Shown: piece by piece, positions 1 through 64,000 of the stretch
Layout: every line of letters starts with the position of its first letter
How positions within the stretch are numbered: the first letter of the stretch is position 1
From: an uncultured Gammaproteobacteria bacterium
Lineage (GTDB): Bacteria; Pseudomonadota; Gammaproteobacteria; Pseudomonadales; Porticoccaceae
Assembly (NCBI GenBank): GCA_913058345.1
Contig: CAJXQR010000012.1
Location: 1-64,000, forward strand
Reading direction: 5' to 3'
Length of the DNA stretch: 64,000 nucleotides
The notes under the pieces: model-generated
Told to the model about the DNA's origin: nothing
The model's input: only the letters and a program-made list of their open reading frames with translations
Database searches by the model: none
Program-made: the position numbers and the translations under genes

Positions 1-2155
1 CATCAATATCTTCTATCAACATAGCTTCAGTTATTTCCAGCATAATACTGCCTGGGGAAATGCTACTTTTATCAATAATGTTTTTTATTAGCAAAACAAA
101 ATCTTTACGCCTAAATTGCACAGGACTGATATTGACTGAAGCCTTAAATCCTTTTTTCAGATGGCCTTGAATTTGCCAATCTTTTAGCTGGGTACAGACC
201 GTCTCCATCACCCACTGTCCAATTTCGACAATCACACCAATTTCTTCTGCGACAGTAATGAACTCAGCCGGAAGGATAAGTCCTCTTTGAGGATGGTGCC
301 ATCGAACAAGCGCTTCAACCCCAATAGGTTCACCGTCACTATCAATTTTTGACTGATAATATAATTCGAACTGTTGAAGTTTAATTGCCTGTCGCAAATC
401 CTGCTCTATCAATACTCTATTATCCGCATCCTCCTGCTGCTCAGCACGATAAAATGCCACGGCATTACGACCATTTTTCTTCGCCTGGTACATCGCAACA
501 TCGGCATTTTGCATAATACTTTCCGCCGTATCGCCATCCTCCGGAAAAATAGCCAGACCAATGCTTGATGACATATGATAATTTTGTCCATCAATCATAT
601 AATCAACGGCCAGTGTTGCCCGCAGTTTTTCAGCAATGACTCGCGCTTTATGAGCCACCATATGCGTACCACCAGCTATAACCGGAACGACAACAACAAA
701 CTCATCACCACCGATCCTAGCAACCGTATCATCTTGCCTGAAAACATCCAGCAAACGTTTCGCCACCTCTATCAGCAGGCTATCTCCACTGGTATGGCCC
801 AAGCTATCATTGAGTAATTTGAAGCGATCCAGGTCGAGATAAAACACCGCACCGCTATTTTTATTTCTCTTGGCTGCGGCGCAATACTGGTGCAACCTAT
901 CAAGCAACAAGCGCCGATTGGCCAGCGTTGTCAATGGATCATAGTAAGCCAGTCGGCTAATTTCTTCCTGGGCATACTTGTACTCACTAATATTAGACAC
1001 TGCTGCCCGCACCGTGATTGGCACATCGCTACTATCGCATTCAACCTGGCCCTGTGTTCGCAACCAGTGCAACTCTCCATCCGGTGCCACGAAACGGCTT
1101 TCGAGTTCAAAAGCTCTCCCGGCATAAATACCTTCAATCACTGAATCAACCAGCTCAATATCATCTTTAAAAATGAGGCGTCGCAACGCCGCCAGTGACT
1201 GAGGCAATTCATCAGTTGGTAAGCCGAACAAATGGCTCGCGCCATCAGACCAGGACATATCCTTGGTTTGCAGATCGGCTTCCCAAATCGCAATGCCACC
1301 GGCTTTGGTCGCCAGGCGGGTCATTTGCTCTTTGTGGGCCAGCTCATCTAACAGTGCCTGCCGCTCTAATTCCATCCTTTTACGATTGGTAATATCTCTA
1401 ACGTTCGCAAAGGTGAGCCGCCTATCACAGTAATCAAAGCCGCTAAAGCTCACCTCTACTTCACGAGGTTCGCCATTGGGTAGCTTAAGCTGCCATTCCA
1501 AAGTGCCAAAACGTCCCCGTTCAAGAGCGGAGAACACCTGGCTCAGTTTTTCATTGGCAATGGCCCCGTCATTTTGTACCGGCATTAACAATTCACTAAT
1601 CGGCATACTCAATAGCTCTGTGCTGGCACGCTGTGTCAAACGGGAAAATTGCTCATTAAAAGCGTCTATATGCGTGCCATCCAGAATCACTACGGCCTCT
1701 GGTAACGAGTCAATTAGCTGAAGTAACGGCTTTCCCTGATCACTGGATACTATGCAGTGTGGTAGCAAACCAGCGATTTCCTGGCAGGTCATCAAGTACC
1801 CCCGGGGCTGGCCAGCCAGCCCCGGGATCACAGTCAAGGATTCCAGCAACTCAAGGCGCTGGCCGTTCGGCGCATCCCGCACTGTTTGACTGGCATAGCG
1901 ACTCGAAAAAGTCTCTCCCTTCGCATCATATTCCCGATGCTTTTTCAAAAAATCGAGAAAGCCAGCGCCAGTTTGCTCGGTGTAAAGATCATCGAGAAAT
2001 GAACCCAACAGGGCTTCAGAAGGAACGCCGAAAAGTGCTAAAAAAGAGGGGTTTACTTTGATTATTTTTCTGCTCGCATCAGCAATAACAGATGGCTGGC
2101 CGGCATCGAACGCTAATGCAGTGACCTCAATATTGCTATCCGTTATTTTTTGCAT
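1..2155 (-). CDS. PAS-GGDEF-EAL sensor protein (c-di-GMP turnover), C-terminus beyond window
   Basis: Open from an ATG at 2155 to the window edge (718 codons), so the C-terminal half of the EAL domain is missing. No membrane segment is seen. About 400 N-terminal residues read as three PAS/PAC-like units. The diguanylate cyclase domain has an intact GGDEF at residues 482-486, preceded at the expected distance by RQDD (473-476), which fits the RxxD product-inhibition site. The phosphodiesterase domain starts near residue 590 with EAL at 614-616 followed by VRWHHP. Such fusions make and/or degrade cyclic di-GMP in response to a cytoplasmic signal; both active sites look intact as far as visible, so the net direction cannot be told. 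An AGGGA lies about 8 bases before the ATG. A PilZ gene (about 40 kb) is a possible downstream effector, by inference only. Confidence 0.9.
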   Translation of the reverse strand, partial: MQKITDSNIEVTALAFDAGQPSVIADASRKIIKVNPSFLALFGVPSEALLGSFLDDLYTEQTGAGFLDFLKKHREYDAKGETFSSRYASQTVRDAPNGQRLELLESLTVIPGLAGQPRGYLMTCQEIAGLLPHCIVSSDQGKPLLQLIDSLPEAVVILDGTHIDAFNEQFSRLTQRASTELLSMPISELLMPVQNDGAIANEKLSQVFSALERGRFGTLEWQLKLPNGEPREVEVSFSGFDYCDRRLTFANVRDITNRKRMELERQALLDELAHKEQMTRLATKAGGIAIWEADLQTKDMSWSDGASHLFGLPTDELPQSLAALRRLIFKDDIELVDSVIEGIYAGRAFELESRFVAPDGELHWLRTQGQVECDSSDVPITVRAAVSNISEYKYAQEEISRLAYYDPLTTLANRRLLLDRLHQYCAAAKRNKNSGAVFYLDLDRFKLLNDSLGHTSGDSLLIEVAKRLLDVFRQDDTVARIGGDEFVVVVPVIAGGTHMVAHKARVIAEKLRATLAVDYMIDGQNYHMSSSIGLAIFPEDGDTAESIMQNADVAMYQAKKNGRNAVAFYRAEQQEDADNRVLIEQDLRQAIKLQQFELYYQSKIDSDGEPIGVEALVRWHHPQRGLILPAEFITVAEEIGVIVEIGQWVMETVCTQLKDWQIQGHLKKGFKASVNISPVQFRRKDFVLLIKNIIDKSSISPGSIMLEITEAMLIEDID

Positions 2156-2230
2156 GGTTAGTCCCTGCAATACTTGATTATTGCCGTGGCTACTCTTTTA
2201 GTAAGCCCCTCATAGCTGAGATAGCTTAAA

Positions 2231-2821
2231 CTAAGATGACTCGGGCCCAAGAAACCGGAGCCTGTTCGCTTCTTTCTTACGTTCGCTTTTACGTAACAAA
2301 ACCAGTGTCACACCAAGCCCGCCGCTATGTCGGGGCGCACTGTGAAATGCTAATACATCACTCAACTGTGGCAACCAGCAATTAACACAACTCTTCAACA
2401 GTGCCGGCGTTTCCCTATGCTCACCTTTACCGTGAGTAATAGAGCTGCAACGAATATCGTGGGCAACACAGTCGCGAATAAAAGCTTGAATTTCTCTACG
2501 CGATTGCACGACCGTCAGTCGGTGTAAATCGAGACTGGACTCGACAACGTAGGCCCCTTGTTTCAAACGACGAAAAACACCGTGCTGTACGCCATCCCGT
2601 TTAAAGGACAGCGTATCCAGAGCCTTGACCCGGGGCACATGTTCTTCTCCCGCAAGAAAATCATCACTATTCTCAGTCATTTTGGTCGCTGCCAGACGAC
2701 GGGATACCAGGGCTGGACTATTTCTATCCACCGGTATTTTAAAATGATGACCCGACGGGTTCAGCGGCTGTACATCGCCGACAAACTCTCGAAACAGTTT
2801 TTTTTCTTCTTCTTCAACCAT
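2231..2821 (-). CDS. Smr-domain protein (SmrA/YdaL-like putative endonuclease)
   Basis: 196 residues. The C-terminal half is an Smr domain with the family signatures LDLHRL (about residues 97-102) and THGKGE (about 129-134; the HGxG motif), followed by the typical tail VLAFHSAPRHSGGLGVTLVLLRK. The N-terminal half is charged and low in secondary-structure cues (EEEEKK start), as in the stand-alone SmrA/SmrB proteins of gammaproteobacteria. Family members are nucleases acting on RNA or on branched DNA, and SmrB cleaves mRNA at collided ribosomes; which applies here is not visible. It lies 75 bases beyond the start of the PAS-GGDEF-EAL gene on the same strand, so they may be co-transcribed. ATG at 2821 with an AGGG upstream. 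Confidence 0.85.
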   Translation of the reverse strand: MVEEEEKKLFREFVGDVQPLNPSGHHFKIPVDRNSPALVSRRLAATKMTENSDDFLAGEEHVPRVKALDTLSFKRDGVQHGVFRRLKQGAYVVESSLDLHRLTVVQSRREIQAFIRDCVAHDIRCSSITHGKGEHRETPALLKSCVNCWLPQLSDVLAFHSAPRHSGGLGVTLVLLRKSERKKEANRLRFLGPESS

Positions 2822-3150
2822 CGCACCCTACTCTAAACATCTCTGCCTTCTTTACTCAGAGTACCACCTTGACGATTCTAACACCCACCAAACAGAGTAG
2901 ATGTATATTCTCTAACATTTACCAAAGCCAAACTGTAGAAAAACCACAACCATTATCACAAACAGCGCAAAACATCAGGCCTTTAATGAAGTGCCGATGC
3001 CAATGATGGCGTGCCCAAACATTTGGGCTCATCAGCAGTAGCCACTTTAAACAAAGCGAATTATTGCGAAATTTAACAACGAGGAATCTCGATATTCCAG
3101 TCCTCAGATGCAAGTTCGTCGATTACTCAAACGCTTCAGGGCGTCGACAG
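2822..3150. other. Intergenic stretch, no gene seen
   Basis: About 330 AT-rich bases between cls and the Smr gene, both on the minus strand. No convincing ORF or RNA gene. A perfect 7-bp inverted repeat with a 2-base loop (GCCCAAA/TTTGGGC, 3013-3028) is present but has no T-run on either side, so it is not called a terminator. Confidence 0.6.
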
Positions 3151-4614
3151 CTATAAATACGGTGAAAAAAGCCAACAAAGAGCATCGCGACTACGCGTCA
3201 TCAATGAGCGGCTATCAAGCTCAGCAAGAGTCACCATTGATGATCGCGCAATCAATGCGTCAAACTCCCCCTCCAGCTCGGCAGCCAGCATTTTGTCATA
3301 AATTTCAACACCCAACTCATAATTAAGCCGTAGACTGCGCGGATCAAGGTTGGCCGAGCCGATGAGCAGATATTCCCCGTCGACGATAAACAGTTTTGAA
3401 TGGTTAAACGGCGGGGGCTGATAGGCTACACTGATGTCATAGTACAACAGCTCCCATAGCATATTACGCATTGCCCAGTGGACATACACCAAATTGTTCT
3501 TCTCTGGCAACACCAGTGTGACTGCCACACCTCGCAAGGCCGCGGTCTGCAACGCAGCCAGCATTTCCCGGCTTGGCAAAAAGTACGGAGTCATGATCCG
3601 AATCGAATTTTTTGCCTGTGCGATGGCGCCCAATAGAACATGGCTGAGTTTATCGAGGTTAAAATCGGGGCCGTCGACTATCACCCGACAACGGCTCTCG
3701 CCGAACACCGCTTGCTCTACCTCGGACCTTTGCGGCTCTTCCCCGGTCGCTTGCTGCCACGTTTGAGCGAAACCCGTGACCAATTGCGCGACAACAGGGC
3801 CCTGAAACTGAAACTGGATATCGGCTGTGGGCTGGCGAGTCGCTCCCTGCTGAACAAGGTGACGATCACCGATGTTCATACCGCCGGTAAAGCCAATTCT
3901 CTCATCGACTATCAGTAACTTGCGGTGGTTACGCAAATTCAGGCCCGGAAGCTGAGAACCCAAACGTGGAGGCCCAAAACGCTCAACATTGACGCCCAAG
4001 CGGCTCAAGCGTCGACTTATTCGAGGCCATGAATACAACTCGCCCATGGCATCGACAATGACTCTGACAGTCACACCGCGATTGACCGCAGCGCATAAAG
4101 CCTCTGTAAACGCATGCCCAAAATGGTTATTTTCAAAAATATACGTACTTAAATCGATGTTATTTTTCGCTGTGTTCATCGCATTTAGCATCGCGGGATA
4201 GGCTATTTCACCATTTCGCAACACGGCCACCTCGTTACCCGCTAGTAGAGGCAAACCGGTGAGCGCGTAGGTGGCTCTAATCAGGGGAGCAAAATCATCT
4301 TGTCTATTTTTATTAAAGGGGATATCTGAAAGAGGCACATCCCCCCGTTCAAAGTCGATAAAACGACGTGGGTGGGAGCCACCTTTCCACACCTGAGCGC
4401 GATGGTGAATTCGATTGATACCAAACAAAAAATATAGTGCCGGACCCACGATAGGAAACAACAAGCAGACACTCATCCAACCCATGGCAGCACGAGGGTC
4501 ACGCTTGTAGAGCAAGGCGTGCCACATTGCGAAAGGCGCGGCGATAAGCGCAAGGGTAATAAGGCTGTTGACCACAACATCAAGCCCGCTGAATTCAGTG
4601 AAGGCTGTCATCAA
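3151..4614 (-). CDS. cls: Cardiolipin synthase (ClsA-type phospholipase D family)
   Basis: 487 residues, the usual length for bacterial ClsA. Two N-terminal hydrophobic segments (about residues 13-33 and 43-66) anchor it in the inner membrane. Two phospholipase-D HKD motifs follow: H230-K232-D237 (HRKLLIVD, then GFTGGMNIGDRH) and H405-K407-D412 (HSKLFIVD, then LIGSANLDPRS). The enzyme condenses two phosphatidylglycerols into cardiolipin and glycerol. Both catalytic motifs are complete and the C-terminus ends in the hydrophobic LCWLFSPYL typical of ClsA. It stands alone, with about 330 and 450 non-coding bases on either side. Confidence 0.95.
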   Translation of the reverse strand: MMTAFTEFSGLDVVVNSLITLALIAAPFAMWHALLYKRDPRAAMGWMSVCLLFPIVGPALYFLFGINRIHHRAQVWKGGSHPRRFIDFERGDVPLSDIPFNKNRQDDFAPLIRATYALTGLPLLAGNEVAVLRNGEIAYPAMLNAMNTAKNNIDLSTYIFENNHFGHAFTEALCAAVNRGVTVRVIVDAMGELYSWPRISRRLSRLGVNVERFGPPRLGSQLPGLNLRNHRKLLIVDERIGFTGGMNIGDRHLVQQGATRQPTADIQFQFQGPVVAQLVTGFAQTWQQATGEEPQRSEVEQAVFGESRCRVIVDGPDFNLDKLSHVLLGAIAQAKNSIRIMTPYFLPSREMLAALQTAALRGVAVTLVLPEKNNLVYVHWAMRNMLWELLYYDISVAYQPPPFNHSKLFIVDGEYLLIGSANLDPRSLRLNYELGVEIYDKMLAAELEGEFDALIARSSMVTLAELDSRSLMTRSRDALCWLFSPYL

Positions 4615-5068
4615 ATTGAATACCCCTGTTTATTGCAGGCTTCGATTTAGAGTATGGCGTTGAAAATCGACAATAACAATTGCGCTATTAGCCATGTAGC
4701 AAGCGACGTCACGGGTATTCATCCTGGCTATAAAATAAGTGGACGCTATTAATTCGTTGATTGCATCAAGCAATGCCCGTGGGCGAGCTATTAAAATAAG
4801 GGCAACAAGCCCCTGCGGTTTTCGAGTCTTCCACCCTATTCACTGTTAGCGACACTGTTCACTGAGTTCAATGTGTTCACGAAACTCTAAGCGTCACTTC
4901 AAACGGGAGGTCTGTCTTCCAACCCTCTTAGCTAAGCCCAATCCAGAATAACCTAGTTACTGGTCACCAAGAGCTGAGTTAAGGAGTGCTTATTTGAGTT
5001 CAAGAGGGCGTCCGCAAGACAGCAACAACTGATAAAAATAGTGTGTGATAAGACTTAAAGAAGAGCAA
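4615..5068. other. Intergenic stretch, no gene seen
   Basis: About 450 bases upstream of cls and downstream of the GST gene. Many stops in all frames; only small GC-rich inverted repeats (for example GCCC/GGGC at 4775-4784 and GGGC/GCCC at 4800-4812) without terminator tails. It should hold the cls promoter but no clear -35/-10 pair stands out. Confidence 0.5.
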
Positions 5069-5698
5069 TTACAATAAATGACTGCGGTTTTTTTCCATTA
5101 TTGCCTTAAACAAATCACTATCGAGTAAGGTTTTTAGCCAACGTTGGAGAGAGGGCAAGGACTGGTCAGCAAACCAGTCGGCATTGGTATTGGCGAACTG
5201 ACGCACAAAAGGAAATATAGCAATATCAACGAAACTCACTTGCTGTCCCAGCAGATAGGCATTGCCCTTGAGCAGGGTATTTAATTGATGTAAAAATATC
5301 AGCCCCTTGTCGCGAGCCACAAGGCTATTCCCCCCAGGGTAGCGCTGGGGATATTTATAGCGATCGAGGTTTAATTTAAACTCCCCATCATTCTCATCAA
5401 TCAGCGCCTGAGTGAACACCCACGATGATGGCAACCAGTGAGCCGAATCATTTTGTTGCAGTGCCCAACGCATAATGTCCAGGCTCTCATCAATCACCTC
5501 ACCCGATAATAGTTGCAAAACCGGCACCGAGCCTTTGGGTGATAAGGCCAGCATTGCCGCTGGTTTTGACTTTAACTCAACTTCAACCATCTCACACTGC
5601 ACACCGGCCTGGTATAAAGCCATACGAGCGCGCATGGCAAATGGACAACGGCGGAAACTGTAGAGAACGGGATACTGACGAGTCGACTCCAAGCTCAC
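5069..5698 (-). CDS. Glutathione S-transferase family protein
   Basis: 209 residues. The N-terminal thioredoxin fold begins with YSFRRCPFAMRARMAL (about residues 14-29), a CPFA motif at the start of helix 1 that replaces the Tyr/Ser active site of classic GSTs and resembles omega-type and glutaredoxin-2-like enzymes. GSVPVLQL supplies the cis-Pro loop and DESLDIMRWAL the glutathione gamma-glutamyl-binding site. The all-helical C-terminal domain contains VSFVDIAIFPFVRQF, the usual N-capping box region. Cys-type GSTs usually catalyse thiol-transfer or deglutathionylation; the substrate is unknown. GTG start at 5698 with GAGG upstream. Probably its own transcription unit, 120 bases beyond the terminator of the beta-oxidation gene. 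Confidence 0.88.
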   Translation of the reverse strand: MSLESTRQYPVLYSFRRCPFAMRARMALYQAGVQCEMVEVELKSKPAAMLALSPKGSVPVLQLLSGEVIDESLDIMRWALQQNDSAHWLPSSWVFTQALIDENDGEFKLNLDRYKYPQRYPGGNSLVARDKGLIFLHQLNTLLKGNAYLLGQQVSFVDIAIFPFVRQFANTNADWFADQSLPSLQRWLKTLLDSDLFKAIMEKNRSHLL

Positions 5699-5726
5699 TA
5701 CCCAGCAATCCTCATTCTCATCTCCC

Positions 5727-5774
5727 TAAAAAAAGCCCCAAAATAAAAGCGAAAATCACTTTCAGCTCGGGGCT
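5727..5774 (-). terminator. Rho-independent terminator after the beta-oxidation gene
   Basis: Read on the minus strand, AGCCCC pairs with GGGGCT and is followed by seven T. The loop is long (about 29 bases) and can fold further. It lies about 45 bases beyond the stop codon of the gene ending at 5819. Confidence 0.65.
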
Positions 5775-5818
5775 ACGCTCATCAACCTAACCGGTGACCT
5801 AAGCTGCTAATCGACGAC

Positions 5819-7903
<2,085 letters not shown>

Positions 7904-7959
7904 GATGCTTCCTTATTTTGTTGAGTGATACATGAATGAATAGTGTGGTGCTATCAATA

Positions 7960-8256
7960 CTATTTCGCCAAATGCTCTTTTAAAGCCGCAACATAATCAT
8001 CAGCATGCCGATGTGTAGAGACTATATCGAGCAAGCTCTTGCCCTCGGGGTTGGTGGCATGAAGATTTCTTTTTGCCGCTGTGAAAAAATGTAAAAATGT
8101 CATGAAGTTTTCGGCTCGCATACCGCGATAAGCTTTTTCAAGCACATGAAAATCAGCATCGACACCCTTTGGCGCCTCATAATCTAAAAAGCGTTTGATA
8201 CGCTGGTCGTCCAGCATTTCACCAAGCACTTTTTGCTTATCTTTCTTTAAAGCCAT
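7960..8256 (-). CDS. PA4642-family small conserved protein
   Basis: 98 residues. It begins MALKKDKQKVLGE and contains GVDADFHVLEKAYRGMRAENF and NPEGKSLLDIVSTHRHADDYV, which I recognise as the PA4642-like family of pseudomonads and relatives. No biochemical function is established to my knowledge. It is charged and probably helical, with no signal peptide or membrane segment, so cytoplasmic. The gene sits between gatB and the beta-oxidation gene, all on the minus strand, with 56-69 base gaps. AGGA lies before the ATG. Confidence 0.75.
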   Translation of the reverse strand: MALKKDKQKVLGEMLDDQRIKRFLDYEAPKGVDADFHVLEKAYRGMRAENFMTFLHFFTAAKRNLHATNPEGKSLLDIVSTHRHADDYVAALKEHLAK

Positions 8257-8325
8257 TGTTTATTTCCTAACATTATTTGCTGACTGAATAGAATTAACCA
8301 AGTTTGACTATCGGACGAATACTAT

Positions 8326-9774
8326 TTAGAGCAGAGCATTTAGTTTTTGCAGCAAGACCTCATTGACCTGCTGTGGATTGGCTTGCCCCTTGGACGCTTT
8401 CATAATTTGACCGACGAAGTAGCCCAGCATTTTGGGCCGTTTGGACTCATCCGCCTGCCGATAATTCTCCACTTGCTTAGAGCTATTGGCAATCACCTCA
8501 TCAACCATACCTTCAATCGCACCACTATCGGACACTTGCTTCAGACCACGGGCTTCGATAATAGTATCGGGTTCACCTTCACCGGCCCACATGGCAGAAA
8601 ATACTTCACGAGCCATTTTATTGGAGATCGTTTTGTCGACAATGCGGGCAATTAAAGCCGCCAGTTGTTCTGCGCTCACAGGGCAGTGCTGTATCAGCTG
8701 GTCTTCACTATTTAAACGTGCAGCCAATTCGCCCATGACCCAGTTGGCAGCTAGTTTCGCATCGCCACACTGACCCGCAACAGCTTCAAAATAAGTGGCC
8801 GTTGCTGGCTCATCGGAAAGAACACCCGCGTCATAAGCCGACAAACCATAGCTCTCGACAAAGCGGGCGCGCCGGGCCTCTGGTAATTCCGGTAACGAAG
8901 CACGCACGGCATCGACATAGGCCTGATCAATTTCTACCGGCAGTAGATCCGGGCAAGGGAAGTAGCGATAGTCATTGGCTTCTTCCTTGCTACGCATCGA
9001 ACGGGCAGTATGGGTGTCGCCATCGTAAAGTCGAGTTTCCTGTACCACACTGCCACCGTCTTCTAGCAAGTCAATTTGGCGCTCCACTTCCTGCTCAATC
9101 GCTCGTTCCATAAAACGAAAGGAGTTGAGATTTTTTGTTTCCGTACGCGTTCCCAACGCTTCGCCTTTTTTGCGCACTGACACATTGACGTCGAAACGCA
9201 TGGAACCCTGTGCCATTTCGCCATCACAAATACCGATAGACACTACCAATGCATGCAGTTTTTTAGCGAAAGCAACCGCCTCTTCCGGGCTGCTCATATC
9301 GGGTTCAGAAACAATCTCGATCAGCGGCGTGCCAGCACGATTAAGGTCAATGCCCGACATACCGTGGAAGTCCTCGTGGAGGGATTTACCCGCATCTTCT
9401 TCTAGATGAGCGTGATGAATGCGGACAGTTTTAGTGCGGCCATCGTCGAGCTGAATATCAACCTTGCCCTCAAGCACAATAGGTTTTTCAAGCTGGGTCG
9501 TTTGGTAGCCCTTGGGTAGATCGGGGTAAAAATAATTTTTTCGTTCGAAAGCGGAAATCAATCCAATCTCAGCATCAATGGCGACGCCAAACATCACCGC
9601 CATACGCACCGCTTCTGCATTGAGTACCGGCAATGTGCCGGGCATGGCCAAATCAATAGCACAAGCCTGAGTGTTGGGCTCGGCACCAAATGCAGTACTA
9701 GCGCCAGAAAAAATCTTGGTCTTTGTCGCGAGCTGGGTGTGAACTTCCAGGCCGATTACGGTTTCCCATGTCAT
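8326..9774 (-). CDS. gatB: Asp/Glu-tRNA(Asn/Gln) amidotransferase subunit B
   Basis: 482 residues from the ATG at 9774, chosen because [15 protein letters not shown] is the family N-terminus and AAGGAG lies 10 bases upstream. A longer reading from 9822 would overlap gatA. GatB binds the mischarged tRNA, and its cradle domain activates Glu/Asp on Glu-tRNA(Gln) or Asp-tRNA(Asn) with ATP using ammonia from GatA. Family blocks seen: [54 protein letters not shown] and the C-terminal YqeY-like region ending in [20 protein letters not shown]. It is the last gene of gatC-gatA-gatB. Confidence 0.97.
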
Positions 9775-9788
9775 GCTGTCCGTACTCC

Positions 9789-11249
9789 TTAATCGATGCC
9801 GGGGGCGCAGCGTGAATGCCAATCGCTGGCCTGTTGATAGCGATGAGCAACATTGAGCATGCGTCCCTCGTCAAAATAATTGCCAATGAGTTGCAGGCCA
9901 ACAGGCTTGTCGTCAACCAAACCGCAAGGCAGGGACATGCCAGGCAAACCAGCTAAGTTGGTGGCAATAGTGTAGATATCTTCCAGATACATGGCCACCG
10001 GATCGTCGCCCTTGGCACCAAACTCGAAGGCTGGATTGGGGCAGGTGGGACCGGCAATCATATCCACGTCTCTAAAAGCACTGACAAAATCTTCCTTAAT
10101 TAAACGCCGTATCTGCATAGCTTTGTTGTAGTAAGCATCGTAATAACCCGCCGATAGGCAATAGGCGCCGACCAAAATACGTCTTTTAACCTCATCGCCA
10201 AAGCCCTCGGAACGGCTGCGCATGTACATATCGCGTAAATCGACTGGATTTTCACAGCGATAACCGTAACGCGAACCATCAAAGCGGGACAGGTTAGCTG
10301 ATGCCTCGGCTGGCGCAATCACATAATAGGCGGGAACAGAGAGATGGGAATGGGGCAAGCTAATAGCCTTCAGTTTCGCACCCTGCTTTTCCAATTCCGC
10401 CAGCGCTGCGTTGACAGCTTGTTCAGTCACTGGGTTCAGGCCCTCGCCGAAATACTCTTCCGGGACACCGATGGTCATACCGCTAATATCCTGGCTTAGC
10501 CCCGCGCAATAATCGGGGACACTCTGCTCACTCGATGTGGAATCCTTAGTGTCAAAACTCGCCATATGATTGAGCATCAGCGCGAGATCTTCAGCGGTAC
10601 GCGCCATAGGTCCGCCCTGATCGAGACTCGACGCAAATGCAATCATGCCCCAGCGCGACACACGCCCGTAGGTGGGTTTCAATCCTGTAATACCGCACAG
10701 GGCTGCGGGCTGACGGATGGAGCCACCGGTATCAGTGGCCGTTGCCGCTGGCGTCAACCGCGCCGCCACTGCTGCCGCTGATCCCCCGGAGGAACCCCCA
10801 GGCACACAATCGCTATGCCAGGGGTTTTTAACCGGGCCGTAATAGCTGGTTTCGTTGGACGAGCCCATGGCAAATTCATCCATATTGGTCTTACCCAATA
10901 CGACCACCCCGGCAGCGGCCAGATTTTCAACCACAGTGGCATCGTAGGGCGGCACGAAATTGTCGAGCATTTTCGACCCACAGCTGGTGCGGACTCCCGC
11001 AGTGCAGAAAATATCTTTATGGGCAATTGGTACGCCGCAAAGTGCCGAAACGCTATCTGCATCTGCAGACCGCTGTTTGTCAGCCTTGCTAGCCTGAGCC
11101 AGAGCGCGCTCTTCTGTCACTGTAATAAAACTATTGTAATTGCCATCAAGCCGCTTGATGCGGGCGAGAAAATGCTGCGTCACTTCGACACTGGAAAATT
11201 GGCCAGCGTCTAGGCCTGCACTTAATTCGGCCAGGGTTAGGTTGTGCAT
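9789..11249 (-). CDS. gatA: Asp/Glu-tRNA(Asn/Gln) amidotransferase subunit A
   Basis: 486 residues, normal length. It is an amidase-signature enzyme with the Ser-cisSer-Lys triad at K78 (AHKD), S153 (GGSSGGS) and S177 (DTGGSIRQ). It hydrolyses glutamine to ammonia for the transamidation carried out on GatB. Its stop codon lies 14 bases before the gatB start. The ATG at 11249 has GAGGAG upstream. With gatC and gatB it forms the full GatCAB set, which implies that the host makes Asn-tRNA and/or Gln-tRNA by the indirect route. Confidence 0.97.
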
Positions 11250-11362
11250 CCTGTCTCCTCAGACTGTCTCCACAGAGACCGTGCTTAAAATACGACACGC
11301 CAACGACTGATGATGTCGCTAACGGCATGCCTGCTTGTGTTCCGCTATAGATACAAAAGCAT

Positions 11363-11650
11363 CTACTCGATGACTTTTGGCACCAAATAGAGACCTTCTT
11401 CCGTCGCCGGGGCAATAGCCTGAAATTCTTCTCGACGGTTCGTCTCGCTCACCTCGTCGGGACGCAAGCGCTGTCGAGCTTCCAGAGGATTGGCCAAGGG
11501 CTCAATGTTCGCTGTATCGGCAGCCTGTAACTGCTCGACCAGTGCCAACACATCATTAATACTTTTCACACTCGACTTGGCGTTTTCATCGCTGATATCT
11601 ATACGCGCCAATTCACCAAGTTTTTCAATATCTTCTCTATCGACCGACAT
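11363..11650 (-). CDS. gatC: Asp/Glu-tRNA(Asn/Gln) amidotransferase subunit C
   Basis: 95 residues, the standard length of GatC, with the typical start MSVDREDIEKLGELARIDI and the C-terminal LRPDEV block. GatC wraps around GatA and GatB and stabilises the complex. It is the first gene of gatCAB; the 113-base gap to gatA is longer than usual for this operon and holds no gene. It is divergent from mreB, with about 180 bases between the two start codons. Confidence 0.95.
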   Translation of the reverse strand: MSVDREDIEKLGELARIDISDENAKSSVKSINDVLALVEQLQAADTANIEPLANPLEARQRLRPDEVSETNRREEFQAIAPATEEGLYLVPKVIE

Positions 11651-11652
11651 AG

Positions 11653-12864
<1,212 letters not shown>

Positions 12865-12940
12865 TTCCGCGCCACTGAGCAAAACCCACCGAGTCAGAGT
12901 CATCAAAAACCTTTTTAAGCAAAGTTCGTCGCCACAGCGT

Positions 12941-13822
12941 ATGCTGATTCTCGCATTGGCGGCGCTAACCTTGATCGCTCTCGATTCCTTTACTCCCTGG
13001 TTGCATCCCGCCCACGTCTGGTTAGAACCCCTGGCCCAACCCTTTCGGTGGGCATCCACGCTGCCCCTGCGATGGCGCGAGTGGAACGATCAGTCGCTGG
13101 AAAGTCGCGCCGTTATCATTGCCAATAATAATAAGCTGAAAACTGAAATTTTAGTCTACAAGGCTCAACTACAGCGTATGGCGGAGCTATCAGCTGAAAA
13201 CCTGCAATTAAAAAGTTTGCTCAACGGCGCTGAACTGATTAAAAACAACGTGATTGTCGCTGACCTGGTGGGCATTTCATCCGACCCCTTTCGCCATATC
13301 ATCACGATCAACAGGGGAACATCGGACAATATCAGTGAAGGATTGGCCGTGATCGACGGCGAAGGCTTGATGGGCCAGGTCGTTGAAGTCTTCGAAAACC
13401 ACAGCCGCGTACTACTGATCACCGACTCCAGTCACGCCCTGCCCGTTTACAATTTGCGGAATAATGTGCGCGGTATTATTGAGGGTAGCGGTGATTTCCA
13501 ACGCCTGCGTCTACGTCATGTATCGCCAACCCAGGATATCCAGGTCGGTGATACTCTACTTAGCTCGGGACTTGGCCAGCGATTCCCTTCAGGCTATCCG
13601 GTCGGCACCGTGAGCATGATCGACAGAGACCCCGGCCAGGCATTCATAGAAGTCAGCATCACCCCAGCCGCCAAGGTCGACCGCAGTCTGCATCTACTCG
13701 TTGTTTTTTCATCAGTAGAAGCTCTCGATAATTACCCGCAAACGGCACCGGCACCGGCACCGGCACCGGCACCGGCACCGGCACCGGAAAAACTTGACCC
13801 AAACCATGCCTCAGAGCAATAA
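12941..13822 (+). CDS. mreC: Rod-shape-determining protein MreC (start uncertain)
   Basis: At least 293 residues. The N-terminal membrane segment is LILALAALTLIALDSF, followed by a coiled-coil (residues about 45-85) and the double beta-barrel core (RGTSDNISEGLAVIDGEGLMGQV; GDTLLSSGLGQRFPSGYPVGTV). MreC links MreB to the periplasmic elongation enzymes. ATG 12941 is the first standard start, but the frame stays open upstream and reads IKNLFKQSSSPQR directly before it, which resembles the basic N-terminus of other MreC proteins. The real start may therefore be a non-standard codon such as ATC 12902 or CTG 12875. The C-terminal tail is an Ala-Pro repeat coded by a pure hexanucleotide repeat. Confidence 0.93.
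   Translation: MLILALAALTLIALDSFTPWLHPAHVWLEPLAQPFRWASTLPLRWREWNDQSLESRAVIIANNNKLKTEILVYKAQLQRMAELSAENLQLKSLLNGAELIKNNVIVADLVGISSDPFRHIITINRGTSDNISEGLAVIDGEGLMGQVVEVFENHSRVLLITDSSHALPVYNLRNNVRGIIEGSGDFQRLRLRHVSPTQDIQVGDTLLSSGLGQRFPSGYPVGTVSMIDRDPGQAFIEVSITPAAKVDRSLHLLVVFSSVEALDNYPQTAPAPAPAPAPAPAPEKLDPNHASEQ
13744..13787 (+). repeat. Hexanucleotide tandem repeat GGCACC x7 in mreC
   Basis: Seven perfect GGCACC units (13744-13785) plus GG. Translated in the mreC frame they give an Ala-Pro tail. Because the unit is 6 bp, gain or loss of copies changes tail length without a frameshift. Confidence 0.97.
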
Positions 13823-14291
13823 CCCGTTACCGCTGATGGCCCTATGCCTCAGCCTGATAGCCGGTCTGTTTCTTTACAGCTTGCCGTTGCAAGGCGACCT
13901 GGCGTTTTGGCGACCTCCTTTTGTACTCCTCATTTCTGCGTATTGGCTGCTTGCCCAGCCGCAACACGTGGGCATTACCTTTGTCTGGTTCAGCGGTCTT
14001 CTTCTCGACCTACTATACGGTAACGTTATTGGCCAGAACGCACTCGCCATGTCAGTAACCGCTTACCTCCTGAAAACCCAGGAAAATCGTGCTCGCCATT
14101 TAAGTCTTCCCTTCCAATGTCTGGCTGCCATGCTCATTGTGATGCTGTATCAAACTATCTGGATGAGTACTCGCCTTGTGTCAGAAGATATCGTGTTCAG
14201 CTGGCCCATATTCTACCCAGCCCTCAGCAGCGCTCTGCTCTGGCCCCTGGTAGCGGGCAGCCTGTATCACCTACAGCGGATTTTTCGATAA
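13806..14291 (+). CDS. mreD: Rod-shape-determining protein MreD
   Basis: 161 residues from the ATG at 13806; a TTG at 13794 would add four. Five or so hydrophobic segments, starting LMALCLSLIAGLFLYSL, and the family blocks WRPPFVLLISAYWLL, GLLLDLLYGNVIGQNAL and LLWPLVAGSLYHLQ near the end. MreD is the inner-membrane partner of MreC in the elongasome. It overlaps the 3' end of mreC by 17 bases, so translation is probably coupled. Confidence 0.93.
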   Translation: MPQSNNPLPLMALCLSLIAGLFLYSLPLQGDLAFWRPPFVLLISAYWLLAQPQHVGITFVWFSGLLLDLLYGNVIGQNALAMSVTAYLLKTQENRARHLSLPFQCLAAMLIVMLYQTIWMSTRLVSEDIVFSWPIFYPALSSALLWPLVAGSLYHLQRIFR

Positions 14292-14312
14292 GCGTATTGT
14301 TGATCAACGACT

Positions 14313-14915
14313 ATGAACCAATCATTCACTGATGCCGGCCTTGTTCTGGCCTCTTCCTCCCCTCGGCGTGCGGCACTTCTGCGTCAAATCGGCGTCAATT
14401 TCACTGTTCACCCTGCCAATATTGATGAAACCCATTATCCCAATGAAACTCCTGAGGACTATGTCCAGCGGCTCGCGCTTGGAAAAGCCCGAGCGGTAGC
14501 GCAACAAATGACAGAAACTAACCTGCCCATACTCGGTGCAGACACTGCCGTAGTACTCGACAACAAAATTTTTTCCAAACCTGTGGACAAGTCGGCGGCA
14601 ATTGCCACATTACGGGCTTTGTCAGGGCGAAGCCATAGGGTATTATCCGCCATTGCGGTAGTTGCCGAAGGCCATACAGAACTCAGGCTATCAGAAACCT
14701 CTGTGCGTTTTCGAACTCTAAAAGAACAAGAATACGAACGCTACTGGTCAACGGGAGAGCCCCAGGGAAAAGCGGGCGCCTATGCTATACAAGGACTGGG
14801 AGCCGTGTTCGTAGAGGGTATTACAGGTAGTTATTCTGGGGCCGTTGGCCTACCGCTGATGCAAACGTTCGAGTTACTTGAACGTTTTAATATTGCCAGC
14901 TGGAATGCACGATGA
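14313..14915 (+). CDS. maf: Maf/YhdE nucleoside triphosphate pyrophosphatase
   Basis: 200 residues. The N-terminal signature LASSSPRRAALLRQIG, DETHYPNETPEDYVQRLALGKA, ILGADTAVVLD with the metal-binding Asp, and GAYAIQGLGAVFVEGITGSYSGAVGLPL are all Maf hallmarks. Maf proteins hydrolyse dTTP/UTP or modified nucleotides to monophosphates and were linked to septum arrest when overproduced. The place between mreD and rng is that of E. coli yhdE. The stop overlaps the next start by ATGA. Confidence 0.95.
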   Translation: MNQSFTDAGLVLASSSPRRAALLRQIGVNFTVHPANIDETHYPNETPEDYVQRLALGKARAVAQQMTETNLPILGADTAVVLDNKIFSKPVDKSAAIATLRALSGRSHRVLSAIAVVAEGHTELRLSETSVRFRTLKEQEYERYWSTGEPQGKAGAYAIQGLGAVFVEGITGSYSGAVGLPLMQTFELLERFNIASWNAR

Positions 14916-16393
14916 AAGCAGAAATACTCGTTAACATCACGCCCTCGGAAACCCGCGTTGCCCGCATTGAAGAGGGTGTACTGGTCGACATAGCCATTGA
15001 AAGAGTGGGCAATCGTAGCCTTGTCGGCAATATTTACAATGGCAAGGTCGTCCGTGTTATGCCCGGTATGCAGGCTGCCTTCGTGGAAATTGGCCTCGAG
15101 AAAGCCGGCTTTATCCACGCCAATGACATTGTGCAAACCGCAGCGCCCAGTGGTGAGGAAACCCCGGAGGCAACGCCCGATATTCGTCAATTGTTGCGCG
15201 AGGGCCAGGTGCTTCCCGTTCAGGTGATTAAAGAACCAATCAGCAGTAAGGGCGCGCGACTCTCCACCCATTTATCAGTGTCTTCACGCTACCTGGTTTA
15301 TATGCCCAGCGTTGACCATATTGGCATTTCTCAACGTATCGAGAGCGAAGAAGAAAGGGAACGTCTGCGCAAACAGCTCGATCTCGCCGTCGAAGCGAGC
15401 GGTATGAAGCAGGAAGGCGGCGGCTATATTATTCGAACCGTTGCCGATGGCGTCGAGGAAGACGAGTTTCGTACCGATGTCGACTACCTACACCGCCTGT
15501 GGGGCCTGGTGAAAGATAAGATGACCCGCCTGCCGCCACGAACCTGTATTTACCACGATCTACCTTTATCGCTGCGTGTGATGCGCGACCTTGCTGCCGA
15601 AGAGGTAGAGCGGATTCGTGTCGACTCCATCGACATACACAAACAAATGTCTCGCTTCACCGAGAATTTCAGCCCGGAAATGCTCGAAAACTTGGAGTAT
15701 TACGAAGAAAAGCGGCCCATATTCAGCCTTTATGGCGTCGAAGATGAGATTAACAAATCTCTGGAGCGTAAAGTCAAGTTGAAGTCCGGCGGCTATCTAA
15801 TTCTCGACCAAACCGAAGCCATGACGACTATTGACGTCAACACGGGAGGATTTGTTGGGCACCGCAATCTTAGCGAAACTATCTATACCACCAACCTCGA
15901 AGCAGCCAGTGCCATTGCACGGCAGCTGCGCCTGCGCAACCTCGGCGGCATTATCATTCTCGATTTTATTGATATGAAGGACACCGAGCACCGACGCCAG
16001 GTATTGCGACGTTTAGAAAAAGAACTGGAGCTCGACCATGTCAAAATGAAAGTCACTGGCGTGTCTGAGCTAGGCCTGGTAGAAATGACTCGCAAACGTA
16101 CTAGCGAAAGTCTGCAGCGTGTGCTTTGTGAACCCTGTGACCACTGCCAAGGACGAGGCTTTTTAAAATCAGTGGAAACGACCGCATTTTCTATCCTGCG
16201 CGAAATCGTCAGCCATACCGGCACTGACGCAGCGAAAAAAAGACTGGTTCTGGCTTCACCCGCCGTGGTTGAACGTATTCTTGATAAAGAAGCCGCCTAC
16301 CTCAGTGCTGCAGAGCAAGAAATCAATTGCCCTATCGAACTCCGCACCGAGGGCAGCTACACTCAGGAGCAGTACGACATTATCACTGTTTAG
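14912..16393 (+). CDS. rng: Ribonuclease G
   Basis: 493 residues, the size of RNase G (CafA) and far shorter than RNase E. An S1-like RNA-binding domain (NIYNGKVVRVMPGMQAAFVEIGLEKAGFIH) is followed by the 5'-sensor/DNase-I-like catalytic part with DQTEAMTTIDVNTGGFVG and ILDFIDMKD, which carry the Mg-binding Asp residues, and the zinc-link CEPCDHCQGRG. It matures 16S rRNA 5' ends and degrades some mRNAs. The start overlaps the maf stop (ATGA), so the two are translationally coupled. Confidence 0.97.
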   Translation: MKAEILVNITPSETRVARIEEGVLVDIAIERVGNRSLVGNIYNGKVVRVMPGMQAAFVEIGLEKAGFIHANDIVQTAAPSGEETPEATPDIRQLLREGQVLPVQVIKEPISSKGARLSTHLSVSSRYLVYMPSVDHIGISQRIESEEERERLRKQLDLAVEASGMKQEGGGYIIRTVADGVEEDEFRTDVDYLHRLWGLVKDKMTRLPPRTCIYHDLPLSLRVMRDLAAEEVERIRVDSIDIHKQMSRFTENFSPEMLENLEYYEEKRPIFSLYGVEDEINKSLERKVKLKSGGYLILDQTEAMTTIDVNTGGFVGHRNLSETIYTTNLEAASAIARQLRLRNLGGIIILDFIDMKDTEHRRQVLRRLEKELELDHVKMKVTGVSELGLVEMTRKRTSESLQRVLCEPCDHCQGRGFLKSVETTAFSILREIVSHTGTDAAKKRLVLASPAVVERILDKEAAYLSAAEQEINCPIELRTEGSYTQEQYDIITV

Positions 16394-16416
16394 CGGTCTG
16401 TTAGGAGTTGCCCTCA

Positions 16417-19400
16417 TTGGATGTTCCCGCAGTATTAAAGCGTAGCGCCCGCTATGCTTGGTCTGCTCTCGCCTTTTTAATCATTTGCTATGCCCTGCTG
16501 GTCATCATCGGCCGTCAGCTATTGCCCTACCTTGAACAACGTCAGGAGTTCATTGGGCAGCTACTTTCAGAGCGACTCGACGTTCAGATCTCTACTGAAC
16601 ACCTGGGCGGTAGCTGGACACGGCTAACCCCCAAGCTTCAGGCCCAAGGCCTAAGCATCGCCTCTCAGGGCGAAGCTCCCGCTATTACTATTAGCAATGT
16701 CCAGTCAGAGCTCGACATCTTACGCAGTATTTTCAAGGGAGAAATTATCTGGAATGACCTGAGCATCGGCACGGTAAAACTCGCGCTGCGTGAAAATGCC
16801 GAGGGCAAGTGGTTCGTCAACAATTTCCCCCTTTCTAGTCTCGATGATAAAACCAGCACCCAGGGACAGATGGATGCCATCATTCAGACAGTCCTGCTCA
16901 GCACGCACATTGGCATCGAGCAAGTTGCTGTCCATGTTACCTTTTATGATGGCACGGCAACGACACTTTTTATCGACGATGCTCAAATCGAAAGCAACGG
17001 CAATTTTCATCGCGCACGAGCCCGTCTATCAGTAAACCAGACGGAGGATAGCGCTGAGCTACTTATTGAGGGCAGAGGCGATCCCTCCGACTGGGAGCAG
17101 TTCGATGGCAAGGCCTATATCAACTTTAGTCAGATTAACCTGCGCAATGCTCTGGGCATCATTCTTCGCGGTTGGCACCCCCTTTCGCACCTCAAGTCAA
17201 CAACAGACTCTGACACTCTGCTCAATGCCGAGCTATGGATAACGTCACTTAGACCGGGTCACTTTGATTTACGCGGCAAGATGAAGGCAGAAGAGATCCC
17301 TTTAAACTGGGACACTAAGCTGCCACCTATTACGAATCTTGATACAACCCTCACCGGCTGGTTTTCCAGTGGTAAAAACTGGGGCTTACAGTGTCAAAAC
17401 CTGCATTTTGACTGGGGAGATCTAAGCATCGAACCATTGAACATGCGCTTTCAGCAGGGCCTTGGTAAAGACTGGCATCAAATTGCCGTAGCGGCTGACC
17501 ACATCAACCTATCCACCCTTAAATACAGCCTGGTGCAAGCTCAGCTGGGGGGCGAAACCGCTGCAAAACTGCTCGAGACACTAAACCCTTCTGGCCAATT
17601 GCAAGGTTTAACATTCGCACTCGACCTGGAGGAAACACAGCCTCTCACTCAATTCAGTGCCCATATTAAACAACTGTCTCTCGACTCATGGCACCACGCG
17701 CCGGCTGTTCGTGGGCTCAGTGGCTACTTTCAATGGCAGGGCGATGGGGGTTATTTCGATCTGGATACAGACGATAATTTTGCCATGCACTACCCAGGCA
17801 TCTACACAGATTTTATGCACTACGGCCCCTCGTTGGGTCGCGTTAACATTGCCTGGCTACCTGATGATTCTAGTCTGCAAATTGCTGGTGGACCGATTGA
17901 TATACGGGGCCAAGAAGGGGAAATTCGCGCCTATATCAGTCTCGATATCCCAACGGCTAGCAACGACCGGGACCCAGAAATGTTTCTTCAGGCAGGTATT
18001 AAGAATAGCCATTCCCGCTACCGAGATAACTACATTCCGGCAATACTCAATCCAAATTTACTCGACTGGCTTGAACGCTCAATAGGCGATACACAGATTA
18101 ACGAAGCAGGCTTTATCTGGCGTGGTTCACTCAACGGCGAAAGCCATCAACAACGCAGTATTCAATTCTATAGTCGGTTGACAAATGGTGTGATCGATTA
18201 CGACCCAGACTGGCCAAAACTGAGTGACTTTTCCGGCCAGATCACTATCGACAACACGCTTTTCACCGGCATCATAAACAACGCCAAAATTGGCGATGGC
18301 CCCCAATCAGCACAGCTCGACAGAGCCCTCATCGCCACTTTGCCCGGTGAGCTGCTGTCGATTAAAGCCAATATTACCTCGTCTCTAGACACTGCTGTCG
18401 ATAACCTGCTCAATTCACCTCTAGCTAGTAGAGTATCCGCCCTACAAAGTTGGCAAGTACACGGAGAAACTTCTGCGGAGCTTGACCTGGTTATTCCCTT
18501 ATCAAAAAATCGCCAGGGTGAGTCCTACCGAGTGGCGGCAGACATTCGCCACGGAAGCATGCAACTGCGTGATTTTCAACCTATTCTTTTCAAACAGTTA
18601 GAGGGAAGCATTGCGTACAATGACAAGGATGGGCTCTACTCTCCGGATATAACGGGATCAATCTGGGGACAAGCACTCAAGACCACTATCGCCACCCAAA
18701 ACGGGAGACTACGAATTGACGCAGCAGGGCTTTTCGATTTGTCTCTGGCACCCGCCTGGCAACCCCTGTTTACCGAGAACATCACGGGAACGGCTGCCTA
18801 CACAGCCTCCTTCCTTGGGCCGGACAAGGACTCGGTTGCAACACTCGCTCTGCGCTCTGACTTGCAGGACATCGACATCGCTTTACCCGCCCCTCTACAC
18901 AAAACGAGAGGCGATATCTGGCCCCTGCACGCTACTCTGGCGTTTCGCGAAAACGATCTACTCATCAGTGCCCACACTGACAAGCTTAATGCGCAACTCA
19001 GTATTGCCAACCATCAGCTAGCTAGCGGTATTATTCACATCGGTGACAAAAACAGCCTCGAAAGCACGAAAAGTAACAGCAAATACGATTTACCTGAGCA
19101 CAATTTAGCTAAACGCACCTTACCTCAGCAGGCTAAGCAAAAAGGACTCTTCGTAACGGGGCACACCCCCGTGTTCGACCTGGATGAATGGTTAGCCCTA
19201 CTTCTAAACAATCCGGCATCTGCTAACGGCGCAAGTATGCCCGGCTTTGATACCCGTGCAGTGGTCGATATAGATCACTTTAGCGCAGCCGGGTTTCCAC
19301 TTAACGGCGTCACTGTCGATGCTCTGCACAGCAAACAACTATGGGATATTGATCTTGACAGCCCAACACTTGCCGGAAAAATTCGCGTCCCCGAAGGCGG

Positions 19401-20352
19401 GCATCAACCCATAGTGGCACGCTTAAACTACCTCACACTTCCCAGGCCTGAGTTCGGCAGCGAAGAAAGTTTTTTAAGCGATCTCGACCCCAGTACACTG
19501 CCCGCCCTGGATTTTGCCACCGAGGGTCTACGCATTGGCGATAAAGAACTAGGCAGCCTCGCCTTTGTTATGCAGGCCAACAAACAAGGCGTTAGCATCG
19601 ATCAGATTCAGGCAGAAATCACCGGCATCACCATCAACAAAGCGCCCGGTGGCAATACAGCACAACTGAATTGGCAAAAAATAAACGGTGAGCACCATAG
19701 TGAATTCACTGGAGCACTGCTCAGCGATGACCTCGGCAGTGTACTCAAAGCCTGGGATATGCCGATGATGCTCACCACCAATCGCGCCGCTTTTCTTACG
19801 GATTTAAACTGGCAGGGCAAACCCTGGGACCTTCCGACCCGTCCTCTGAGAGGTAATATCACCCTCCGCTTCGAAAAAGGCCGTTTCTTTCAGGCGCCGG
19901 GTACGACCACTAATGCTCTGCTTAAAGTTATTGGCTTAATCAATTTCGACACGTGGTTACGACGCCTGAAATTTGATTTTTCAGATTTATTTTCAACAGG
20001 CGTTCAATTCGACAGTATGAAGGGCGGCCTCGCTTTTGATGAACATCAAATCCGCTTTGAAGAGCCCATCGTCGTCACCCTGCCCTCTGGTAAATTACGC
20101 TTATTAGGCCAGACCAATCTGGTCGAAGAAACCATCGACGCACGCTTAATTGCAACGTTGCCCGTTGGCACTAATTTACCCTGGATCGCCGCTCTCGCTG
20201 GCGGCCTCCCCGCTGCTGCGGGGGTTTACATCACCAGTAGGATTTTTGAAAAACAGGTGGACCGGATCTCCAGTATCAGTTACACCATCACGGGCGACCT
20301 CAATAACCCCGAGGTTGAAATCGATCGCATATTCAGCGATAAAACCGACTAA
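16417..20352 (+). CDS. yhdP: YhdP-family AsmA-like envelope protein
   Basis: 1311 residues from the TTG at 16417, preferred because TAGGAG ends 10 bases upstream; the TTG at 16408 is too close to it. One N-terminal membrane segment (SALAFLIICYALLVIIG) anchors a long periplasmic beta-rich region. The last part (TTNALLKVIGLINFDTWLRRL... VDRISSISYTITGDLNNPEVEIDRIF) is the conserved YhdP end. YhdP, TamB and YdbH are inner-membrane bridge proteins thought to carry phospholipids to the outer membrane. Place after rng is the usual one. No truncation is seen. Confidence 0.93.
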   Translation: MDVPAVLKRSARYAWSALAFLIICYALLVIIGRQLLPYLEQRQEFIGQLLSERLDVQISTEHLGGSWTRLTPKLQAQGLSIASQGEAPAITISNVQSELDILRSIFKGEIIWNDLSIGTVKLALRENAEGKWFVNNFPLSSLDDKTSTQGQMDAIIQTVLLSTHIGIEQVAVHVTFYDGTATTLFIDDAQIESNGNFHRARARLSVNQTEDSAELLIEGRGDPSDWEQFDGKAYINFSQINLRNALGIILRGWHPLSHLKSTTDSDTLLNAELWITSLRPGHFDLRGKMKAEEIPLNWDTKLPPITNLDTTLTGWFSSGKNWGLQCQNLHFDWGDLSIEPLNMRFQQGLGKDWHQIAVAADHINLSTLKYSLVQAQLGGETAAKLLETLNPSGQLQGLTFALDLEETQPLTQFSAHIKQLSLDSWHHAPAVRGLSGYFQWQGDGGYFDLDTDDNFAMHYPGIYTDFMHYGPSLGRVNIAWLPDDSSLQIAGGPIDIRGQEGEIRAYISLDIPTASNDRDPEMFLQAGIKNSHSRYRDNYIPAILNPNLLDWLERSIGDTQINEAGFIWRGSLNGESHQQRSIQFYSRLTNGVIDYDPDWPKLSDFSGQITIDNTLFTGIINNAKIGDGPQSAQLDRALIATLPGELLSIKANITSSLDTAVDNLLNSPLASRVSALQSWQVHGETSAELDLVIPLSKNRQGESYRVAADIRHGSMQLRDFQPILFKQLEGSIAYNDKDGLYSPDITGSIWGQALKTTIATQNGRLRIDAAGLFDLSLAPAWQPLFTENITGTAAYTASFLGPDKDSVATLALRSDLQDIDIALPAPLHKTRGDIWPLHATLAFRENDLLISAHTDKLNAQLSIANHQLASGIIHIGDKNSLESTKSNSKYDLPEHNLAKRTLPQQAKQKGLFVTGHTPVFDLDEWLALLLNNPASANGASMPGFDTRAVVDIDHFSAAGFPLNGVTVDALHSKQLWDIDLDSPTLAGKIRVPEGGHQPIVARLNYLTLPRPEFGSEESFLSDLDPSTLPALDFATEGLRIGDKELGSLAFVMQANKQGVSIDQIQAEITGITINKAPGGNTAQLNWQKINGEHHSEFTGALLSDDLGSVLKAWDMPMMLTTNRAAFLTDLNWQGKPWDLPTRPLRGNITLRFEKGRFFQAPGTTTNALLKVIGLINFDTWLRRLKFDFSDLFSTGVQFDSMKGGLAFDEHQIRFEEPIVVTLPSGKLRLLGQTNLVEETIDARLIATLPVGTNLPWIAALAGGLPAAAGVYITSRIFEKQVDRISSISYTITGDLNNPEVEIDRIFSDKTD

Positions 20353-20411
20353 CATAGACAGTACGGCATAAACCACAGAACCTCTTATTCAAAATAATGG
20401 AAGGAGCTACC

Positions 20412-21236
20412 ATGGCCAAAATCGCCGCTATTCAGCTCAAAAGCGACGGTGACCCGAGAAATAATCTTGCCGCCGCCGCCCGCTATATTGGTGAGGCCGC
20501 CCGTGACGGTGCCCAACTCGTGGTACTGCCTGAGCACTTCGTTTACTACAATGTGCGCGATACACAAACCGTTGCTGAAGCTGAGGCCGAAAAAGGTCTG
20601 GCTCGACAATTTTTTGCCGAACAAGCGCGTCAACACGGCCTGTGGCTAATCGCCGGCACACTGCCACTGTTCGCTGAGCAGGCTGTTTCAAGAAATAGCG
20701 ATAAACCCCACGCGACGTCCCTGCTCTACGATGCCGGTGGCCGCGAAGTAGCCGCTTACCAAAAAATTCATCTATTCGATGTCAATGTACAAAAAACCAG
20801 CAAGCATTATTGTGAATCCGATAGCTACGCTCACGGCACACACCCGGTGGTCGCACAAACGCCTTGTGGCTGTGTCGGCATGAGCGTTTGTTATGACCTG
20901 CGCTTTCCCGAACTCTATCGCCAACTTGCCGAACAGGGTGCTGAAATCCTCGTGGCACCCTCGGCTTTTACTGCTGCCACCGGACAGGCCCATTGGCAAC
21001 TTTTGTTGCGTGCACGGGCGGTGGAGAACCTGAGTTACGTTGTCGGAGCCAACCTTTGTCACCGCGACCATCCCAAAAAACCCACTTGGGGCGGCTCAGC
21101 CATAATCGACCCCTGGGGTGAAGTACTTGCCGAAATGGATGACGAGGAGGGTTTTATCATTGCCGATATCGATCTCGCTCACGTTAAAACACTACGACAA
21201 AATATGCCGGTGCTGGAGCATCGTCGTCTACGCTGA
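20412..21236 (+). CDS. Carbon-nitrogen hydrolase (nitrilase superfamily, Nit1/omega-amidase-like)
   Basis: 274 residues from the ATG at 20412, 7 bases after AAGGAG. The Glu-Lys-Cys triad is visible: E41 (VVLPEHF), K118 (YQKIHLFD) and C160 (GMSVCYDLRFPELYR). The sequence fits the NitA/Nit1 branch, whose members hydrolyse deaminated glutathione or omega-amides; the substrate cannot be proved here. It lies 59 bases after yhdP on the same strand. The tldD gene that often follows in this locus is absent and a BI-1 gene takes its place. Confidence 0.9.
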   Translation: MAKIAAIQLKSDGDPRNNLAAAARYIGEAARDGAQLVVLPEHFVYYNVRDTQTVAEAEAEKGLARQFFAEQARQHGLWLIAGTLPLFAEQAVSRNSDKPHATSLLYDAGGREVAAYQKIHLFDVNVQKTSKHYCESDSYAHGTHPVVAQTPCGCVGMSVCYDLRFPELYRQLAEQGAEILVAPSAFTAATGQAHWQLLLRARAVENLSYVVGANLCHRDHPKKPTWGGSAIIDPWGEVLAEMDDEEGFIIADIDLAHVKTLRQNMPVLEHRRLR

Positions 21237-21372
21237 TATTTCCCAGATCGCTCAATGACTTTCCATTGAACTGTTACAAAGACAGGGAGAACACGTTACT
21301 ATTCGGCTAAAGGTCGTGAATCTTTTCTTCGACCCTCACTTTGACATAGCGCATTTGAAAGGAAGGCTCAGT

Positions 21373-22041
21373 ATGAATACATCCACTCAATCGCCAGGTA
21401 TCGAGAAACAGACGTCGGTATTGGCATCCAACAAAGTCATCCGTAACACGTATATTTTGTTGTCGATGACCCTGCTTTTTAGCGCCGCCACTGCGGGCAT
21501 TTCAATGACGTTAAACCTGCCACATCCCGGTTTTATCGTCACTTTAGTAGGCTATTTTGGTCTTTTGTTTTTAACCACCAAATTTCGTGAAAGCGCCCTC
21601 GGCCTGGTATTTGTCTTTGCCCTCACCGGCTTTATGGGCTTCACCCTCGGCCCCATTCTCAATATGTACCTCGGCTTGCCCAATGGCACTGAGCTAGTGA
21701 TGAATGCATTGGCTGCCACCGCCATCACCTTTGTCGGTCTCTCTTTCTATGCACTGAGCTCGCGCAAAGACTTCAGCTTCCTGGGCGGTTTTATTATGGT
21801 GGGCGTTATCGTTGCCTTCCTCGCGGGCATTGGCGCTTATTTCCTTGAAATGCAAGGTCTGTCGCTCATTGTTTCCGCAATGTTCGTCATTTTGATGTCG
21901 GCAATGATTCTCTGGCAGACCAGCGAAATTATCAATGGCGGTGAGACTAACTATATTATGGCTACCGTGACGCTCTACGTTGCCATCTATAATTTATTCA
22001 CTAGCTTGCTGCATCTGATGGGTGTACTTGGCGACGAATAA
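21373..22041 (+). CDS. Bax inhibitor-1/YccA family membrane protein
   Basis: 222 residues from the ATG at 21373, with AAGGAAGG upstream; an in-frame GTG at 21316 would add 19 residues with no support. Seven hydrophobic segments, with the BI-1 family blocks GFTLGPILNMYLG and the C-terminal ATVTLYVAIYNLFTSLLHLMG containing the Asn-Leu-Phe motif. Family members are pH-sensitive calcium-leak channels, and YccA interacts with the FtsH protease in E. coli. Single gene ended by a strong terminator. Confidence 0.9.
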   Translation: MNTSTQSPGIEKQTSVLASNKVIRNTYILLSMTLLFSAATAGISMTLNLPHPGFIVTLVGYFGLLFLTTKFRESALGLVFVFALTGFMGFTLGPILNMYLGLPNGTELVMNALAATAITFVGLSFYALSSRKDFSFLGGFIMVGVIVAFLAGIGAYFLEMQGLSLIVSAMFVILMSAMILWQTSEIINGGETNYIMATVTLYVAIYNLFTSLLHLMGVLGDE

Positions 22042-22073
22042 AACCAACGTCTCACCTCATCGTGTCAGACACG

Positions 22074-22121
22074 AAAGCCCCACTAGTCTGAAGATATGAC
22101 ACAGGTTAGTGGGGCTTTTTT
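22074..22121 (+). terminator. Rho-independent terminator after the BI-1 gene
   Basis: A perfect 12-bp stem (AAAGCCCCACTA with TAGTGGGGCTTT), a 21-base loop and a run of T. It lies 32 bases after the stop codon. Confidence 0.9.
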
Positions 22122-22162
22122 AATGGCTCAACATGCTTAATGGCTCAATCTTAATAGCTCAA
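22120..22162 (+). repeat. Three near-identical 12-base direct repeats
   Basis: TTAATGGCTCAA occurs at 22120-22131 and 22137-22148, and TTAATAGCTCAA at 22151-22162, directly after the terminator and between two convergent genes. Function unknown. Confidence 0.7.
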
Positions 22163-22190
22163 TGGCTTTGACGGCTTAACGCCCCCTTTT

Positions 22191-23051
22191 CTAACAAAAG
22201 CTTTCTCTAATCTCCGCTGCTGTTGCAGGTTCACCACCGGCGACACGAATTGCTTTCACCGCCTCTTCAACCCATTGCACATTAGTTTTCGTCGACTGAA
22301 AGGGTGCATCTTCCAACCCCACCCGCACATGGCCGCCCAACTCGACGATCTTAGGGATTAAAGGAAGGGTGTTGATATCGAGCCCCGCTACCATCCACGG
22401 TGCGCCGGGGGCTTCTTCCTCCATTAATTTTGCTAATGCCTCAATTGCCCACTCTCGAGGAGGAAAGCAAAAGGTAAAGCCGTCAGACAGCATAAAGCGA
22501 TAAACTGGGGTCTGCATGCCTTTGACAGCCTTGTAGAGTTTCGCGCCCTCACGTACAAAACCCGGCTCATAACAAGCATAGGAGGGTCGCCAACCATACT
22601 CTACCGCCATTTCCGCACTGGCTCGCAACACATCCGGCGGGTTGTTGTAAACATTGCCATCGTTGCCAAATATATTGACACCCTTCATGGCAAAATTACA
22701 CGACCCAGGGTCTAAAATACCCCATTCAAGCACCCCTCGGCGACACAGCTCATTGGTTGTACGGTTGCGGCTTTCAGCATCATCTGCCATGGGTATTTCG
22801 AGCGAAGAAGGATAAACAATGGCATCGACCTGCTCGCGGATACCCTCGATAAAGGTTTGGCAAATATCGACATCGGCATTTTGCTTACCGCTTTCGGGGT
22901 CTAAACTATGGGCATGAACAATGGCCGCACCAGCATTACAACAGTCGATACCCTCCCGGGTAATCTCCTCAGCCGTCACGGGGATATTAGGTTGCAAGGC
23001 CCGCGTCCAGGCACCGTTCATAGCCACTTCCAACCATACTTTATGACGCAT
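22191..23051 (-). CDS. BKACE family enzyme (3-keto-5-aminohexanoate cleavage-like, DUF849)
   Basis: 286 residues. BKACE enzymes are Zn-dependent and condense a beta-keto acid with acetyl-CoA to give acetoacetate and a new CoA ester. Seen here: the N-terminal VWLEVAMNGAW, the metal-binding HAHSLDPESGKQ in place of the common HVHVRDP, and the C-terminal GGHVRVGLEDAPF. The family is very diverse in substrate (dehydrocarnitine, keto-aminohexanoate and others), and the Ala between the two histidines sets this protein slightly apart. AAGGAG lies before the ATG. Divergent from msrB and not in an evident operon. Confidence 0.88.
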   Translation of the reverse strand: MRHKVWLEVAMNGAWTRALQPNIPVTAEEITREGIDCCNAGAAIVHAHSLDPESGKQNADVDICQTFIEGIREQVDAIVYPSSLEIPMADDAESRNRTTNELCRRGVLEWGILDPGSCNFAMKGVNIFGNDGNVYNNPPDVLRASAEMAVEYGWRPSYACYEPGFVREGAKLYKAVKGMQTPVYRFMLSDGFTFCFPPREWAIEALAKLMEEEAPGAPWMVAGLDINTLPLIPKIVELGGHVRVGLEDAPFQSTKTNVQWVEEAVKAIRVAGGEPATAAEIRESFC

Positions 23052-23198
23052 TCATCATCTCCTTATTATTAGATTGAGACTCTATGTAGACAGACAAAAC
23101 GAGCCGGACTGAGCCAGAAAAACCTAATTGAACTATTATTGGCTTATCCGTCTCTTATACCTTATAGATACATTCCATTAGCAGTGAGTACACCCACT

Positions 23199-23774
23199 AT
23201 GAAAAGATCCGGCCTCGCCCTTTTATGTGTTATTGCCACCGGTCTTACAGCCAGTCTAGCGCTGTCGCTGGGTTCTGATCAAGAAAATGACAAGCAGCAA
23301 GCGATGACACTGGCCGACGCTCGCCAGCTCATTGCAGAGCAGCGACAGCTGGACACCATTAGCAAGGCCACCTGGAAGCAACTGCTCACCAAAGAACAGT
23401 ACGATATCATGTGGCGGAGCAAAACTGAGCGTGCTTTTACCGGTAAGTTACTCGACAACAAAGATAGTGGCGTCTATGTCACCGCAGGCTGCCAGCTGCC
23501 AGTCTTTCACTCCAGCCACAAATTCAAATCGGGAACCGGCTGGCCAAGTTTTTGGGAAGCCTTGGACAAAAACAATATTGTGCTCAAGGATGACTGGTTT
23601 CTCGGTTTTAAACGCACAGAAATACTCTCCCGTTGTGGCGAGCATCTAGGACACGTGTTTGACGACGGCCCAGCCCCTACCGGCCTGCGTTATTGCATTA
23701 ATTCCGTCGCCCTCAATTTTGTGCCTGACAAGAACCCGGCGATGACCCCCATAGAAACCAATCCCATTGAGTAA
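23199..23774 (+). CDS. msrB: Peptide-methionine (R)-S-oxide reductase MsrB, exported or membrane-anchored form
   Basis: 191 residues from the ATG at 23199 (MKRSGLALLCVIATGLTASLALSLG), which gives a signal peptide or anchor; in-frame TTG 23139 would hide it. The core has SGTGWPSFWEAL, HLGHVFDDGP and the catalytic Cys in RYCINSVALNF (C166). The two CxxC zinc pairs of classic MsrB are reduced to single cysteines (C98 and C146), and the usual resolving Cys is Thr in SGTGWPSF, so C98 or C146 may resolve the sulfenic acid. It would repair oxidised methionine in envelope proteins. Confidence 0.9.
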   Translation: MKRSGLALLCVIATGLTASLALSLGSDQENDKQQAMTLADARQLIAEQRQLDTISKATWKQLLTKEQYDIMWRSKTERAFTGKLLDNKDSGVYVTAGCQLPVFHSSHKFKSGTGWPSFWEALDKNNIVLKDDWFLGFKRTEILSRCGEHLGHVFDDGPAPTGLRYCINSVALNFVPDKNPAMTPIETNPIE

Positions 23775-23953
23775 ACGAATTCTGCACCCATCCTGGTCTA
23801 CTAGGATCTACCGACGACTCGGTAAGCACGGAAAAATTGCTCTCGCATGAATGAGAAATGGGGTCTATATTGTGACACGGCTCCACTCTTCCAAACTCTC
23901 CAGAAGAATTTCATGGACAGTGGTTTGCCGCTCCACTGTAATTAAGGTTAAAT

Positions 23954-24037
23954 ATGGCCATAAAAGCCAACGCAAACAGGGACGTCAGCGAGGTTCTCAG
24001 CACCGCATGCAACGATGACAAAAGAGAGAAAACGTGA
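23954..24037 (+). CDS. Possible 27-codon upstream ORF coupled to the HDOD gene
   Basis: ATG at 23954 preceded by TAAGG, reading MAIKANANRDVSEVLSTACN and ending KREKT before the TGA at 24035-24037. The stop overlaps the GTG start of the HDOD gene (GTGA), the classic arrangement for translational coupling. It is short enough to arise by chance and no homologue is known to me; offered as a leader peptide candidate. Confidence 0.35.
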   Translation: MAIKANANRDVSEVLSTACNDDKREKT

Positions 24038-24903
24038 ATTCCATTGGCTTCGAGTTTGTTCAGTCACTTAGTAATGAGCTGTCTAAGGGAACGGTTAGGC
24101 TTCCCTCATTGCCGGATGTTGCGCTAAAAATCAAAAACATTCTGGAAGATCCTGACGTATCAGCGAAACAAGTCGCCACCGTTGTTGGTACCGAACCCTC
24201 TTTTTCTGCCCGTTTATTAAAGGTCGCCAATTCTGCTGCCCTAAATAGCTCAGGGACAACGATCAAGGACCTTCCCACAGCAATCACACGTATGGGCTTT
24301 AAAATGGCCCACAGTATTGCCGTCGCTATCGCTATGGACCAAGTGCTAAACGCCCACTCCCTGGGTGAGTTAGACAAGTACTTTAAAGAGCTATGGCATC
24401 ACAGTCTCAACGTCGCCGCAATCTCCTGCGTGATCGCCCGTAAACGCACAAAAATCAAACCCGACGAAGCATTAATTGGCGGTTTACTACACGACGTTGG
24501 CAAAATCTACCTGCTCGACCGCATGGACGATTATCCCGAGTTGTGTGAAAATCAGGAGGCTTTTGACAACGTCCTCGCCGAATGGCACACGGGTGTCGGT
24601 GCTGCGATTCTCGAAGCGTGGCGCTTTAGTGACGAGCTCATCACCGTCGCAGAGGAACACGAAGAACTCGACCGTGTGCCAACTAATTCCGAGGGCGGAG
24701 CCAGCTTTGAAGCCGATTTAACAGATGTTGTTCAAGTGGCTAACCTGTTTTCACAGGCTATTGAACAGGGTCATGAAGCACCCGCCGAATGGGCTGAGGT
24801 AAAATCATTTGGACGCCTTAAACTCGATGATGAGCTCATTCACGACATCATGGTGCAATCAAACGAAGAGATTGCCTCAATTGTCAGCGCCCTGCAGGGG
24901 TAA
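24034..24903 (+). CDS. HDOD-domain signalling protein
   Basis: 289 residues from a GTG start (24034) with a GAGAG upstream. The HDOD domain covers about residues 15-215: LPSLPDVALKIKNILEDPDVS, VVGTEPSFSARLLKVANSAA, and GLLHDVGKIYLL with H153-D154. HDOD proteins are helical relatives of HD phosphohydrolases that usually lack hydrolase activity and act as scaffolds in stress, biofilm or c-di-GMP signalling. No GGDEF, EAL or receiver domain is attached, so it is a stand-alone type. A small ORF overlaps its start. Confidence 0.88.
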   Translation: MNSIGFEFVQSLSNELSKGTVRLPSLPDVALKIKNILEDPDVSAKQVATVVGTEPSFSARLLKVANSAALNSSGTTIKDLPTAITRMGFKMAHSIAVAIAMDQVLNAHSLGELDKYFKELWHHSLNVAAISCVIARKRTKIKPDEALIGGLLHDVGKIYLLDRMDDYPELCENQEAFDNVLAEWHTGVGAAILEAWRFSDELITVAEEHEELDRVPTNSEGGASFEADLTDVVQVANLFSQAIEQGHEAPAEWAEVKSFGRLKLDDELIHDIMVQSNEEIASIVSALQG

Positions 24904-24962
24904 GCACTGACACCACCAACCTCTAAAAAGGGTCTTGTGGCAACTGAGAATACGCAAAACCA

Positions 24963-25958
24963 ATGATTCCCCTCTCTCTACTCGATCTCTCGCCGATTAG
25001 CGCAGGTAGTACTGTCGGGGCATCTCTGCGCAATAGTCTTGATTTAGCTCAGCATGCCGAAGGCTGGGGGTTTCATCGCTATTGGCTGGCCGAGCACCAC
25101 GGCATGCCCGGCATTGCCAGCGCAGCCACCGCAGTGCTTATCGCCCATCTTGCGGCGGGCACATCAACACTACGGCTCGGTGCCGGTGGCATTATGTTGC
25201 CCAATCACTCGCCACTGGTTATCGCCGAACAATTTGGCACCCTCGACGCCCTACACCCTGGACGCATTGATCTCGGCGTAGGTCGAGCACCAGGCACCGA
25301 CCCGGCAACCAGTCGCGCATTGCGCAACCATCGCGATGCACAAGTGGAGCAATTCCCTCAGGATGTTGCTGAGCTGATCGGCTATTTCAATGCCGACACC
25401 TCAGGCCAGCGCGTACGGGCTATACCCGGTGCCGGTCAACACGTACCCGTGTGGATTCTTGGCTCCAGCCTGTTCGGCGCTCAACTTGCCGCGCATTTGG
25501 GTCTGCCTTACGCCTTTGCCTCACACTTTGCGCCGGGGCAATTAATGGATGCCATTAAGGTTTATCGAGAACAATTCAAACCCTCAGCCGCATTAGCTGA
25601 GCCCTACGTAATGCTGGGCATCAGTCTATTTGCAGCCGATAGTGATGCAGAGGCCGAGTTACTAGCCAGCTCCTGGCAGCAGGTCTTTGTCAATTTGTTG
25701 AATGGTACCCCGGGCCAACTGCCCCCACCCGTCGCTAACTACATGAACAAACTACCCGCCACGCAACAAGCCATGCTGCACGATGTGCTAGCCTGTACCA
25801 TGGTCGGCACCGCCGACAAAATCCATCAACAAGTGAATGAGTTCATTGCCAAAACTGAGGCCGACGAGTTAATCATTACTTCGCAAATTTACGATCATCA
25901 GGCGCGCTTACACTCTTATGACATTGTCGCCAATACATTAATCAATAATAAAGACTAA
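24963..25958 (+). CDS. Luciferase-like flavin monooxygenase (MsnO8/YhbW type)
   Basis: 331 residues. It begins with [14 protein letters not shown] and has [64 protein letters not shown] and [25 protein letters not shown], the hallmarks of the YhbW/MsnO8 group of bacterial-luciferase-fold enzymes that use reduced FMN. The physiological substrate of this group is generally unknown. It starts 59 bases after the HDOD gene on the same strand and may share its transcript. Confidence 0.9.
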
Positions 25959-26120
25959 GCCCCCAGCACTGCTTTTGGCACTCCTCTCCCGCTTAACCCC
26001 TCAGTTTTACCCATCCCACAACCGCATAGCCCTTTCAACCGCCTACAGCCTATAAAAATGAATAACTGGCTCACCCAAGCCCTATAATTGGCGGCCAAAC
26101 TTACCAATAGGAAAAATTCA

Positions 26121-26984
26121 ATGAGAGATTTAACAGGAAAAGTTGCCTTTATTACCGGGGGTGCCAGCGGCATGGGCTTGGGCATGGCGCGAGCTTTTGC
26201 CGATGAAGGTATGAAACTGATGCTCGCCGACGTTAACGAAGCGCGTCTTGGCGCAGCCGAAGAGGAGTTCAATGACAAAGGCGTCGACGTCGCCACCATT
26301 ATTTGCGATGTTACCAAACAGGAGCAAGTCAAGGCCGCTGCCGATGCTACGGTTGAGCGCTTTGGCAAAGTCCATGTGTTGTGTAACAACGCTGGCATTA
26401 ATGTCGGCGGCACCTATGAAGAACTCTCCCAGCAGGACTGGGATTGGGTTATCGCCGTCAATCAACTCGGAGTGCAGTACGGTATCAGTGCTTTCTTGCC
26501 AAAAATTAAAGCCCACGGCGAAGGTGGCCATATTGTCACTACGTCATCCATGGCGGGTATGGTTAACGCAGGACCTGGCTGGGCACCCTACAACGCCAGT
26601 AAGTTTGCCGTCGTGGTGATGAATGAGGTGCTTTACAGCGAATTAAAAGAAACCAATATTGGTGTCTCGGTGCTGTGCCCCGGTGCTGTCGCCACCAACA
26701 TTATTGAAGCCGCCGATAGTCGTCCCTCAGACTTTGGTAGCTCCGGAGACAAACCCGTTATCACCGGTGATGTTGCAGAATTATTAGAACACGGTCTCGA
26801 CCCCGATGTGGTCGGCAAGCTCGTTCTCGAAGGCATTCAGGAAGAGCAATTCTATCTTTTCACCGACCCTCGAATGTTCAAAGCGGTAGCACGACGCTTT
26901 GAGCGGATTCAAAGAGGCTTTGACTGGTCGGCAAATTCCCGCGCCTTAGTTGATGCCAACGCTCCGGGCTCAACGGCTAATTAA
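26121..26984 (+). CDS. Short-chain dehydrogenase/reductase (SDR) with extended C-terminus
   Basis: 287 residues from the ATG at 26121, where TAGGA lies upstream and MRDLTGKVAFITGGASGMG is a normal SDR start. Cofactor loop GGASGMGLG, NNAGIN, catalytic Ser in TTSSMAGM and YNASK. The Asp in LADVNEARLG at the end of the second strand argues for NAD(H) rather than NADP(H). The C-terminus is about 35 residues longer than the classical SDR core and lacks the usual DGG end. Substrate unknown. Followed by a hairpin terminator. Confidence 0.9.
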   Translation: MRDLTGKVAFITGGASGMGLGMARAFADEGMKLMLADVNEARLGAAEEEFNDKGVDVATIICDVTKQEQVKAAADATVERFGKVHVLCNNAGINVGGTYEELSQQDWDWVIAVNQLGVQYGISAFLPKIKAHGEGGHIVTTSSMAGMVNAGPGWAPYNASKFAVVVMNEVLYSELKETNIGVSVLCPGAVATNIIEAADSRPSDFGSSGDKPVITGDVAELLEHGLDPDVVGKLVLEGIQEEQFYLFTDPRMFKAVARRFERIQRGFDWSANSRALVDANAPGSTAN

Positions 26985-26997
26985 AACACCTCAACAG

Positions 26998-27031
26998 CAA
27001 TAAGTAGGTGGCCGTGCGACCTGCTTATTGT
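26998..27031 (+). terminator. Hairpin terminator after the SDR gene
   Basis: CAATAAGTAGGT pairs with ACCTGCTTATTG (one G-T pair) around a 9-base loop, 14 bases after the stop codon. The T-tail is weak. Confidence 0.6.
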
Positions 27032-27314
27032 TCATAGAGTAAAAGCAAAAGCTTAGCTAAGCCCTTTTAAGATCAACAGTACACAGGCGATTTGTCATGA
27101 AAAATAAAAGTATTTCTTTTCAGCACTGACAACAAAAAGAACGATTGGTGGGAATAATACAACTTCGTTTGTTTAATCAGCGTAACTCGATGGCACTGTC
27201 ACAAAGTGATCTGCCCGATGGCAAATCCTCAAATGTCAAACAAACGGCGCTCATCTTCACGTTAATGACACAGTAGTATAGTATTGTTGACTGAGTTATA
27301 GAGAGGGGAAACGC
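27032..27314. other. AT-rich intergenic stretch upstream of cytochrome b561
   Basis: About 280 bases (330 counting the terminator) with no convincing gene. The last 60 bases before the cytochrome gene contain GTATAGTATTG near 27278 as a possible -10 area, without a clear -35. A strong AGAGAGGGG ribosome site ends the stretch. Confidence 0.45.
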
Positions 27315-27875
27315 ATGCAATTGGACACACCCAGTCAATTTAGCAAAACAACCTTAAGGCTCCATTGGATCATCGCTATCACTGTCATCAGCCTACTGGC
27401 GGTGGGCATTTATATGGAGGAAACGAAAACCTATAGCCTATATCCCTGGCATAAATCGTTTGGCTTTTTGATCTTTTTTGTCGTTCTGGCACGGGTCTTA
27501 TGGCGTATTAAAAACGGTTGGCCCGTTCCCGTAGGGCAGTACCAGCGCTGGGAAACGTTGTTGGCAAAAATAGTTCACTACGTATTGATTATCGGCACCG
27601 TTCTTATGCCGCTATCCGGCTTTTTAATGTCTGCATACGGAGGTAGTGGTGTCGACGTATTCGGTATTGAAGTGGTCGCCCGCAATACCGATCCGGAAAA
27701 CCCCATGAAATCGATGCCGCACAACAAAGCCCTAGCCTCCTTCGCCCACGAAACCCACGGCTTGGTCGGTTACGTTTTAATAGGAGCCGTCTTATTACAT
27801 ATCGCCGGCGCTTTAAAACACCATGTGATTGATAAAGACGGGACTTTACGTCGCATGCTAGGTTCTTCAGTATAA
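27315..27875 (+). CDS. Cytochrome b561 family protein
   Basis: 186 residues with four membrane helices: about residues 17-32, 50-63, 90-110 and 150-167. Histidines that would bind two b haems lie in RLHWIIA, PWHKSFG, IVHYVLI and ETHGLVGYVLIGAVLLHIAGALKHH. The pattern is that of the prokaryotic b561 (CybB/YceJ) family, which oxidises ubiquinol and passes electrons to periplasmic acceptors or superoxide. Strong ribosome site AGAGAGGGG before the ATG; terminator 22 bases after the stop. Single gene. Confidence 0.93.
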   Translation: MQLDTPSQFSKTTLRLHWIIAITVISLLAVGIYMEETKTYSLYPWHKSFGFLIFFVVLARVLWRIKNGWPVPVGQYQRWETLLAKIVHYVLIIGTVLMPLSGFLMSAYGGSGVDVFGIEVVARNTDPENPMKSMPHNKALASFAHETHGLVGYVLIGAVLLHIAGALKHHVIDKDGTLRRMLGSSV

Positions 27876-27897
27876 ATAGTGTCAACAGGAAGCACTG

Positions 27898-27939
27898 ACG
27901 CCAGGCGACTTATCGGTTCATTGAGTGCCTGGCGTTTTC
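27898..27939 (+). terminator. Rho-independent terminator after cytochrome b561
   Basis: ACGCCAGGC pairs perfectly with GCCTGGCGT around a 20-base loop and is followed by TTTTC. Confidence 0.8.
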
Positions 27940-27964
27940 TTGCAACGACCACTGTCAATTATTC

Positions 27965-29824
27965 TCACCCACTAACGGCCAGTAACCTTTTCCCGTATTC
28001 ATTTTCTTGTGATGTTGTCAGCAACAAACACTCCTGCGCCCTTGTCATCCCCACATAGAGCAAACGTGCATTCTGCTCCCGAGCTGACTCGTCGCTATCC
28101 TTCAAATGACCGATACCCAGCATAATCACACGGGGGAACTCCAGCCCCTTACTACTGTGAATAGTAATGGCCGTCAGTTGCTGCACACTGGGATCATAAG
28201 CTGCTTTCTGTCGCGCTGTACCCAACAATCTATAGGGAATAGTTGTCTTTTCTAAGGCCCCTGCAAGCAACCCACCCTGATAACCTTGAGTGTACAAAAT
28301 GGCTATATCAGCCCAGGCAACACCTTGCTGGTGCCACTTTTCAACACACTGTAACGTAAACCTAATCTCTTCAGCGATAGAGTTGAAACGTCTAACCTCA
28401 GGAGCAGGTCCCGTATTTCCAGCCGCTTGAGGCTCAACCAAGGCTAATTCATGCTTAGTTCTGGATTGAGGATTTATATAATGATTCGCAAAACTGTAGG
28501 CAAAATTTAATATTTCACGGGTATTACGGTAATTGAGCCGTAATATCGAGGTACGGCCAGTGGCTTGAACCCCCACACTCGCTAAACTAAAACCCAAGCC
28601 CGACGACTTTTTATAGATTGACTGGGCATCGTCGTAGAGTAAAAGTAAAGAATTACTATCCGGATCAACCATCTGAACAACAAGTTTTAGCCATTGCGCC
28701 TCAAAATCATGACCCTCATCAATCAACAGCGCACCATATTGACCTCTTGGAATCTGACCTTTGTCAACAGCATGAATCACTGCCTCAACTTGACGCTCCC
28801 AATAGGGCTTTTCAGACGCACATACATCGACATGGTAGGTTTTAAGCTGCTGGCCACACCAATCATGGAAATGATAAACCTGCACTTGACCACCGATTCC
28901 TCTCGATGAAATAAATGCCCGTAAATTTGCCGCCAAGGTAATATTAAAGCAAAGTACCAATATCGGTTTACTCATTGTCTGGGCCAAATGTAAACAACGA
29001 TAACCCAGTATGAGTGTCTTACCCGAGCCCGCCACCCCATGAATAACCCGATGACCATCACCCAGACTGCGCGCTAACTGCTCCTGCTGGATATCCATTA
29101 TTTTAATAATGTTCGGTAAAGCCTCTTTCACTGTAATGTCTTGATCACCAAGCGCACCAAAAAAATCATAATTTTCACTACCACCAATACGAATTTCAGG
29201 AAATAAATGCCATCGAATTCGATCAATTTCAGGTAAGGTCAGTGCACCGCCGAATGTATAATTAAACATACCCCACAGTCGTTCCTGGAAGCATTCAGCA
29301 TCAGTGCTTGGCGTCATCTCATCTTTGTAGATCATTAAATGATCCGGCAGCAAGCTCTCCCGAGCTTCATCCGGAATAGCTTCTTCAATATGCTGGCGTT
29401 TAATATTCGTAAACACAACTCCCCAGCCATAAGGTAGTATTAAATTACCTTTGTAGGCACTATTTTTCTGGCGTAATAGGGGATCGGCCGATAAGGTATT
29501 AAGCACCTGATATGCACACTGGCGAACCTGCTCAAGAGGATGTGCTTTAGTCACCAAACCCTGATGGGTTAACAAAGAGACATCAGATTTACTGATTTTT
29601 TTCAGGTTTTCTGGCTTCCAGTCCTTCACCTCTAGAAATAACAAACCTCTAGAGGGGTGCAGAATAATAAAATCGGGATAACGACGTTGACGGCCAACAG
29701 GAATGTCGTACCAGACCAGATAATCGTCTTCAAGCAGTGTTTCTAAACGCCGAGCGACACGCTTTTCACCCGACGTCATACGACTGAGCGTTTGTTGATT
29801 CAAGGGGGGAATTATTTCTGCCAT
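27965..29824 (-). CDS. NERD nuclease-domain / UvrD-like SF1 helicase fusion
   Basis: 619 residues. The N-terminal NERD domain (about 18-130) keeps a PD-(D/E)xK site: D51 in YPDFIIL, E65 and K67 in FLEVKDWK. The SF1 helicase follows with Walker A GVAGSGKT (263-270), motif II DEGHD (369-373), RLNYRNTREI, the motif V-like TIHSSKGLEFPRVI and motif VI LLYVGMTRA. It would be an ATP-driven helicase or translocase with an attached endonuclease. Such fusions occur singly in genomes and also in phage-defence settings. No partner gene is adjacent: cytochrome b561 is convergent and an ALDH is upstream on the same strand. The start has only a weak ribosome site. Confidence 0.9.
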   Translation of the reverse strand: MAEIIPPLNQQTLSRMTSGEKRVARRLETLLEDDYLVWYDIPVGRQRRYPDFIILHPSRGLLFLEVKDWKPENLKKISKSDVSLLTHQGLVTKAHPLEQVRQCAYQVLNTLSADPLLRQKNSAYKGNLILPYGWGVVFTNIKRQHIEEAIPDEARESLLPDHLMIYKDEMTPSTDAECFQERLWGMFNYTFGGALTLPEIDRIRWHLFPEIRIGGSENYDFFGALGDQDITVKEALPNIIKIMDIQQEQLARSLGDGHRVIHGVAGSGKTLILGYRCLHLAQTMSKPILVLCFNITLAANLRAFISSRGIGGQVQVYHFHDWCGQQLKTYHVDVCASEKPYWERQVEAVIHAVDKGQIPRGQYGALLIDEGHDFEAQWLKLVVQMVDPDSNSLLLLYDDAQSIYKKSSGLGFSLASVGVQATGRTSILRLNYRNTREILNFAYSFANHYINPQSRTKHELALVEPQAAGNTGPAPEVRRFNSIAEEIRFTLQCVEKWHQQGVAWADIAILYTQGYQGGLLAGALEKTTIPYRLLGTARQKAAYDPSVQQLTAITIHSSKGLEFPRVIMLGIGHLKDSDESAREQNARLLYVGMTRAQECLLLTTSQENEYGKRLLAVSG

Positions 29825-29888
29825 ATAATGTATTCCAGATCACTGAACGTTTATGGCCCCCCTTCTTTATATTTGCTCCTGGGTCCGG

Positions 29889-31307
29889 CTACATCTGCAA
29901 GGCTTTACATTCGAGATAATCATCCAGCGCATAGGGACCGTGCTCACGCCCATTGCCCGATTGTTTAAAGCCACCAAAGGGGGCCATCATATTAAACGCG
30001 CCACCATTAATAATGACATTGCCGCTTCGCAGGCGGCGAGCGACTCTACGGGCGCGATCCTCATCCTTGGTCCAAACACCACTCGATAAGCCATAAATAG
30101 TGTTATTGGCAATAGTAATGGCCTCTTCTTCATCTTTATAAGACATAATGCTCAATACGGGACCAAAGATTTCTTCCCGGGCAATAGTCATATCCTGACT
30201 CACGTTGCCGAACACCGTGGGTTTTATAAAAAAGCCGGTGGGTAAGTCATCAGGTTGCTCGGGGCCACCACACAGCAGCTCAGCCCCCTCTTCTATACCC
30301 TGACGAATATAGTTTCGTACTCGCTCTTGTTGAACCTTTGAAATAACGGGGCCCAGTTTGGCCTTGGGGTCGTCAGATTGACCAAGCGTTAAACTCTGTG
30401 CCACGTCTACGGCTAGCTTGGCGACCCGTTCATACGCCGCTTCAGGCACTAATAGGCGCGTGTGAGCAGCACAGGTTTGACCGCTGTTAAAATAGCAGTC
30501 ATTAACGGTACCACGCACCGCCTCATCAATATCGGCATCATCGAGAATCAATGAGGGCGACTTTCCACCCAGTTCAACCACTACGCGCTTGACGGTATCG
30601 GCGGCCAGTTCAGCGACTCGCTTGCCAGCGCGGGTCGAGCCGGTGAAAGACACCATATCGACTTTAGGATGAGTCGCCAGCGCCTCGCCCACTACGGGCC
30701 CAAGTCCAGTAATAACATTAACCACACCGGCTGGAAAACCCGCTTCTTCAACCATTTCTGCCAGCATAAAAGCAGTTAAGGGTGCCACCTCGCTGGGTTT
30801 CACGATGACCGTACAACCCGCCGCCAACGCCGGACAAACCTTGGCCATAATTTGATGAAGAGGGAAATTCCACGGCGTAATACAGGCGACAACGCCAACA
30901 GGTTCTTTAATAATATCGGAGTTACCCAGCGTTTCTTCAAACGAGTAGTTATCGAGAATTTTAATAAAATTGCTCACGCCCTGTAGCGGTAAACCCGCCT
31001 GTATGGACTTGGCCATACTCAAGGGCATGCCCACCTCGCCGGCCATGATCTCGGCGAGTTCATCCTGACGGGCTGCCATCGCCGTATGTAATTTTCTCAA
31101 ATAGTCCTGGCGCTGTTGGGGTGTCGTCATGCCCCAACTTTCAAAGGCAGCGGACGCCGCTTCTACGGCGTTATTAGCATCTTCCACAGCGCCGGCGGGC
31201 ACGCAAGCCATCACCTCTTCGGAAGATGCATCGACAACTTCGAGGGTTCCCTGACCAATGGGCGGCACCCACTCGCCATTAATGTAAAATTTGTCGCGAA
31301 CAATCAT
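29889..31307 (-). CDS. NAD(P)-dependent aldehyde dehydrogenase
   Basis: 472 residues from the ATG at 31307, which has GGGAG upstream; a longer reading to 31334 adds nine residues without support. ALDH family blocks: GVVACITPWNFPLHQIMAKVCPALAAG, FTGSTRAGKRVAE (cofactor), VVVELGGKSP (general-base Glu) and NSGQTCAAHTRLLV (catalytic Cys), then EEIFGPVL and PFGGFKQSGNGRE. It oxidises an aldehyde to the acid or CoA-free product; the substrate is not evident. The AsmA-like gene lies 37 bases upstream on the same strand. Confidence 0.95.
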   Translation of the reverse strand: MIVRDKFYINGEWVPPIGQGTLEVVDASSEEVMACVPAGAVEDANNAVEAASAAFESWGMTTPQQRQDYLRKLHTAMAARQDELAEIMAGEVGMPLSMAKSIQAGLPLQGVSNFIKILDNYSFEETLGNSDIIKEPVGVVACITPWNFPLHQIMAKVCPALAAGCTVIVKPSEVAPLTAFMLAEMVEEAGFPAGVVNVITGLGPVVGEALATHPKVDMVSFTGSTRAGKRVAELAADTVKRVVVELGGKSPSLILDDADIDEAVRGTVNDCYFNSGQTCAAHTRLLVPEAAYERVAKLAVDVAQSLTLGQSDDPKAKLGPVISKVQQERVRNYIRQGIEEGAELLCGGPEQPDDLPTGFFIKPTVFGNVSQDMTIAREEIFGPVLSIMSYKDEEEAITIANNTIYGLSSGVWTKDEDRARRVARRLRSGNVIINGGAFNMMAPFGGFKQSGNGREHGPYALDDYLECKALQM

Positions 31308-31344
31308 CACTATTTCTCCCTGTGTTTTATTCAAACGAAGCTGA

Positions 31345-32109
31345 TTATTTATCGAATAGACCTTTTAGCCCATCAACAGATTTCTCCAACTTATCCTTTT
31401 CGGCGTTAAATTTTTCTTTTGCTTGTTTTCCCGCCTCTTTCAATACGCTGGCCTGATTAACTGCAGAGCTGGCACTATTACTGATGGCCGCAATAAGCTG
31501 TTCTGCGATTTCTGCACCTGTGGCGCCATTGGATTTTTTACCGATATCAGACAATTGAATATCGGGCAGATTCAGTTCAATGGCTTTAGCTCCCAACAGG
31601 GTATTAATATAAGAAACCCGTCCAGCAGTAACCTGTAATTCTTTAATAATGACTTTTTTCCCTTCACCCTCGCCTGTGGCCTCTTCAGGGCGAGTACTCG
31701 TCTTCGCAGCTCCGGTGGATTGCTCAATGTTTTTCAGCAACTGCTGCAGGTTTGTACCATTTTCACCCTGTTCAAGAGTGATTTGCGGAGCAACAATACG
31801 CACACTATGGATAATAACCGGATCAGCACTCAGTGTTTGCGTATCGACAATGATAGAAATTTCACCGAGATAAAAGGCATTAGCGCCACTAAAGCCCTCG
31901 GGATTGCCGACGGCAAGACCCGATAAGCTACCCTTGCCAGAAAGAGGTGAGAGGTCGACGTCAGCCAGCTCAACACGAGTGAGGGTGTAGTCGGGACCAA
32001 AGGTTTCGACGGCTTTTTTGATACCGCTGTCGAGATAGTAGAGGCTCAACCCTACCAGTATCATCACTACGATTACTAAGACACTCAGAACTTTAATAAT
32101 TATTTTCAT
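31345..32109 (-). CDS. AsmA/DUF748-like membrane-anchored protein
   Basis: 254 residues from the ATG at 32109 (a GTG precedes it directly). One N-terminal membrane segment (LSVLVIVVMILVGLSLYY), then a beta-rich periplasmic part with LADVDLSPLSGKGSLSGLAVGNPEGF, PQITLEQGENGTNLQQLLKN and GRVSYINTLLGAKAIELNLPDI, which resemble the repeating units of AsmA/DUF748 proteins. The last 55 residues are Ala/Lys/Glu-rich and probably helical. Function unknown; larger AsmA proteins affect outer-membrane lipid traffic. It is likely co-transcribed with the ALDH gene, though a functional link is not obvious. Confidence 0.75.
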   Translation of the reverse strand: MKIIIKVLSVLVIVVMILVGLSLYYLDSGIKKAVETFGPDYTLTRVELADVDLSPLSGKGSLSGLAVGNPEGFSGANAFYLGEISIIVDTQTLSADPVIIHSVRIVAPQITLEQGENGTNLQQLLKNIEQSTGAAKTSTRPEEATGEGEGKKVIIKELQVTAGRVSYINTLLGAKAIELNLPDIQLSDIGKKSNGATGAEIAEQLIAAISNSASSAVNQASVLKEAGKQAKEKFNAEKDKLEKSVDGLKGLFDK

Positions 32110-32314
32110 CACTGCTAGCCTTTGCCATGCATCAAGAGTTTAACCTGATGCTAGTAGCTCTGCCGACGAAAGGCAAACACCCTTGCCAGCTTCAGCTCAT
32201 TATCAACGGTAACAAACGATCACTCGGGGAAAGGCCTTGTGCCAAAAAAATGCAGCTGGCGCGTCACCCTGAGACAAGGGGTTTTGTCTTTAATGGACTA
32301 GTCCTCAGCTGTCA

Positions 32315-33514
32315 TTAGGCAATAACATGATCACGGCGTAGTGCGGCAAGCTCGTCATCTCTAAGGCCGAGTAAATCACCCAGCACTTGATCCGTATCTG
32401 CCGAGAGCAAGGGCGCTGGACTGAAAGACTCTTCATTCGTGCGCGACAATTTCACCGGGTTACCCGGTGCTTTTGTAGTTTGTCCATTGGGATGGCTGAC
32501 GTCTATTACCATATTACGGTAAGCCACTTGAGGGTCGGCCAGTGCGCCGCTAAAGCTGTTGATGGGTGCACAGGGGATACGTTGAGCCTCGAGCAAAGGT
32601 AGCCAGTGGGCCATCGTCCTGGTGGCTAGAATTTCGGCCACTCGACCCTCAATAAAGGCTTTGTCGGCGAGCCTGCCAGGCTGATGATCGTACTCAGGTT
32701 TACGCAGCGCATCGCAGTCGAGCACCTCGAGTAGACCGGTCCAGAAGTGATCAAAAATCACCGCAATAACAATAAAGCCATCGCTGGTTTTAAAGCTATT
32801 GTAGGGCACATGCACAAAATGAGAGTTGCCAATAGGCTCGGGGTCTTCACCAGAGAGAAAATACATGGTGGCCATATAACTGAGCATAGCAATCTGACCG
32901 TCGAGCATGGAAATATCAACATGCTGGCCCACCCCACTGCGTTCGCGTTCGTACAACGCAGTCAACACCCCAACCATGCCAAACATACCACCCCCCAAAT
33001 CGGCAATGGGCAGGCCGGAGCGCAAGGGGTGTTCCGCGCTGTCACCGGTAATCGACATATTGCCGCCGTAAGCCTGCACTACCTGGTCAAACGCCGTGCG
33101 GTGCTTACCCGGGCCTTCGGAGCCAAAACCAGTAATAGAGCAGGTAATAATGCGCGGGTTCATATCTTTCAAGACAGCGTAGTCAATACCGAGCTTTTGC
33201 GTCACACCGACACTGAAATTATCGAAGACGATGTCAGCTTTTTTCACCAGCTCGTAGAACAGGGCTTTACCTTCCTCGCCTTTTAGGTCGATGGCGACAC
33301 TTTTTTTATTGCGATTGAGATTAATAAAATAGGCGCCCATACCATCGATAGAATGTTTCGGGTCATTAGCAAGTAAACGCCGCGTACGCTCGCCTTCAAG
33401 CGGTTCAATTTTAATCACTTCCGCACCGAGGTCGGCCAGGGTCACGGTGCCAAAGGGACCCGACAGCATGTGTGTTAAATCAAGGATACGTAGACCATCG
33501 AGGGGTTTGCTCAT
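32315..33514 (-). CDS. CaiB/BaiF family (class III) CoA-transferase
   Basis: 399 residues from the ATG at 33514 (MSKPLDGLRILDLTHMLSGPFGTVTLADLGAEVIKIE, a standard family start); 33 extra upstream in-frame residues look non-coding. Also seen: INLNRNKKSVAIDLK, DNFSVGVTQKLGIDY, SITGFGSEGPGKHRTAFDQVVQA with the Asp that forms the acyl-anhydride intermediate, and DLGGGMFG. Class III transferases move CoA between carboxylates. The substrate is unknown; the neighbouring ALDH and SDR genes suggest acid or acyl-CoA catabolism, by inference. Single gene, divergent from cysZ. Confidence 0.93.
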   Translation of the reverse strand: MSKPLDGLRILDLTHMLSGPFGTVTLADLGAEVIKIEPLEGERTRRLLANDPKHSIDGMGAYFINLNRNKKSVAIDLKGEEGKALFYELVKKADIVFDNFSVGVTQKLGIDYAVLKDMNPRIITCSITGFGSEGPGKHRTAFDQVVQAYGGNMSITGDSAEHPLRSGLPIADLGGGMFGMVGVLTALYERERSGVGQHVDISMLDGQIAMLSYMATMYFLSGEDPEPIGNSHFVHVPYNSFKTSDGFIVIAVIFDHFWTGLLEVLDCDALRKPEYDHQPGRLADKAFIEGRVAEILATRTMAHWLPLLEAQRIPCAPINSFSGALADPQVAYRNMVIDVSHPNGQTTKAPGNPVKLSRTNEESFSPAPLLSADTDQVLGDLLGLRDDELAALRRDHVIA

Positions 33515-33667
33515 TGCGGCTTCTTTTATCAAAGTAGGGGCGCATATTCTGGCATCGCTGAGCCCACATGGCAAAGTGCCGACTAAGCGCCTAAAACGGA
33601 CGACAGCTCCCACAGTGAGAATCTACAATAGCGCTCACGTTAAACGTCGTCATAGTGGGGCAACGGC

Positions 33668-34399
33668 ATGGGACTGACACATTTTCTGAAAGGGTTTGGA
33701 CTGCTCGCCGCACCGGGAGTGCGCCTATGGGTGATTATTCCTCTGTTATTAAATCTGACGTTATTTGTCGGTTTAACCTTATACACCTTGCAGCAGTTTG
33801 AAAACCTGATGGACTGGCTACTCAATTACTTGCCCGATTGGTTAGCGTTTATTGCCTGGCTCTTTCGACTCTTATTCGGTTTATTATTAGCCGTCTGCTA
33901 CGCCTATACCTTTACGTTGGTCGGCAACCTAGTGGCCTCCCCTTTTTATGGCCTATTGGCGAATGCCGTCTACATTAAGCTCAGCGGCGAGCAAGATGAA
34001 GCGCCTCTCACCTTCAAAACCGCCAGCATTATTGCCGGCCAGGCTTTTCTACGAGAGGTACAAAAACTGGCTTATTTTCTACCCCGCCTACTGGGTGTAC
34101 TCCTTATTTGCTTCATTCTTTCTTTTATTCCACTGATCAATTTTGCCGTGCCCGCCATCGCCTTTCTATGGGGTGCATGGTCGCTGGCCCTGCAATATTT
34201 AGATTACCCTGCCGATGTTAACGGCATTAATTTCAAACGGCTTCGCCAGAGAGCGGGCCGAGATAAAAGCCTATCCATCACCTTTGGCTCAATAGTGTTA
34301 CTTGGTAGTACGGTACCACTGTTAAATTTACTGGTAATGCCCGCCGCTGTCGCTGGTGCAACCTCTCTCTGGGTTCAACATTTCAAGGAAAACAGCTAG
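33668..34399 (+). CDS. cysZ: CysZ-family sulfate permease
   Basis: 243 residues, the EI24/CysZ fold. Hydrophobic helices cover about residues 18-38, 55-85, 125-165 and 205-230. Characteristic pieces are FLKGFGLLAAPGVRLWVIIPLLLN, NLVASPFYGLLANAVY, FIPLINFAVPAIAFLWGAWSLALQYLDYPAD and SITFGSIVLLGSTVPLLNLLVMPAAVAGATSLW. CysZ imports sulfate for cysteine synthesis in gammaproteobacteria. Single gene, convergent with the RNA helicase gene. Confidence 0.92.
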   Translation: MGLTHFLKGFGLLAAPGVRLWVIIPLLLNLTLFVGLTLYTLQQFENLMDWLLNYLPDWLAFIAWLFRLLFGLLLAVCYAYTFTLVGNLVASPFYGLLANAVYIKLSGEQDEAPLTFKTASIIAGQAFLREVQKLAYFLPRLLGVLLICFILSFIPLINFAVPAIAFLWGAWSLALQYLDYPADVNGINFKRLRQRAGRDKSLSITFGSIVLLGSTVPLLNLLVMPAAVAGATSLWVQHFKENS

Positions 34400-34422
34400 C
34401 CAACAAAAAGAGAAGGCATCAA

Positions 34423-34461
34423 AAAGCCCGGCCTGAAAAACGAATTCAGACCGGGCTCTAT
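34423..34461 (-). terminator. Rho-independent terminator for the RNA helicase gene
   Basis: AGCCCGGCCTGAA pairs with TTCAGACCGGGCT with one mismatch. On the minus strand it is followed by five T; on the plus strand it lacks a T-tail, so it mainly serves the helicase. Confidence 0.8.
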
Positions 34462-34468
34462 TGTGTGC

Positions 34469-35857
34469 TTAATGCTCGATTTTTGCGCGTACCAACATCT
34501 CCTCTGGCGGTTGCTCGCAGGAGAGCTTTTCACCAATCAGAGCCTCTATCGGCTCCAGTAAGAAGGCGTCGTCCTCACAGGCGAAGCTAATAGAGGTGCC
34601 CGTTTTACCCGCTCGGCCCGTGCGACCAATGCGGTGCACATAGTCTTCCGCCTCTTCGGGCAGAGTGAAGTTAACGACATGGCTAATACCGTCAATGTGT
34701 ATGCCTCGACCGGCAACATCAGTGGCCACTAATACCTGTATTTTACCGGACTTAAAATCATCCAGCGTTCGCACACGCTTATTCTGCGCCACTTCACCGG
34801 AGAGCAGGCCCACACTAAAGCCCGCTTTGCCGAGAAACTCCTGCAGTCGACGACACTGGTCACGACGGTTGGCAAAGACAATAACGCTTTCAACATCGTC
34901 AGCTCTTAGCAGGTTGACAAGAAGATCGCGCTTTTGACGGGTTTGCGTGATGAAAATTTTCTGCGTAACTGAATCGGTCGCGACGTGGTCAGGCTCGATT
35001 TCAATTTTCATCGGATCCCGCGTCCACTGCTCGGTCAAGCTCTCGACCTCAGGTGTGAATGTCGCCGAGAACAGCAGGGTTTGACGATGATCATTGCGCG
35101 GTGTCTGACGCACAATACGCCTGACCTGGGGAATAAAGCCCATGTCGAGCATACGATCAGCCTCGTCAATCACCAGTACTTCGACTCGGTCGAGATAGAC
35201 ATCGTTACTGCCACAAAAATCCATCAAACGACCCGGCGTTGCCACCAGAATATCGCAATGCTTTTCGTGCAAATGACGACGCTGCTTATCGTAATCCATA
35301 CCACCCACCAGAGTGTGTACATGCAGATCAGAATACTTGCTTAGATTGCGAGCATCGTCGGCGATCTGCATGACCAGCTCTCGCGTAGGAGCAATAATCA
35401 GGGAGCGCGCTTCACCAGCGAAACGCTCATGTGTAATGGGATTCTTTATCAGGTCGTCAATAATAGCCACCAAAAAAGCGGCTGTTTTACCCGTACCCGT
35501 CTGCGCCTTACCCACGACATCATGGCCCCGCAAGGTGAGGGGTAATGAGCGCGCCTGAATCGGTGAACAATATTGAAAGCCAGTATCAGCAATCGCATGC
35601 ATCAATGTATCGGGAAGATCAAGATCGTGGAAGCGTACCTTGCCTTCAACGGGCTCCACTTTGAAGTGCGAAAGTTTCCAGCTGGAACCACTCCTATTGC
35701 GACCACCTCGGCCACCACGGCCCCGTCGCCGACGAGCCGCCTGGGGCTTATCACTATTTTTGTCGCTGCTTTTTCCGGTATTGTCTTCGGATTTGGCCGT
35801 AGACGCCTGGGGCTTATGACTACTGCTCTGGGGACTTGCTTGTTTTTCTTCGCTCAT
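34469..35857 (-). CDS. rhlB: DEAD-box RNA helicase, RhlB-like
   Basis: 462 residues from the ATG at 35857; a TTG at 35884 would add nine. The N-terminal 60 residues are Ser/Lys-rich with a basic [15 protein letters not shown] stretch that should bind RNA. The helicase core has the Q motif (FQYCSPIQ), [44 protein letters not shown] and HRIGRTGR. The C-terminus is short, as in RhlB of pseudomonads, rather than long as in DbpA or CsdA. It would unwind RNA, perhaps in the degradosome. Preceded by an extended -10 promoter and followed by a terminator. Confidence 0.92.
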
Positions 35858-35916
35858 GCCTGTGCCGAATAGAGCGCTGCTCAAAAAGAAAGACAGCGCG
35901 GGTGAAAAAGCAGCGG

Positions 35917-35925
35917 ATTATAGCA
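35917..35925 (-). promoter_or_regulatory. Extended -10 promoter of the RNA helicase gene
   Basis: On the minus strand TGCTATAAT, a perfect TGn extended -10 box, lies about 60 bases before the ATG. No -35 consensus is seen, which fits an extended -10 promoter. Confidence 0.55.
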
Positions 35926-35930
35926 CAGCC

Positions 35931-35948
35931 TAAAAGCCTTGCAGGCTT
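35931..35948 (-). terminator. Short hairpin terminator after the DoxX gene
   Basis: AAGCC/GGCTT with a 5-base loop. On the minus strand it is followed by TTTTA, 29 bases after the DoxX stop codon. It sits directly upstream of the helicase -10 box. Confidence 0.4.
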
Positions 35949-35976
35949 GGCTTTATGTAGAGACGACAGCCAGGCA

Positions 35977-36642
35977 TCAGCCTTCAGCATCACGCCAAAA
36001 ATGCCGCTTTAACCAATAGTCCAAACTGACATAACGACCACCCCCGGTGAAGAGCAAGCTAAGCAGCATAATCAAATACGTCGCAGCAAATTCAATACCG
36101 TTATTGAGCACCACAAAACCACCTTTTTCGGTCAGCCAGCTATAGTTCCCATTTTCTTCCAGTAAGCTTTTAGCTACGGCAACGCGTCGACCCACCTCTT
36201 CACTGTTTTCAAGACTGCGCTGGGCTGCAGGAATACCAATGTCAGCAAGGACTTTTGCGGTGCTTGTTTCGGGGTTACCCGGCGCAATGGCGAACCAGCC
36301 ATGTTCCCAGTGCACCGTCATCATCGCCACTGCCATAGAAATTATCAGTGGAATAGTAAACCAGCGTACAGCTAAACCAACCAACAAGGCCAGGCCTCCG
36401 ACCAGCTCAGCAAAAATAGCGAGGCTCACCATAAGTTCAGGTACAGGCAAACCCAGACCCCAGTCGGCATTGCCAAACCAGCCCACCATGTCTTCGTAGT
36501 TGTGCCATTTGTGCAGACCTGCTGCCATCATTATTGGCGCTAAATACAGGCGAAATAACAATGGTGGTAGGCCGTCGAGCCCCTTAAGACGATCAAAAAT
36601 AGCATCGTGCAAAATTGTATAAAACAGTGCCAGCTTGCCCAT
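35977..36642 (-). CDS. DoxX-family membrane protein
   Basis: 221 residues with four membrane helices. DoxX signatures: LLFRLYLAPIMMAAGLHKW in helix 1, LMVSLAIFAELVGGLALLVGLAVRW and PLIISMAVAMMTVHWEHGWFA. An insertion of about 50 residues (residues about 125-170) before the last helix is longer than in minimal DoxX proteins. The family includes the small subunit of archaeal thiosulfate:quinone oxidoreductase, but most bacterial members have no proven role. The glutamate-synthase-like gene lies upstream on the same strand, beyond its own terminator. Confidence 0.85.
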   Translation of the reverse strand: MGKLALFYTILHDAIFDRLKGLDGLPPLLFRLYLAPIMMAAGLHKWHNYEDMVGWFGNADWGLGLPVPELMVSLAIFAELVGGLALLVGLAVRWFTIPLIISMAVAMMTVHWEHGWFAIAPGNPETSTAKVLADIGIPAAQRSLENSEEVGRRVAVAKSLLEENGNYSWLTEKGGFVVLNNGIEFAATYLIMLLSLLFTGGGRYVSLDYWLKRHFWRDAEG

Positions 36643-36705
36643 GCTGAGATTCTCTTATGCTGCGTGATTGGGTGCTAGGGAGCCACGTTTGAAAAAGCAT
36701 CCCTA

Positions 36706-36741
36706 TAAAAAACGTCCTTATAATGACGACTGTTAGGACGT
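36706..36741 (-). terminator. Terminator overlapping the 3' end of the glutamate-synthase-like gene
   Basis: On the minus strand ACGTCCT (overlapping the stop codon region) pairs with AGGACGT and is followed by six T. Confidence 0.65.
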
Positions 36742-38313
36742 CTGCTTTTCTAACGACGACGGCTCGGCCCCAAAGACCGAGGGTTCAGCCACCTCCGAGC
36801 GGAAAAAAACCGGACTCTGCTCCCCCTGTTTACGATAAAACACGTCGAGGGGTTCCGACTGACTCAGCCCAGTAACCATGCGAGCGTGGCGGCGACTGAG
36901 CTGCCTCGGCTCGTGAACACCGCAGGAATGGGCGATAGTGCCAACTTCCTGCTCCATATTTCTCACGTAGTTCGCCACCCGGACCGCCTTATCATCGGGG
37001 TCAAGTCCTTGTTGCAACTTTTTATTGTGGGTGGTAATGCCAGTGGGGCAGGTATTTTTATTGCACTGCATGGCTTGAATACAGCCTAGAGCAAACATAA
37101 AACCACGCGCAGAAACAATAAAATCGGCACCGGCGCAAATTGCCCAGGCGACATCGGAGGGGGTGACCAGTTTACCCGCAGCAATGAGCCGTATCCTATC
37201 GCGCAGACCGTGTTCAATCAGCTTATCGTTAACCATGGGCAGGGTTTCTCGAATACTGAGTCCTACGCTGTCTAACAAACTGGGAGGTGCCGCACCTGTC
37301 CCCCCATCACCACTATCAAGGCTTATAAAGTCCGGGGCAAATTGCTCGACACCACGCTGCTGTATGCCTTCACACAGATCATCAAAAAAACCTGCGCCCC
37401 CAACGACTAACTTAAACCCCACAGGCTTGCCGGTTAGTTCTCGGATATGAGAGATCATCGTCAATAGTTGGTTGACGTTACGAATATCGATGTGGCCATT
37501 GGGACTAATGGAGTCTTCCCCAACAGGAATCCCTCGCGTCATAGCAATCACCTCGGTCACTTTAATGCCCGGGAGAATACCGCCCTTGCCCGGCTTTGCC
37601 CCCTGGCTAATTTTTATCTCAAACATTTTGACTTGAGCATGAGCAGCCAAGGCCAAAAGTTTTTCGTCATCTAAATTGCCCGCAAGATCGCGCACACCGT
37701 ATTTGGCGGTGCCAATCTGAAAGACAATATCAGCACCGCCTTTCAAGTGGTGAAGGGATAACCCGCCTTCCCCAGTGTTCAACCAGCATCCCGCCTCAGC
37801 GGCTCCCCGCGACAGGGCAGTTATTGCAGGTTCAGAAATAGCGCCAAAACTCATTGCTGAAATATTAAACAATGACGTCGAGGTATAAGGCTCTCGACAG
37901 TAAGGACCAATGACCATGGGCTGAGAAGCAACGTAATCTTCGGCTAACGTCGGGAATGCATGGCTAACAAACAGAACCGCACCCGGTTCGCTAATATTGT
38001 TGGTCGAACCAAAAGCGAGGGTGGCATCAACGTCTTTGGCCGCACGATACACCCATGAGCGCTTGGCGCGATTAAAGGGCATTTCTTCTCTATCCATCGC
38101 AAAGAAGTATTGCCGAAAAAACTCGCCCAACCGCTCAAACAAATAGCGAAAGCGGCCAACCACCGGAAAATTGCGGCGAATCGCATGCTTGGTCTGGCGC
38201 GAGTCAACCACATACATATAGGCGATATAAACAACACCCACTCCCAGTATGAATAGCAAGAAATCAACAACAACTCCTAACAAGAATAAGGAGTTCACCT
38301 CAAAGCCATCCAT
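36733..38313 (-). CDS. FMN-binding glutamate-synthase family protein, membrane-anchored
   Basis: 526 residues. An N-terminal membrane helix (FLLGVVVDFLLFILGVGVVYIAYMYVV) is followed by a GltB-type (beta/alpha)8 FMN domain: NISAMSFGAISEPAITALSRGA, NTGEGGLS, KISQGAKPGKGGILPG, ISPNGHIDIR, DSGDGGTGAAPPSL and a cysteine cluster CIQAMQCNKNTCPTGITT that would bind an Fe-S centre. There is no amidotransferase (GATase) domain, so it is not a complete glutamate synthase. These YerD-like stand-alone proteins have no established reaction. AGGG lies before the ATG. Adjacent genes give no clear pathway. Confidence 0.88.
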   Translation of the reverse strand: MDGFEVNSLFLLGVVVDFLLFILGVGVVYIAYMYVVDSRQTKHAIRRNFPVVGRFRYLFERLGEFFRQYFFAMDREEMPFNRAKRSWVYRAAKDVDATLAFGSTNNISEPGAVLFVSHAFPTLAEDYVASQPMVIGPYCREPYTSTSLFNISAMSFGAISEPAITALSRGAAEAGCWLNTGEGGLSLHHLKGGADIVFQIGTAKYGVRDLAGNLDDEKLLALAAHAQVKMFEIKISQGAKPGKGGILPGIKVTEVIAMTRGIPVGEDSISPNGHIDIRNVNQLLTMISHIRELTGKPVGFKLVVGGAGFFDDLCEGIQQRGVEQFAPDFISLDSGDGGTGAAPPSLLDSVGLSIRETLPMVNDKLIEHGLRDRIRLIAAGKLVTPSDVAWAICAGADFIVSARGFMFALGCIQAMQCNKNTCPTGITTHNKKLQQGLDPDDKAVRVANYVRNMEQEVGTIAHSCGVHEPRQLSRRHARMVTGLSQSEPLDVFYRKQGEQSPVFFRSEVAEPSVFGAEPSSLEKQTS

Positions 38314-38466
38314 AAACTACCCTCTGTCATAGCACTAGATTGCGTCATTTTTCATGCACCTTATAAAGTATCGTCCATACCAGGCGTCAAATAAAATCAT
38401 CTCAGTTAACCTCGGGGATGCATAGCACTGTTAACATAATAACGTCTTTCGACGTTGAACTGAGCC

Positions 38467-39849
38467 ATGCTGTCTTTTACCCCTGCAAATAATACCTTCA
38501 CCGCCACTAGCGCAAGAATGTTCAAACTGGCTTTACCGATAACGATCGGACAACTGGCCATTTTCGGCATGAGTGTGACCGATATTATTATTGCCGGACG
38601 TCTCAGCACCAACGACCTGGCCGCTGTCACCTTAGGTAGTACTGTTTTTAATCTTTCTATAATGTTGGTGATCGGCATTATTCTCGGCAACGGCCCGATT
38701 ATTGGCCAGTTATTTAGTGCCGGCAAAACCAGAGCCTTGAAAGAGCAATTTCAAAACTGCTTGTGGTTATCCTTGCCGCTGGGCCTGCTATGTAGCCTTT
38801 TTATCGGGACCGGTATCGTACTTTTGCCTCAGCTTGACAGCCCGGCAGAAATCACCAACATTGCCATCCGCTATCTCTTCCCCATGCTCGGTAGCGCTTT
38901 CCTTTTACCTTATATCATGACCTTTCGCACCACCTTTGAAAGTATGGGGCAAGCGCGCACGGCAATGGTTTTTAATCTAGCAGGCTTTGCTATTAACATT
39001 CCCCTCGACTACATACTGGTTATGGGTGATTGGGGCATGCCTGCTCTCGGGGGCGCGGGCTGTGGCTGGGCAACGTTTATTGTCTCTCTACTTATCGTTG
39101 GGGGTGAAGCACTTTACGCTCGTAGTGCTCGCACTTTACGCGCTTATCAACTACTCAACTTCAAACAAGCTTTTGATGGTGAGCGAATTAAAGAAACTTT
39201 ACGCCTTGGTTTACCGATTGGTGGGGCAATATTGGCGGAAGGAGGCTTCTTTTTGCTCATTCCACTACTAATCGCCCACCTCGGGGCCGTCACCGTCAGC
39301 GGCCACTCGGTTGCTATTTCCTTTGACTGGATGATGTTTATGATACCGATGGGTATTTCTCAGGCAATATCCATACTGATCGCCCACGAATTGGGGCGTC
39401 ATCAGGCTTATCAAGCACAAGTCATGTGCACAACCGGGCTGATACTTACCGCCGCCATCGCTCTTTGCCAGGGCGCTTTCGTTTTGTTGTTTCGCGAGCA
39501 AATTGCGGCTTTATTTACTCCGGATACCGCAGTACAAAAACTGGCCGCATCACTACTGGTGTACGCCGCTATCTTTCGCGTTTTTGATGCCATCAACATC
39601 GGTGGCAATGGCGCTTTGCGTGGCTATAAGGATACCCGCATTACCCTGATACTGGCTTTTGTGGGCTACTGGTTAATTGGCTTTCCGCTCTCTTACTCCC
39701 TGGCTCTGAGCGATTTGTGGGGTGCACCACTAGGTGTTGAAGGGTTCTGGATAGGTATGGTTATCGCTCTGATAATCACTGCGAGCTTAACCACGACGCG
39801 GCTCTATTTCACCGCGCGAAACGCTGTGTTAAAATCGCGTCAGGCGTAA
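38467..39849 (+). CDS. MATE-family multidrug efflux transporter (NorM-like)
   Basis: 460 residues, 12 membrane helices in two homologous halves. Helix 1 region LALPITIGQLAIFGMSVTDIIIAGRLSTNDLAAVTLG and the second-half counterpart LRLGLPIGGAILAEGGFFLLIPLLIAHLGAVTVSGHSVA fit the MatE repeat, and GGNGALRGYKDTRITL is a conserved loop. MATE pumps expel cationic drugs in exchange for Na+ or H+. Single gene; 141 bases later the PilZ gene follows on the same strand with a small ORF between them. Confidence 0.94.
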   Translation: MLSFTPANNTFTATSARMFKLALPITIGQLAIFGMSVTDIIIAGRLSTNDLAAVTLGSTVFNLSIMLVIGIILGNGPIIGQLFSAGKTRALKEQFQNCLWLSLPLGLLCSLFIGTGIVLLPQLDSPAEITNIAIRYLFPMLGSAFLLPYIMTFRTTFESMGQARTAMVFNLAGFAINIPLDYILVMGDWGMPALGGAGCGWATFIVSLLIVGGEALYARSARTLRAYQLLNFKQAFDGERIKETLRLGLPIGGAILAEGGFFLLIPLLIAHLGAVTVSGHSVAISFDWMMFMIPMGISQAISILIAHELGRHQAYQAQVMCTTGLILTAAIALCQGAFVLLFREQIAALFTPDTAVQKLAASLLVYAAIFRVFDAINIGGNGALRGYKDTRITLILAFVGYWLIGFPLSYSLALSDLWGAPLGVEGFWIGMVIALIITASLTTTRLYFTARNAVLKSRQA

Positions 39850-39898
39850 GCCTCACGCCGCTAATCAGCGAGACCTAATACAATAAGGAAATCGTATA

Positions 39899-39994
39899 AT
39901 GGATTGCCCAATCGGGCAGAGTACCGGGCGACGCAACAGCCCTAATGTCCGTTTAAGGTTCGCTATTTACTGCCAACCAGAGAGTCCAGAGTGA
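39899..39994 (+). CDS. Possible 31-codon upstream ORF coupled to the PilZ gene
   Basis: ATG at 39899 with AAGGAA 9 bases upstream, a better ribosome site than that of the following gene. It reads MDCPIGQSTGRRNSPNVRLR and ends YCQPESPE, and its TGA (39992-39994) overlaps the GTG start of the PilZ gene. The same stretch folds into two small hairpins (39905-39918, 39926-39942). It may be a leader peptide or a structured 5' region; no homologue is known to me. Confidence 0.4.
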   Translation: MDCPIGQSTGRRNSPNVRLRFAIYCQPESPE

Positions 39995-40362
39995 ACGAAC
40001 TCAAGCACCAGCCAGCCAGCCAATTACCTCGCTCACCGCGATCCACCTATACCGCTCTTGCCAAAGTCTACGACATCGTCAACAAATCAACTATCGGCTA
40101 TATCGCCGATGTTTCCACCAGTGGCCTAATGTTATTTTCCAGCCTCAATCTACCCGTCAACCAACGACGACTGGTTTCCATAGACTTACCCCACCCGCAA
40201 AAGGGAAAAACCACCATCGAACTCGGCATCCGCATCGCATGGAGTAAACCAGAACAAAAAAACCAAAAGCTTCAAGCCATTGGCTGTGAGATTATGGCGA
40301 TAGAGCCACACGATAAACTGAGTTTATTGCACTCATCCATGGCCTATAGTCACAAAGCTTAA
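39991..40362 (+). CDS. PilZ-domain protein (putative c-di-GMP receptor)
   Basis: 123 residues from a GTG start. PilZ proteins bind c-di-GMP through an N-terminal RxxxR and a (D/N)xSxxG motif. The second motif is clear as DVSTSGLML (about residues 41-49). The first is atypical: the arginines lie at residues 14 and 17 in LPRSPRSTYTALAKVYD, so binding is plausible but not certain. The beta-barrel pattern continues to IAWSKPEQKNQKLQAIGCEIM. It may act with the GGDEF-EAL protein at the start of the window. Translation is probably coupled to the small ORF overlapping its start. Confidence 0.8.
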   Translation: MNELKHQPASQLPRSPRSTYTALAKVYDIVNKSTIGYIADVSTSGLMLFSSLNLPVNQRRLVSIDLPHPQKGKTTIELGIRIAWSKPEQKNQKLQAIGCEIMAIEPHDKLSLLHSSMAYSHKA

Positions 40363-40713
40363 AACGCAGCTCACCCGACTCTCTTCAAGGATTTAAAGCG
40401 GCGACCACTCAGCATGACAACCCGGAAAGTTACCTTTACTGTCAAGTACGCAAAACTTTACCGTGGGTAGAGTTAATACAGAGACAATAATATAAGCCAT
40501 TGTGTGACGGCGGGAAAATGGAGATACTCGCCAACGAAGTCGTCCACGACAGGTCTGGCAACGAGTGTCTGCGTACTCACCACGCGAGAGCGCTCTCACC
40601 AGGCACTCATAAATGGCGAAGTCATTAATCCAGAGTCGCAAGAAGACTAAGATGTATTTTTGACCGTTATTACGTTACGGGGCTGGCTGCTTAAATATAA
40701 TTTCGTTCAGCCT
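40363..40713. other. Intergenic stretch, no firm gene
   Basis: About 350 bases. An 82-codon minus-strand frame (40393-40641) exists but begins at TTG without a ribosome site and matches nothing I know, so it is not called. Nothing else is seen before the terminator. Confidence 0.45.
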
Positions 40714-40749
40714 AAAAAAGCCGGTACTAAAGATAGCCCCGGCTTTTTT
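40714..40749. terminator. Bidirectional terminator
   Basis: AAAAAAGCCGG pairs with CCGGCTTTTTT around a 14-base loop, with A- and T-runs on both sides. It can end the SDR transcript from the minus strand and read-through from the PilZ side. Confidence 0.85.
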
Positions 40750-40776
40750 ATCATTGTCCTAGCTCAGCACTGCCCT

Positions 40777-41526
40777 TTACTGGGCGCCCCAGCCACCATC
40801 CACTACAAACTCAGCACCAGTGATAAAGGCCGCTTCGTCGGAGCACAAGAATAAAGACATGGTCGCAATATCGATGGGCCGTCCCACTCTCGCCATTGGC
40901 GTCGAGGCGATAATGGCCTGCATCTGCTCATCACCCATCGTTTTAGCCAGCGGTGTTTCGATAATGCCGGGATGAACAGAGTTCACTCTGACACCTTGCT
41001 GCGCATATTCCAGTCCCGCCGATTTCGTCATCAAACGCACCGCACCTTTAGCACCGTGGTAAGCAATCATGCTCGGCGTGCCAATAATGCCAAACAGCGA
41101 TGAGATATTAACGATGGCACCGTTACCCGATTTTTTTAAAGCGGGCATGCAGGCCCTCATACCCAACCAGACACCGGTCTGGCAAATAGCGACAACCCGG
41201 TTAAAACCTTCGAGCGTTTCCTCTTCAACACCAGTGAAATTACCGACACCTGCATTATTCACCAAGGTTGTAATGGCGCCGTATTTATCAAGGGTGGTTT
41301 GAACGACATTTGCCCAGTCCGATTCGCTGGTGACATCCTGACGAATAAAAATGGCATCGCCCCCCTCACTCTTAATCGCACTGACCACCTGTTCACCCAG
41401 GTCTTCCTGCACATCGGTGATGACAACGTTTGCGCCCTCACTAGCATAAAGATGCGCATGTGCTTCACCAATGCCACTGGCACCGCCGGTAATGATCGCC
41501 ACTTTGCCTTCAAGTCTATTACCCAT
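40777..41526 (-). CDS. Short-chain dehydrogenase/reductase (SDR)
   Basis: 249 residues, classical SDR. Cofactor loop GGASGIGEAHA, Asp in ITDVQED (suggesting NAD(H)), NNAGVG, catalytic Ser in NISSLFG, Tyr-Lys in YHGAK, PGIIETPL and the C-terminal VVDGGWGAQ. The YxxxK is spaced normally, so it should be active. Substrate unknown. GGAG lies 9 bases before the ATG. The 5' region carries nested inverted repeats (41563-41631). Confidence 0.93.
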   Translation of the reverse strand: MGNRLEGKVAIITGGASGIGEAHAHLYASEGANVVITDVQEDLGEQVVSAIKSEGGDAIFIRQDVTSESDWANVVQTTLDKYGAITTLVNNAGVGNFTGVEEETLEGFNRVVAICQTGVWLGMRACMPALKKSGNGAIVNISSLFGIIGTPSMIAYHGAKGAVRLMTKSAGLEYAQQGVRVNSVHPGIIETPLAKTMGDEQMQAIIASTPMARVGRPIDIATMSLFLCSDEAAFITGAEFVVDGGWGAQ

Positions 41527-41562
41527 ACTATTATTCTCCGTTTTTTATTTGAGTGTGAATTC

Positions 41563-41631
41563 GAGTGTCGGCACCCACAAGACGTGGCATGCCATACTAT
41601 TGTCAACCTATTGTCTTAGTATGCGACACTC
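41563..41631 (-). promoter_or_regulatory. Nested inverted repeats upstream of the SDR gene
   Basis: GAGTGTCG (41563-41570) pairs with CGACACTC (41624-41631); inside, CATACTA (41593-41599) pairs with TAGTATG (41617-41623) and CCAC with GTGG near 41574-41586, giving a possible three-way junction. The block also holds two GACAATAG copies 11 bases apart on the minus strand. It lies 37 bases before the SDR start and may be an operator or a structured leader. Confidence 0.5.
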
Positions 41632-41787
41632 ACGGCTGTAGCATCAACCATGATTCTCCGCCGGATAAAGGTAAAATCGCTCTGGGTTTGAAAAATGATC
41701 TCTTATTAAAAGCACCGTAATATATTTTCATACTTTCACACTGAGAACAGAGGAGATAGCTGCCATTTCGGTCAGCACCCTCCCAAT

Positions 41788-42804
41788 TCAACCTCGAATA
41801 ATTGCCATCTGACTGGCCAGCACATCGGTAGGCAAGCTGTTCTCCAGAGTGAGTCTATCGACCAAACTGCCATAACGCGCCTTCATTTTCTCAGCCACCT
41901 GCAAAGGCTCACCGACAAGGGCAAAGGTTTCAAGCATTTCATCACTGATTAGCTCAGGCATTTTGTCCCAACCTTTATTTTTGGACAGATGGTTGAGTTT
42001 AGGGTGTAGGTCTTGCCAATCGTGACATTCAAGTACCGTTTTATAAGCGGGTGTAGAGGCATAGAAAGCAATGCGATATTTAACCTTTTGTTTGCAGATC
42101 TCGAACGCCTCCTCCGTCTGGCCAGTAACGACAAAGGGTGGCAACGAAATTTCAAAGGCACTGCGCGAGCGGCCATTTTCAGCCAGCGTTTCATTAATAG
42201 AAGGGAGAATGCGTTCTTCGATAAACTGTTGGGTACTGAAAGTATGGATAATTAAACCATCGGCATCTCGGGCCGCTGTTTGCAACATCTTTGGCCCCAC
42301 AGCTGCCATGACGACTTTGGGTCGGCCAAACTCGGTATTTTTTGGCGTAAAGTCAGGCGTCATTAAAGTGTGCTGATAATAATCACCACGAAATCCCAGC
42401 GGTTCATCATCGTACCAACAATCCCAAATCGCATGGAGAGAGCGGATGAATTCGCTCATCTGCTTAGCCGGACCATGCCAGGGCATACCAAAACGTTTGG
42501 TAACATGGGCCTTGATTTGCGACCCCAAACCCAAGGTAAAGCGACCTCGCGAATAGGCGTTTAAATCGTGTGCAGTATAAGCCGTAGTCATCGGGCTGCG
42601 AGCAAAGGCGACAGCAATGCCGGTGCGCAGTTCTAGGTCCTCAGTCGCGTCCGCGCCCATGCCGACAATCAAGAAAGGGTCATTTTGTATCTCGGCCGTA
42701 ACGACGCCATCAAAACCCTGGCTTTCAAAGGCCCGGTAGCCGTCCTTGATGGAACCTATATCATCCATGTTGTCACCAAAACTAAAGCTGCTATCTATCT
42801 TCAT
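41788..42804 (-). CDS. Luciferase-like oxidoreductase (TIGR03617-type, F420-dependent group)
   Basis: 338 residues with the bacterial-luciferase (beta/alpha)8 fold: FESQGFDGVVTAE, LELRTGIAVAFARSPMTTAYTAHDLNAYSRGRFTLGLGSQIKAHVTKRFGMPW, GDYYQHTLMTP and VVMAAVGPKML. I recognise the TIGR03617-like group, annotated as F420-dependent from its actinobacterial members; in a gammaproteobacterium FMN is as likely, and nothing here proves the cofactor. Such enzymes often occur near steroid, terpenoid or cyclic-ketone degradation genes. AGGGG precedes the ATG. Divergent from an AraC regulator, which may control it. Confidence 0.88.
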   Translation of the reverse strand: MKIDSSFSFGDNMDDIGSIKDGYRAFESQGFDGVVTAEIQNDPFLIVGMGADATEDLELRTGIAVAFARSPMTTAYTAHDLNAYSRGRFTLGLGSQIKAHVTKRFGMPWHGPAKQMSEFIRSLHAIWDCWYDDEPLGFRGDYYQHTLMTPDFTPKNTEFGRPKVVMAAVGPKMLQTAARDADGLIIHTFSTQQFIEERILPSINETLAENGRSRSAFEISLPPFVVTGQTEEAFEICKQKVKYRIAFYASTPAYKTVLECHDWQDLHPKLNHLSKNKGWDKMPELISDEMLETFALVGEPLQVAEKMKARYGSLVDRLTLENSLPTDVLASQMAIIRG

Positions 42805-43143
42805 TATTTTTCCCCTTGTTTTTTTTATGTGTCACTGATTGTATTCCAGTGTACAAAAACATCCACGTAAAGGCCTTAGCGATGTGCTCACTGATTTGCA
42901 TGGGGGCTCCTCGGGACAGCCCAATCCCATATTGACACGGCAATACTACGGGTAATGTCGAGTATCAATCTCAGGGGAAATTGGTTTTTTTATCAGCTAC
43001 AATAGCTCACGAGTATGGCGGTGGAAACGTGGTGGAGACTTATTGAGTACTGACTATTGACACACAGCCAGAAAAGGCCGCCGGACTCGGGCGCACACAA
43101 AAACTATTCATAAACGGGTGTCCATTGAATTAGGTCTTAGTAC
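42805..43143. other. Divergent regulatory stretch between LLM and AraC genes
   Basis: About 340 bases with no gene. TTGACA hexamers occur at about 42933 and 43052 on the plus strand, but neither has a good -10 box at 16-18 bases. It probably holds the promoters of both divergent genes and the AraC operator. Confidence 0.45.
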
Positions 43144-44217
43144 ATGTCAAACAAAAAACCTGCCAGCTCTTCGGCACCGGCAACACCGACAAAAGATACC
43201 TCAAATATTATTAGCAGCGGGCACGCCGTCTCATCAGCTTACGCCAATTTGGTGTTCAATACTCTGGGCCACAGCGATGAGGTATTGGCTTGCTTTGCCC
43301 GCCACGGCATCAGTAAAGAGCAGCTGGCAGATTCTTCTATAAAAATCCCCTTTGACCCGCTATCCGATGCAATTTTTGAGCTGATGGAAACATTAAATAT
43401 GCCCGATGCGGGCTTATCTATCGGCCGGCAAATTCACATTTCCAGCCACGGCGCCATGGGGGTAGCGGTCATCAGCAGCGAGACCGTTGGTCAGGCCATT
43501 CACGATGCCGCTAAGTACTATCACACAGCGATTACCTTTTGCGATCTAGAGGTGTATTACGATCGCGACCACGTCATTGTCGAAATTGTTGAAACACACG
43601 GCAATCCAGCATTTCAGGCCGTCGTGATAGAGGCGATGATGTTGACGATGCAAAATGCGCTGGAATTTGTCAGCGGTAAATCTCTTACTTGTGCCAAAGT
43701 TGTTTTTGCCTACCCACCGCCCAAATACGCTGGCGATTACAGCAGCTTTTTTTCTGGTGAAGTCTGCTTCAACGGCGACAAGCACATGCTGATTTTGCCC
43801 AAGAGCGCACTCGATATGCGCTGCATAACGGCCGATGAGCACATTCACCGGCTCGCCGAAGACCAGCTACAACAAAAAATGCAGGAAATACGTTCCAACA
43901 ATCTAACTATGTCCCACGTGTTGGAACTCATGCGCCGCCAACCCGATAATATGCCGACACTTGAAGACTTAGCCAAGGTTTTTAATGTTTCGTCGCGCAC
44001 CATTATTCGCTATCTACAGGCTGAAAACACCACCTACCGAAAACTCCGCGACTCGGTCCACAAACAACTGGCCACCGATGCCCTTCGTAACACCGAGCAT
44101 TCTATCGACTCCATTGCCTTAAACCTGGGTTACCAGGATACGACCAGTTTCCGTCGCGCCTTCAAACGCTGGTGCAATTGCTCTCCCTCTGAATACCGCA
44201 ATAAGACGTCTGAATAA
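43144..44217 (+). CDS. AraC-family transcriptional regulator (OruR/AraC_N type)
   Basis: 357 residues. The N-terminal region (about 40-225) is the arabinose-binding-like AraC_N domain with ISSHGAMGVAVISSETVGQAI, typical of OruR/ArgR-like regulators. The C-terminal two-helix-turn-helix unit is LEDLAKVFNVSSRTIIRYLQAENTTYRKLRDS and SIDSIALNLGYQDTTSFRRAFKRWCNCSPSEYR. Such proteins usually activate a neighbouring catabolic gene when an effector binds. Candidates are the divergent LLM gene and the SDR gene downstream. AGG lies before the ATG. Confidence 0.94.
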   Translation: MSNKKPASSSAPATPTKDTSNIISSGHAVSSAYANLVFNTLGHSDEVLACFARHGISKEQLADSSIKIPFDPLSDAIFELMETLNMPDAGLSIGRQIHISSHGAMGVAVISSETVGQAIHDAAKYYHTAITFCDLEVYYDRDHVIVEIVETHGNPAFQAVVIEAMMLTMQNALEFVSGKSLTCAKVVFAYPPPKYAGDYSSFFSGEVCFNGDKHMLILPKSALDMRCITADEHIHRLAEDQLQQKMQEIRSNNLTMSHVLELMRRQPDNMPTLEDLAKVFNVSSRTIIRYLQAENTTYRKLRDSVHKQLATDALRNTEHSIDSIALNLGYQDTTSFRRAFKRWCNCSPSEYRNKTSE

Positions 44218-44220
44218 CAT

Positions 44221-44240
44221 GGAGGGAGGCCCTCCCATTA
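44221..44240 (+). terminator. Weak hairpin after the AraC gene
   Basis: GGAGGG/CCCTCC with a 3-base loop, directly after the stop codon, followed by an AT-rich stretch without a clean T-run. Confidence 0.35.
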
Positions 44241-44418
44241 AATTTTGACGATACCGATGGCGCACTATTGCAAGGTCGTGCAACAAAGGACGCTAACGAC
44301 TGTGGCTCCCAGATACGCACTCATGACTTTCTCACAGGCCCCTTAGACATAAACTGTTAAACTACGCGTCGAATTTCAAGGGGTCATTGCCCGATTACTG
44401 CCAACGAAGGATTAACTC

Positions 44419-45231
44419 ATGTCAAATATTTCAATTTCAATGGAAGGTAAAGTTGCCTTAATTACCGGCTCCGCTCGCGGCCTGGGTGCCGAGATTGCCA
44501 AAACCCTGTCCAGGGCCGGGGCGACTATCATGATTACCGACATTCTTGAAGATCTGGGCCGAGCAACGGTTAAAGAAATAGAAGAAGCCGGTGGTCGCGC
44601 CGCATTTTTGCCTCACAATGTCACCAGCGAAGCCGATTGGGAACGCGTTACCACCGAAACGGTAAATCAGTTTGGCGGTCTCGATGTAGTCGTCAATAAT
44701 GCTGGCATCGAGATTTGCGCCTTGCTTGAAAACACCAAGCTTGAAGACTTTCAACGTATTCTCGACATCAATGTCAGTGGTGTCTTCCTCGGCCTCAAAC
44801 ACGCCTGTAAAGCCATGAAACCCGGCGGCATTGCGGGCAAAGGCGGCTCCATCATCAATCTGTCCTCGGTGGCCGGCCTGCGCGGCTACTCCGGCCTCGG
44901 AGCCTATTGCGGTAGTAAGGGTGGCGTTAAACTACTGACCAAAGCCGCTGCTGTTGAGTTCGCCAGCTTGAAATACGGCATCCGCGTCAATTCTATCCAC
45001 CCTGGACTGATCCCGACGAATATGGGTGAAAACGTACTTCAGGGTTTCGTCGATGCCGGCCTCGCACCCTCAGCAGAAAAAGTAAAAGACGCCTTCGAGC
45101 GCAGCACTCCGCTAGGTATGATTGGTCAGCCCTCTGACATTGCCAACGCCGCGCTATACCTGGCCAGTGATCAGTCACCCTGGGTCACCGGGGCTGAGAT
45201 TGTCGTTGATGGCGGTACCACTGCCACCTGA
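44419..45231 (+). CDS. Short-chain dehydrogenase/reductase (SDR)
   Basis: 270 residues, classical SDR. GSARGLGAEIA (cofactor loop with Ser in place of the second Gly), Asp in ITDILEDLG suggesting NAD(H), NNAGIE, NLSSVAG with the catalytic Ser, YCGSK for Tyr-Lys, PGLIPTNMG and VVDGGTTAT. It has a few residues more than the minus-strand SDRs in the loop before the Ser (AMKPGGIAGKGGSI). AAGGA before the ATG and a strong terminator after the stop. The AraC regulator upstream on the same strand may control it. Confidence 0.93.
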   Translation: MSNISISMEGKVALITGSARGLGAEIAKTLSRAGATIMITDILEDLGRATVKEIEEAGGRAAFLPHNVTSEADWERVTTETVNQFGGLDVVVNNAGIEICALLENTKLEDFQRILDINVSGVFLGLKHACKAMKPGGIAGKGGSIINLSSVAGLRGYSGLGAYCGSKGGVKLLTKAAAVEFASLKYGIRVNSIHPGLIPTNMGENVLQGFVDAGLAPSAEKVKDAFERSTPLGMIGQPSDIANAALYLASDQSPWVTGAEIVVDGGTTAT

Positions 45232-45247
45232 CTCGCCAGCTAAATCC

Positions 45248-45278
45248 AAAAAAACCGCGATTATTCGCGGTTTTTTTT
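45248..45278. terminator. Bidirectional terminator between SDR and ParA genes
   Basis: AAAAAACCGCGA pairs with TCGCGGTTTTTT around a 4-base loop, with A- and T-runs on both sides, between two convergent genes. Confidence 0.92.
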
Positions 45279-45306
45279 GTGGGCGCTTTGCTGTATGGAA
45301 GCACGG

Positions 45307-45972
45307 CTAGGCCGGCCGATTTGGCAGGCTGCGCTTACTATTCAACCAACGAAAAATTCGCCTCCAGCTGTCCCGGTCATACTCCGTTCTAGCTGGCGAG
45401 AACTCAAAGATCGACAAACCTGTCTCTGCAGCACGAATATAGTTTTGGCTGGCCCGTAATAAAGACAGGTAAGGTACTTTTTTACCATTAGGCAATTTTA
45501 TCATGCCAAGGTAATCATCGAGATCGCCAGCCGCCAGCGTATTTTCCCTGACACGATTGGCGACCGTCGCTAATTTAACCTGAGTATTAAGCACGCGTCG
45601 CAGCGCATTTAACTGACCAATGAAATGTTCTGCTGCACGAATATCAATCGGAGAAGGCAAGATGGGAATCAAAATACTATCGGCGCGCTGCACCAGGTTA
45701 GCCAACGGGCGACCACTGACCCCAGCGGGGCTATCCATAATCAAATACTCGGTATTTTTAGGTACACGCACCGCATTCTGCCAGGCCTCCAGGCCGCGAA
45801 TAGGGGGACGATCAGCAGGGCGCGCATCCAACCAGTCCGTACTCGAACCCTGGGGGTCAAAATCAGCCAACACCACCTTTTTACCTTTCAGTGCATAGTA
45901 GGCTGCAATGTTCGTTGCCATTGTCGTTTTACCACAACCACCCTTGGCATTGAGCAGTAGTATCGAGCGCAT
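45307..45972 (-). CDS. Orphan ParA/MinD-family ATPase
   Basis: 221 residues. The deviant Walker A is NAKGGCGKTTMATNIA (signature Lys at residue 10), with Walker A' ADFDPQGSSTDWL and the Walker B-like YLIMDSPAGVSG. The small size and missing N-terminal HTH match the stand-alone ParA group (McdA/ParC-like). Such ATPases position plasmids, chemoreceptors or other cargo on the nucleoid. No ParB gene or parS-like repeat is seen next to it, so the cargo is unknown. A GGG-containing ribosome site precedes the ATG. Confidence 0.9.
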   Translation of the reverse strand: MRSILLLNAKGGCGKTTMATNIAAYYALKGKKVVLADFDPQGSSTDWLDARPADRPPIRGLEAWQNAVRVPKNTEYLIMDSPAGVSGRPLANLVQRADSILIPILPSPIDIRAAEHFIGQLNALRRVLNTQVKLATVANRVRENTLAAGDLDDYLGMIKLPNGKKVPYLSLLRASQNYIRAAETGLSIFEFSPARTEYDRDSWRRIFRWLNSKRSLPNRPA

Positions 45973-46047
45973 GCAATCACCCTTTCAAGTTATCGACAAA
46001 CGTAGACCGAGGGCTACCCACCGCTCCCCGGCCATACCAATTTATAA

Positions 46048-46812
46048 CTAGTGGCAGGTATAGCCACCATCAATAATCAACTCCGTGCCCGTCACATACT
46101 TCGACTCGTCCGATGCCAGATATAAAATACCGTAACCCTGGTCCAGTGGCTCAGCCATATGCCCGGCCACTATCTCATGCTGAATTCGCACTAAATCGGC
46201 GGGGCCAAACAAATCACCGGCACTGGCGGCCATTGGCGTTTTGGTAAAACCGGGATGCACTGAGTTGACCCGAATATTGTATTTTTTCTCGGCACAGTAC
46301 AGGGCCGCCGACTTGGTAAACAAGCGCACACCGCCCTTGCTGGCATTATAAGCCGCCGAACGAGGATCACCGATAATCCCTTCAATCGAAGAGATATTGA
46401 CGATGCTACCACCACCATTAAGCTTCATTTGCTTGATGGCATTTTGAGTGCCCATAAAGACAGCCTCCAGATTGACTGACTGAATAAAGCGCCAGTGGGC
46501 CAGGTCGCTCTCTTCAAGGTCGGTCGCAGCACCAACACCCGCATTATTCACCAACACATCTAAACGACCGTATTCGGCAACAACGGCGGCAATGACTTCT
46601 GGCCAACGACTTTCACTGGTGACATCCTGCTCGATAAAGATGGCCGCATAACCTTGATCTCGTAGTCCCTGAGCCGCCGCTTCGCCTTCTTTGGGACGAA
46701 GATCGGTAATCGCCACTTTGCCGCCTTCGCGACACATTAACTCTGCCGCCGAATAACCGATACCAGCAGTCCCCCCGGTAATCAGGCACACCTTGTCCTG
46801 TACTCTAGCCAT
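46048..46812 (-). CDS. SDR, second copy of a tandem pair
   Basis: 254 residues from the ATG at 46812, which has AGGAGG 8 bases upstream (two in-frame GTG codons precede it). Cofactor loop GGTAGIGYSAAE, Asp in ITDLRPKEGE (NAD(H)-like), NNAGVG, NISSIEGIIGDP, YNASK and IIDGGYTCH. By eye roughly three quarters of its residues match the next SDR (46833-47597), of equal length. The divergent stretch is residues about 190-212 (AASAGDLFGPADLVRIQHE), in the substrate lid. Probably one operon with it, 20 bases downstream. Confidence 0.94.
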   Translation of the reverse strand: MARVQDKVCLITGGTAGIGYSAAELMCREGGKVAITDLRPKEGEAAAQGLRDQGYAAIFIEQDVTSESRWPEVIAAVVAEYGRLDVLVNNAGVGAATDLEESDLAHWRFIQSVNLEAVFMGTQNAIKQMKLNGGGSIVNISSIEGIIGDPRSAAYNASKGGVRLFTKSAALYCAEKKYNIRVNSVHPGFTKTPMAASAGDLFGPADLVRIQHEIVAGHMAEPLDQGYGILYLASDESKYVTGTELIIDGGYTCH

Positions 46813-46832
46813 CACCACATCCTCCTTGAGTT

Positions 46833-47597
46833 TTAATGGCAGGTAAAGCCACCGTCGATAACCAATTCAGTGCCTGTCATATAACGCGACTCGTCAGAGG
46901 CCAGGAACAAAATGCCGTAAGCTTGATCAATGGGCTCTGCCATATGACCGATAACAATTTCACGATTGATGCGTTCTGAGTCTTCCGGCGAAAACTGATC
47001 AATAGCACCATCAACCATGGGCGTGACGGTGAAACCGGGATGCAGCGAATTGACGCGAATATTGTATTTTTTCTCCGCACAATACAGGGCCGCCGATTTA
47101 CTAAACAGTCGCACACCACCTTTACTCGCGTTATAAGCGCCAAAGCGGGGATCACCTACCAGACCTTCGATTGAAGAAATATTAATAATGCTGCCACCAC
47201 CATTAAGTTTCATTTGCTTAATGGCATTTTGGGTGCCCATAAACACCGCTTCCATATTCACCGAATTCACAAAACGCCAGTGGGCCAGGTCGCTCTCCTC
47301 GAGATCCGTTTGCTCACCAACACCGGCATTATTAACAAGAATATCGAGGCGGCCATATTTCTCAACCACTGCGGCAACAACCTCTTTCCAACGCTCTTCA
47401 TCGGTCACATTTTGTTCGAGAAACATCGCGTCATACCCTTGATCGCGCAGTTTTTGCGCAGAGGCTTCGCCCTCCACTGCACGTAAATCGGTGATGACAA
47501 TTTTGCCACCCTCTTTAGCCATTAATTCGGCGGTGGCATAACCAATACCCGCTGTGCCGCCAGTGATCAATGCTACTTTGTCTTGTACTCGTCCCAT
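46833..47597 (-). CDS. SDR, first copy of a tandem pair
   Basis: 254 residues from the ATG at 47597, with GGGAG upstream; a longer frame to 47657 adds 20 residues unlike SDRs. GGTAGIGYATAE, ITDLRAVEGE, NNAGVGEQTDLEESDLAHWRF, NISSIEGLVGDP, YNASKGGVRLF and VIDGGFTCH. Near-copy of the downstream SDR apart from the lid region (MVDGAIDQFSPEDSERINRE), which suggests a tandem duplication followed by change in substrate preference. Substrate unknown. Confidence 0.94.
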   Translation of the reverse strand: MGRVQDKVALITGGTAGIGYATAELMAKEGGKIVITDLRAVEGEASAQKLRDQGYDAMFLEQNVTDEERWKEVVAAVVEKYGRLDILVNNAGVGEQTDLEESDLAHWRFVNSVNMEAVFMGTQNAIKQMKLNGGGSIINISSIEGLVGDPRFGAYNASKGGVRLFSKSAALYCAEKKYNIRVNSLHPGFTVTPMVDGAIDQFSPEDSERINREIVIGHMAEPIDQAYGILFLASDESRYMTGTELVIDGGFTCH

Positions 47598-48027
47598 CTC
47601 TATCTCCCTGTTCTTATTGAATGTTTTAAGTTGTCGTTCAATGGTCGCAAACGTCATAGCGCTTTTCTCAAGCGATCATTGTGCGGTGTCGCCAGTCATC
47701 GATACTCACTGCGCTTGTGCTTTACCCTACAGCCCTGTCAAGCCACAACAGAGCATACACTTTGTCGCGACTGCAAAGCACTAGGACCGCTATCACTAAC
47801 TATTCTTCGATAGCCATCACCTTCGAGAAGCGCAACAGTTTATCGGGGATGTAATTTACCAGTTCCTGAAAAAAGTATCACATCAACCACCTTGCTAGTT
47901 CTTAAGATGAAAAGCCCTTTTTTGTAGTCAATGATTTACCGAAGCCGGAAGATCGCCAGAAAGCGTGTAGTGGTTATAGTGGAAACTATCGAAAAGTACG
48001 ACTCAGAGTACCGGGGTAAAAGAAAAC
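47598..48027. other. Intergenic stretch, no gene seen
   Basis: About 430 bases between the SDR pair and prmC. No ORF with a ribosome site, no RNA gene. It should contain the promoter of the SDR pair, but no clear hexamer pair is seen. Confidence 0.5.
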
Positions 48028-48882
48028 TCACACAAGGCACTTGAGGCAAGCCAGCGTCAGACGAGGGTGCCCCGCTATGTCACGCCGTGTAGATACTTGG
48101 CTGTATCCTTCATTCATCAACTGGGCATGCACGGCTTCAGCCTGCAGATAGCCGTGCTCAATTAACAGCCATCCACCATCAATTAAATAGTCTTTTGCCC
48201 CAGAAATAATTAGCTCGATATCAGCCAAGCCATTATTACCCGACACGAGAGCAGAGTCCGGTTCAAAGCGTACGTCACCTTCGTTTAAATGAGGATCACC
48301 AGCATCAATATAAGGGGGGTTAGTGACAATAAGATCAAATTTTTGCCGAGAAATTTCTGTAAACCAATGACTTTGTAGGAGGTGAACGTTGCGCAAATCT
48401 AAACGCTGGCGGTTTTTTTCGGCGAGAAATACTGCTTCCGATACGCTATCGACAGCGATTATTTTCCAGTTCGGGCGCTCGCTTGCCAGGGCCAGAGCAA
48501 TAGCGCCGGTACCGGTCCCGAGGTCGAGAATATGTGCAGTGGATTTGTCGAGCAAATTGAGAGCGGTTTCAACGAGCAGCTCTGTATCGGGCCGGGGTAT
48601 CAAGGTCGTCGCATTGACGGCTAAAGAGAGCGACCAAAACTCTTTTGTTTCCGTCAAATGCGCAATGGGCTCACCGTGAGCACGGCGCTGGAGCAAATCA
48701 TTAAATTGCTCGACCATTTTTGGCTCGAGCATCTTCTCCGGCCAGGTAAAAAGATAGCTACGTGGCTTATCGAGCACATGGCACAACAGCACTTCCAGAT
48801 CGAGGCGCGGCGTATCACTGACACCATCGAGCACCGAGGCAAGCTGCAGCAACTCAGCGATACTAGATTTTTCTACAGGCAT
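48028..48882 (-). CDS. prmC: Release-factor glutamine N5-methyltransferase
   Basis: 284 residues. An N-terminal helical domain (LLQLASVLDGVSDTPRLDLEVLLCHVL) recognises the release factor, and the Rossmann domain has DLGTGTGAIALALA (AdoMet) and the catalytic VTNPPYID. It methylates the Gln of the GGQ motif in RF1 and RF2. Start 13 bases after the prfA stop with no clear ribosome site, so translation is likely coupled. Last gene of hemA-prfA-prmC. Confidence 0.95.
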   Translation of the reverse strand: MPVEKSSIAELLQLASVLDGVSDTPRLDLEVLLCHVLDKPRSYLFTWPEKMLEPKMVEQFNDLLQRRAHGEPIAHLTETKEFWSLSLAVNATTLIPRPDTELLVETALNLLDKSTAHILDLGTGTGAIALALASERPNWKIIAVDSVSEAVFLAEKNRQRLDLRNVHLLQSHWFTEISRQKFDLIVTNPPYIDAGDPHLNEGDVRFEPDSALVSGNNGLADIELIISGAKDYLIDGGWLLIEHGYLQAEAVHAQLMNEGYSQVSTRRDIAGHPRLTLACLKCLV

Positions 48883-48895
48883 GCTTTAGTTATTT

Positions 48896-49978
48896 TTATT
48901 CTGCCAACGCAGCCAACTGCTCAGTCTGATATTCAGTAATTAAGGGCTGAATAACCTGCCCTAAATCACCCTGCATAATTTCATCAATTTTGTACAGAGT
49001 GAGATTAATGCGATGATCAGTCACCCTCCCCTGAGGGAAATTATAGGTGCGGATCCTCTCCGAACGATCGCCACTACCGACAAGATTACGGCGTAAGTCA
49101 GACTCTTCCTGTGATTGTTTCTGCTGTAACCCATCGAGAATACGTGCCTGTAATAGAGACATCGCCCGCGCTTTGTTCTTATGCTGCGAGCGTTCGTCCT
49201 GACATTCCACCACAATACCCGTCGGCAAGTGTGTTAAGCGAATCGCCGAATCAGTTTTGTTTACGTGCTGCCCCCCCGCCCCCGAAGCACGGAAAGTATC
49301 GACGCGCAGGTCGGCTTTATTAATCTCCACAGCGCCAATTTCATCAACCTCCGGTAAAACAGCCACCGTACAGGCCGAGGTATGTACCCGCCCTTGGGAT
49401 TCGGTCTCGGGCACACGTTGTACACGGTGGGCTCCCGACTCAAATTTAAAACGGGAAAACACATCTTTACCAGCAATGCGCGCGATAATTTCCTTGTAAC
49501 CGCCATGGTCGCCCTGGCGTTCGTTGACAATCTCCACCTTCCAGCCCTGGGATTCCGCATAGCGCGAGTACATACGGTACAAATCACCCGAAAATATTGC
49601 CGCCTCATCGCCCCCCGTGCCAGCACGAATTTCAAGAAACACATTGTTCTTGTCGTTAGGGTCTTTGGGCAGCAACAGGGTTTGCAAGTCCTTCTCTAAA
49701 CCCGTCAGCGCCTCTTCACCCTCACGCAATTCCTCCTGCGCCAACTCTCGCATATCGGGGTCGCTGTCTTTGAGCATGGCCCGGGCTTCGTCAACATTGC
49801 CCATGACCTGGAGAAATTGCTGATAGGTTTTCGCCACGGGCTCCAGCTCCGCATATTCCATCGACAGGCCACGAAAGCGATTTTGCTCAGCAATAACCTC
49901 CGCATCGCTGAGCAGGTGCCCGACTTCGTCATAACGCTCAGCAAGACGATCCAGCTTTTCTAGTAGCGAGGCTTTCAT
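48896..49978 (-). CDS. prfA: Peptide chain release factor 1
   Basis: 360 residues, standard length. The GGQ loop is in [26 protein letters not shown], and the RF1-specific anticodon-mimic PET lies in [18 protein letters not shown] (PxT, reading UAA/UAG). It ends translation at UAA and UAG. The start overlaps the hemA stop by four bases (ATGA). The GGQ glutamine is the target of the adjacent prmC product. Confidence 0.98.
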
Positions 49979-51315
49979 GGTTCGTCCTTTATCGTAGTCT
50001 TTGTTGTAACGCCGCCGACGCTGGCAGCGTTCTCTGTGAGAGAATCAAGTGCAGGTGTTTCATCCGCTATCGGCAAATCAAACAAATCGTGGGTCCAGCG
50101 AATATAGTTTCTATCGCCCTGCTCGCCCGCTTTTTTCAGCCGCGTACTGGGCGCGTGCAAAAACTTATTCGTCAGGCCGTGGGCCAACTGGCGCAACACC
50201 TGCTCTGCCGATTGGCCCTGGGCTATTGAGGCCAGGGCCTTATCGAGTTCCGCATCGCGCATCGCACCAAAATTATCGCGAAAGGCGCGAATCGTACCCA
50301 CCGCTTGCTGACCGCGCAATTGATTCTTCCAGTTGAGCACACCTTGCTCGATAATTGCCTCGGCTTGACTCGCCGCATCTTCTCGATGCCGTAAATTGAC
50401 TTCGATCACTTCTTGTAAATCATCGACCGTGTATAAATAAACATCATCGAGCTGGGCAACCTGAGGCTCGATATCCCGGGGGACGGCGATATCAACCATA
50501 AAAATGGGTCGGTGTTTACGCTGTTTTAAGGCCGATTCGACAGCACCTTTACCCAAAATCGGCAATTGGCTAGCCGTCGATGAAATAACGATATCGGCCC
50601 GGTGTAAGTACCCGGGAATGTCTGATAGCAAGATTGCCTCAGCAGAGAATACGTCGGCCATTTCCCTGGCGCGGGCCAGAGTTCGATTAGCGACAATAAT
50701 ATCGCCGACACCTTGCTCACGCAGGTGACGCGCCAAAAGCTCGACCGTTTCGCCGGCACCAATTAACAGCGCACTGACTTCATTCATTGCGCTGAATATA
50801 CGCTGCGCCAGACTAACCGCTGCATAGGCCACTGACACAGGGTTCTGGCCAATGGCTGTTTCACTGCGCACGCGTTTGGCGGTGCTAAAGACGCTCTGGA
50901 AAACCTGGGCCAATAGCCCATCTACCGTACCCGCTTTCTGTGCAACAGCATAACTCGACTTCATTTGGCCAAGTATCTGCGGCTCACCCAAAACCATCGA
51001 ATCAAGACCGCTGGCGACTTTCATCATATGCTGCACCGCTTTATCATCCTCGAGCACATAATAACTGGTACCCAGCGAATCGACGGACAAGCGATGATGC
51101 GCTGCCAGCCACGTCAATAAAGCGTCCTGCGTTATATTGCCAGAGGCATAAAGCTCAGTACGATTACAAGTGGATAAAATAGCCAACGTGTCAGCACCAC
51201 TGGCCTCACGGCCCTGTTGCAAGCTTAAAATCATTTCATCGGGGGCAAAGGCAACCCGCTCGCGAACGTCGAGACTTGCTGTACGATGGTTGATTCCTAG
51301 GACAATCAGGGGCAT
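49975..51315 (-). CDS. hemA: Glutamyl-tRNA reductase
   Basis: 446 residues. N-terminal [18 protein letters not shown], the catalytic Cys in [28 protein letters not shown], the NADPH domain with [16 protein letters not shown], and the dimerisation helices followed by a C-terminal extension of about 30 residues ([21 protein letters not shown]). First step of the C5 pathway to 5-aminolevulinate and haem. Divergent from the TPR lipoprotein gene and first gene of hemA-prfA-prmC. Confidence 0.97.
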
Positions 51316-51426
51316 AAAGGACCAATATAGATGTGTTTCACAGTCGCAACTAGGAATCTTAACGTTTCATAGTTGTCACAATTATACTCACTACTTTCTA
51401 CGGCAACAGCCCGGAATTACTCTGCT

Positions 51427-53199
51427 ATGCTCGATAAGCCCCTCTTAAGTGGTCAATTCACGCTCGCGAAGCTCAAACCTCGAGCTTTATTGTCAGTTGC
51501 CGCACTACTGATAATGACCGCCTGCGCCTCCCCAGAAGTGACAAAAAACGCACAAGCCAAGACTAAAAACACACCAGCCGAGCCCTCATCAAGCAGCCCA
51601 GACTTTCCCGTTCGCCCCTTCCCAGAAGATACTTTTTACGACTTGCTGGTTGCTGAAGTCGCTGGCACCCGAGGGAATCTTGACCTGGCGCTCGAAAATT
51701 ACCACCGCCAGGCTTTCATTACTCGTGACCCCGGTGTTATCGCCAGAGCGGTGAGCACCGCCTCTTATCAAAAAAATAATGACGCCCTTCAGGAGCTTGG
51801 TGTTTTGTGGGCTGAGGTCGAGCCCGAGAGTTTGCAAGCCCGCAATATGGCTTTTTACGCGCAAGCTCAACGCGGTAACTTCGATCTCGCTTTCGAACAC
51901 GCCGAATTTTTACTGCGCCAAAATAACGGCAAATACATGGTGTTGCTGCCCAGCTATACTGCTGAACTCGATGAAGCGCATCGCCTCCGTCTGCTGAAGC
52001 ATTATGTTGCCGGCGAACAAAACCACCCCAACAACCGAGATCTCTTGCTGGGCAAAACATTGTTGTTGGCCCAACTTGACCGCATCGACGATGCACTAAA
52101 CACCGTGCAGCAGATTCTAAACAACCACCCCGACGACCAGCCGGCTCGGCTTGTGGTCTCGCAAATTTTACATAAAGCAGGGCGTTACGAGGCATCCATT
52201 GAGGCACTAAAGCAGGGCCTCAAGCGCTCACCCCAAAGCCAGCAATTACAACTACAACTCGTCCGCTTTGTGGCCGAAAAAGATCTTCCCCTCGCAGTAG
52301 AAAAAATGACAGCACTGGCCGAACAAGCGCCTGCCAACTATAAATTCAAGCTAGCGCTAGCTCTTCTCCATCGTGAAAACCATGACCCCGAACCCGCCAA
52401 AGAAATCTACCGCAAGCTGATCGATAATGGCCATTCAACTTCACAGGCACATTATCAACTTGCTGTCATGGCTGAACAGAACCAGCAATTTGATGAGGCC
52501 TTGAAGCACTACCACAGTGTCAGCAGCAACGATCTCTTTTTACAGGCCACTGTTCGCATTAGCCAGATATTGGCGAATCGCGATCAACTCAATGACGCTC
52601 GACTCTATTTGCACAAATTGCGTCTCGACTACCCCAATCACACCAGCGCTTTCTATCAGATTGAGAGCCAGCTGTTGATTGAACAGCAAGTCCATCAAAG
52701 TGCCCAGGCTTTGCTCGACGAGGGGCTCGCAGAGCATCCTGATAATATTGAGCTACTGTACAGCCGCTCCCTAGTCCACGAAAAGCTCGGCAATCTGGCC
52801 GCCACCGAAAGGGATCTGCGGGCTATTCTCGAGCGCGACACCAATAATGCCTCAGCCCTCAATGCCCTGGGTTACACATTAGCCAATCGTACCGACCGCT
52901 ATGATGAGGCTCTCGAACTCATTCAGCGAGCTCTGGCCATTAAACCTAACGACCCTGCCATCAGAGACAGCCTAGGCTGGGTACTTTATAAACGAGGCGA
53001 ATACGATGAAGCGCTGGGCCATTTGCGTGCAGCGATGAACACGATGCCCGACCCCGAGGTCGCCGCCCACCTGGGAGAGGTATTGTGGGCAACCGGCGAA
53101 GAGGAAGAAGCGCGTTCCATCTGGCAAGATGCCATCAACAATCATCCCGGCAGTGAATTCTTGCTCAACACGTTAAAACGTTTAAATGTTCAGCTCTGA
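51427..53199 (+). CDS. TPR-repeat lipoprotein (PA4667-like)
   Basis: 590 residues from the ATG at 51427; an upstream TTG at 51373 would add 18 and spoil the signal. The signal sequence is KPRALLSVAALLIMTACAS with a lipobox at TAC, so a lipidated Cys about residue 33. The rest is a chain of tetratricopeptide repeats, for example QLAVMAEQNQQFDEALKHYHSV and NALGYTLANRTDRYDEALELIQRAL, suited to protein binding in the periplasm. The place beside hemA and lolB is that of PA4667 in Pseudomonas, whose role is not settled. Good synteny. Confidence 0.9.
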   Translation: MLDKPLLSGQFTLAKLKPRALLSVAALLIMTACASPEVTKNAQAKTKNTPAEPSSSSPDFPVRPFPEDTFYDLLVAEVAGTRGNLDLALENYHRQAFITRDPGVIARAVSTASYQKNNDALQELGVLWAEVEPESLQARNMAFYAQAQRGNFDLAFEHAEFLLRQNNGKYMVLLPSYTAELDEAHRLRLLKHYVAGEQNHPNNRDLLLGKTLLLAQLDRIDDALNTVQQILNNHPDDQPARLVVSQILHKAGRYEASIEALKQGLKRSPQSQQLQLQLVRFVAEKDLPLAVEKMTALAEQAPANYKFKLALALLHRENHDPEPAKEIYRKLIDNGHSTSQAHYQLAVMAEQNQQFDEALKHYHSVSSNDLFLQATVRISQILANRDQLNDARLYLHKLRLDYPNHTSAFYQIESQLLIEQQVHQSAQALLDEGLAEHPDNIELLYSRSLVHEKLGNLAATERDLRAILERDTNNASALNALGYTLANRTDRYDEALELIQRALAIKPNDPAIRDSLGWVLYKRGEYDEALGHLRAAMNTMPDPEVAAHLGEVLWATGEEEEARSIWQDAINNHPGSEFLLNTLKRLNVQL

Positions 53200-53261
53200 A
53201 TATCCAACTCTGCGCGCTTGCTTTAGAATAGCCCGACTTAAACTGCCAGCATTTTACGCCG

Positions 53262-54002
53262 ATGCCCAATCTGCCAAGGCTCCATCCTCCAAGAACCAAG
53301 CTGCCAAGCCGTATCGGCCGGAGGTCTGAGGGCTGGCGTTTTTGGCCCTCTCTCGGCCTCATCATCCCGCTGCTTTTTCTCAATGCCTGTGTGCCGCTAC
53401 GCGAGCCACCTGCTCTCAGCACTCAGCGTACGCCCCCCTCATGGCTATCCCATCAATCCCAGATGGCAAGCATTGACAGCTGGCAACTCAAAGGCAAGCT
53501 GGCTTATCGCAACGACGCAGATTCCGGTAGTGCTTGGTTTGACTGGACCCAGGACGGCGATAACTTCAACATATATTTAAGCGGTCCTTTGGGTATGGGT
53601 ACCGTGCAAATTAGCGGCAACCCAGAAGCCATCACCCTGAGCCAACCGGGAGAAGCCGACATAAACGCCCGCTCTTCCAGCGCATTAACTCAACAACTTT
53701 TTGGCTGGCAATTACCCGTAGACCAAATGCGCCACTGGGTCAGAGGCATTCCTGCCAGTCCATCAAGCAGTGTTATAAAAACGTTCAACGCGGAGGGTTT
53801 GCTCGACAGTTTGCAAGAAGATAATTGGCAGCTGACTATCAACCGTTACCAGACAGGGCCTGTCGGGCCATTACCGAGTATCATCAAAGGCCGTAGCGAC
53901 GATCTGGCGTTTACTCTGCTTTTAAAAGTCTGGTCTTTTCCAGATCACCATCCGCAGCACGACATCTCCGACCCAAGCCACTCACCCAATAAATCAGAAT
54001 AG
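53262..54002 (+). CDS. lolB: Outer-membrane lipoprotein receptor LolB
   Basis: 246 residues. Lipoprotein signal ending FLNACVP, with an unusually long basic lead (about 33 residues before the hydrophobic core). The mature part has WQLKGKLAYRNDADSGSAWFDWTQDGDNFNIYLSGPLGMGTVQISG and LPVDQMRHWVRGIP, typical of LolB. It accepts lipoproteins from periplasmic LolA and inserts them into the outer membrane. No good ribosome site is seen before the ATG; place before ispE is the conserved one. Confidence 0.93.
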   Translation: MPNLPRLHPPRTKLPSRIGRRSEGWRFWPSLGLIIPLLFLNACVPLREPPALSTQRTPPSWLSHQSQMASIDSWQLKGKLAYRNDADSGSAWFDWTQDGDNFNIYLSGPLGMGTVQISGNPEAITLSQPGEADINARSSSALTQQLFGWQLPVDQMRHWVRGIPASPSSSVIKTFNAEGLLDSLQEDNWQLTINRYQTGPVGPLPSIIKGRSDDLAFTLLLKVWSFPDHHPQHDISDPSHSPNKSE

Positions 54003-54004
54003 TC

Positions 54005-54865
54005 GTGACACAAAACCTTCTCAGCCTGCCAGCACCGGCGAAAATCAATCTTTTTTTACACATTACCGGACGTCGCCCAGACGGCTATCACCAGTTACAA
54101 ACCTTGTTTCAGCTTCTCGACTACGGCGACCAATTGGACTTCCGGCGACGCGATGATGCGACGATTACACTTAGCCCCACCCACCCTGCGATTGCCGACA
54201 AAGATAATCTTGTCTATCGCGCGGCCAAAGCCCTACAGCAACAAGCTGTGCGAAAAAACCCGGGGCAGCATTACGGCGCCGCTATTCAGTTGACGAAACG
54301 CCTACCTCTCGGTGGAGGCCTGGGGGGCGGCAGCAGTGATGCAGCGACCACTTTAATCGGCCTCAATCGACTGTGGCAGCTGGATTTCAGCCGCGAACAA
54401 CTTGCCACCATAGGCCTAAAACTGGGCGCCGATGTCCCTGTTTTCATCCATGGCCGAACAGCATGGGCGGAGGGAATTGGCGAAATACTCAAGCCTGTCG
54501 ACATGATCGATTGCTGGTATCTCGTCCTCGCACCCGCCGTTGAAGTCTCAACGGCAACAATATTCTCACACCAACAATTGACAAGGGACGCACGCGCTAT
54601 CACAATACGCGCCTTTCTCGAGCAGGGTGGCAGAAATGCTTGCCAACCCATAGCGGAAAAGCTCTACCCTGAGGTAAAAACAGCCCGACAATGGCTGGAG
54701 CAATACGCAAATGTTCGAATGACCGGCACCGGCGCCTGTATTTTTGCCTCCTTCGAGGATGAAGCACAAGCACGTCGAGTACTGGTCGATGTTCCGCAAC
54801 GATGGCAGGCTTTTGTCGCCAGGGGAGTTAACCACTCACCAGCCTATTCAAGCGGTTCATCATGA
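54005..54865 (+). CDS. ispE: 4-diphosphocytidyl-2-C-methyl-D-erythritol kinase
   Basis: 286 residues from a GTG start two bases after the lolB stop. GHMP kinase motifs: PAPAKINLFLHITGRRPDGYHQLQT, LPLGGGLGGGSSDAATTL (ATP loop), GADVPVFIHG and the C-terminal RMTGTGACIFASF. Fourth step of the MEP isoprenoid pathway. Directly followed by tRNA(Gln) and prs, as in other gammaproteobacteria. Confidence 0.97.
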   Translation: MTQNLLSLPAPAKINLFLHITGRRPDGYHQLQTLFQLLDYGDQLDFRRRDDATITLSPTHPAIADKDNLVYRAAKALQQQAVRKNPGQHYGAAIQLTKRLPLGGGLGGGSSDAATTLIGLNRLWQLDFSREQLATIGLKLGADVPVFIHGRTAWAEGIGEILKPVDMIDCWYLVLAPAVEVSTATIFSHQQLTRDARAITIRAFLEQGGRNACQPIAEKLYPEVKTARQWLEQYANVRMTGTGACIFASFEDEAQARRVLVDVPQRWQAFVARGVNHSPAYSSGSS

Positions 54866-54886
54866 AATAGTTAACACAAGCTTTAT

Positions 54887-54962
54887 TGGGGCGTGGCCAA
54901 GTGGTTAAGGCAACGGGTTTTGATCCCGTCACTCGGAGGTTCGAATCCTCCCGCCCCAGCCA
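54887..54962 (+). tRNA. tRNA-Gln (TTG)
   Basis: 76 bases including an encoded CCA. Acceptor TGGGGCG pairs with CGCCCCA; anticodon stem ACGGG/CCCGT with loop TTTTGAT, anticodon TTG at 54920-54922; T-arm GGAGG-TTCGAAT-CCTCC. It lies between ispE and prs and may be processed from their transcript. Confidence 0.98.
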
Positions 54963-55005
54963 TATTCTAGCACCCCTGCGCAGTCCGTGATTTCAGGATA
55001 CCCCC

Positions 55006-55947
55006 ATGCCCAACTTGATGTTGTTCTCAGGAAATTCTAATCCACAGTTGGCAAAGGAAATCGCCACTCACCTCGGCCTCAATATCGGCAATGCTCAGGT
55101 GTCACATTTTTCAGACGGCGAAATCAGTGTCCAGATCGATGACAATGTGCGCGGCCGCGATGTCTTTATCATTCAGCCCACCTGTGCACCGACCAATAAA
55201 AACTTGATGGAACTGATTTTTATTGTCGATGCCATGCGCCGCTCTTCAGCGGGCCGCATCACAGCGGTCGTGCCCTATTTCGGCTATGCACGCCAGGATA
55301 GACGCGTACGTTCAGCCCGCGTACCCATCAGTGCCAAGGTCGTCGCCGACATGATCAACAACGTTGGCGTTAATCGCGTTTTAACTGTCGATCTGCACGC
55401 CGAGCAAATCCAGGGGTTTTTCGACTGCGCAGTTGATAACGTCTACGGCTCGCCCGTCTTAATCAATGATATTGAAAAACAAAATTACGAAGACCTCCTC
55501 GTGGTGTCCCCCGACATCGGTGGTGTCGTACGTGCGAGGGCCATCGCAAAACAACTCAATACTGATCTGGCGATTATCGACAAACGCAGGCCCGAGGCCA
55601 ACCAGGCCCAGGTTATGAATATTATTGGTGACGTCGCCGGCCGCACCTGTTTGCTGGTTGATGATATTGTCGATACGGCTGGCACCTTGTGCAAAGCTGC
55701 AGATGCCCTCAAAGAACAGGGCGCCAAACACGTCGTTGCCTATTGCACCCACCCGGTGTTGTCCGGCAAGGCAATAGAAAACATACACAACTCCCATCTC
55801 GACAGCCTGGTGGTCACAAACAGCATCCCTCTGACTGAGAGAGCTAGCGCTTGCCAGCAAATACGCCAACTGTCATTGGGCCACATGCTGGCCGAGGCCA
55901 TCCGCCGCGTCAGCAACGAAGAATCCATCAGCGCAATGTTTGTCTAA
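55006..55947 (+). CDS. prs: Ribose-phosphate pyrophosphokinase
   Basis: 313 residues, standard size. [62 protein letters not shown] and the PRPP-binding [17 protein letters not shown]. It makes PRPP from ribose-5-phosphate and ATP for nucleotide, His and Trp synthesis. Follows the tRNA(Gln) gene. Confidence 0.98.
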
Positions 55948-56062
55948 CAACGAGCAAACCTTGCCCGGATACCCCCCCACCAGACTTCTCGGCGGGGATT
56001 AACCCATCCGCTATACACTGGGTCGCAACAGCTATAGCGGTACAACATAGGAGTAAAGGCAA

Positions 56063-56710
56063 ATGGTCGATTTCGTCCTCAATGCCAAAGCCCGTAGCGA
56101 TATAGGGAAAGGTGCGAGCCGCCGCCTACGTCGCTTGGACAACCAAGTCCCCGCTATTATTTATGGCCTGGATAAAACGCCTGAGAATATTTCTCTAGCC
56201 AGTAACGAGCTGAGCCACGCGCTGGAGAATGAAGCATTTTATTCTCACATTATCGAGCTTAACATCGACGATAAAAAGCAGAACGTGATTCTTAAAGATC
56301 TGCAACGCCACCCGGCAAAAGTCGAAATTCTGCATGCCGATTTTTTGCGAGTCGATTTAACACAGAAGCTCACTATTCGTGTACCCCTGCACTTTATTAA
56401 TGAAGATGAATGTCACGGCGTTAAGATGGAAGGCGGCCAAATTTCCCACAGCACGAACGAGCTGGAAGTGGAATGTCTGCCTGGGGATATCCCCGAGTAC
56501 ATCGAAGTCGATATGACCGCGATCACTCTCGGTCAAACGCTGCACATCTCCGATGTAAACTTACCCGACGGAGTCACCAGTGTTGCCCTGTCTCACGGGG
56601 AAGATCACGATCTACCCGTCGCCGCAGTCAACAAGTCTAAAGCTGTCGAAGAAGAGACAGAAGACGACGCTCCTGAAGCTGCAGACGATACCGGTGAGGA
56701 AGAAGCCTAA
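56063..56710 (+). CDS. rplY: 50S ribosomal protein L25 (general stress protein CTC type)
   Basis: 215 residues. N-terminal L25 domain (NAKARSDIGKGASRRLRRLDNQVPAIIYG) binding 5S rRNA plus the C-terminal TL5 domain, so the long CTC form. It ends in an acidic tail of about 22 residues (rich in Glu, Asp, Ala). TAGGAG lies 9 bases before the ATG. Place between prs and pth is conserved. Confidence 0.97.
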   Translation: MVDFVLNAKARSDIGKGASRRLRRLDNQVPAIIYGLDKTPENISLASNELSHALENEAFYSHIIELNIDDKKQNVILKDLQRHPAKVEILHADFLRVDLTQKLTIRVPLHFINEDECHGVKMEGGQISHSTNELEVECLPGDIPEYIEVDMTAITLGQTLHISDVNLPDGVTSVALSHGEDHDLPVAAVNKSKAVEEETEDDAPEAADDTGEEEA

Positions 56711-56744
56711 AGGTTCGCTGGTTTTCGTCCGCTAGGCCCTGGCA

Positions 56745-57326
56745 TTGGATACGGCAGTAAGGCTCGTGGTGGGACTGGGTAATCCCGGCCCCCAATACGC
56801 GCACACTCGCCACAATGCTGGGGCCGATTTTGTTACAGCACTGGCCGAATATCACGGTGCCCACTTTAAAACAGAAAGTAAATTTTCCGGCGAAACAGCC
56901 CGTTTTACCCTAAACGCTCAGGACATACGCCTACTGAGGCCCTCGACCTATATGAACCTCAGTGGCCAGGCCGTCGGGCCGATGGCCAAGTTTTACAATA
57001 TTCCCCCCGAGGCCATACTGGTCGCCCACGATGAGCTCGATATTGAACCGGGCAAAGCCCGTCTCAAAATTGGCGGCGGTCACGGCGGGCACAATGGCTT
57101 GAAAGATATCATCAAAGCCCTGGGCAACAACAAGAATTTTGCCCGCCTGCGAATTGGCGTCGGTCATCCTGGCCACTCTAGCGACGTGGTCAACTATGTT
57201 TTACGCCGCGCACCGCAATCTGAACAACAACTCATCGAAGATAGCATTAGCGCCGCCCTTAAGATCACACCTGAATTGGTCGAAGGGCAGTGGAACAAGG
57301 CGATGAAAGCACTGCACACACAATAA
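56745..57326 (+). CDS. pth: Peptidyl-tRNA hydrolase
   Basis: 193 residues. VVGLGNPGPQYAHTRHNAG with the catalytic His, YMNLSGQAV, HDELDIEPGKARLKIGGGHGGHNGLKDI and RIGVGHPG. It releases peptides from prematurely dropped peptidyl-tRNA. The start is taken as TTG 56745 because it gives the normal N-terminal length; no ATG or good ribosome site lies nearby, so expression may depend on coupling to rplY, 34 bases upstream. Confidence 0.96.
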   Translation: MDTAVRLVVGLGNPGPQYAHTRHNAGADFVTALAEYHGAHFKTESKFSGETARFTLNAQDIRLLRPSTYMNLSGQAVGPMAKFYNIPPEAILVAHDELDIEPGKARLKIGGGHGGHNGLKDIIKALGNNKNFARLRIGVGHPGHSSDVVNYVLRRAPQSEQQLIEDSISAALKITPELVEGQWNKAMKALHTQ

Positions 57327-57414
57327 GCAGATATTCAAAGGGCACATTACATAAGCAATCATGAGTGCGAGCCGAGTAACAGCCGCGCCCATTCAGCAAA
57401 CACAGAGGATCACC

Positions 57415-58506
57415 ATGGGTTTCAAATGCGGTATTGTCGGCCTGCCCAACGTGGGCAAATCGACCCTGTTTAACGCACTCACCAAGGCTGGTATCGATGC
57501 GGAAAACTTCCCATTCTGCACCATCGAGCCCAACACTGGCGTCGTGCCCGTACCCGATCCGCGCCAGGACGCCCTCGCCGCCATCGTTAAGCCCGAACGC
57601 GTCCTACCCACCACCATGGAATTTGTTGATATTGCCGGCCTGGTCGAGGGTGCCTCCAAGGGTGAGGGCCTGGGTAATCAGTTTTTGGCCAATATCCGTG
57701 AAACCGATGCCATTGCCCATGTGGTGCGCTGCTTTGAAGACGAGAATGTCATTCACGTCGCCAATCAAATAAACCCGCTCGCTGACATTGAAATCATTAA
57801 TACTGAGCTCGCCCTGGCTGACCTCGACGCAGTGGAAAAAGCCCTACAAAAAACGGCCCGCGCCGCGAAAGGTAAGGATAAGGACGCGATTGCTTTGCAG
57901 GCTGTACTCGAGCGACTCTTACCCCACCTTAACGAAGCCAAGCCGCTGCGAAGCCTCGGGCTATCAGAAGACGATGTTGAGAAACTGAGCGAAGTCAGTC
58001 TAATGACCCTGAAACCTACGCTCTACATCGCCAACATTGCCGAAGACGGCTTTGAGGACAATCCTTTGCTCGCCGCGGTCGAAGCACTCGCCGCTACCGA
58101 AGGCGCCAAGGTGGTGCCCATTTGCAATAAACTCGAGGCAGAAATCTCTGAGCTGGACGATGAAGATAAGGCCGATTTTCTCGCCGACCTGGGCATGGAT
58201 GAACCTGGACTCAACAGAGTGATTCGCGTCGGTTACCAATTGCTCAACCTGCAAACCTATTTCACCGCCGGCGTGAAAGAAGTCCGCGCCTGGACCATTC
58301 CCGTGGGGGCCACCGCACCACAGGCTGCAGGCAAAATTCACACTGACTTTGAAAAAGGCTTTATTCGCGCCGAGGTTATTAGCTATGACGACTTTATCGC
58401 CGGCAATGGCGAGCAGGGCGCCAAAGATGCCGGCAAATGGCGCCTTGAGGGAAAAGACTATATCGTGCAGGATGGTGACGTCATTCACTTCCGGTTTAAT
58501 GTGTGA
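57415..58506 (+). CDS. ychF: Redox-regulated ATPase YchF (Obg family)
   Basis: 363 residues from the ATG at 57415, which has AGAGGA upstream; 18 extra upstream residues do not fit the family. P-loop GLPNVGKST, then [32 protein letters not shown] and the C-terminal TGS domain ([30 protein letters not shown]). YchF binds ATP rather than GTP and associates with ribosomes. Classic neighbour of pth. Its stop overlaps the following GTG start. Confidence 0.97.
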
Positions 58507-59525
58507 GTACTCGCCCCAAGGCCTCAAAAAAAACAACAGCTAGGCCTGATGGAAACAATCTGGGCAGTAGCTCGGCAAACATCGCGGCAAACAGGGGTAT
58601 CCACACCACCTCTGGGCGTGCTGCCTACGGCTTTGGCCTGGTGCTGCTGGCCTGCGTGACCTGGGGTTTCTTCCCCATTGCCGCCAAGGGCATCACCCAC
58701 CAGCTCGACGCCCACACTATTAATTTCTATCGTTTCGCCATCGCCGGACTCATGCTATTGCCCGTTTTGATCGCCCGGGGCTCTCTGCCGCGACTCGTCA
58801 GTAAAAGCAGCACTCGTCACAATCTGCGTCTCGTCGTCTGCGCCCTACTGCTAGTGACTAACTACTTTTTCTACATCATCGGCGTACAGCACATTACCCC
58901 AAGCGCCACACAAATTTTGATCCAGTTTTCCACTGTCTTGCTACTACTCGCGGGCGTCTTTTTTTTTGGTGAACGCCTATCCCGCCGCCAATGGCTAGGT
59001 TGCTTAGTATTTTTAGCGGGCCTGGTGATTTTCTTTTATCCGCGTATTATCGCCATGGTCGACGGTTTTAATGACTACGCTCTGGGTATGGGCCTGATCT
59101 CTCTAGCGGCCATCTCCTGGACGGGCTATGCCATACTGCAAAAACAACTGCTACTGCACTTCACCTCCTCGCAAATCATGCTGGTGGTTTATCTCCTCGG
59201 CTCATTGGCCTTCCTTCCCCTGGCACAACCACTAAGTATTGTTGAGCTCTCCACCCCCGGGCTGTTACTACTACTTTTTTGTGGCACCAGTACCTTGATT
59301 GGTTCTGGCAGCTTCTCAGAAGCCATGGCTCATATCGAAGCGTCCAAGGCCAGCGCCATGCTTTCTACCTTACCGATCTTTACGATTCTATTTATGTGGT
59401 GCCTGAGCTTTATTCCCGGTTTTGCTATTACACCAGAACCCCTGACAAGCCTGACGCTATCCGGAGCGACTCTCGTGGTCTTAGGCGCCTTGATGGTTGC
59501 TCTGAAGAGCACTAGCAAGTCCTAG
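58503..59525 (+). CDS. EamA/DMT-family transporter
   Basis: 340 residues from the GTG at 58503, which overlaps the ychF stop. A hydrophilic N-terminus of about 40 residues, rich in Lys/Ser/Asn, precedes ten membrane helices in two EamA halves (first helix [23 protein letters not shown]). The sequence resembles the RarD group ([51 protein letters not shown]). Substrate unknown; family members export metabolites. A later start would remove the odd N-terminal tail, but no better ribosome site is seen. Confidence 0.88.
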
Positions 59526-59547
59526 ACGAGCAGTCTATGCTGGCGTC

Positions 59548-60729
59548 ATGAAACGCCGTTTTCTCTTTCTCAGTCTATTACCTGTGCTTCTATTAGTGGC
59601 GTGGCTCACTTTATTCTTCAACTCAGGCGGCCTCTACACAAGCCTGCAATTAGGTAGCAAAGCGCTAGGCTTTGAAGTGTCAAAGCCTGAGGATGCCCCC
59701 AGCCCTCTCACTGCAGCAGCAGGCTTTAAGGTCGTGCTTTATTACAACGCAATCCCCGGACCCCGAGGGCTAGTCTACAGTCCTGCGGGGCTCATCGTCA
59801 GCAGCCCTGGCGAGGGCAGCGTATATCGGCTAATCGACAGCGATAACGACGGTAGCGCCGAAGAGCATCTTACAATCGTCGACCAGCTCAACAAACCCAC
59901 GGGCCTCGCCATTCACAACGCCTGGCTCTATATTGCAGAAACCGATGCTATCGGTCGTATTGCCTACAATCCCCTGAGCGGCGCAACGCAGGGCAGCTAC
60001 CAACGAATTATTCACGATTTACCCAGCGGCGGTAATCACTGGCGTCGCGTTATCCACTTTGGGCCTGATAACTGGCTCTATCTCGCCATTGGCTCCAGCT
60101 GTAATGTCTGTATTGAAGAAGACCCCCGCCGCGCCACCATCATGCGTTTTCACGCCGATGGCAGCGGCGGTGAGATTGTCGCCACAGGCTTGCGCAATAG
60201 CGCTGGCTTTGACTGGGCACCCTGGAATAATCAGCTCTACGCCACCGATAATGGCCGCGACTGGCTTGGCGACGACGAGCCACCCGACGAGCTCAATCAC
60301 ATCACTCACGGCAGCTTCTATGGCTGGCCCTTCAGCAATGGTTTTGGCAAAACCGATCCCGACTACGGCAACCACCCCGGTAAGCCACAGCAGCCGGCAA
60401 AACAGCCGGTACATGGCTTTCGCCCCCACAACGCATCACTAGGTATACTTTTTAACCGCAGTTCTCAGCTACCCGTCAACTATCAGCGCAGTGCTTTCGT
60501 CGCATTGCATGGCTCCTGGAATCGCACGACACCGGACGGCTATAAAGTGGTATCGCTGCACTGGACGAAAAATGGAAGCATTGTTGAAAAAGACTTCTTA
60601 ACAGGTTTCTTAACACCCAGGGGCAAAGTTATCGGTCGTCCCGCTGAACTCGCCCAGGACGAAAACGGCAGCCTTTATATCAGCGACGACCATGCAGACA
60701 CCCTTTACCGTCTATTTCCAACTCATTAG
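59548..60729 (+). CDS. Exported PQQ-type sorbosone/glucose dehydrogenase-like beta-propeller
   Basis: 393 residues. Signal peptide or anchor RFLFLSLLPVLLLVAWLTLFF, then a beta-propeller with YNAIPGPRGLVYSPAGLIVSSPGEGSVYRLIDSDNDG, HIGPDNW-like HFGPDNWLYLAIGSSCNVC, ATGLRNSAGFDWAPWNNQLYATDNGRDWLGDD, HGSFYGWPF and VALHGSWNRTTPDGYKVV. This matches the soluble aldose/sorbosone dehydrogenase family, which uses PQQ in the periplasm. No PQQ synthesis genes are in view. The CNVC pair may form a disulfide in the PQQ pocket. Confidence 0.88.
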   Translation: MKRRFLFLSLLPVLLLVAWLTLFFNSGGLYTSLQLGSKALGFEVSKPEDAPSPLTAAAGFKVVLYYNAIPGPRGLVYSPAGLIVSSPGEGSVYRLIDSDNDGSAEEHLTIVDQLNKPTGLAIHNAWLYIAETDAIGRIAYNPLSGATQGSYQRIIHDLPSGGNHWRRVIHFGPDNWLYLAIGSSCNVCIEEDPRRATIMRFHADGSGGEIVATGLRNSAGFDWAPWNNQLYATDNGRDWLGDDEPPDELNHITHGSFYGWPFSNGFGKTDPDYGNHPGKPQQPAKQPVHGFRPHNASLGILFNRSSQLPVNYQRSAFVALHGSWNRTTPDGYKVVSLHWTKNGSIVEKDFLTGFLTPRGKVIGRPAELAQDENGSLYISDDHADTLYRLFPTH

Positions 60730-60764
60730 CCACCCCACTAGACACAATAAATAAGCCAGCCAAC

Positions 60765-60793
60765 TTGACAACCCGCACTGAAATCGCCAAAAT
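60765..60793 (+). promoter_or_regulatory. Sigma-70 promoter of the tRNA-Met gene
   Basis: TTGACA (60765-60770), a 17-base spacer and CAAAAT (60788-60793; four of six matches). The start point would fall near 60800, after a C-rich discriminator, as in stable-RNA promoters. Confidence 0.6.
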
Positions 60794-60823
60794 CCCCCGC
60801 CTTCAAAGATCCACCTATTTTGT

Positions 60824-60900
60824 GGCTATGTAGCTCAGCTGGTTAGAGCACAGCATTCATAATGCTGGGGTCGGCGGTTCAAGTCCGCCCATAGCTACCA
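60824..60900 (+). tRNA. tRNA-Met (CAT, elongator type)
   Basis: 77 bases including CCA. Acceptor GGCTATG pairs with CATAGCT, with a G1-U72 wobble at the end; anticodon stem CAGCA/TGCTG with CAT at 60858-60860; T-arm GGCGG-TTCAAGT-CCGCC. The body resembles E. coli metT/metU. Its 3' end is the left boundary of the mobile element. Confidence 0.96.
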
Positions 60901-60903
60901 TAT

Positions 60904-61956
60904 TTAAAGGGTTAGCCGGTTAATACCTGCTAACCCTTTTTCATTTGTGCCCAAAATCGTGCCCTGGCTTACACCGGGCAATTGGTCGGCATATTCCATC
61001 AGATGATTCGCTGACAAATGTGCATACTTTCGCACCATCGACGCATCTGACCAACCGCCCAATTCTTGAAGCACATGCAATGGCGTTCCTTGCTGAATAT
61101 GCCAACTAGCCCAAGTGTGCCTTAAATCGTGCCAACGAAAATCACTGATACCAGCACGCTTTAAGGCTTTTCGCCAGGCATGGTTGTTAGCTCTCCCCAC
61201 GGGCATACCTTTGTAGGTAAAGACATATGTGGGACAACTCCCTTCCTGACGACTCAATACAGTCAGCGCATCCTGATTCAACGGAACTGCTATTGCCTTT
61301 TTGCCCTTGGCTTCATCTGCATGAATCCAGGCGCATCGTCTGATGCTATCCACCTGTGACCACTTAAGCTGTGTGACATTTTTCTCACGCAACCCAGTTG
61401 CCAAGGTAAAGCGCATCATCTCCGCCAGATGCTCAGGAAGTTCAGCTAAGACCTTCTCAGCTTCTTCCCTGTTCAACCAGCGAACCCGACGTTTTGGCTC
61501 TGGCAGAAAACGAATGTAAGGGGCCTTTTCAAGCCAATCCCATTCACGCTCTGCACACCGAAGTACTGCCCTCACTAAGGCCAAATGCCGATTGACGGTG
61601 CCAGGTTTCACACCTTCAGCCAACTTCCTTTGGGTAATCGCTGCAATACACTCTCGGTTAATCTCGTCCAGGTAACTATCACCTAAATAGGTATGTAACC
61701 ACCTGAACAACAGAACATCTTTATCCAGAGAGCGTTTGCAGCCTTGCTTTTCAGACATCCACCGCAGAACCGCTTCCTGCCAGGTGACTCGGGGTTTTGC
61801 CCCAAGTTGCACAACTCGCCAAGACTCAGACCTTAGTCGGTCGTGGAATTCTTGTGCGAGTCGGCGATCGGTAGTTTTAGCAGATCGGCGTACGAATTGT
61901 CCGTTGGGGGCCGTAAATTTGACCCACCAGATTTTGCCGCGTTTATAAAGTGACAT
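60904..61956 (-). CDS. Phage-type tyrosine integrase
   Basis: 350 residues. N-terminal MSLYKRGKIWWVKFTAPNG is an arm-binding motif, followed by the SAM-like core-binding domain and the catalytic domain with R190 (ATGLREKN), K218, H276-R279 (WHDLRHTW), W302 (LGGWSD) and Y311 (VRKYAHLS). It catalyses site-specific recombination between attP and attB. The gene ends 3 bases after the tRNA(Met) CCA and faces it, so the tRNA 3' end is very likely its attB core. AAGGAGG lies 7 bases before the ATG. Confidence 0.96.
   Translation of the reverse strand: MSLYKRGKIWWVKFTAPNGQFVRRSAKTTDRRLAQEFHDRLRSESWRVVQLGAKPRVTWQEAVLRWMSEKQGCKRSLDKDVLLFRWLHTYLGDSYLDEINRECIAAITQRKLAEGVKPGTVNRHLALVRAVLRCAEREWDWLEKAPYIRFLPEPKRRVRWLNREEAEKVLAELPEHLAEMMRFTLATGLREKNVTQLKWSQVDSIRRCAWIHADEAKGKKAIAVPLNQDALTVLSRQEGSCPTYVFTYKGMPVGRANNHAWRKALKRAGISDFRWHDLRHTWASWHIQQGTPLHVLQELGGWSDASMVRKYAHLSANHLMEYADQLPGVSQGTILGTNEKGLAGINRLTL
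60906..60945 (+). terminator. Terminator of tRNA-Met inside the integrase 3' end
   Basis: AAAGGGTTAG pairs perfectly with CTAACCCTTT around a 14-base loop, then TTCATTT. It begins 5 bases after the tRNA CCA and lies within the last codons of the integrase gene on the other strand. Confidence 0.7.
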
Positions 61957-62186
61957 GGAATAACCTCCTTATCACAGTGCGGCGCTTGCTCAGTTGCAGG
62001 ATACAAAGAACGGATGTAGGCCACAAGGTCAGATTGCAGGAAGACCCAACATTTTCCCGGTTTGGCCCCGCGAACCAGGCCACGAGCTGCTTTTTGTCGC
62101 AGCACTGCTGGCGACATATGCAGAAATTCCGCCGCTTGTTGAAGAGTTAGGGTGAAATCATTGTTCATATTTTCCATGCTAGCCAT
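61833..62186 (-). CDS. Small HTH protein, excisionase-like, overlapping the integrase start
   Basis: 117 residues at most; ATG codons at 62186, 62177 and 62168 are all possible. Residues about 11-62 form a MerR/excisionase-type winged helix: LTLQQAAEFLHMSPAVLRQKAARGLVRGAKPG then WVFLQSDLVAYIRSLY. The last 55 residues (CDKEVIPCHFINAAKSGG onward) are less ordered and are coded in the 124-base overlap with the integrase gene in another frame. By position and fold it is probably the recombination directionality factor (Xis) or the integrase regulator. Confidence 0.8.
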   Translation of the reverse strand: MASMENMNNDFTLTLQQAAEFLHMSPAVLRQKAARGLVRGAKPGKCWVFLQSDLVAYIRSLYPATEQAPHCDKEVIPCHFINAAKSGGSNLRPPTDNSYADLLKLPIADSHKNSTTD

Positions 62187-62189
62187 AGC

Positions 62190-62318
62190 CCACAGATAAA
62201 CAACGATAAATCCCTACAGACCTTGAAGAACTTTTCCAAAAAAACTACGACACACCTTGAAAGGATTATTGCGTGAATTTTTCGGTGGCTGTGCTGTAGT
62301 AGCGGCACTTATCTGTGG
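62190..62318. repeat. 10-bp inverted repeat flanking the element's control region
   Basis: CCACAGATAA (62190-62199), at the start side of the HTH gene, and its reverse complement TTATCTGTGG (62309-62318), 109 bases apart. The spacing and symmetry suit a protein-binding pair such as Xis or integrase arm sites. Confidence 0.55.
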
Positions 62319-62398
62319 CAGCTACAGACTTAGCTGCAAATAAGCCCTTTATGCAAATTTTGCGTAAAGGCAGGGGTGGTTACAGTGTAACCACCCCT
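62318..62398. repeat. Three adjacent hairpins, the last a perfect 12-bp stem
   Basis: GCAGCTA/TAGCTGC (62318-62337, 6-base loop); CTTTATGC with GCGTAAAG extended by GCC/GGC (62344-62371); and AGGGGTGGTTAC/GTAACCACCCCT (62372-62398, 3-base loop). None has a T-run, so they are not ordinary terminators. Confidence 0.8.
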
Positions 62399-62480
62399 AT
62401 GAATGCATTGAGGTCAAATTAATCCATTAATCGGGCATCACTGTCATTCATGAACTTAACCCTTAATTCACCCACACCCA

Positions 62481-62491
62481 AAAGGAGGTGA
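62481..62491 (+). promoter_or_regulatory. Full-length Shine-Dalgarno sequence without a nearby start codon
   Basis: AAAGGAGGTGA is complementary to the 3' end of 16S rRNA over at least ten bases. No ATG, GTG or TTG follows at 5-12 bases. An ATC at 62499, 10 bases on, opens a frame of about 50 codons, which is only suggestive. Confidence 0.6.
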
Positions 62492-62523
62492 CATCCCCAT
62501 CCAAATCGTCAGAAGAAGGACCA

Positions 62524-62568
62524 GGTTCGCGTCTCTGTTTGAGCGACAGCTACACAGAGACGCGAACC
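62524..62568. repeat. Perfect 15-bp inverted repeat
   Basis: GGTTCGCGTCTCTGT (62524-62538) and its exact reverse complement (62554-62568) around a 15-base spacer. It lies about 270 bases before the second recombinase gene. A stem of this strength without a T-tail suggests a recombination or replication site, or a structured RNA. Confidence 0.85.
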
Positions 62569-62625
62569 CGCAGCCAGGAACAAAGCCAATCGCATCAAGC
62601 CGTTACGGTGATTTTGGCCGCTGCA

Positions 62626-62785
62626 AACCGCTACAAACTGTTTGTACGGTTCAATAAAACAGTTAAATACGTGCTTTGTTGAACACACAGAACCCGCAGG
62701 TACCACTACCTGTTCAGATGTGAAGGTACCGACAGTGATTATGCTGATGCTTCTTAACGAAGCCGTCGGAGGGTACGTAACCCTC
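62626..62785. repeat. Three further hairpins before the second recombinase
   Basis: AACCG-C-TACAAA with TTTGTACGGTT (62626-62651, one bulge); CAGGTA/TACCTG (62697-62712); GAGGGT/ACCCTC (62769-62785). Together with the stems upstream they make the stretch 62187-62840 almost continuously self-complementary; it has no convincing protein gene. Confidence 0.65.
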
Positions 62786-62840
62786 AAGCGCGGTCGACGC
62801 TCTATTCGACTTTATTACTAACCAGTTTCAGGGTTTTAAG

Positions 62841-63833
62841 ATGAGCAAAGTCGGTGGTGGACGTAATTACGGATACGGCAAAAACATCAATTGGGCTGGC
62901 AAGAATGCCCTGAAGGATCGCTATGGTGAAGGGCATTACGGTACCCAAGCTGCCCATCAAGAGCGTTGGCAGAACTTTGTGCAGTTTTTAAAGACAGACT
63001 GCCATACGAAAGATGCCCGGGATATTACCAAAGGTCATATTGAACAATATGGGCAACACCTCAAACAACAGGTGAATACAGGATCCATGAAAGTGGCCTA
63101 TGCCCAAAACTTGCTCTCCTCAGTCAATCTCGTGTTATCTGTGCTACGCAGTGATAAGCAGCTAACCGTTTCACCGTCTCAACTGGTGGGAGAACGGACG
63201 GTTGTCCGTTCTCAATGCCCGATCACATTAACGCAGGATAAAAAAACAGACACATCTATTCCCGGCACTGTTCAAAACGGTCAGCTCAATCAAACCCTTC
63301 GTTATTTACAGTGCAAGGGCGAACATCGCGTTCGATTAACAGCCGCCTTGTGCCGCACCTTTGGTTTACGCTTTAAGGAGGCATCACTACTGAATATAGG
63401 ATCAGCTTTAAAACAGGCAAGAACCCAGGGCAAGATCAATATCACAGCGGGCACCAAAGGTGGCAGAGGCAAACATGCTGATCGCTGGGTACCCATCACA
63501 GAAAAGGGCATCACCCTGCTTACCAAAGCCTATAACGCCCTGGGCAATAGCAACCTGATCCCGGAACAACAAAACTACATTCAATGGCGTAACCATGCCT
63601 ATAGCCAATGGCGGTTAGCCACGGCTAACACCGACATCAAAGGCTTTCATGATTTAAGGGCGGCCTATGCCTGTGAACGTTACCAACAGATCACCGGCAG
63701 CCCCGCACCGGTAGTGACGGCAAAACGAATCGCCACCAAGGAACAAGATCTACAAGCCCGAACCATCATCGCGTTAGAGCTAGGCCATAATCGCACCAAC
63801 GTGCTGGTGGCTTACGTGGGGTCGGCCAAATAA
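62841..63833 (+). CDS. Second tyrosine recombinase (Integrase_1 / Phage_int_SAM_2 type)
   Basis: 330 residues. N-terminal NYGYGKNINWAGKNALKDRYG and a SAM-like DNA-binding region are typical of the integrase-domain proteins found in integrative elements of Vibrio and Shewanella. The catalytic domain keeps all residues: R177 (FGLRFKEA), K206 (AGTKGGRGKHADRWVPI), H270-R273 (GFHDLRAAY), H316 (ELGHNRTN) and Y325 (VAYVGS). It is unrelated in sequence to the integrase at 60904-61956. No classical ribosome site is seen before the ATG. The next gene starts one base after its stop, so they are likely an operon. Confidence 0.9.
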   Translation: MSKVGGGRNYGYGKNINWAGKNALKDRYGEGHYGTQAAHQERWQNFVQFLKTDCHTKDARDITKGHIEQYGQHLKQQVNTGSMKVAYAQNLLSSVNLVLSVLRSDKQLTVSPSQLVGERTVVRSQCPITLTQDKKTDTSIPGTVQNGQLNQTLRYLQCKGEHRVRLTAALCRTFGLRFKEASLLNIGSALKQARTQGKINITAGTKGGRGKHADRWVPITEKGITLLTKAYNALGNSNLIPEQQNYIQWRNHAYSQWRLATANTDIKGFHDLRAAYACERYQQITGSPAPVVTAKRIATKEQDLQARTIIALELGHNRTNVLVAYVGSAK

Positions 63834-63834
63834 C

Positions 63835-64000
63835 ATGCGCCCCGCCAATATCCCACAGGCACAACAACAAATGCAGAAACTATTGGCCCGCAAAATACCT
63901 GGGCGGAAAGCCACCAAGGTGAAAGAACATCTGAAACGAGCCAACACCGTTGCTAGTGTGCTATATCGACGATTTCAGGTGGGGCCGTATCAATACCAGC
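63835..64000 (+). CDS. Unknown element protein, N-terminal 55 codons only
   Basis: Starts one base after the recombinase stop codon, ATG at 63835, and runs off the window. The visible part (MRPANIPQAQQQMQKLLARK, then GRKATKVKEHLKRANTVASV and a basic YRRFQ) is Gln/Lys/Arg-rich and probably helical, which fits a DNA-binding partner of the recombinase. I do not recognise the family. Confidence 0.65.
   Translation, partial: MRPANIPQAQQQMQKLLARKIPGRKATKVKEHLKRANTVASVLYRRFQVGPYQYQ

Follow-up and report, generated by a model that had tools for sequence, protein, structure and literature searches.

Integrative elements and genomic islands targeted to tRNA genes typically combine an integrase beside the tRNA, a perfect duplicate of its 3′ end and variable cargo. 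Two or more recombinase-like proteins with a small accessory gene behind them are known from the strand-biased circularizing integrative elements (SE), the GInts and Tn554 (PMC10214605, PMC5385486); in GInts, the cargo is described as starting closely on either side of the stop codon of ginD. Another related group is TLPQC, or the locus of heat resistance, in which the cargo of a tRNA-associated island supplies extra copies of protein quality-control genes (PMC7685784).

The locus described here starts near the right end of a 64,000-nucleotide stretch of DNA from a member of Porticoccaceae (referred to below as the window). It shares with tRNA-targeted elements all the features listed above, but adds to them a module in which another recombinase is accompanied by a palindrome; an empty site is seen for a relative's island at the same tRNA. 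Like SE, GInt and Tn554, it encodes multiple recombinase-like proteins and then a small protein; however, it has neither the intA-tfp-intB-srap gene order of SE nor the three tandem recombinase-like genes (ginABC) and ginD at the left end of GInts, and it is bounded by long direct repeats at a tRNA gene, whereas those elements have short terminal repeats. The small partner protein can be likened to Srap, GinD and TnpC by gene position. As in TLPQC, a tRNA island carries quality-control cargo, but this cargo comprises HflKC, DUF1611 and racemase-like genes, and the dna, shsp20, clpG core of TLPQC/tLST is absent among the cargo proteins scanned. We recognised no description of the second recombinase module or of the HflKC-DUF1611-racemase set in searches of the open PMC library (subscription papers lie outside it).

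The P1 Cre/loxP system is a single-site resolution system, and sites of this type usually have 6–8 bases between the arms. The second recombinase module appears similar in that one inverted-repeat site lies near a predicted catalytically intact recombinase, on plasmids too, and differs in having a core-binding-like partner, a structured leader and a palindrome with a variable centre.

Borders of the Element and Its Integration Site

The target of integration, a tRNA-Met gene, is located at positions 60824–60900 of the plus strand (ARAGORN; Rfam tRNA, 70.2 bits). The original prediction was that a mobile element begins here, with its left end at the tRNA, and that the 3′ end of the gene should be looked for again farther to the right. 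Such a repeat exists: the last 45 bases of the gene (attL, 60856–60900, plus strand) are found again beyond the window, at contig positions 70247–70291 (attR), with 45 of 45 bases identical. Forty-five identical bases at a distance of 9,391 bases are no coincidence. The sequence defines an element of ~9.39 kb between the tRNA-Met gene and the second copy of its 3′ end. The element contains genes of an integrase, an excisionase-like protein, a second recombinase (rec2 below) and its small partner, and five cargo genes. No relaxase or conjugation genes, the hallmark of an ICE or IME, were found among its nine proteins scanned.

The integrase gene (60904–61956, minus strand; 350 aa; Phage_integrase, E 9.5e-33) has its stop codon at 60904, so that three bases separate it from tRNA-Met, as had been predicted. 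Its start is overlapped, also as predicted, by a gene of a 117-aa helix-turn-helix protein (61833–62186, minus strand; HTH_17, E 4.6e-9), residues 9–116 of which match the excisionase family PHROG 2907 (E 3.1e-6). This conventional integrase and the excisionase-like protein would serve the tRNA site.

Of 15 loci retrieved for this site, two were too short and were left out. Islands were present at the same tRNA-Met in 7 of the 13 loci compared, and by this comparison the site is an integration hot spot in the family. In the genome of one relative, both an occupied and an empty site are present; the empty site is clean, and the integrase of the island is related to that of the window. For the window's own element, the core flank is located on a different contig of the genome, and none of 57 other genomes searched contains the DNA that lies beyond attR; this may reflect an additional insertion, a rearrangement or an error of assembly.

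The cargo was originally thought to be the best place to look for an undescribed system. This now has less support, since four of the five cargo genes belong to recognisable families; the kinds present are a repeat protein, a racemase-like protein, DUF1611 and HflC-HflK. Plasmids of marine bacteria carry relatives of these genes in changing combinations, as judged from 18 plasmid loci picked by similarity and not as a random sample. From its gene content, the cargo may be a stress or membrane protein quality-control set. A PADLOC search for defence genes among the nine element proteins returned one weak match (HTH protein, E 0.02). The less described part of the element lies mostly inside the window and consists of rec2, its small partner, and the palindrome with the structured leader.

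The Second Recombinase and Its Partner

The rec2 gene (62841–63833, plus strand) codes for a 330-aa tyrosine recombinase of the Integrase_1 type (E 5e-8). A second recombinase of a subfamily different from that of the integrase and with a full set of catalytic residues had been anticipated, and an alignment of 20 sequences agrees: R177, K206 and R273 are invariant, while H270, H316 and Y325 are nearly so. In fold comparison, the rec2 model aligns with tyrosine recombinases over their whole length (best Z 16.1 over 265 residues), the closest being catalytic enzymes; the phage proteins SroF and MrpR (regulators by title) and the regulator YopR are also among the matches. Together, alignment and model point to rec2 being a catalytically intact recombinase. 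No integron integrase model matched it, and just a weak XerC match was seen at E up to 0.1.

Recombinases with no annotation beyond “integrase domain-containing protein” are frequent, both among 112 plasmid records and in islands. We analyzed the best 80 of 342 loci with rec2 relatives, mostly from Pseudomonas; 15 representatives remained once relatives with at least 80% identity had been removed. A conventional integrase lies within 5 kb of rec2 in 11 of these 15, and the rec2 module may have either orientation relative to the integrase. Relatives of rec2 occur on small plasmids as well, where the annotated genes of the stretches viewed include no other integrase. Because of these plasmid relatives, rec2 probably has no role in tRNA integration, in line with the earlier suggestion that one integrase suffices for the tRNA and that the second may act elsewhere. 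In genome searches, a nine-sequence alignment was too divergent as a query, and a five-sequence alignment worked. A pattern search of IMG/VR gave no rec2 match, and a search of phages gave two records.

The gene that follows rec2, noted at first as encoding an unknown basic protein, starts at 63835 on the plus strand and extends past the window's end at 64000 to contig position 64173 (112 aa). A gene of this family follows rec2 in 78 of the best 80 (of 342) relatives and in 14 of the 15 non-redundant representatives, usually overlapping it by 4 bases. Modelling and fold comparison predict that the partner resembles a recombinase core-binding domain standing alone. Foldseek used alone with the partner model gave nothing significant, the partner profile matched rec2's own core-binding domain weakly, and its comparison with PDB sequences gave no match up to E 1. 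Since a seven-sequence profile matched in just 2 of 369 genomes of the class, the window's own among them, either this profile lacks sensitivity or few of these genomes have the pair.

Palindrome and Leader Upstream of rec2

The intergenic region between the HTH gene and rec2 (62187–62840) contains many inverted repeats (single-stranded DNA folding z −9.8 versus 20 shuffles). Among them is a conserved palindrome, GGTTCGCGTCTCTGT-15 nt-ACAGAGACGCGAACC (62524–62568), a candidate rec2 site. The palindrome CGTCTCTGT...ACAGAGACG or its variant is present within 3 kb upstream of rec2 in 75 of the best 80 (of 342) relatives, in exactly one copy at 74 of these 80 loci, and in 13 of the 15 non-redundant representatives. 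It was seen in none of 35 control stretches; of 20 control stretches sought, 18 were obtained and 17 were long enough for use. The exact pattern was retrieved from 4 of 194 genomes of the order, in one place each, and all four places precede a rec2 gene or its remnant. One palindrome was likewise found in each of three plasmid stretches viewed. The palindrome was also present in five viral contigs, where the DNA examined around it gave no match to rec2. The distance between the arms, whose ends depend on where one draws them, is 15 bases in the window, 6–7 in the Pseudomonas type and 7–15 in others. The Pseudomonas type, with 11-base arms and a 6–7-base centre, has the size usual for a Cre/loxP-like site.

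The sequence from the palindrome to rec2 (62524–62840, plus strand) forms a structured leader of rec2 and is probably RNA. In the window clade, it folds between palindrome and gene with compensatory changes, observed in 14 of 46 pairs in five leaders. A covariance model of positions 62686–62834, run on 46 loci, matched its own five members, two duplicate records of these and one further locus, L082; nothing was found up to E 1 in the plasmid relatives L075 and L077 and the rest of the 46, and a genome with the palindrome, G110, was missed as well. In all nine Pseudomonas-type loci tested, a radC RNA (Rfam RF01754) is located 36–100 bases upstream of the palindrome, whereas no Rfam model match to this RNA was obtained in the window clade. 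We know of no tested function of radC RNA.

Possible Roles of the rec2 Module

Comparison of loci thus shows a recurrent module in sequence, made of the palindrome, the structured leader, an intact rec2 and a small predicted core-binding protein. Our preferred reading, to which we give a probability of about 45%, is that a conventional integrase serves the tRNA site and the rec2 module performs Cre/loxP-like single-site resolution. Rec2 would act at the palindrome as Cre does at loxP; with one site per element or plasmid near the rec2 gene, this would resolve dimers or keep an excised circle monomeric. The partner may bind the same half-sites without cutting and tune synapsis or direction, and the leader may set the amount of recombinase made. 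In favour of this reading are the 45-base repeat, the clean empty site, the retained catalytic residues and whole recombinase fold of rec2, its nearly constant partner gene, the palindrome that is almost always single and upstream of rec2, the relatives on small plasmids and the site dimensions of the Pseudomonas type.

Several observations are counted against resolution. The arm distance varies from 6 to 15 across relatives, a range hard to reconcile with a fixed duplex complex, and the structure conserved between the palindrome and the rec2 gene means that the palindrome may be part of an RNA. The viral contigs lacking a rec2 match and the loci missed by the leader model are set on the same side, and the Foldseek and profile results are set against the predicted fold of the partner.

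It is unlikely, in our estimate, that the role of rec2 and its partner is to attach cargo to the element, at a site close to where the partner gene terminates, as with ginD in GInts. Among pairs of relatives with at least 78% DNA identity, 511 of 896 alignments stop 120–400 bases beyond rec2, close to where the partner gene terminates, the partner C-termini differ between relatives, and there is a parallel with the cargo border described for GInts at the ginD stop codon. However, the 896 alignments come from non-independent pairs, and their ends may merely mark where conserved genes stop; moreover, second copies of the partner-gene end did not exceed the control (1 versus 1), and this end was rejected as an att pair.

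We are somewhat more doubtful that rec2, the core-binding-only partner, the palindrome and the leader form an undescribed recombination system whose site acts when folded into a hairpin. This would account for conserved arms with a variable centre; the catalysis-free core-binding protein would occupy some of the positions in the complex, and expression or site choice would be determined by the leader RNA. A mainly regulatory role, in which the palindrome is an operator or belongs to a regulatory RNA and is not recombined, seems improbable: the compensatory changes in the leader, the radC RNA beside the palindrome in Pseudomonas-type relatives and the regulators among the fold matches speak for it, but catalytic residues are kept across a diverse rec2 family whose closest fold matches are catalytic. 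Equally improbable is a module that came as a passenger from an integrated plasmid or older island and is useless to the present element, which would fit its occurrence on plasmids, its either orientation and a genome (G068) that retains the palindrome and leader with just a rec2 fragment, but not the intact frames of rec2 and partner or the nearby integrase in most non-redundant representatives.

The cargo suggests that a clade of HflK-HflC is mobile and that, on some plasmids, it is linked with stress genes and a DUF1611-racemase pair. The rec2 module offers a concrete setting for radC RNA. One group of “integrase domain-containing protein” recombinases is now tied to a constant partner, to a structured leader and to a specific palindrome, which makes its site and role accessible to a simple reporter assay.

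The Element at tRNA-Met

The window takes up positions 1-64,000 of a contig of 73,089 bases (C12, CAJXQR010000012.1) from a 3.53 Mb draft genome that is 95.2% complete. The original prediction placed the left end of a mobile element at tRNA-Met, and the tRNA gene, an integrase ending 3 bases away, the overlapping HTH gene, a second tyrosine recombinase (rec2, 62841-63833, plus strand, 330 aa) and the start of a basic protein all lie at the positions claimed. The last 45 bases of tRNA-Met (attL, 60856-60900) are repeated unchanged at contig positions 70247-70291 (attR), 9,391 bases away, as expected for the far end of such an element. Between the two repeats are the integrase, an excisionase-like HTH_17 protein, rec2, its 112-aa partner (63835 to contig 64173) and five cargo genes; no conjugation genes were found among the nine proteins of the element scanned. 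The GC content is 47.9%, versus 50.4% in window positions 1-60800.

tRNA-Met was matched in 56 of 58 genomes, our own genome counted. Fifteen tRNA-Met loci were fetched and, after two that ended too early were left out, thirteen were compared. In seven, the fetched DNA includes the tRNA end a second time; in the other six it does not. The seven islands range from 2.9 to 13.9 kb and differ in gene content. The site is therefore a hot spot of insertion. On two contigs of genome G199, the right flank of a 13.8 kb island equals the right flank of an empty tRNA (99.8% over 4,889 bases); since this assembly scored 4% contaminated, the occupied and empty contigs may come from different strains. The G199 island (locus L060, 1127-14911) also carries a second, shorter recombinase of the Integrase_1 kind, which adjoins the integrase, as well as an extended series of genes resembling, by eye, those of defence and toxin-antitoxin systems. 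In our own genome, the DNA to the right of attR (contig 70292-73089; 10292-13089 in fetched locus L006) had no match in the 57 other genomes and the core flank of the tRNA-Met site is located on another contig, C8; the unmatched DNA is probably a further insertion or rearrangement.

Cargo Genes

The cargo lies outside the window (contig 64375-69985), as had been proposed. It encodes, on the minus strand, a 295-aa protein with internal repeats (64375-65262), a racemase-like protein (65259-66392), a DUF1611 protein (66392-67573), HflC (67926-68912) and HflK (68912-69985). The racemase-like and DUF1611 proteins scored under the cut-offs of named NCBI families. The element HflK shares 59% identity with a copy on contig C11 of the same genome and 37% with one on C4, which adjoins a gene read by eye as hflX. 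The C11 copy belongs to a second accessory hflK-hflC pair (ca. 76520-78450) that follows a gene which by eye is Rieske-like.

Eighteen plasmid loci, picked by similarity, were viewed: a DUF1611 search gave 102 records (14 with at least 80% coverage), of which the best eight were viewed, and an HflK search gave 17 records with identities of 59% and above, of which 13 were seen in all, adding ten loci to the 18. HflC-HflK was present in 13 of the 18, a DUF1611-racemase pair in seven, the repeat protein in five, and DUF1611 together with HflKC in three, one of these lacking the racemase; the complete five-gene set was found once, in Ruegeria conchae. Annotated neighbours include NhaA (six loci) and GroEL (three), one locus being without annotation. 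Most hosts are marine, but not all: one Paracoccus, for example, came from sludge. On a Leisingera plasmid (NZ_CP081071, 17626-19020), the annotation near HflKC includes TcmP and a phage Gp37/Gp68-family gene, and genes of similar appearance are present in the G199 island. Since the cargo genes co-occur on plasmids in varying subsets, the cargo is part of a recurring, loosely assembled gene set, whose stress-type function we infer. The element is of a known kind, and the expectation that its cargo was the best place to look for an undescribed system is less well supported: the less described part is the rec2 module.

The rec2 Module in Relatives

Scanning named genomes turned up 342 rec2 loci, the best 80 of which, mostly from Pseudomonas, were kept. 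A partner-family gene follows rec2 in 78 of these 80, usually with a 4-base overlap; of the two exceptions, one locus stops 181 bases past rec2 and the other has no partner gene. A conventional integrase (at least 250 aa) is present in 67 of the best 80, within 5 kb in 62; the 17 control stretches, drawn from the same order, have none. An integrase lies at most 250 bases from a tRNA gene (Thr, Ser or Met) in nine of the 80, two of the nine being near-identical DNA. Rec2 relatives were also matched on plasmids (112 records, 35 of them covered to 80% or more) and within the order, where 31 of 194 genomes have a match, many of these over the catalytic half only. On Halomonas and Pseudomonas putida plasmids, rec2 and the partner gene overlap in the same manner; no partner is annotated beside rec2 on an Oceanimonas plasmid. 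Because relatives also occur in islands at other places and on small plasmids, rec2 is unlikely, judging by this distribution, to be needed for integration at the tRNA.

In L079, the locus of a relative, a restriction/defence-like cluster (by eye, methylase-like and helicase-like genes; 11520-19942) comes after the module. At L121, from a Pseudomonas relative, a tmRNA gene (5483-5874) directly precedes the integrase (5960-7318) and is a likely insertion target.

A Candidate Site and a Structured Leader

Folding of the 654 bases ahead of rec2 is much more stable than that of shuffled sequences (z -9.8), and this stretch contains a palindrome, GGTTCGCGTCTCTGT-15-ACAGAGACGCGAACC, at 62524-62568. 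Hairpins related to it were seen ca. 240-480 bases upstream of rec2, both on Halomonas and Oceanimonas plasmids and in related chromosomes, the one in L082 (Psychrosphaera) being diverged. The exact core occurs in four of the 194 genomes, once in each and always before a rec2 gene or remnant; a reversed control pattern occurs in one genome. The Pseudomonas-type palindrome, CCCGTCTCTTT-6/7-AAAGAGACGGG, lies directly before rec2 or before a gene pair preceding it (annotated as YfjI and hypothetical on the P. putida plasmid). Allowing up to two mismatches, a palindrome was present within 3 kb upstream of rec2 in 75 of the 80 loci, exactly one in 74, and in none of 35 control stretches. The exact palindrome is also found on five viral contigs, with no rec2 match in the fetched DNA.

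Five leaders align from palindrome to start codon, with 90% of cells pairing. Fourteen of 46 predicted pairs are changed on both sides (7.7 in shuffles, sd 1.7; 1-6 in slid controls), a result favoured by the derivation of the structure from the same five sequences. To test this independently, 46 loci were searched with a covariance model built from the 3' half; beyond its five members and two duplicate records, it matched L082 only (directly before rec2, rough E 1.8e-4). In the 194 genomes it gave three matches, all before rec2 or a remnant. The leader is thus established for one clade only. Since G-U pairs are kept in most sequences, we favour reading it as an RNA of coding sense more than as a DNA strand.

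A structure is likewise predicted for the stretch following the Pseudomonas-type palindrome, where both bases differ in 16 of 119 pairs over six sequences. All nine Pseudomonas-type loci tested have the Rfam radC RNA, 36-100 bases ahead of the palindrome, and its model found no match in the window clade. One locus, L088, has two radC RNAs (7589-7732 and 19389-19523), two palindromes and two integrases, and is apparently two such islands in tandem. The radC RNA is a table row in PMC2864571; in a paragraph on the STAXI motif, this paper raises the idea of structured single-stranded DNA close to genes for integrase and antirestriction.

The Partner Protein

The partner is predicted to form a five-helix domain (pLDDT 87). 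Foldseek alone returned nothing at E 0.001 for this model. When its 61 best chains were re-aligned, 11 scored Z 5.8-9.9 (next row 4.4), values that, being below ca. 13 for helical bundles, may by the tool's warning reflect common arrangement alone; nine of the 11 are titled recombinases or integrases, one is phage SroF and one has an uninformative title. Profile comparison with the rec2 core-binding domain was colinear but weak (P 0.014, probability 3%), and with the catalytic half gave nothing usable. No Pfam family matched more than two of 26 partner-family members, and those matches were weak. The partner is probably a lone core-binding domain.

Possible Roles of rec2

In the cre/loxP system of phage P1, an intact recombinase is paired with one inverted-repeat site some hundreds of bases away. 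One palindrome per element near an intact rec2 matches this layout, and by this analogy the favoured role is to resolve dimers or maintain the excised circle; the variable palindrome centre is the main objection. The module may instead be regulatory: the structured leader points that way, as do phage regulators with a recombinase fold among the structural matches of rec2, but the catalytic residues of rec2 are kept. In 511 of 896 pairs, alignments stop near the partner gene's end, which suggests joining of cargo by recombination there, but repeats lend it no support. The module may also be a passenger.

Under the resolution or upkeep reading, the conventional integrase would account for insertion at the tRNA site, rec2 would resolve dimers or maintain the excised circle, the partner would act as a non-cutting subunit of the rec2 complex, and the leader would provide control.
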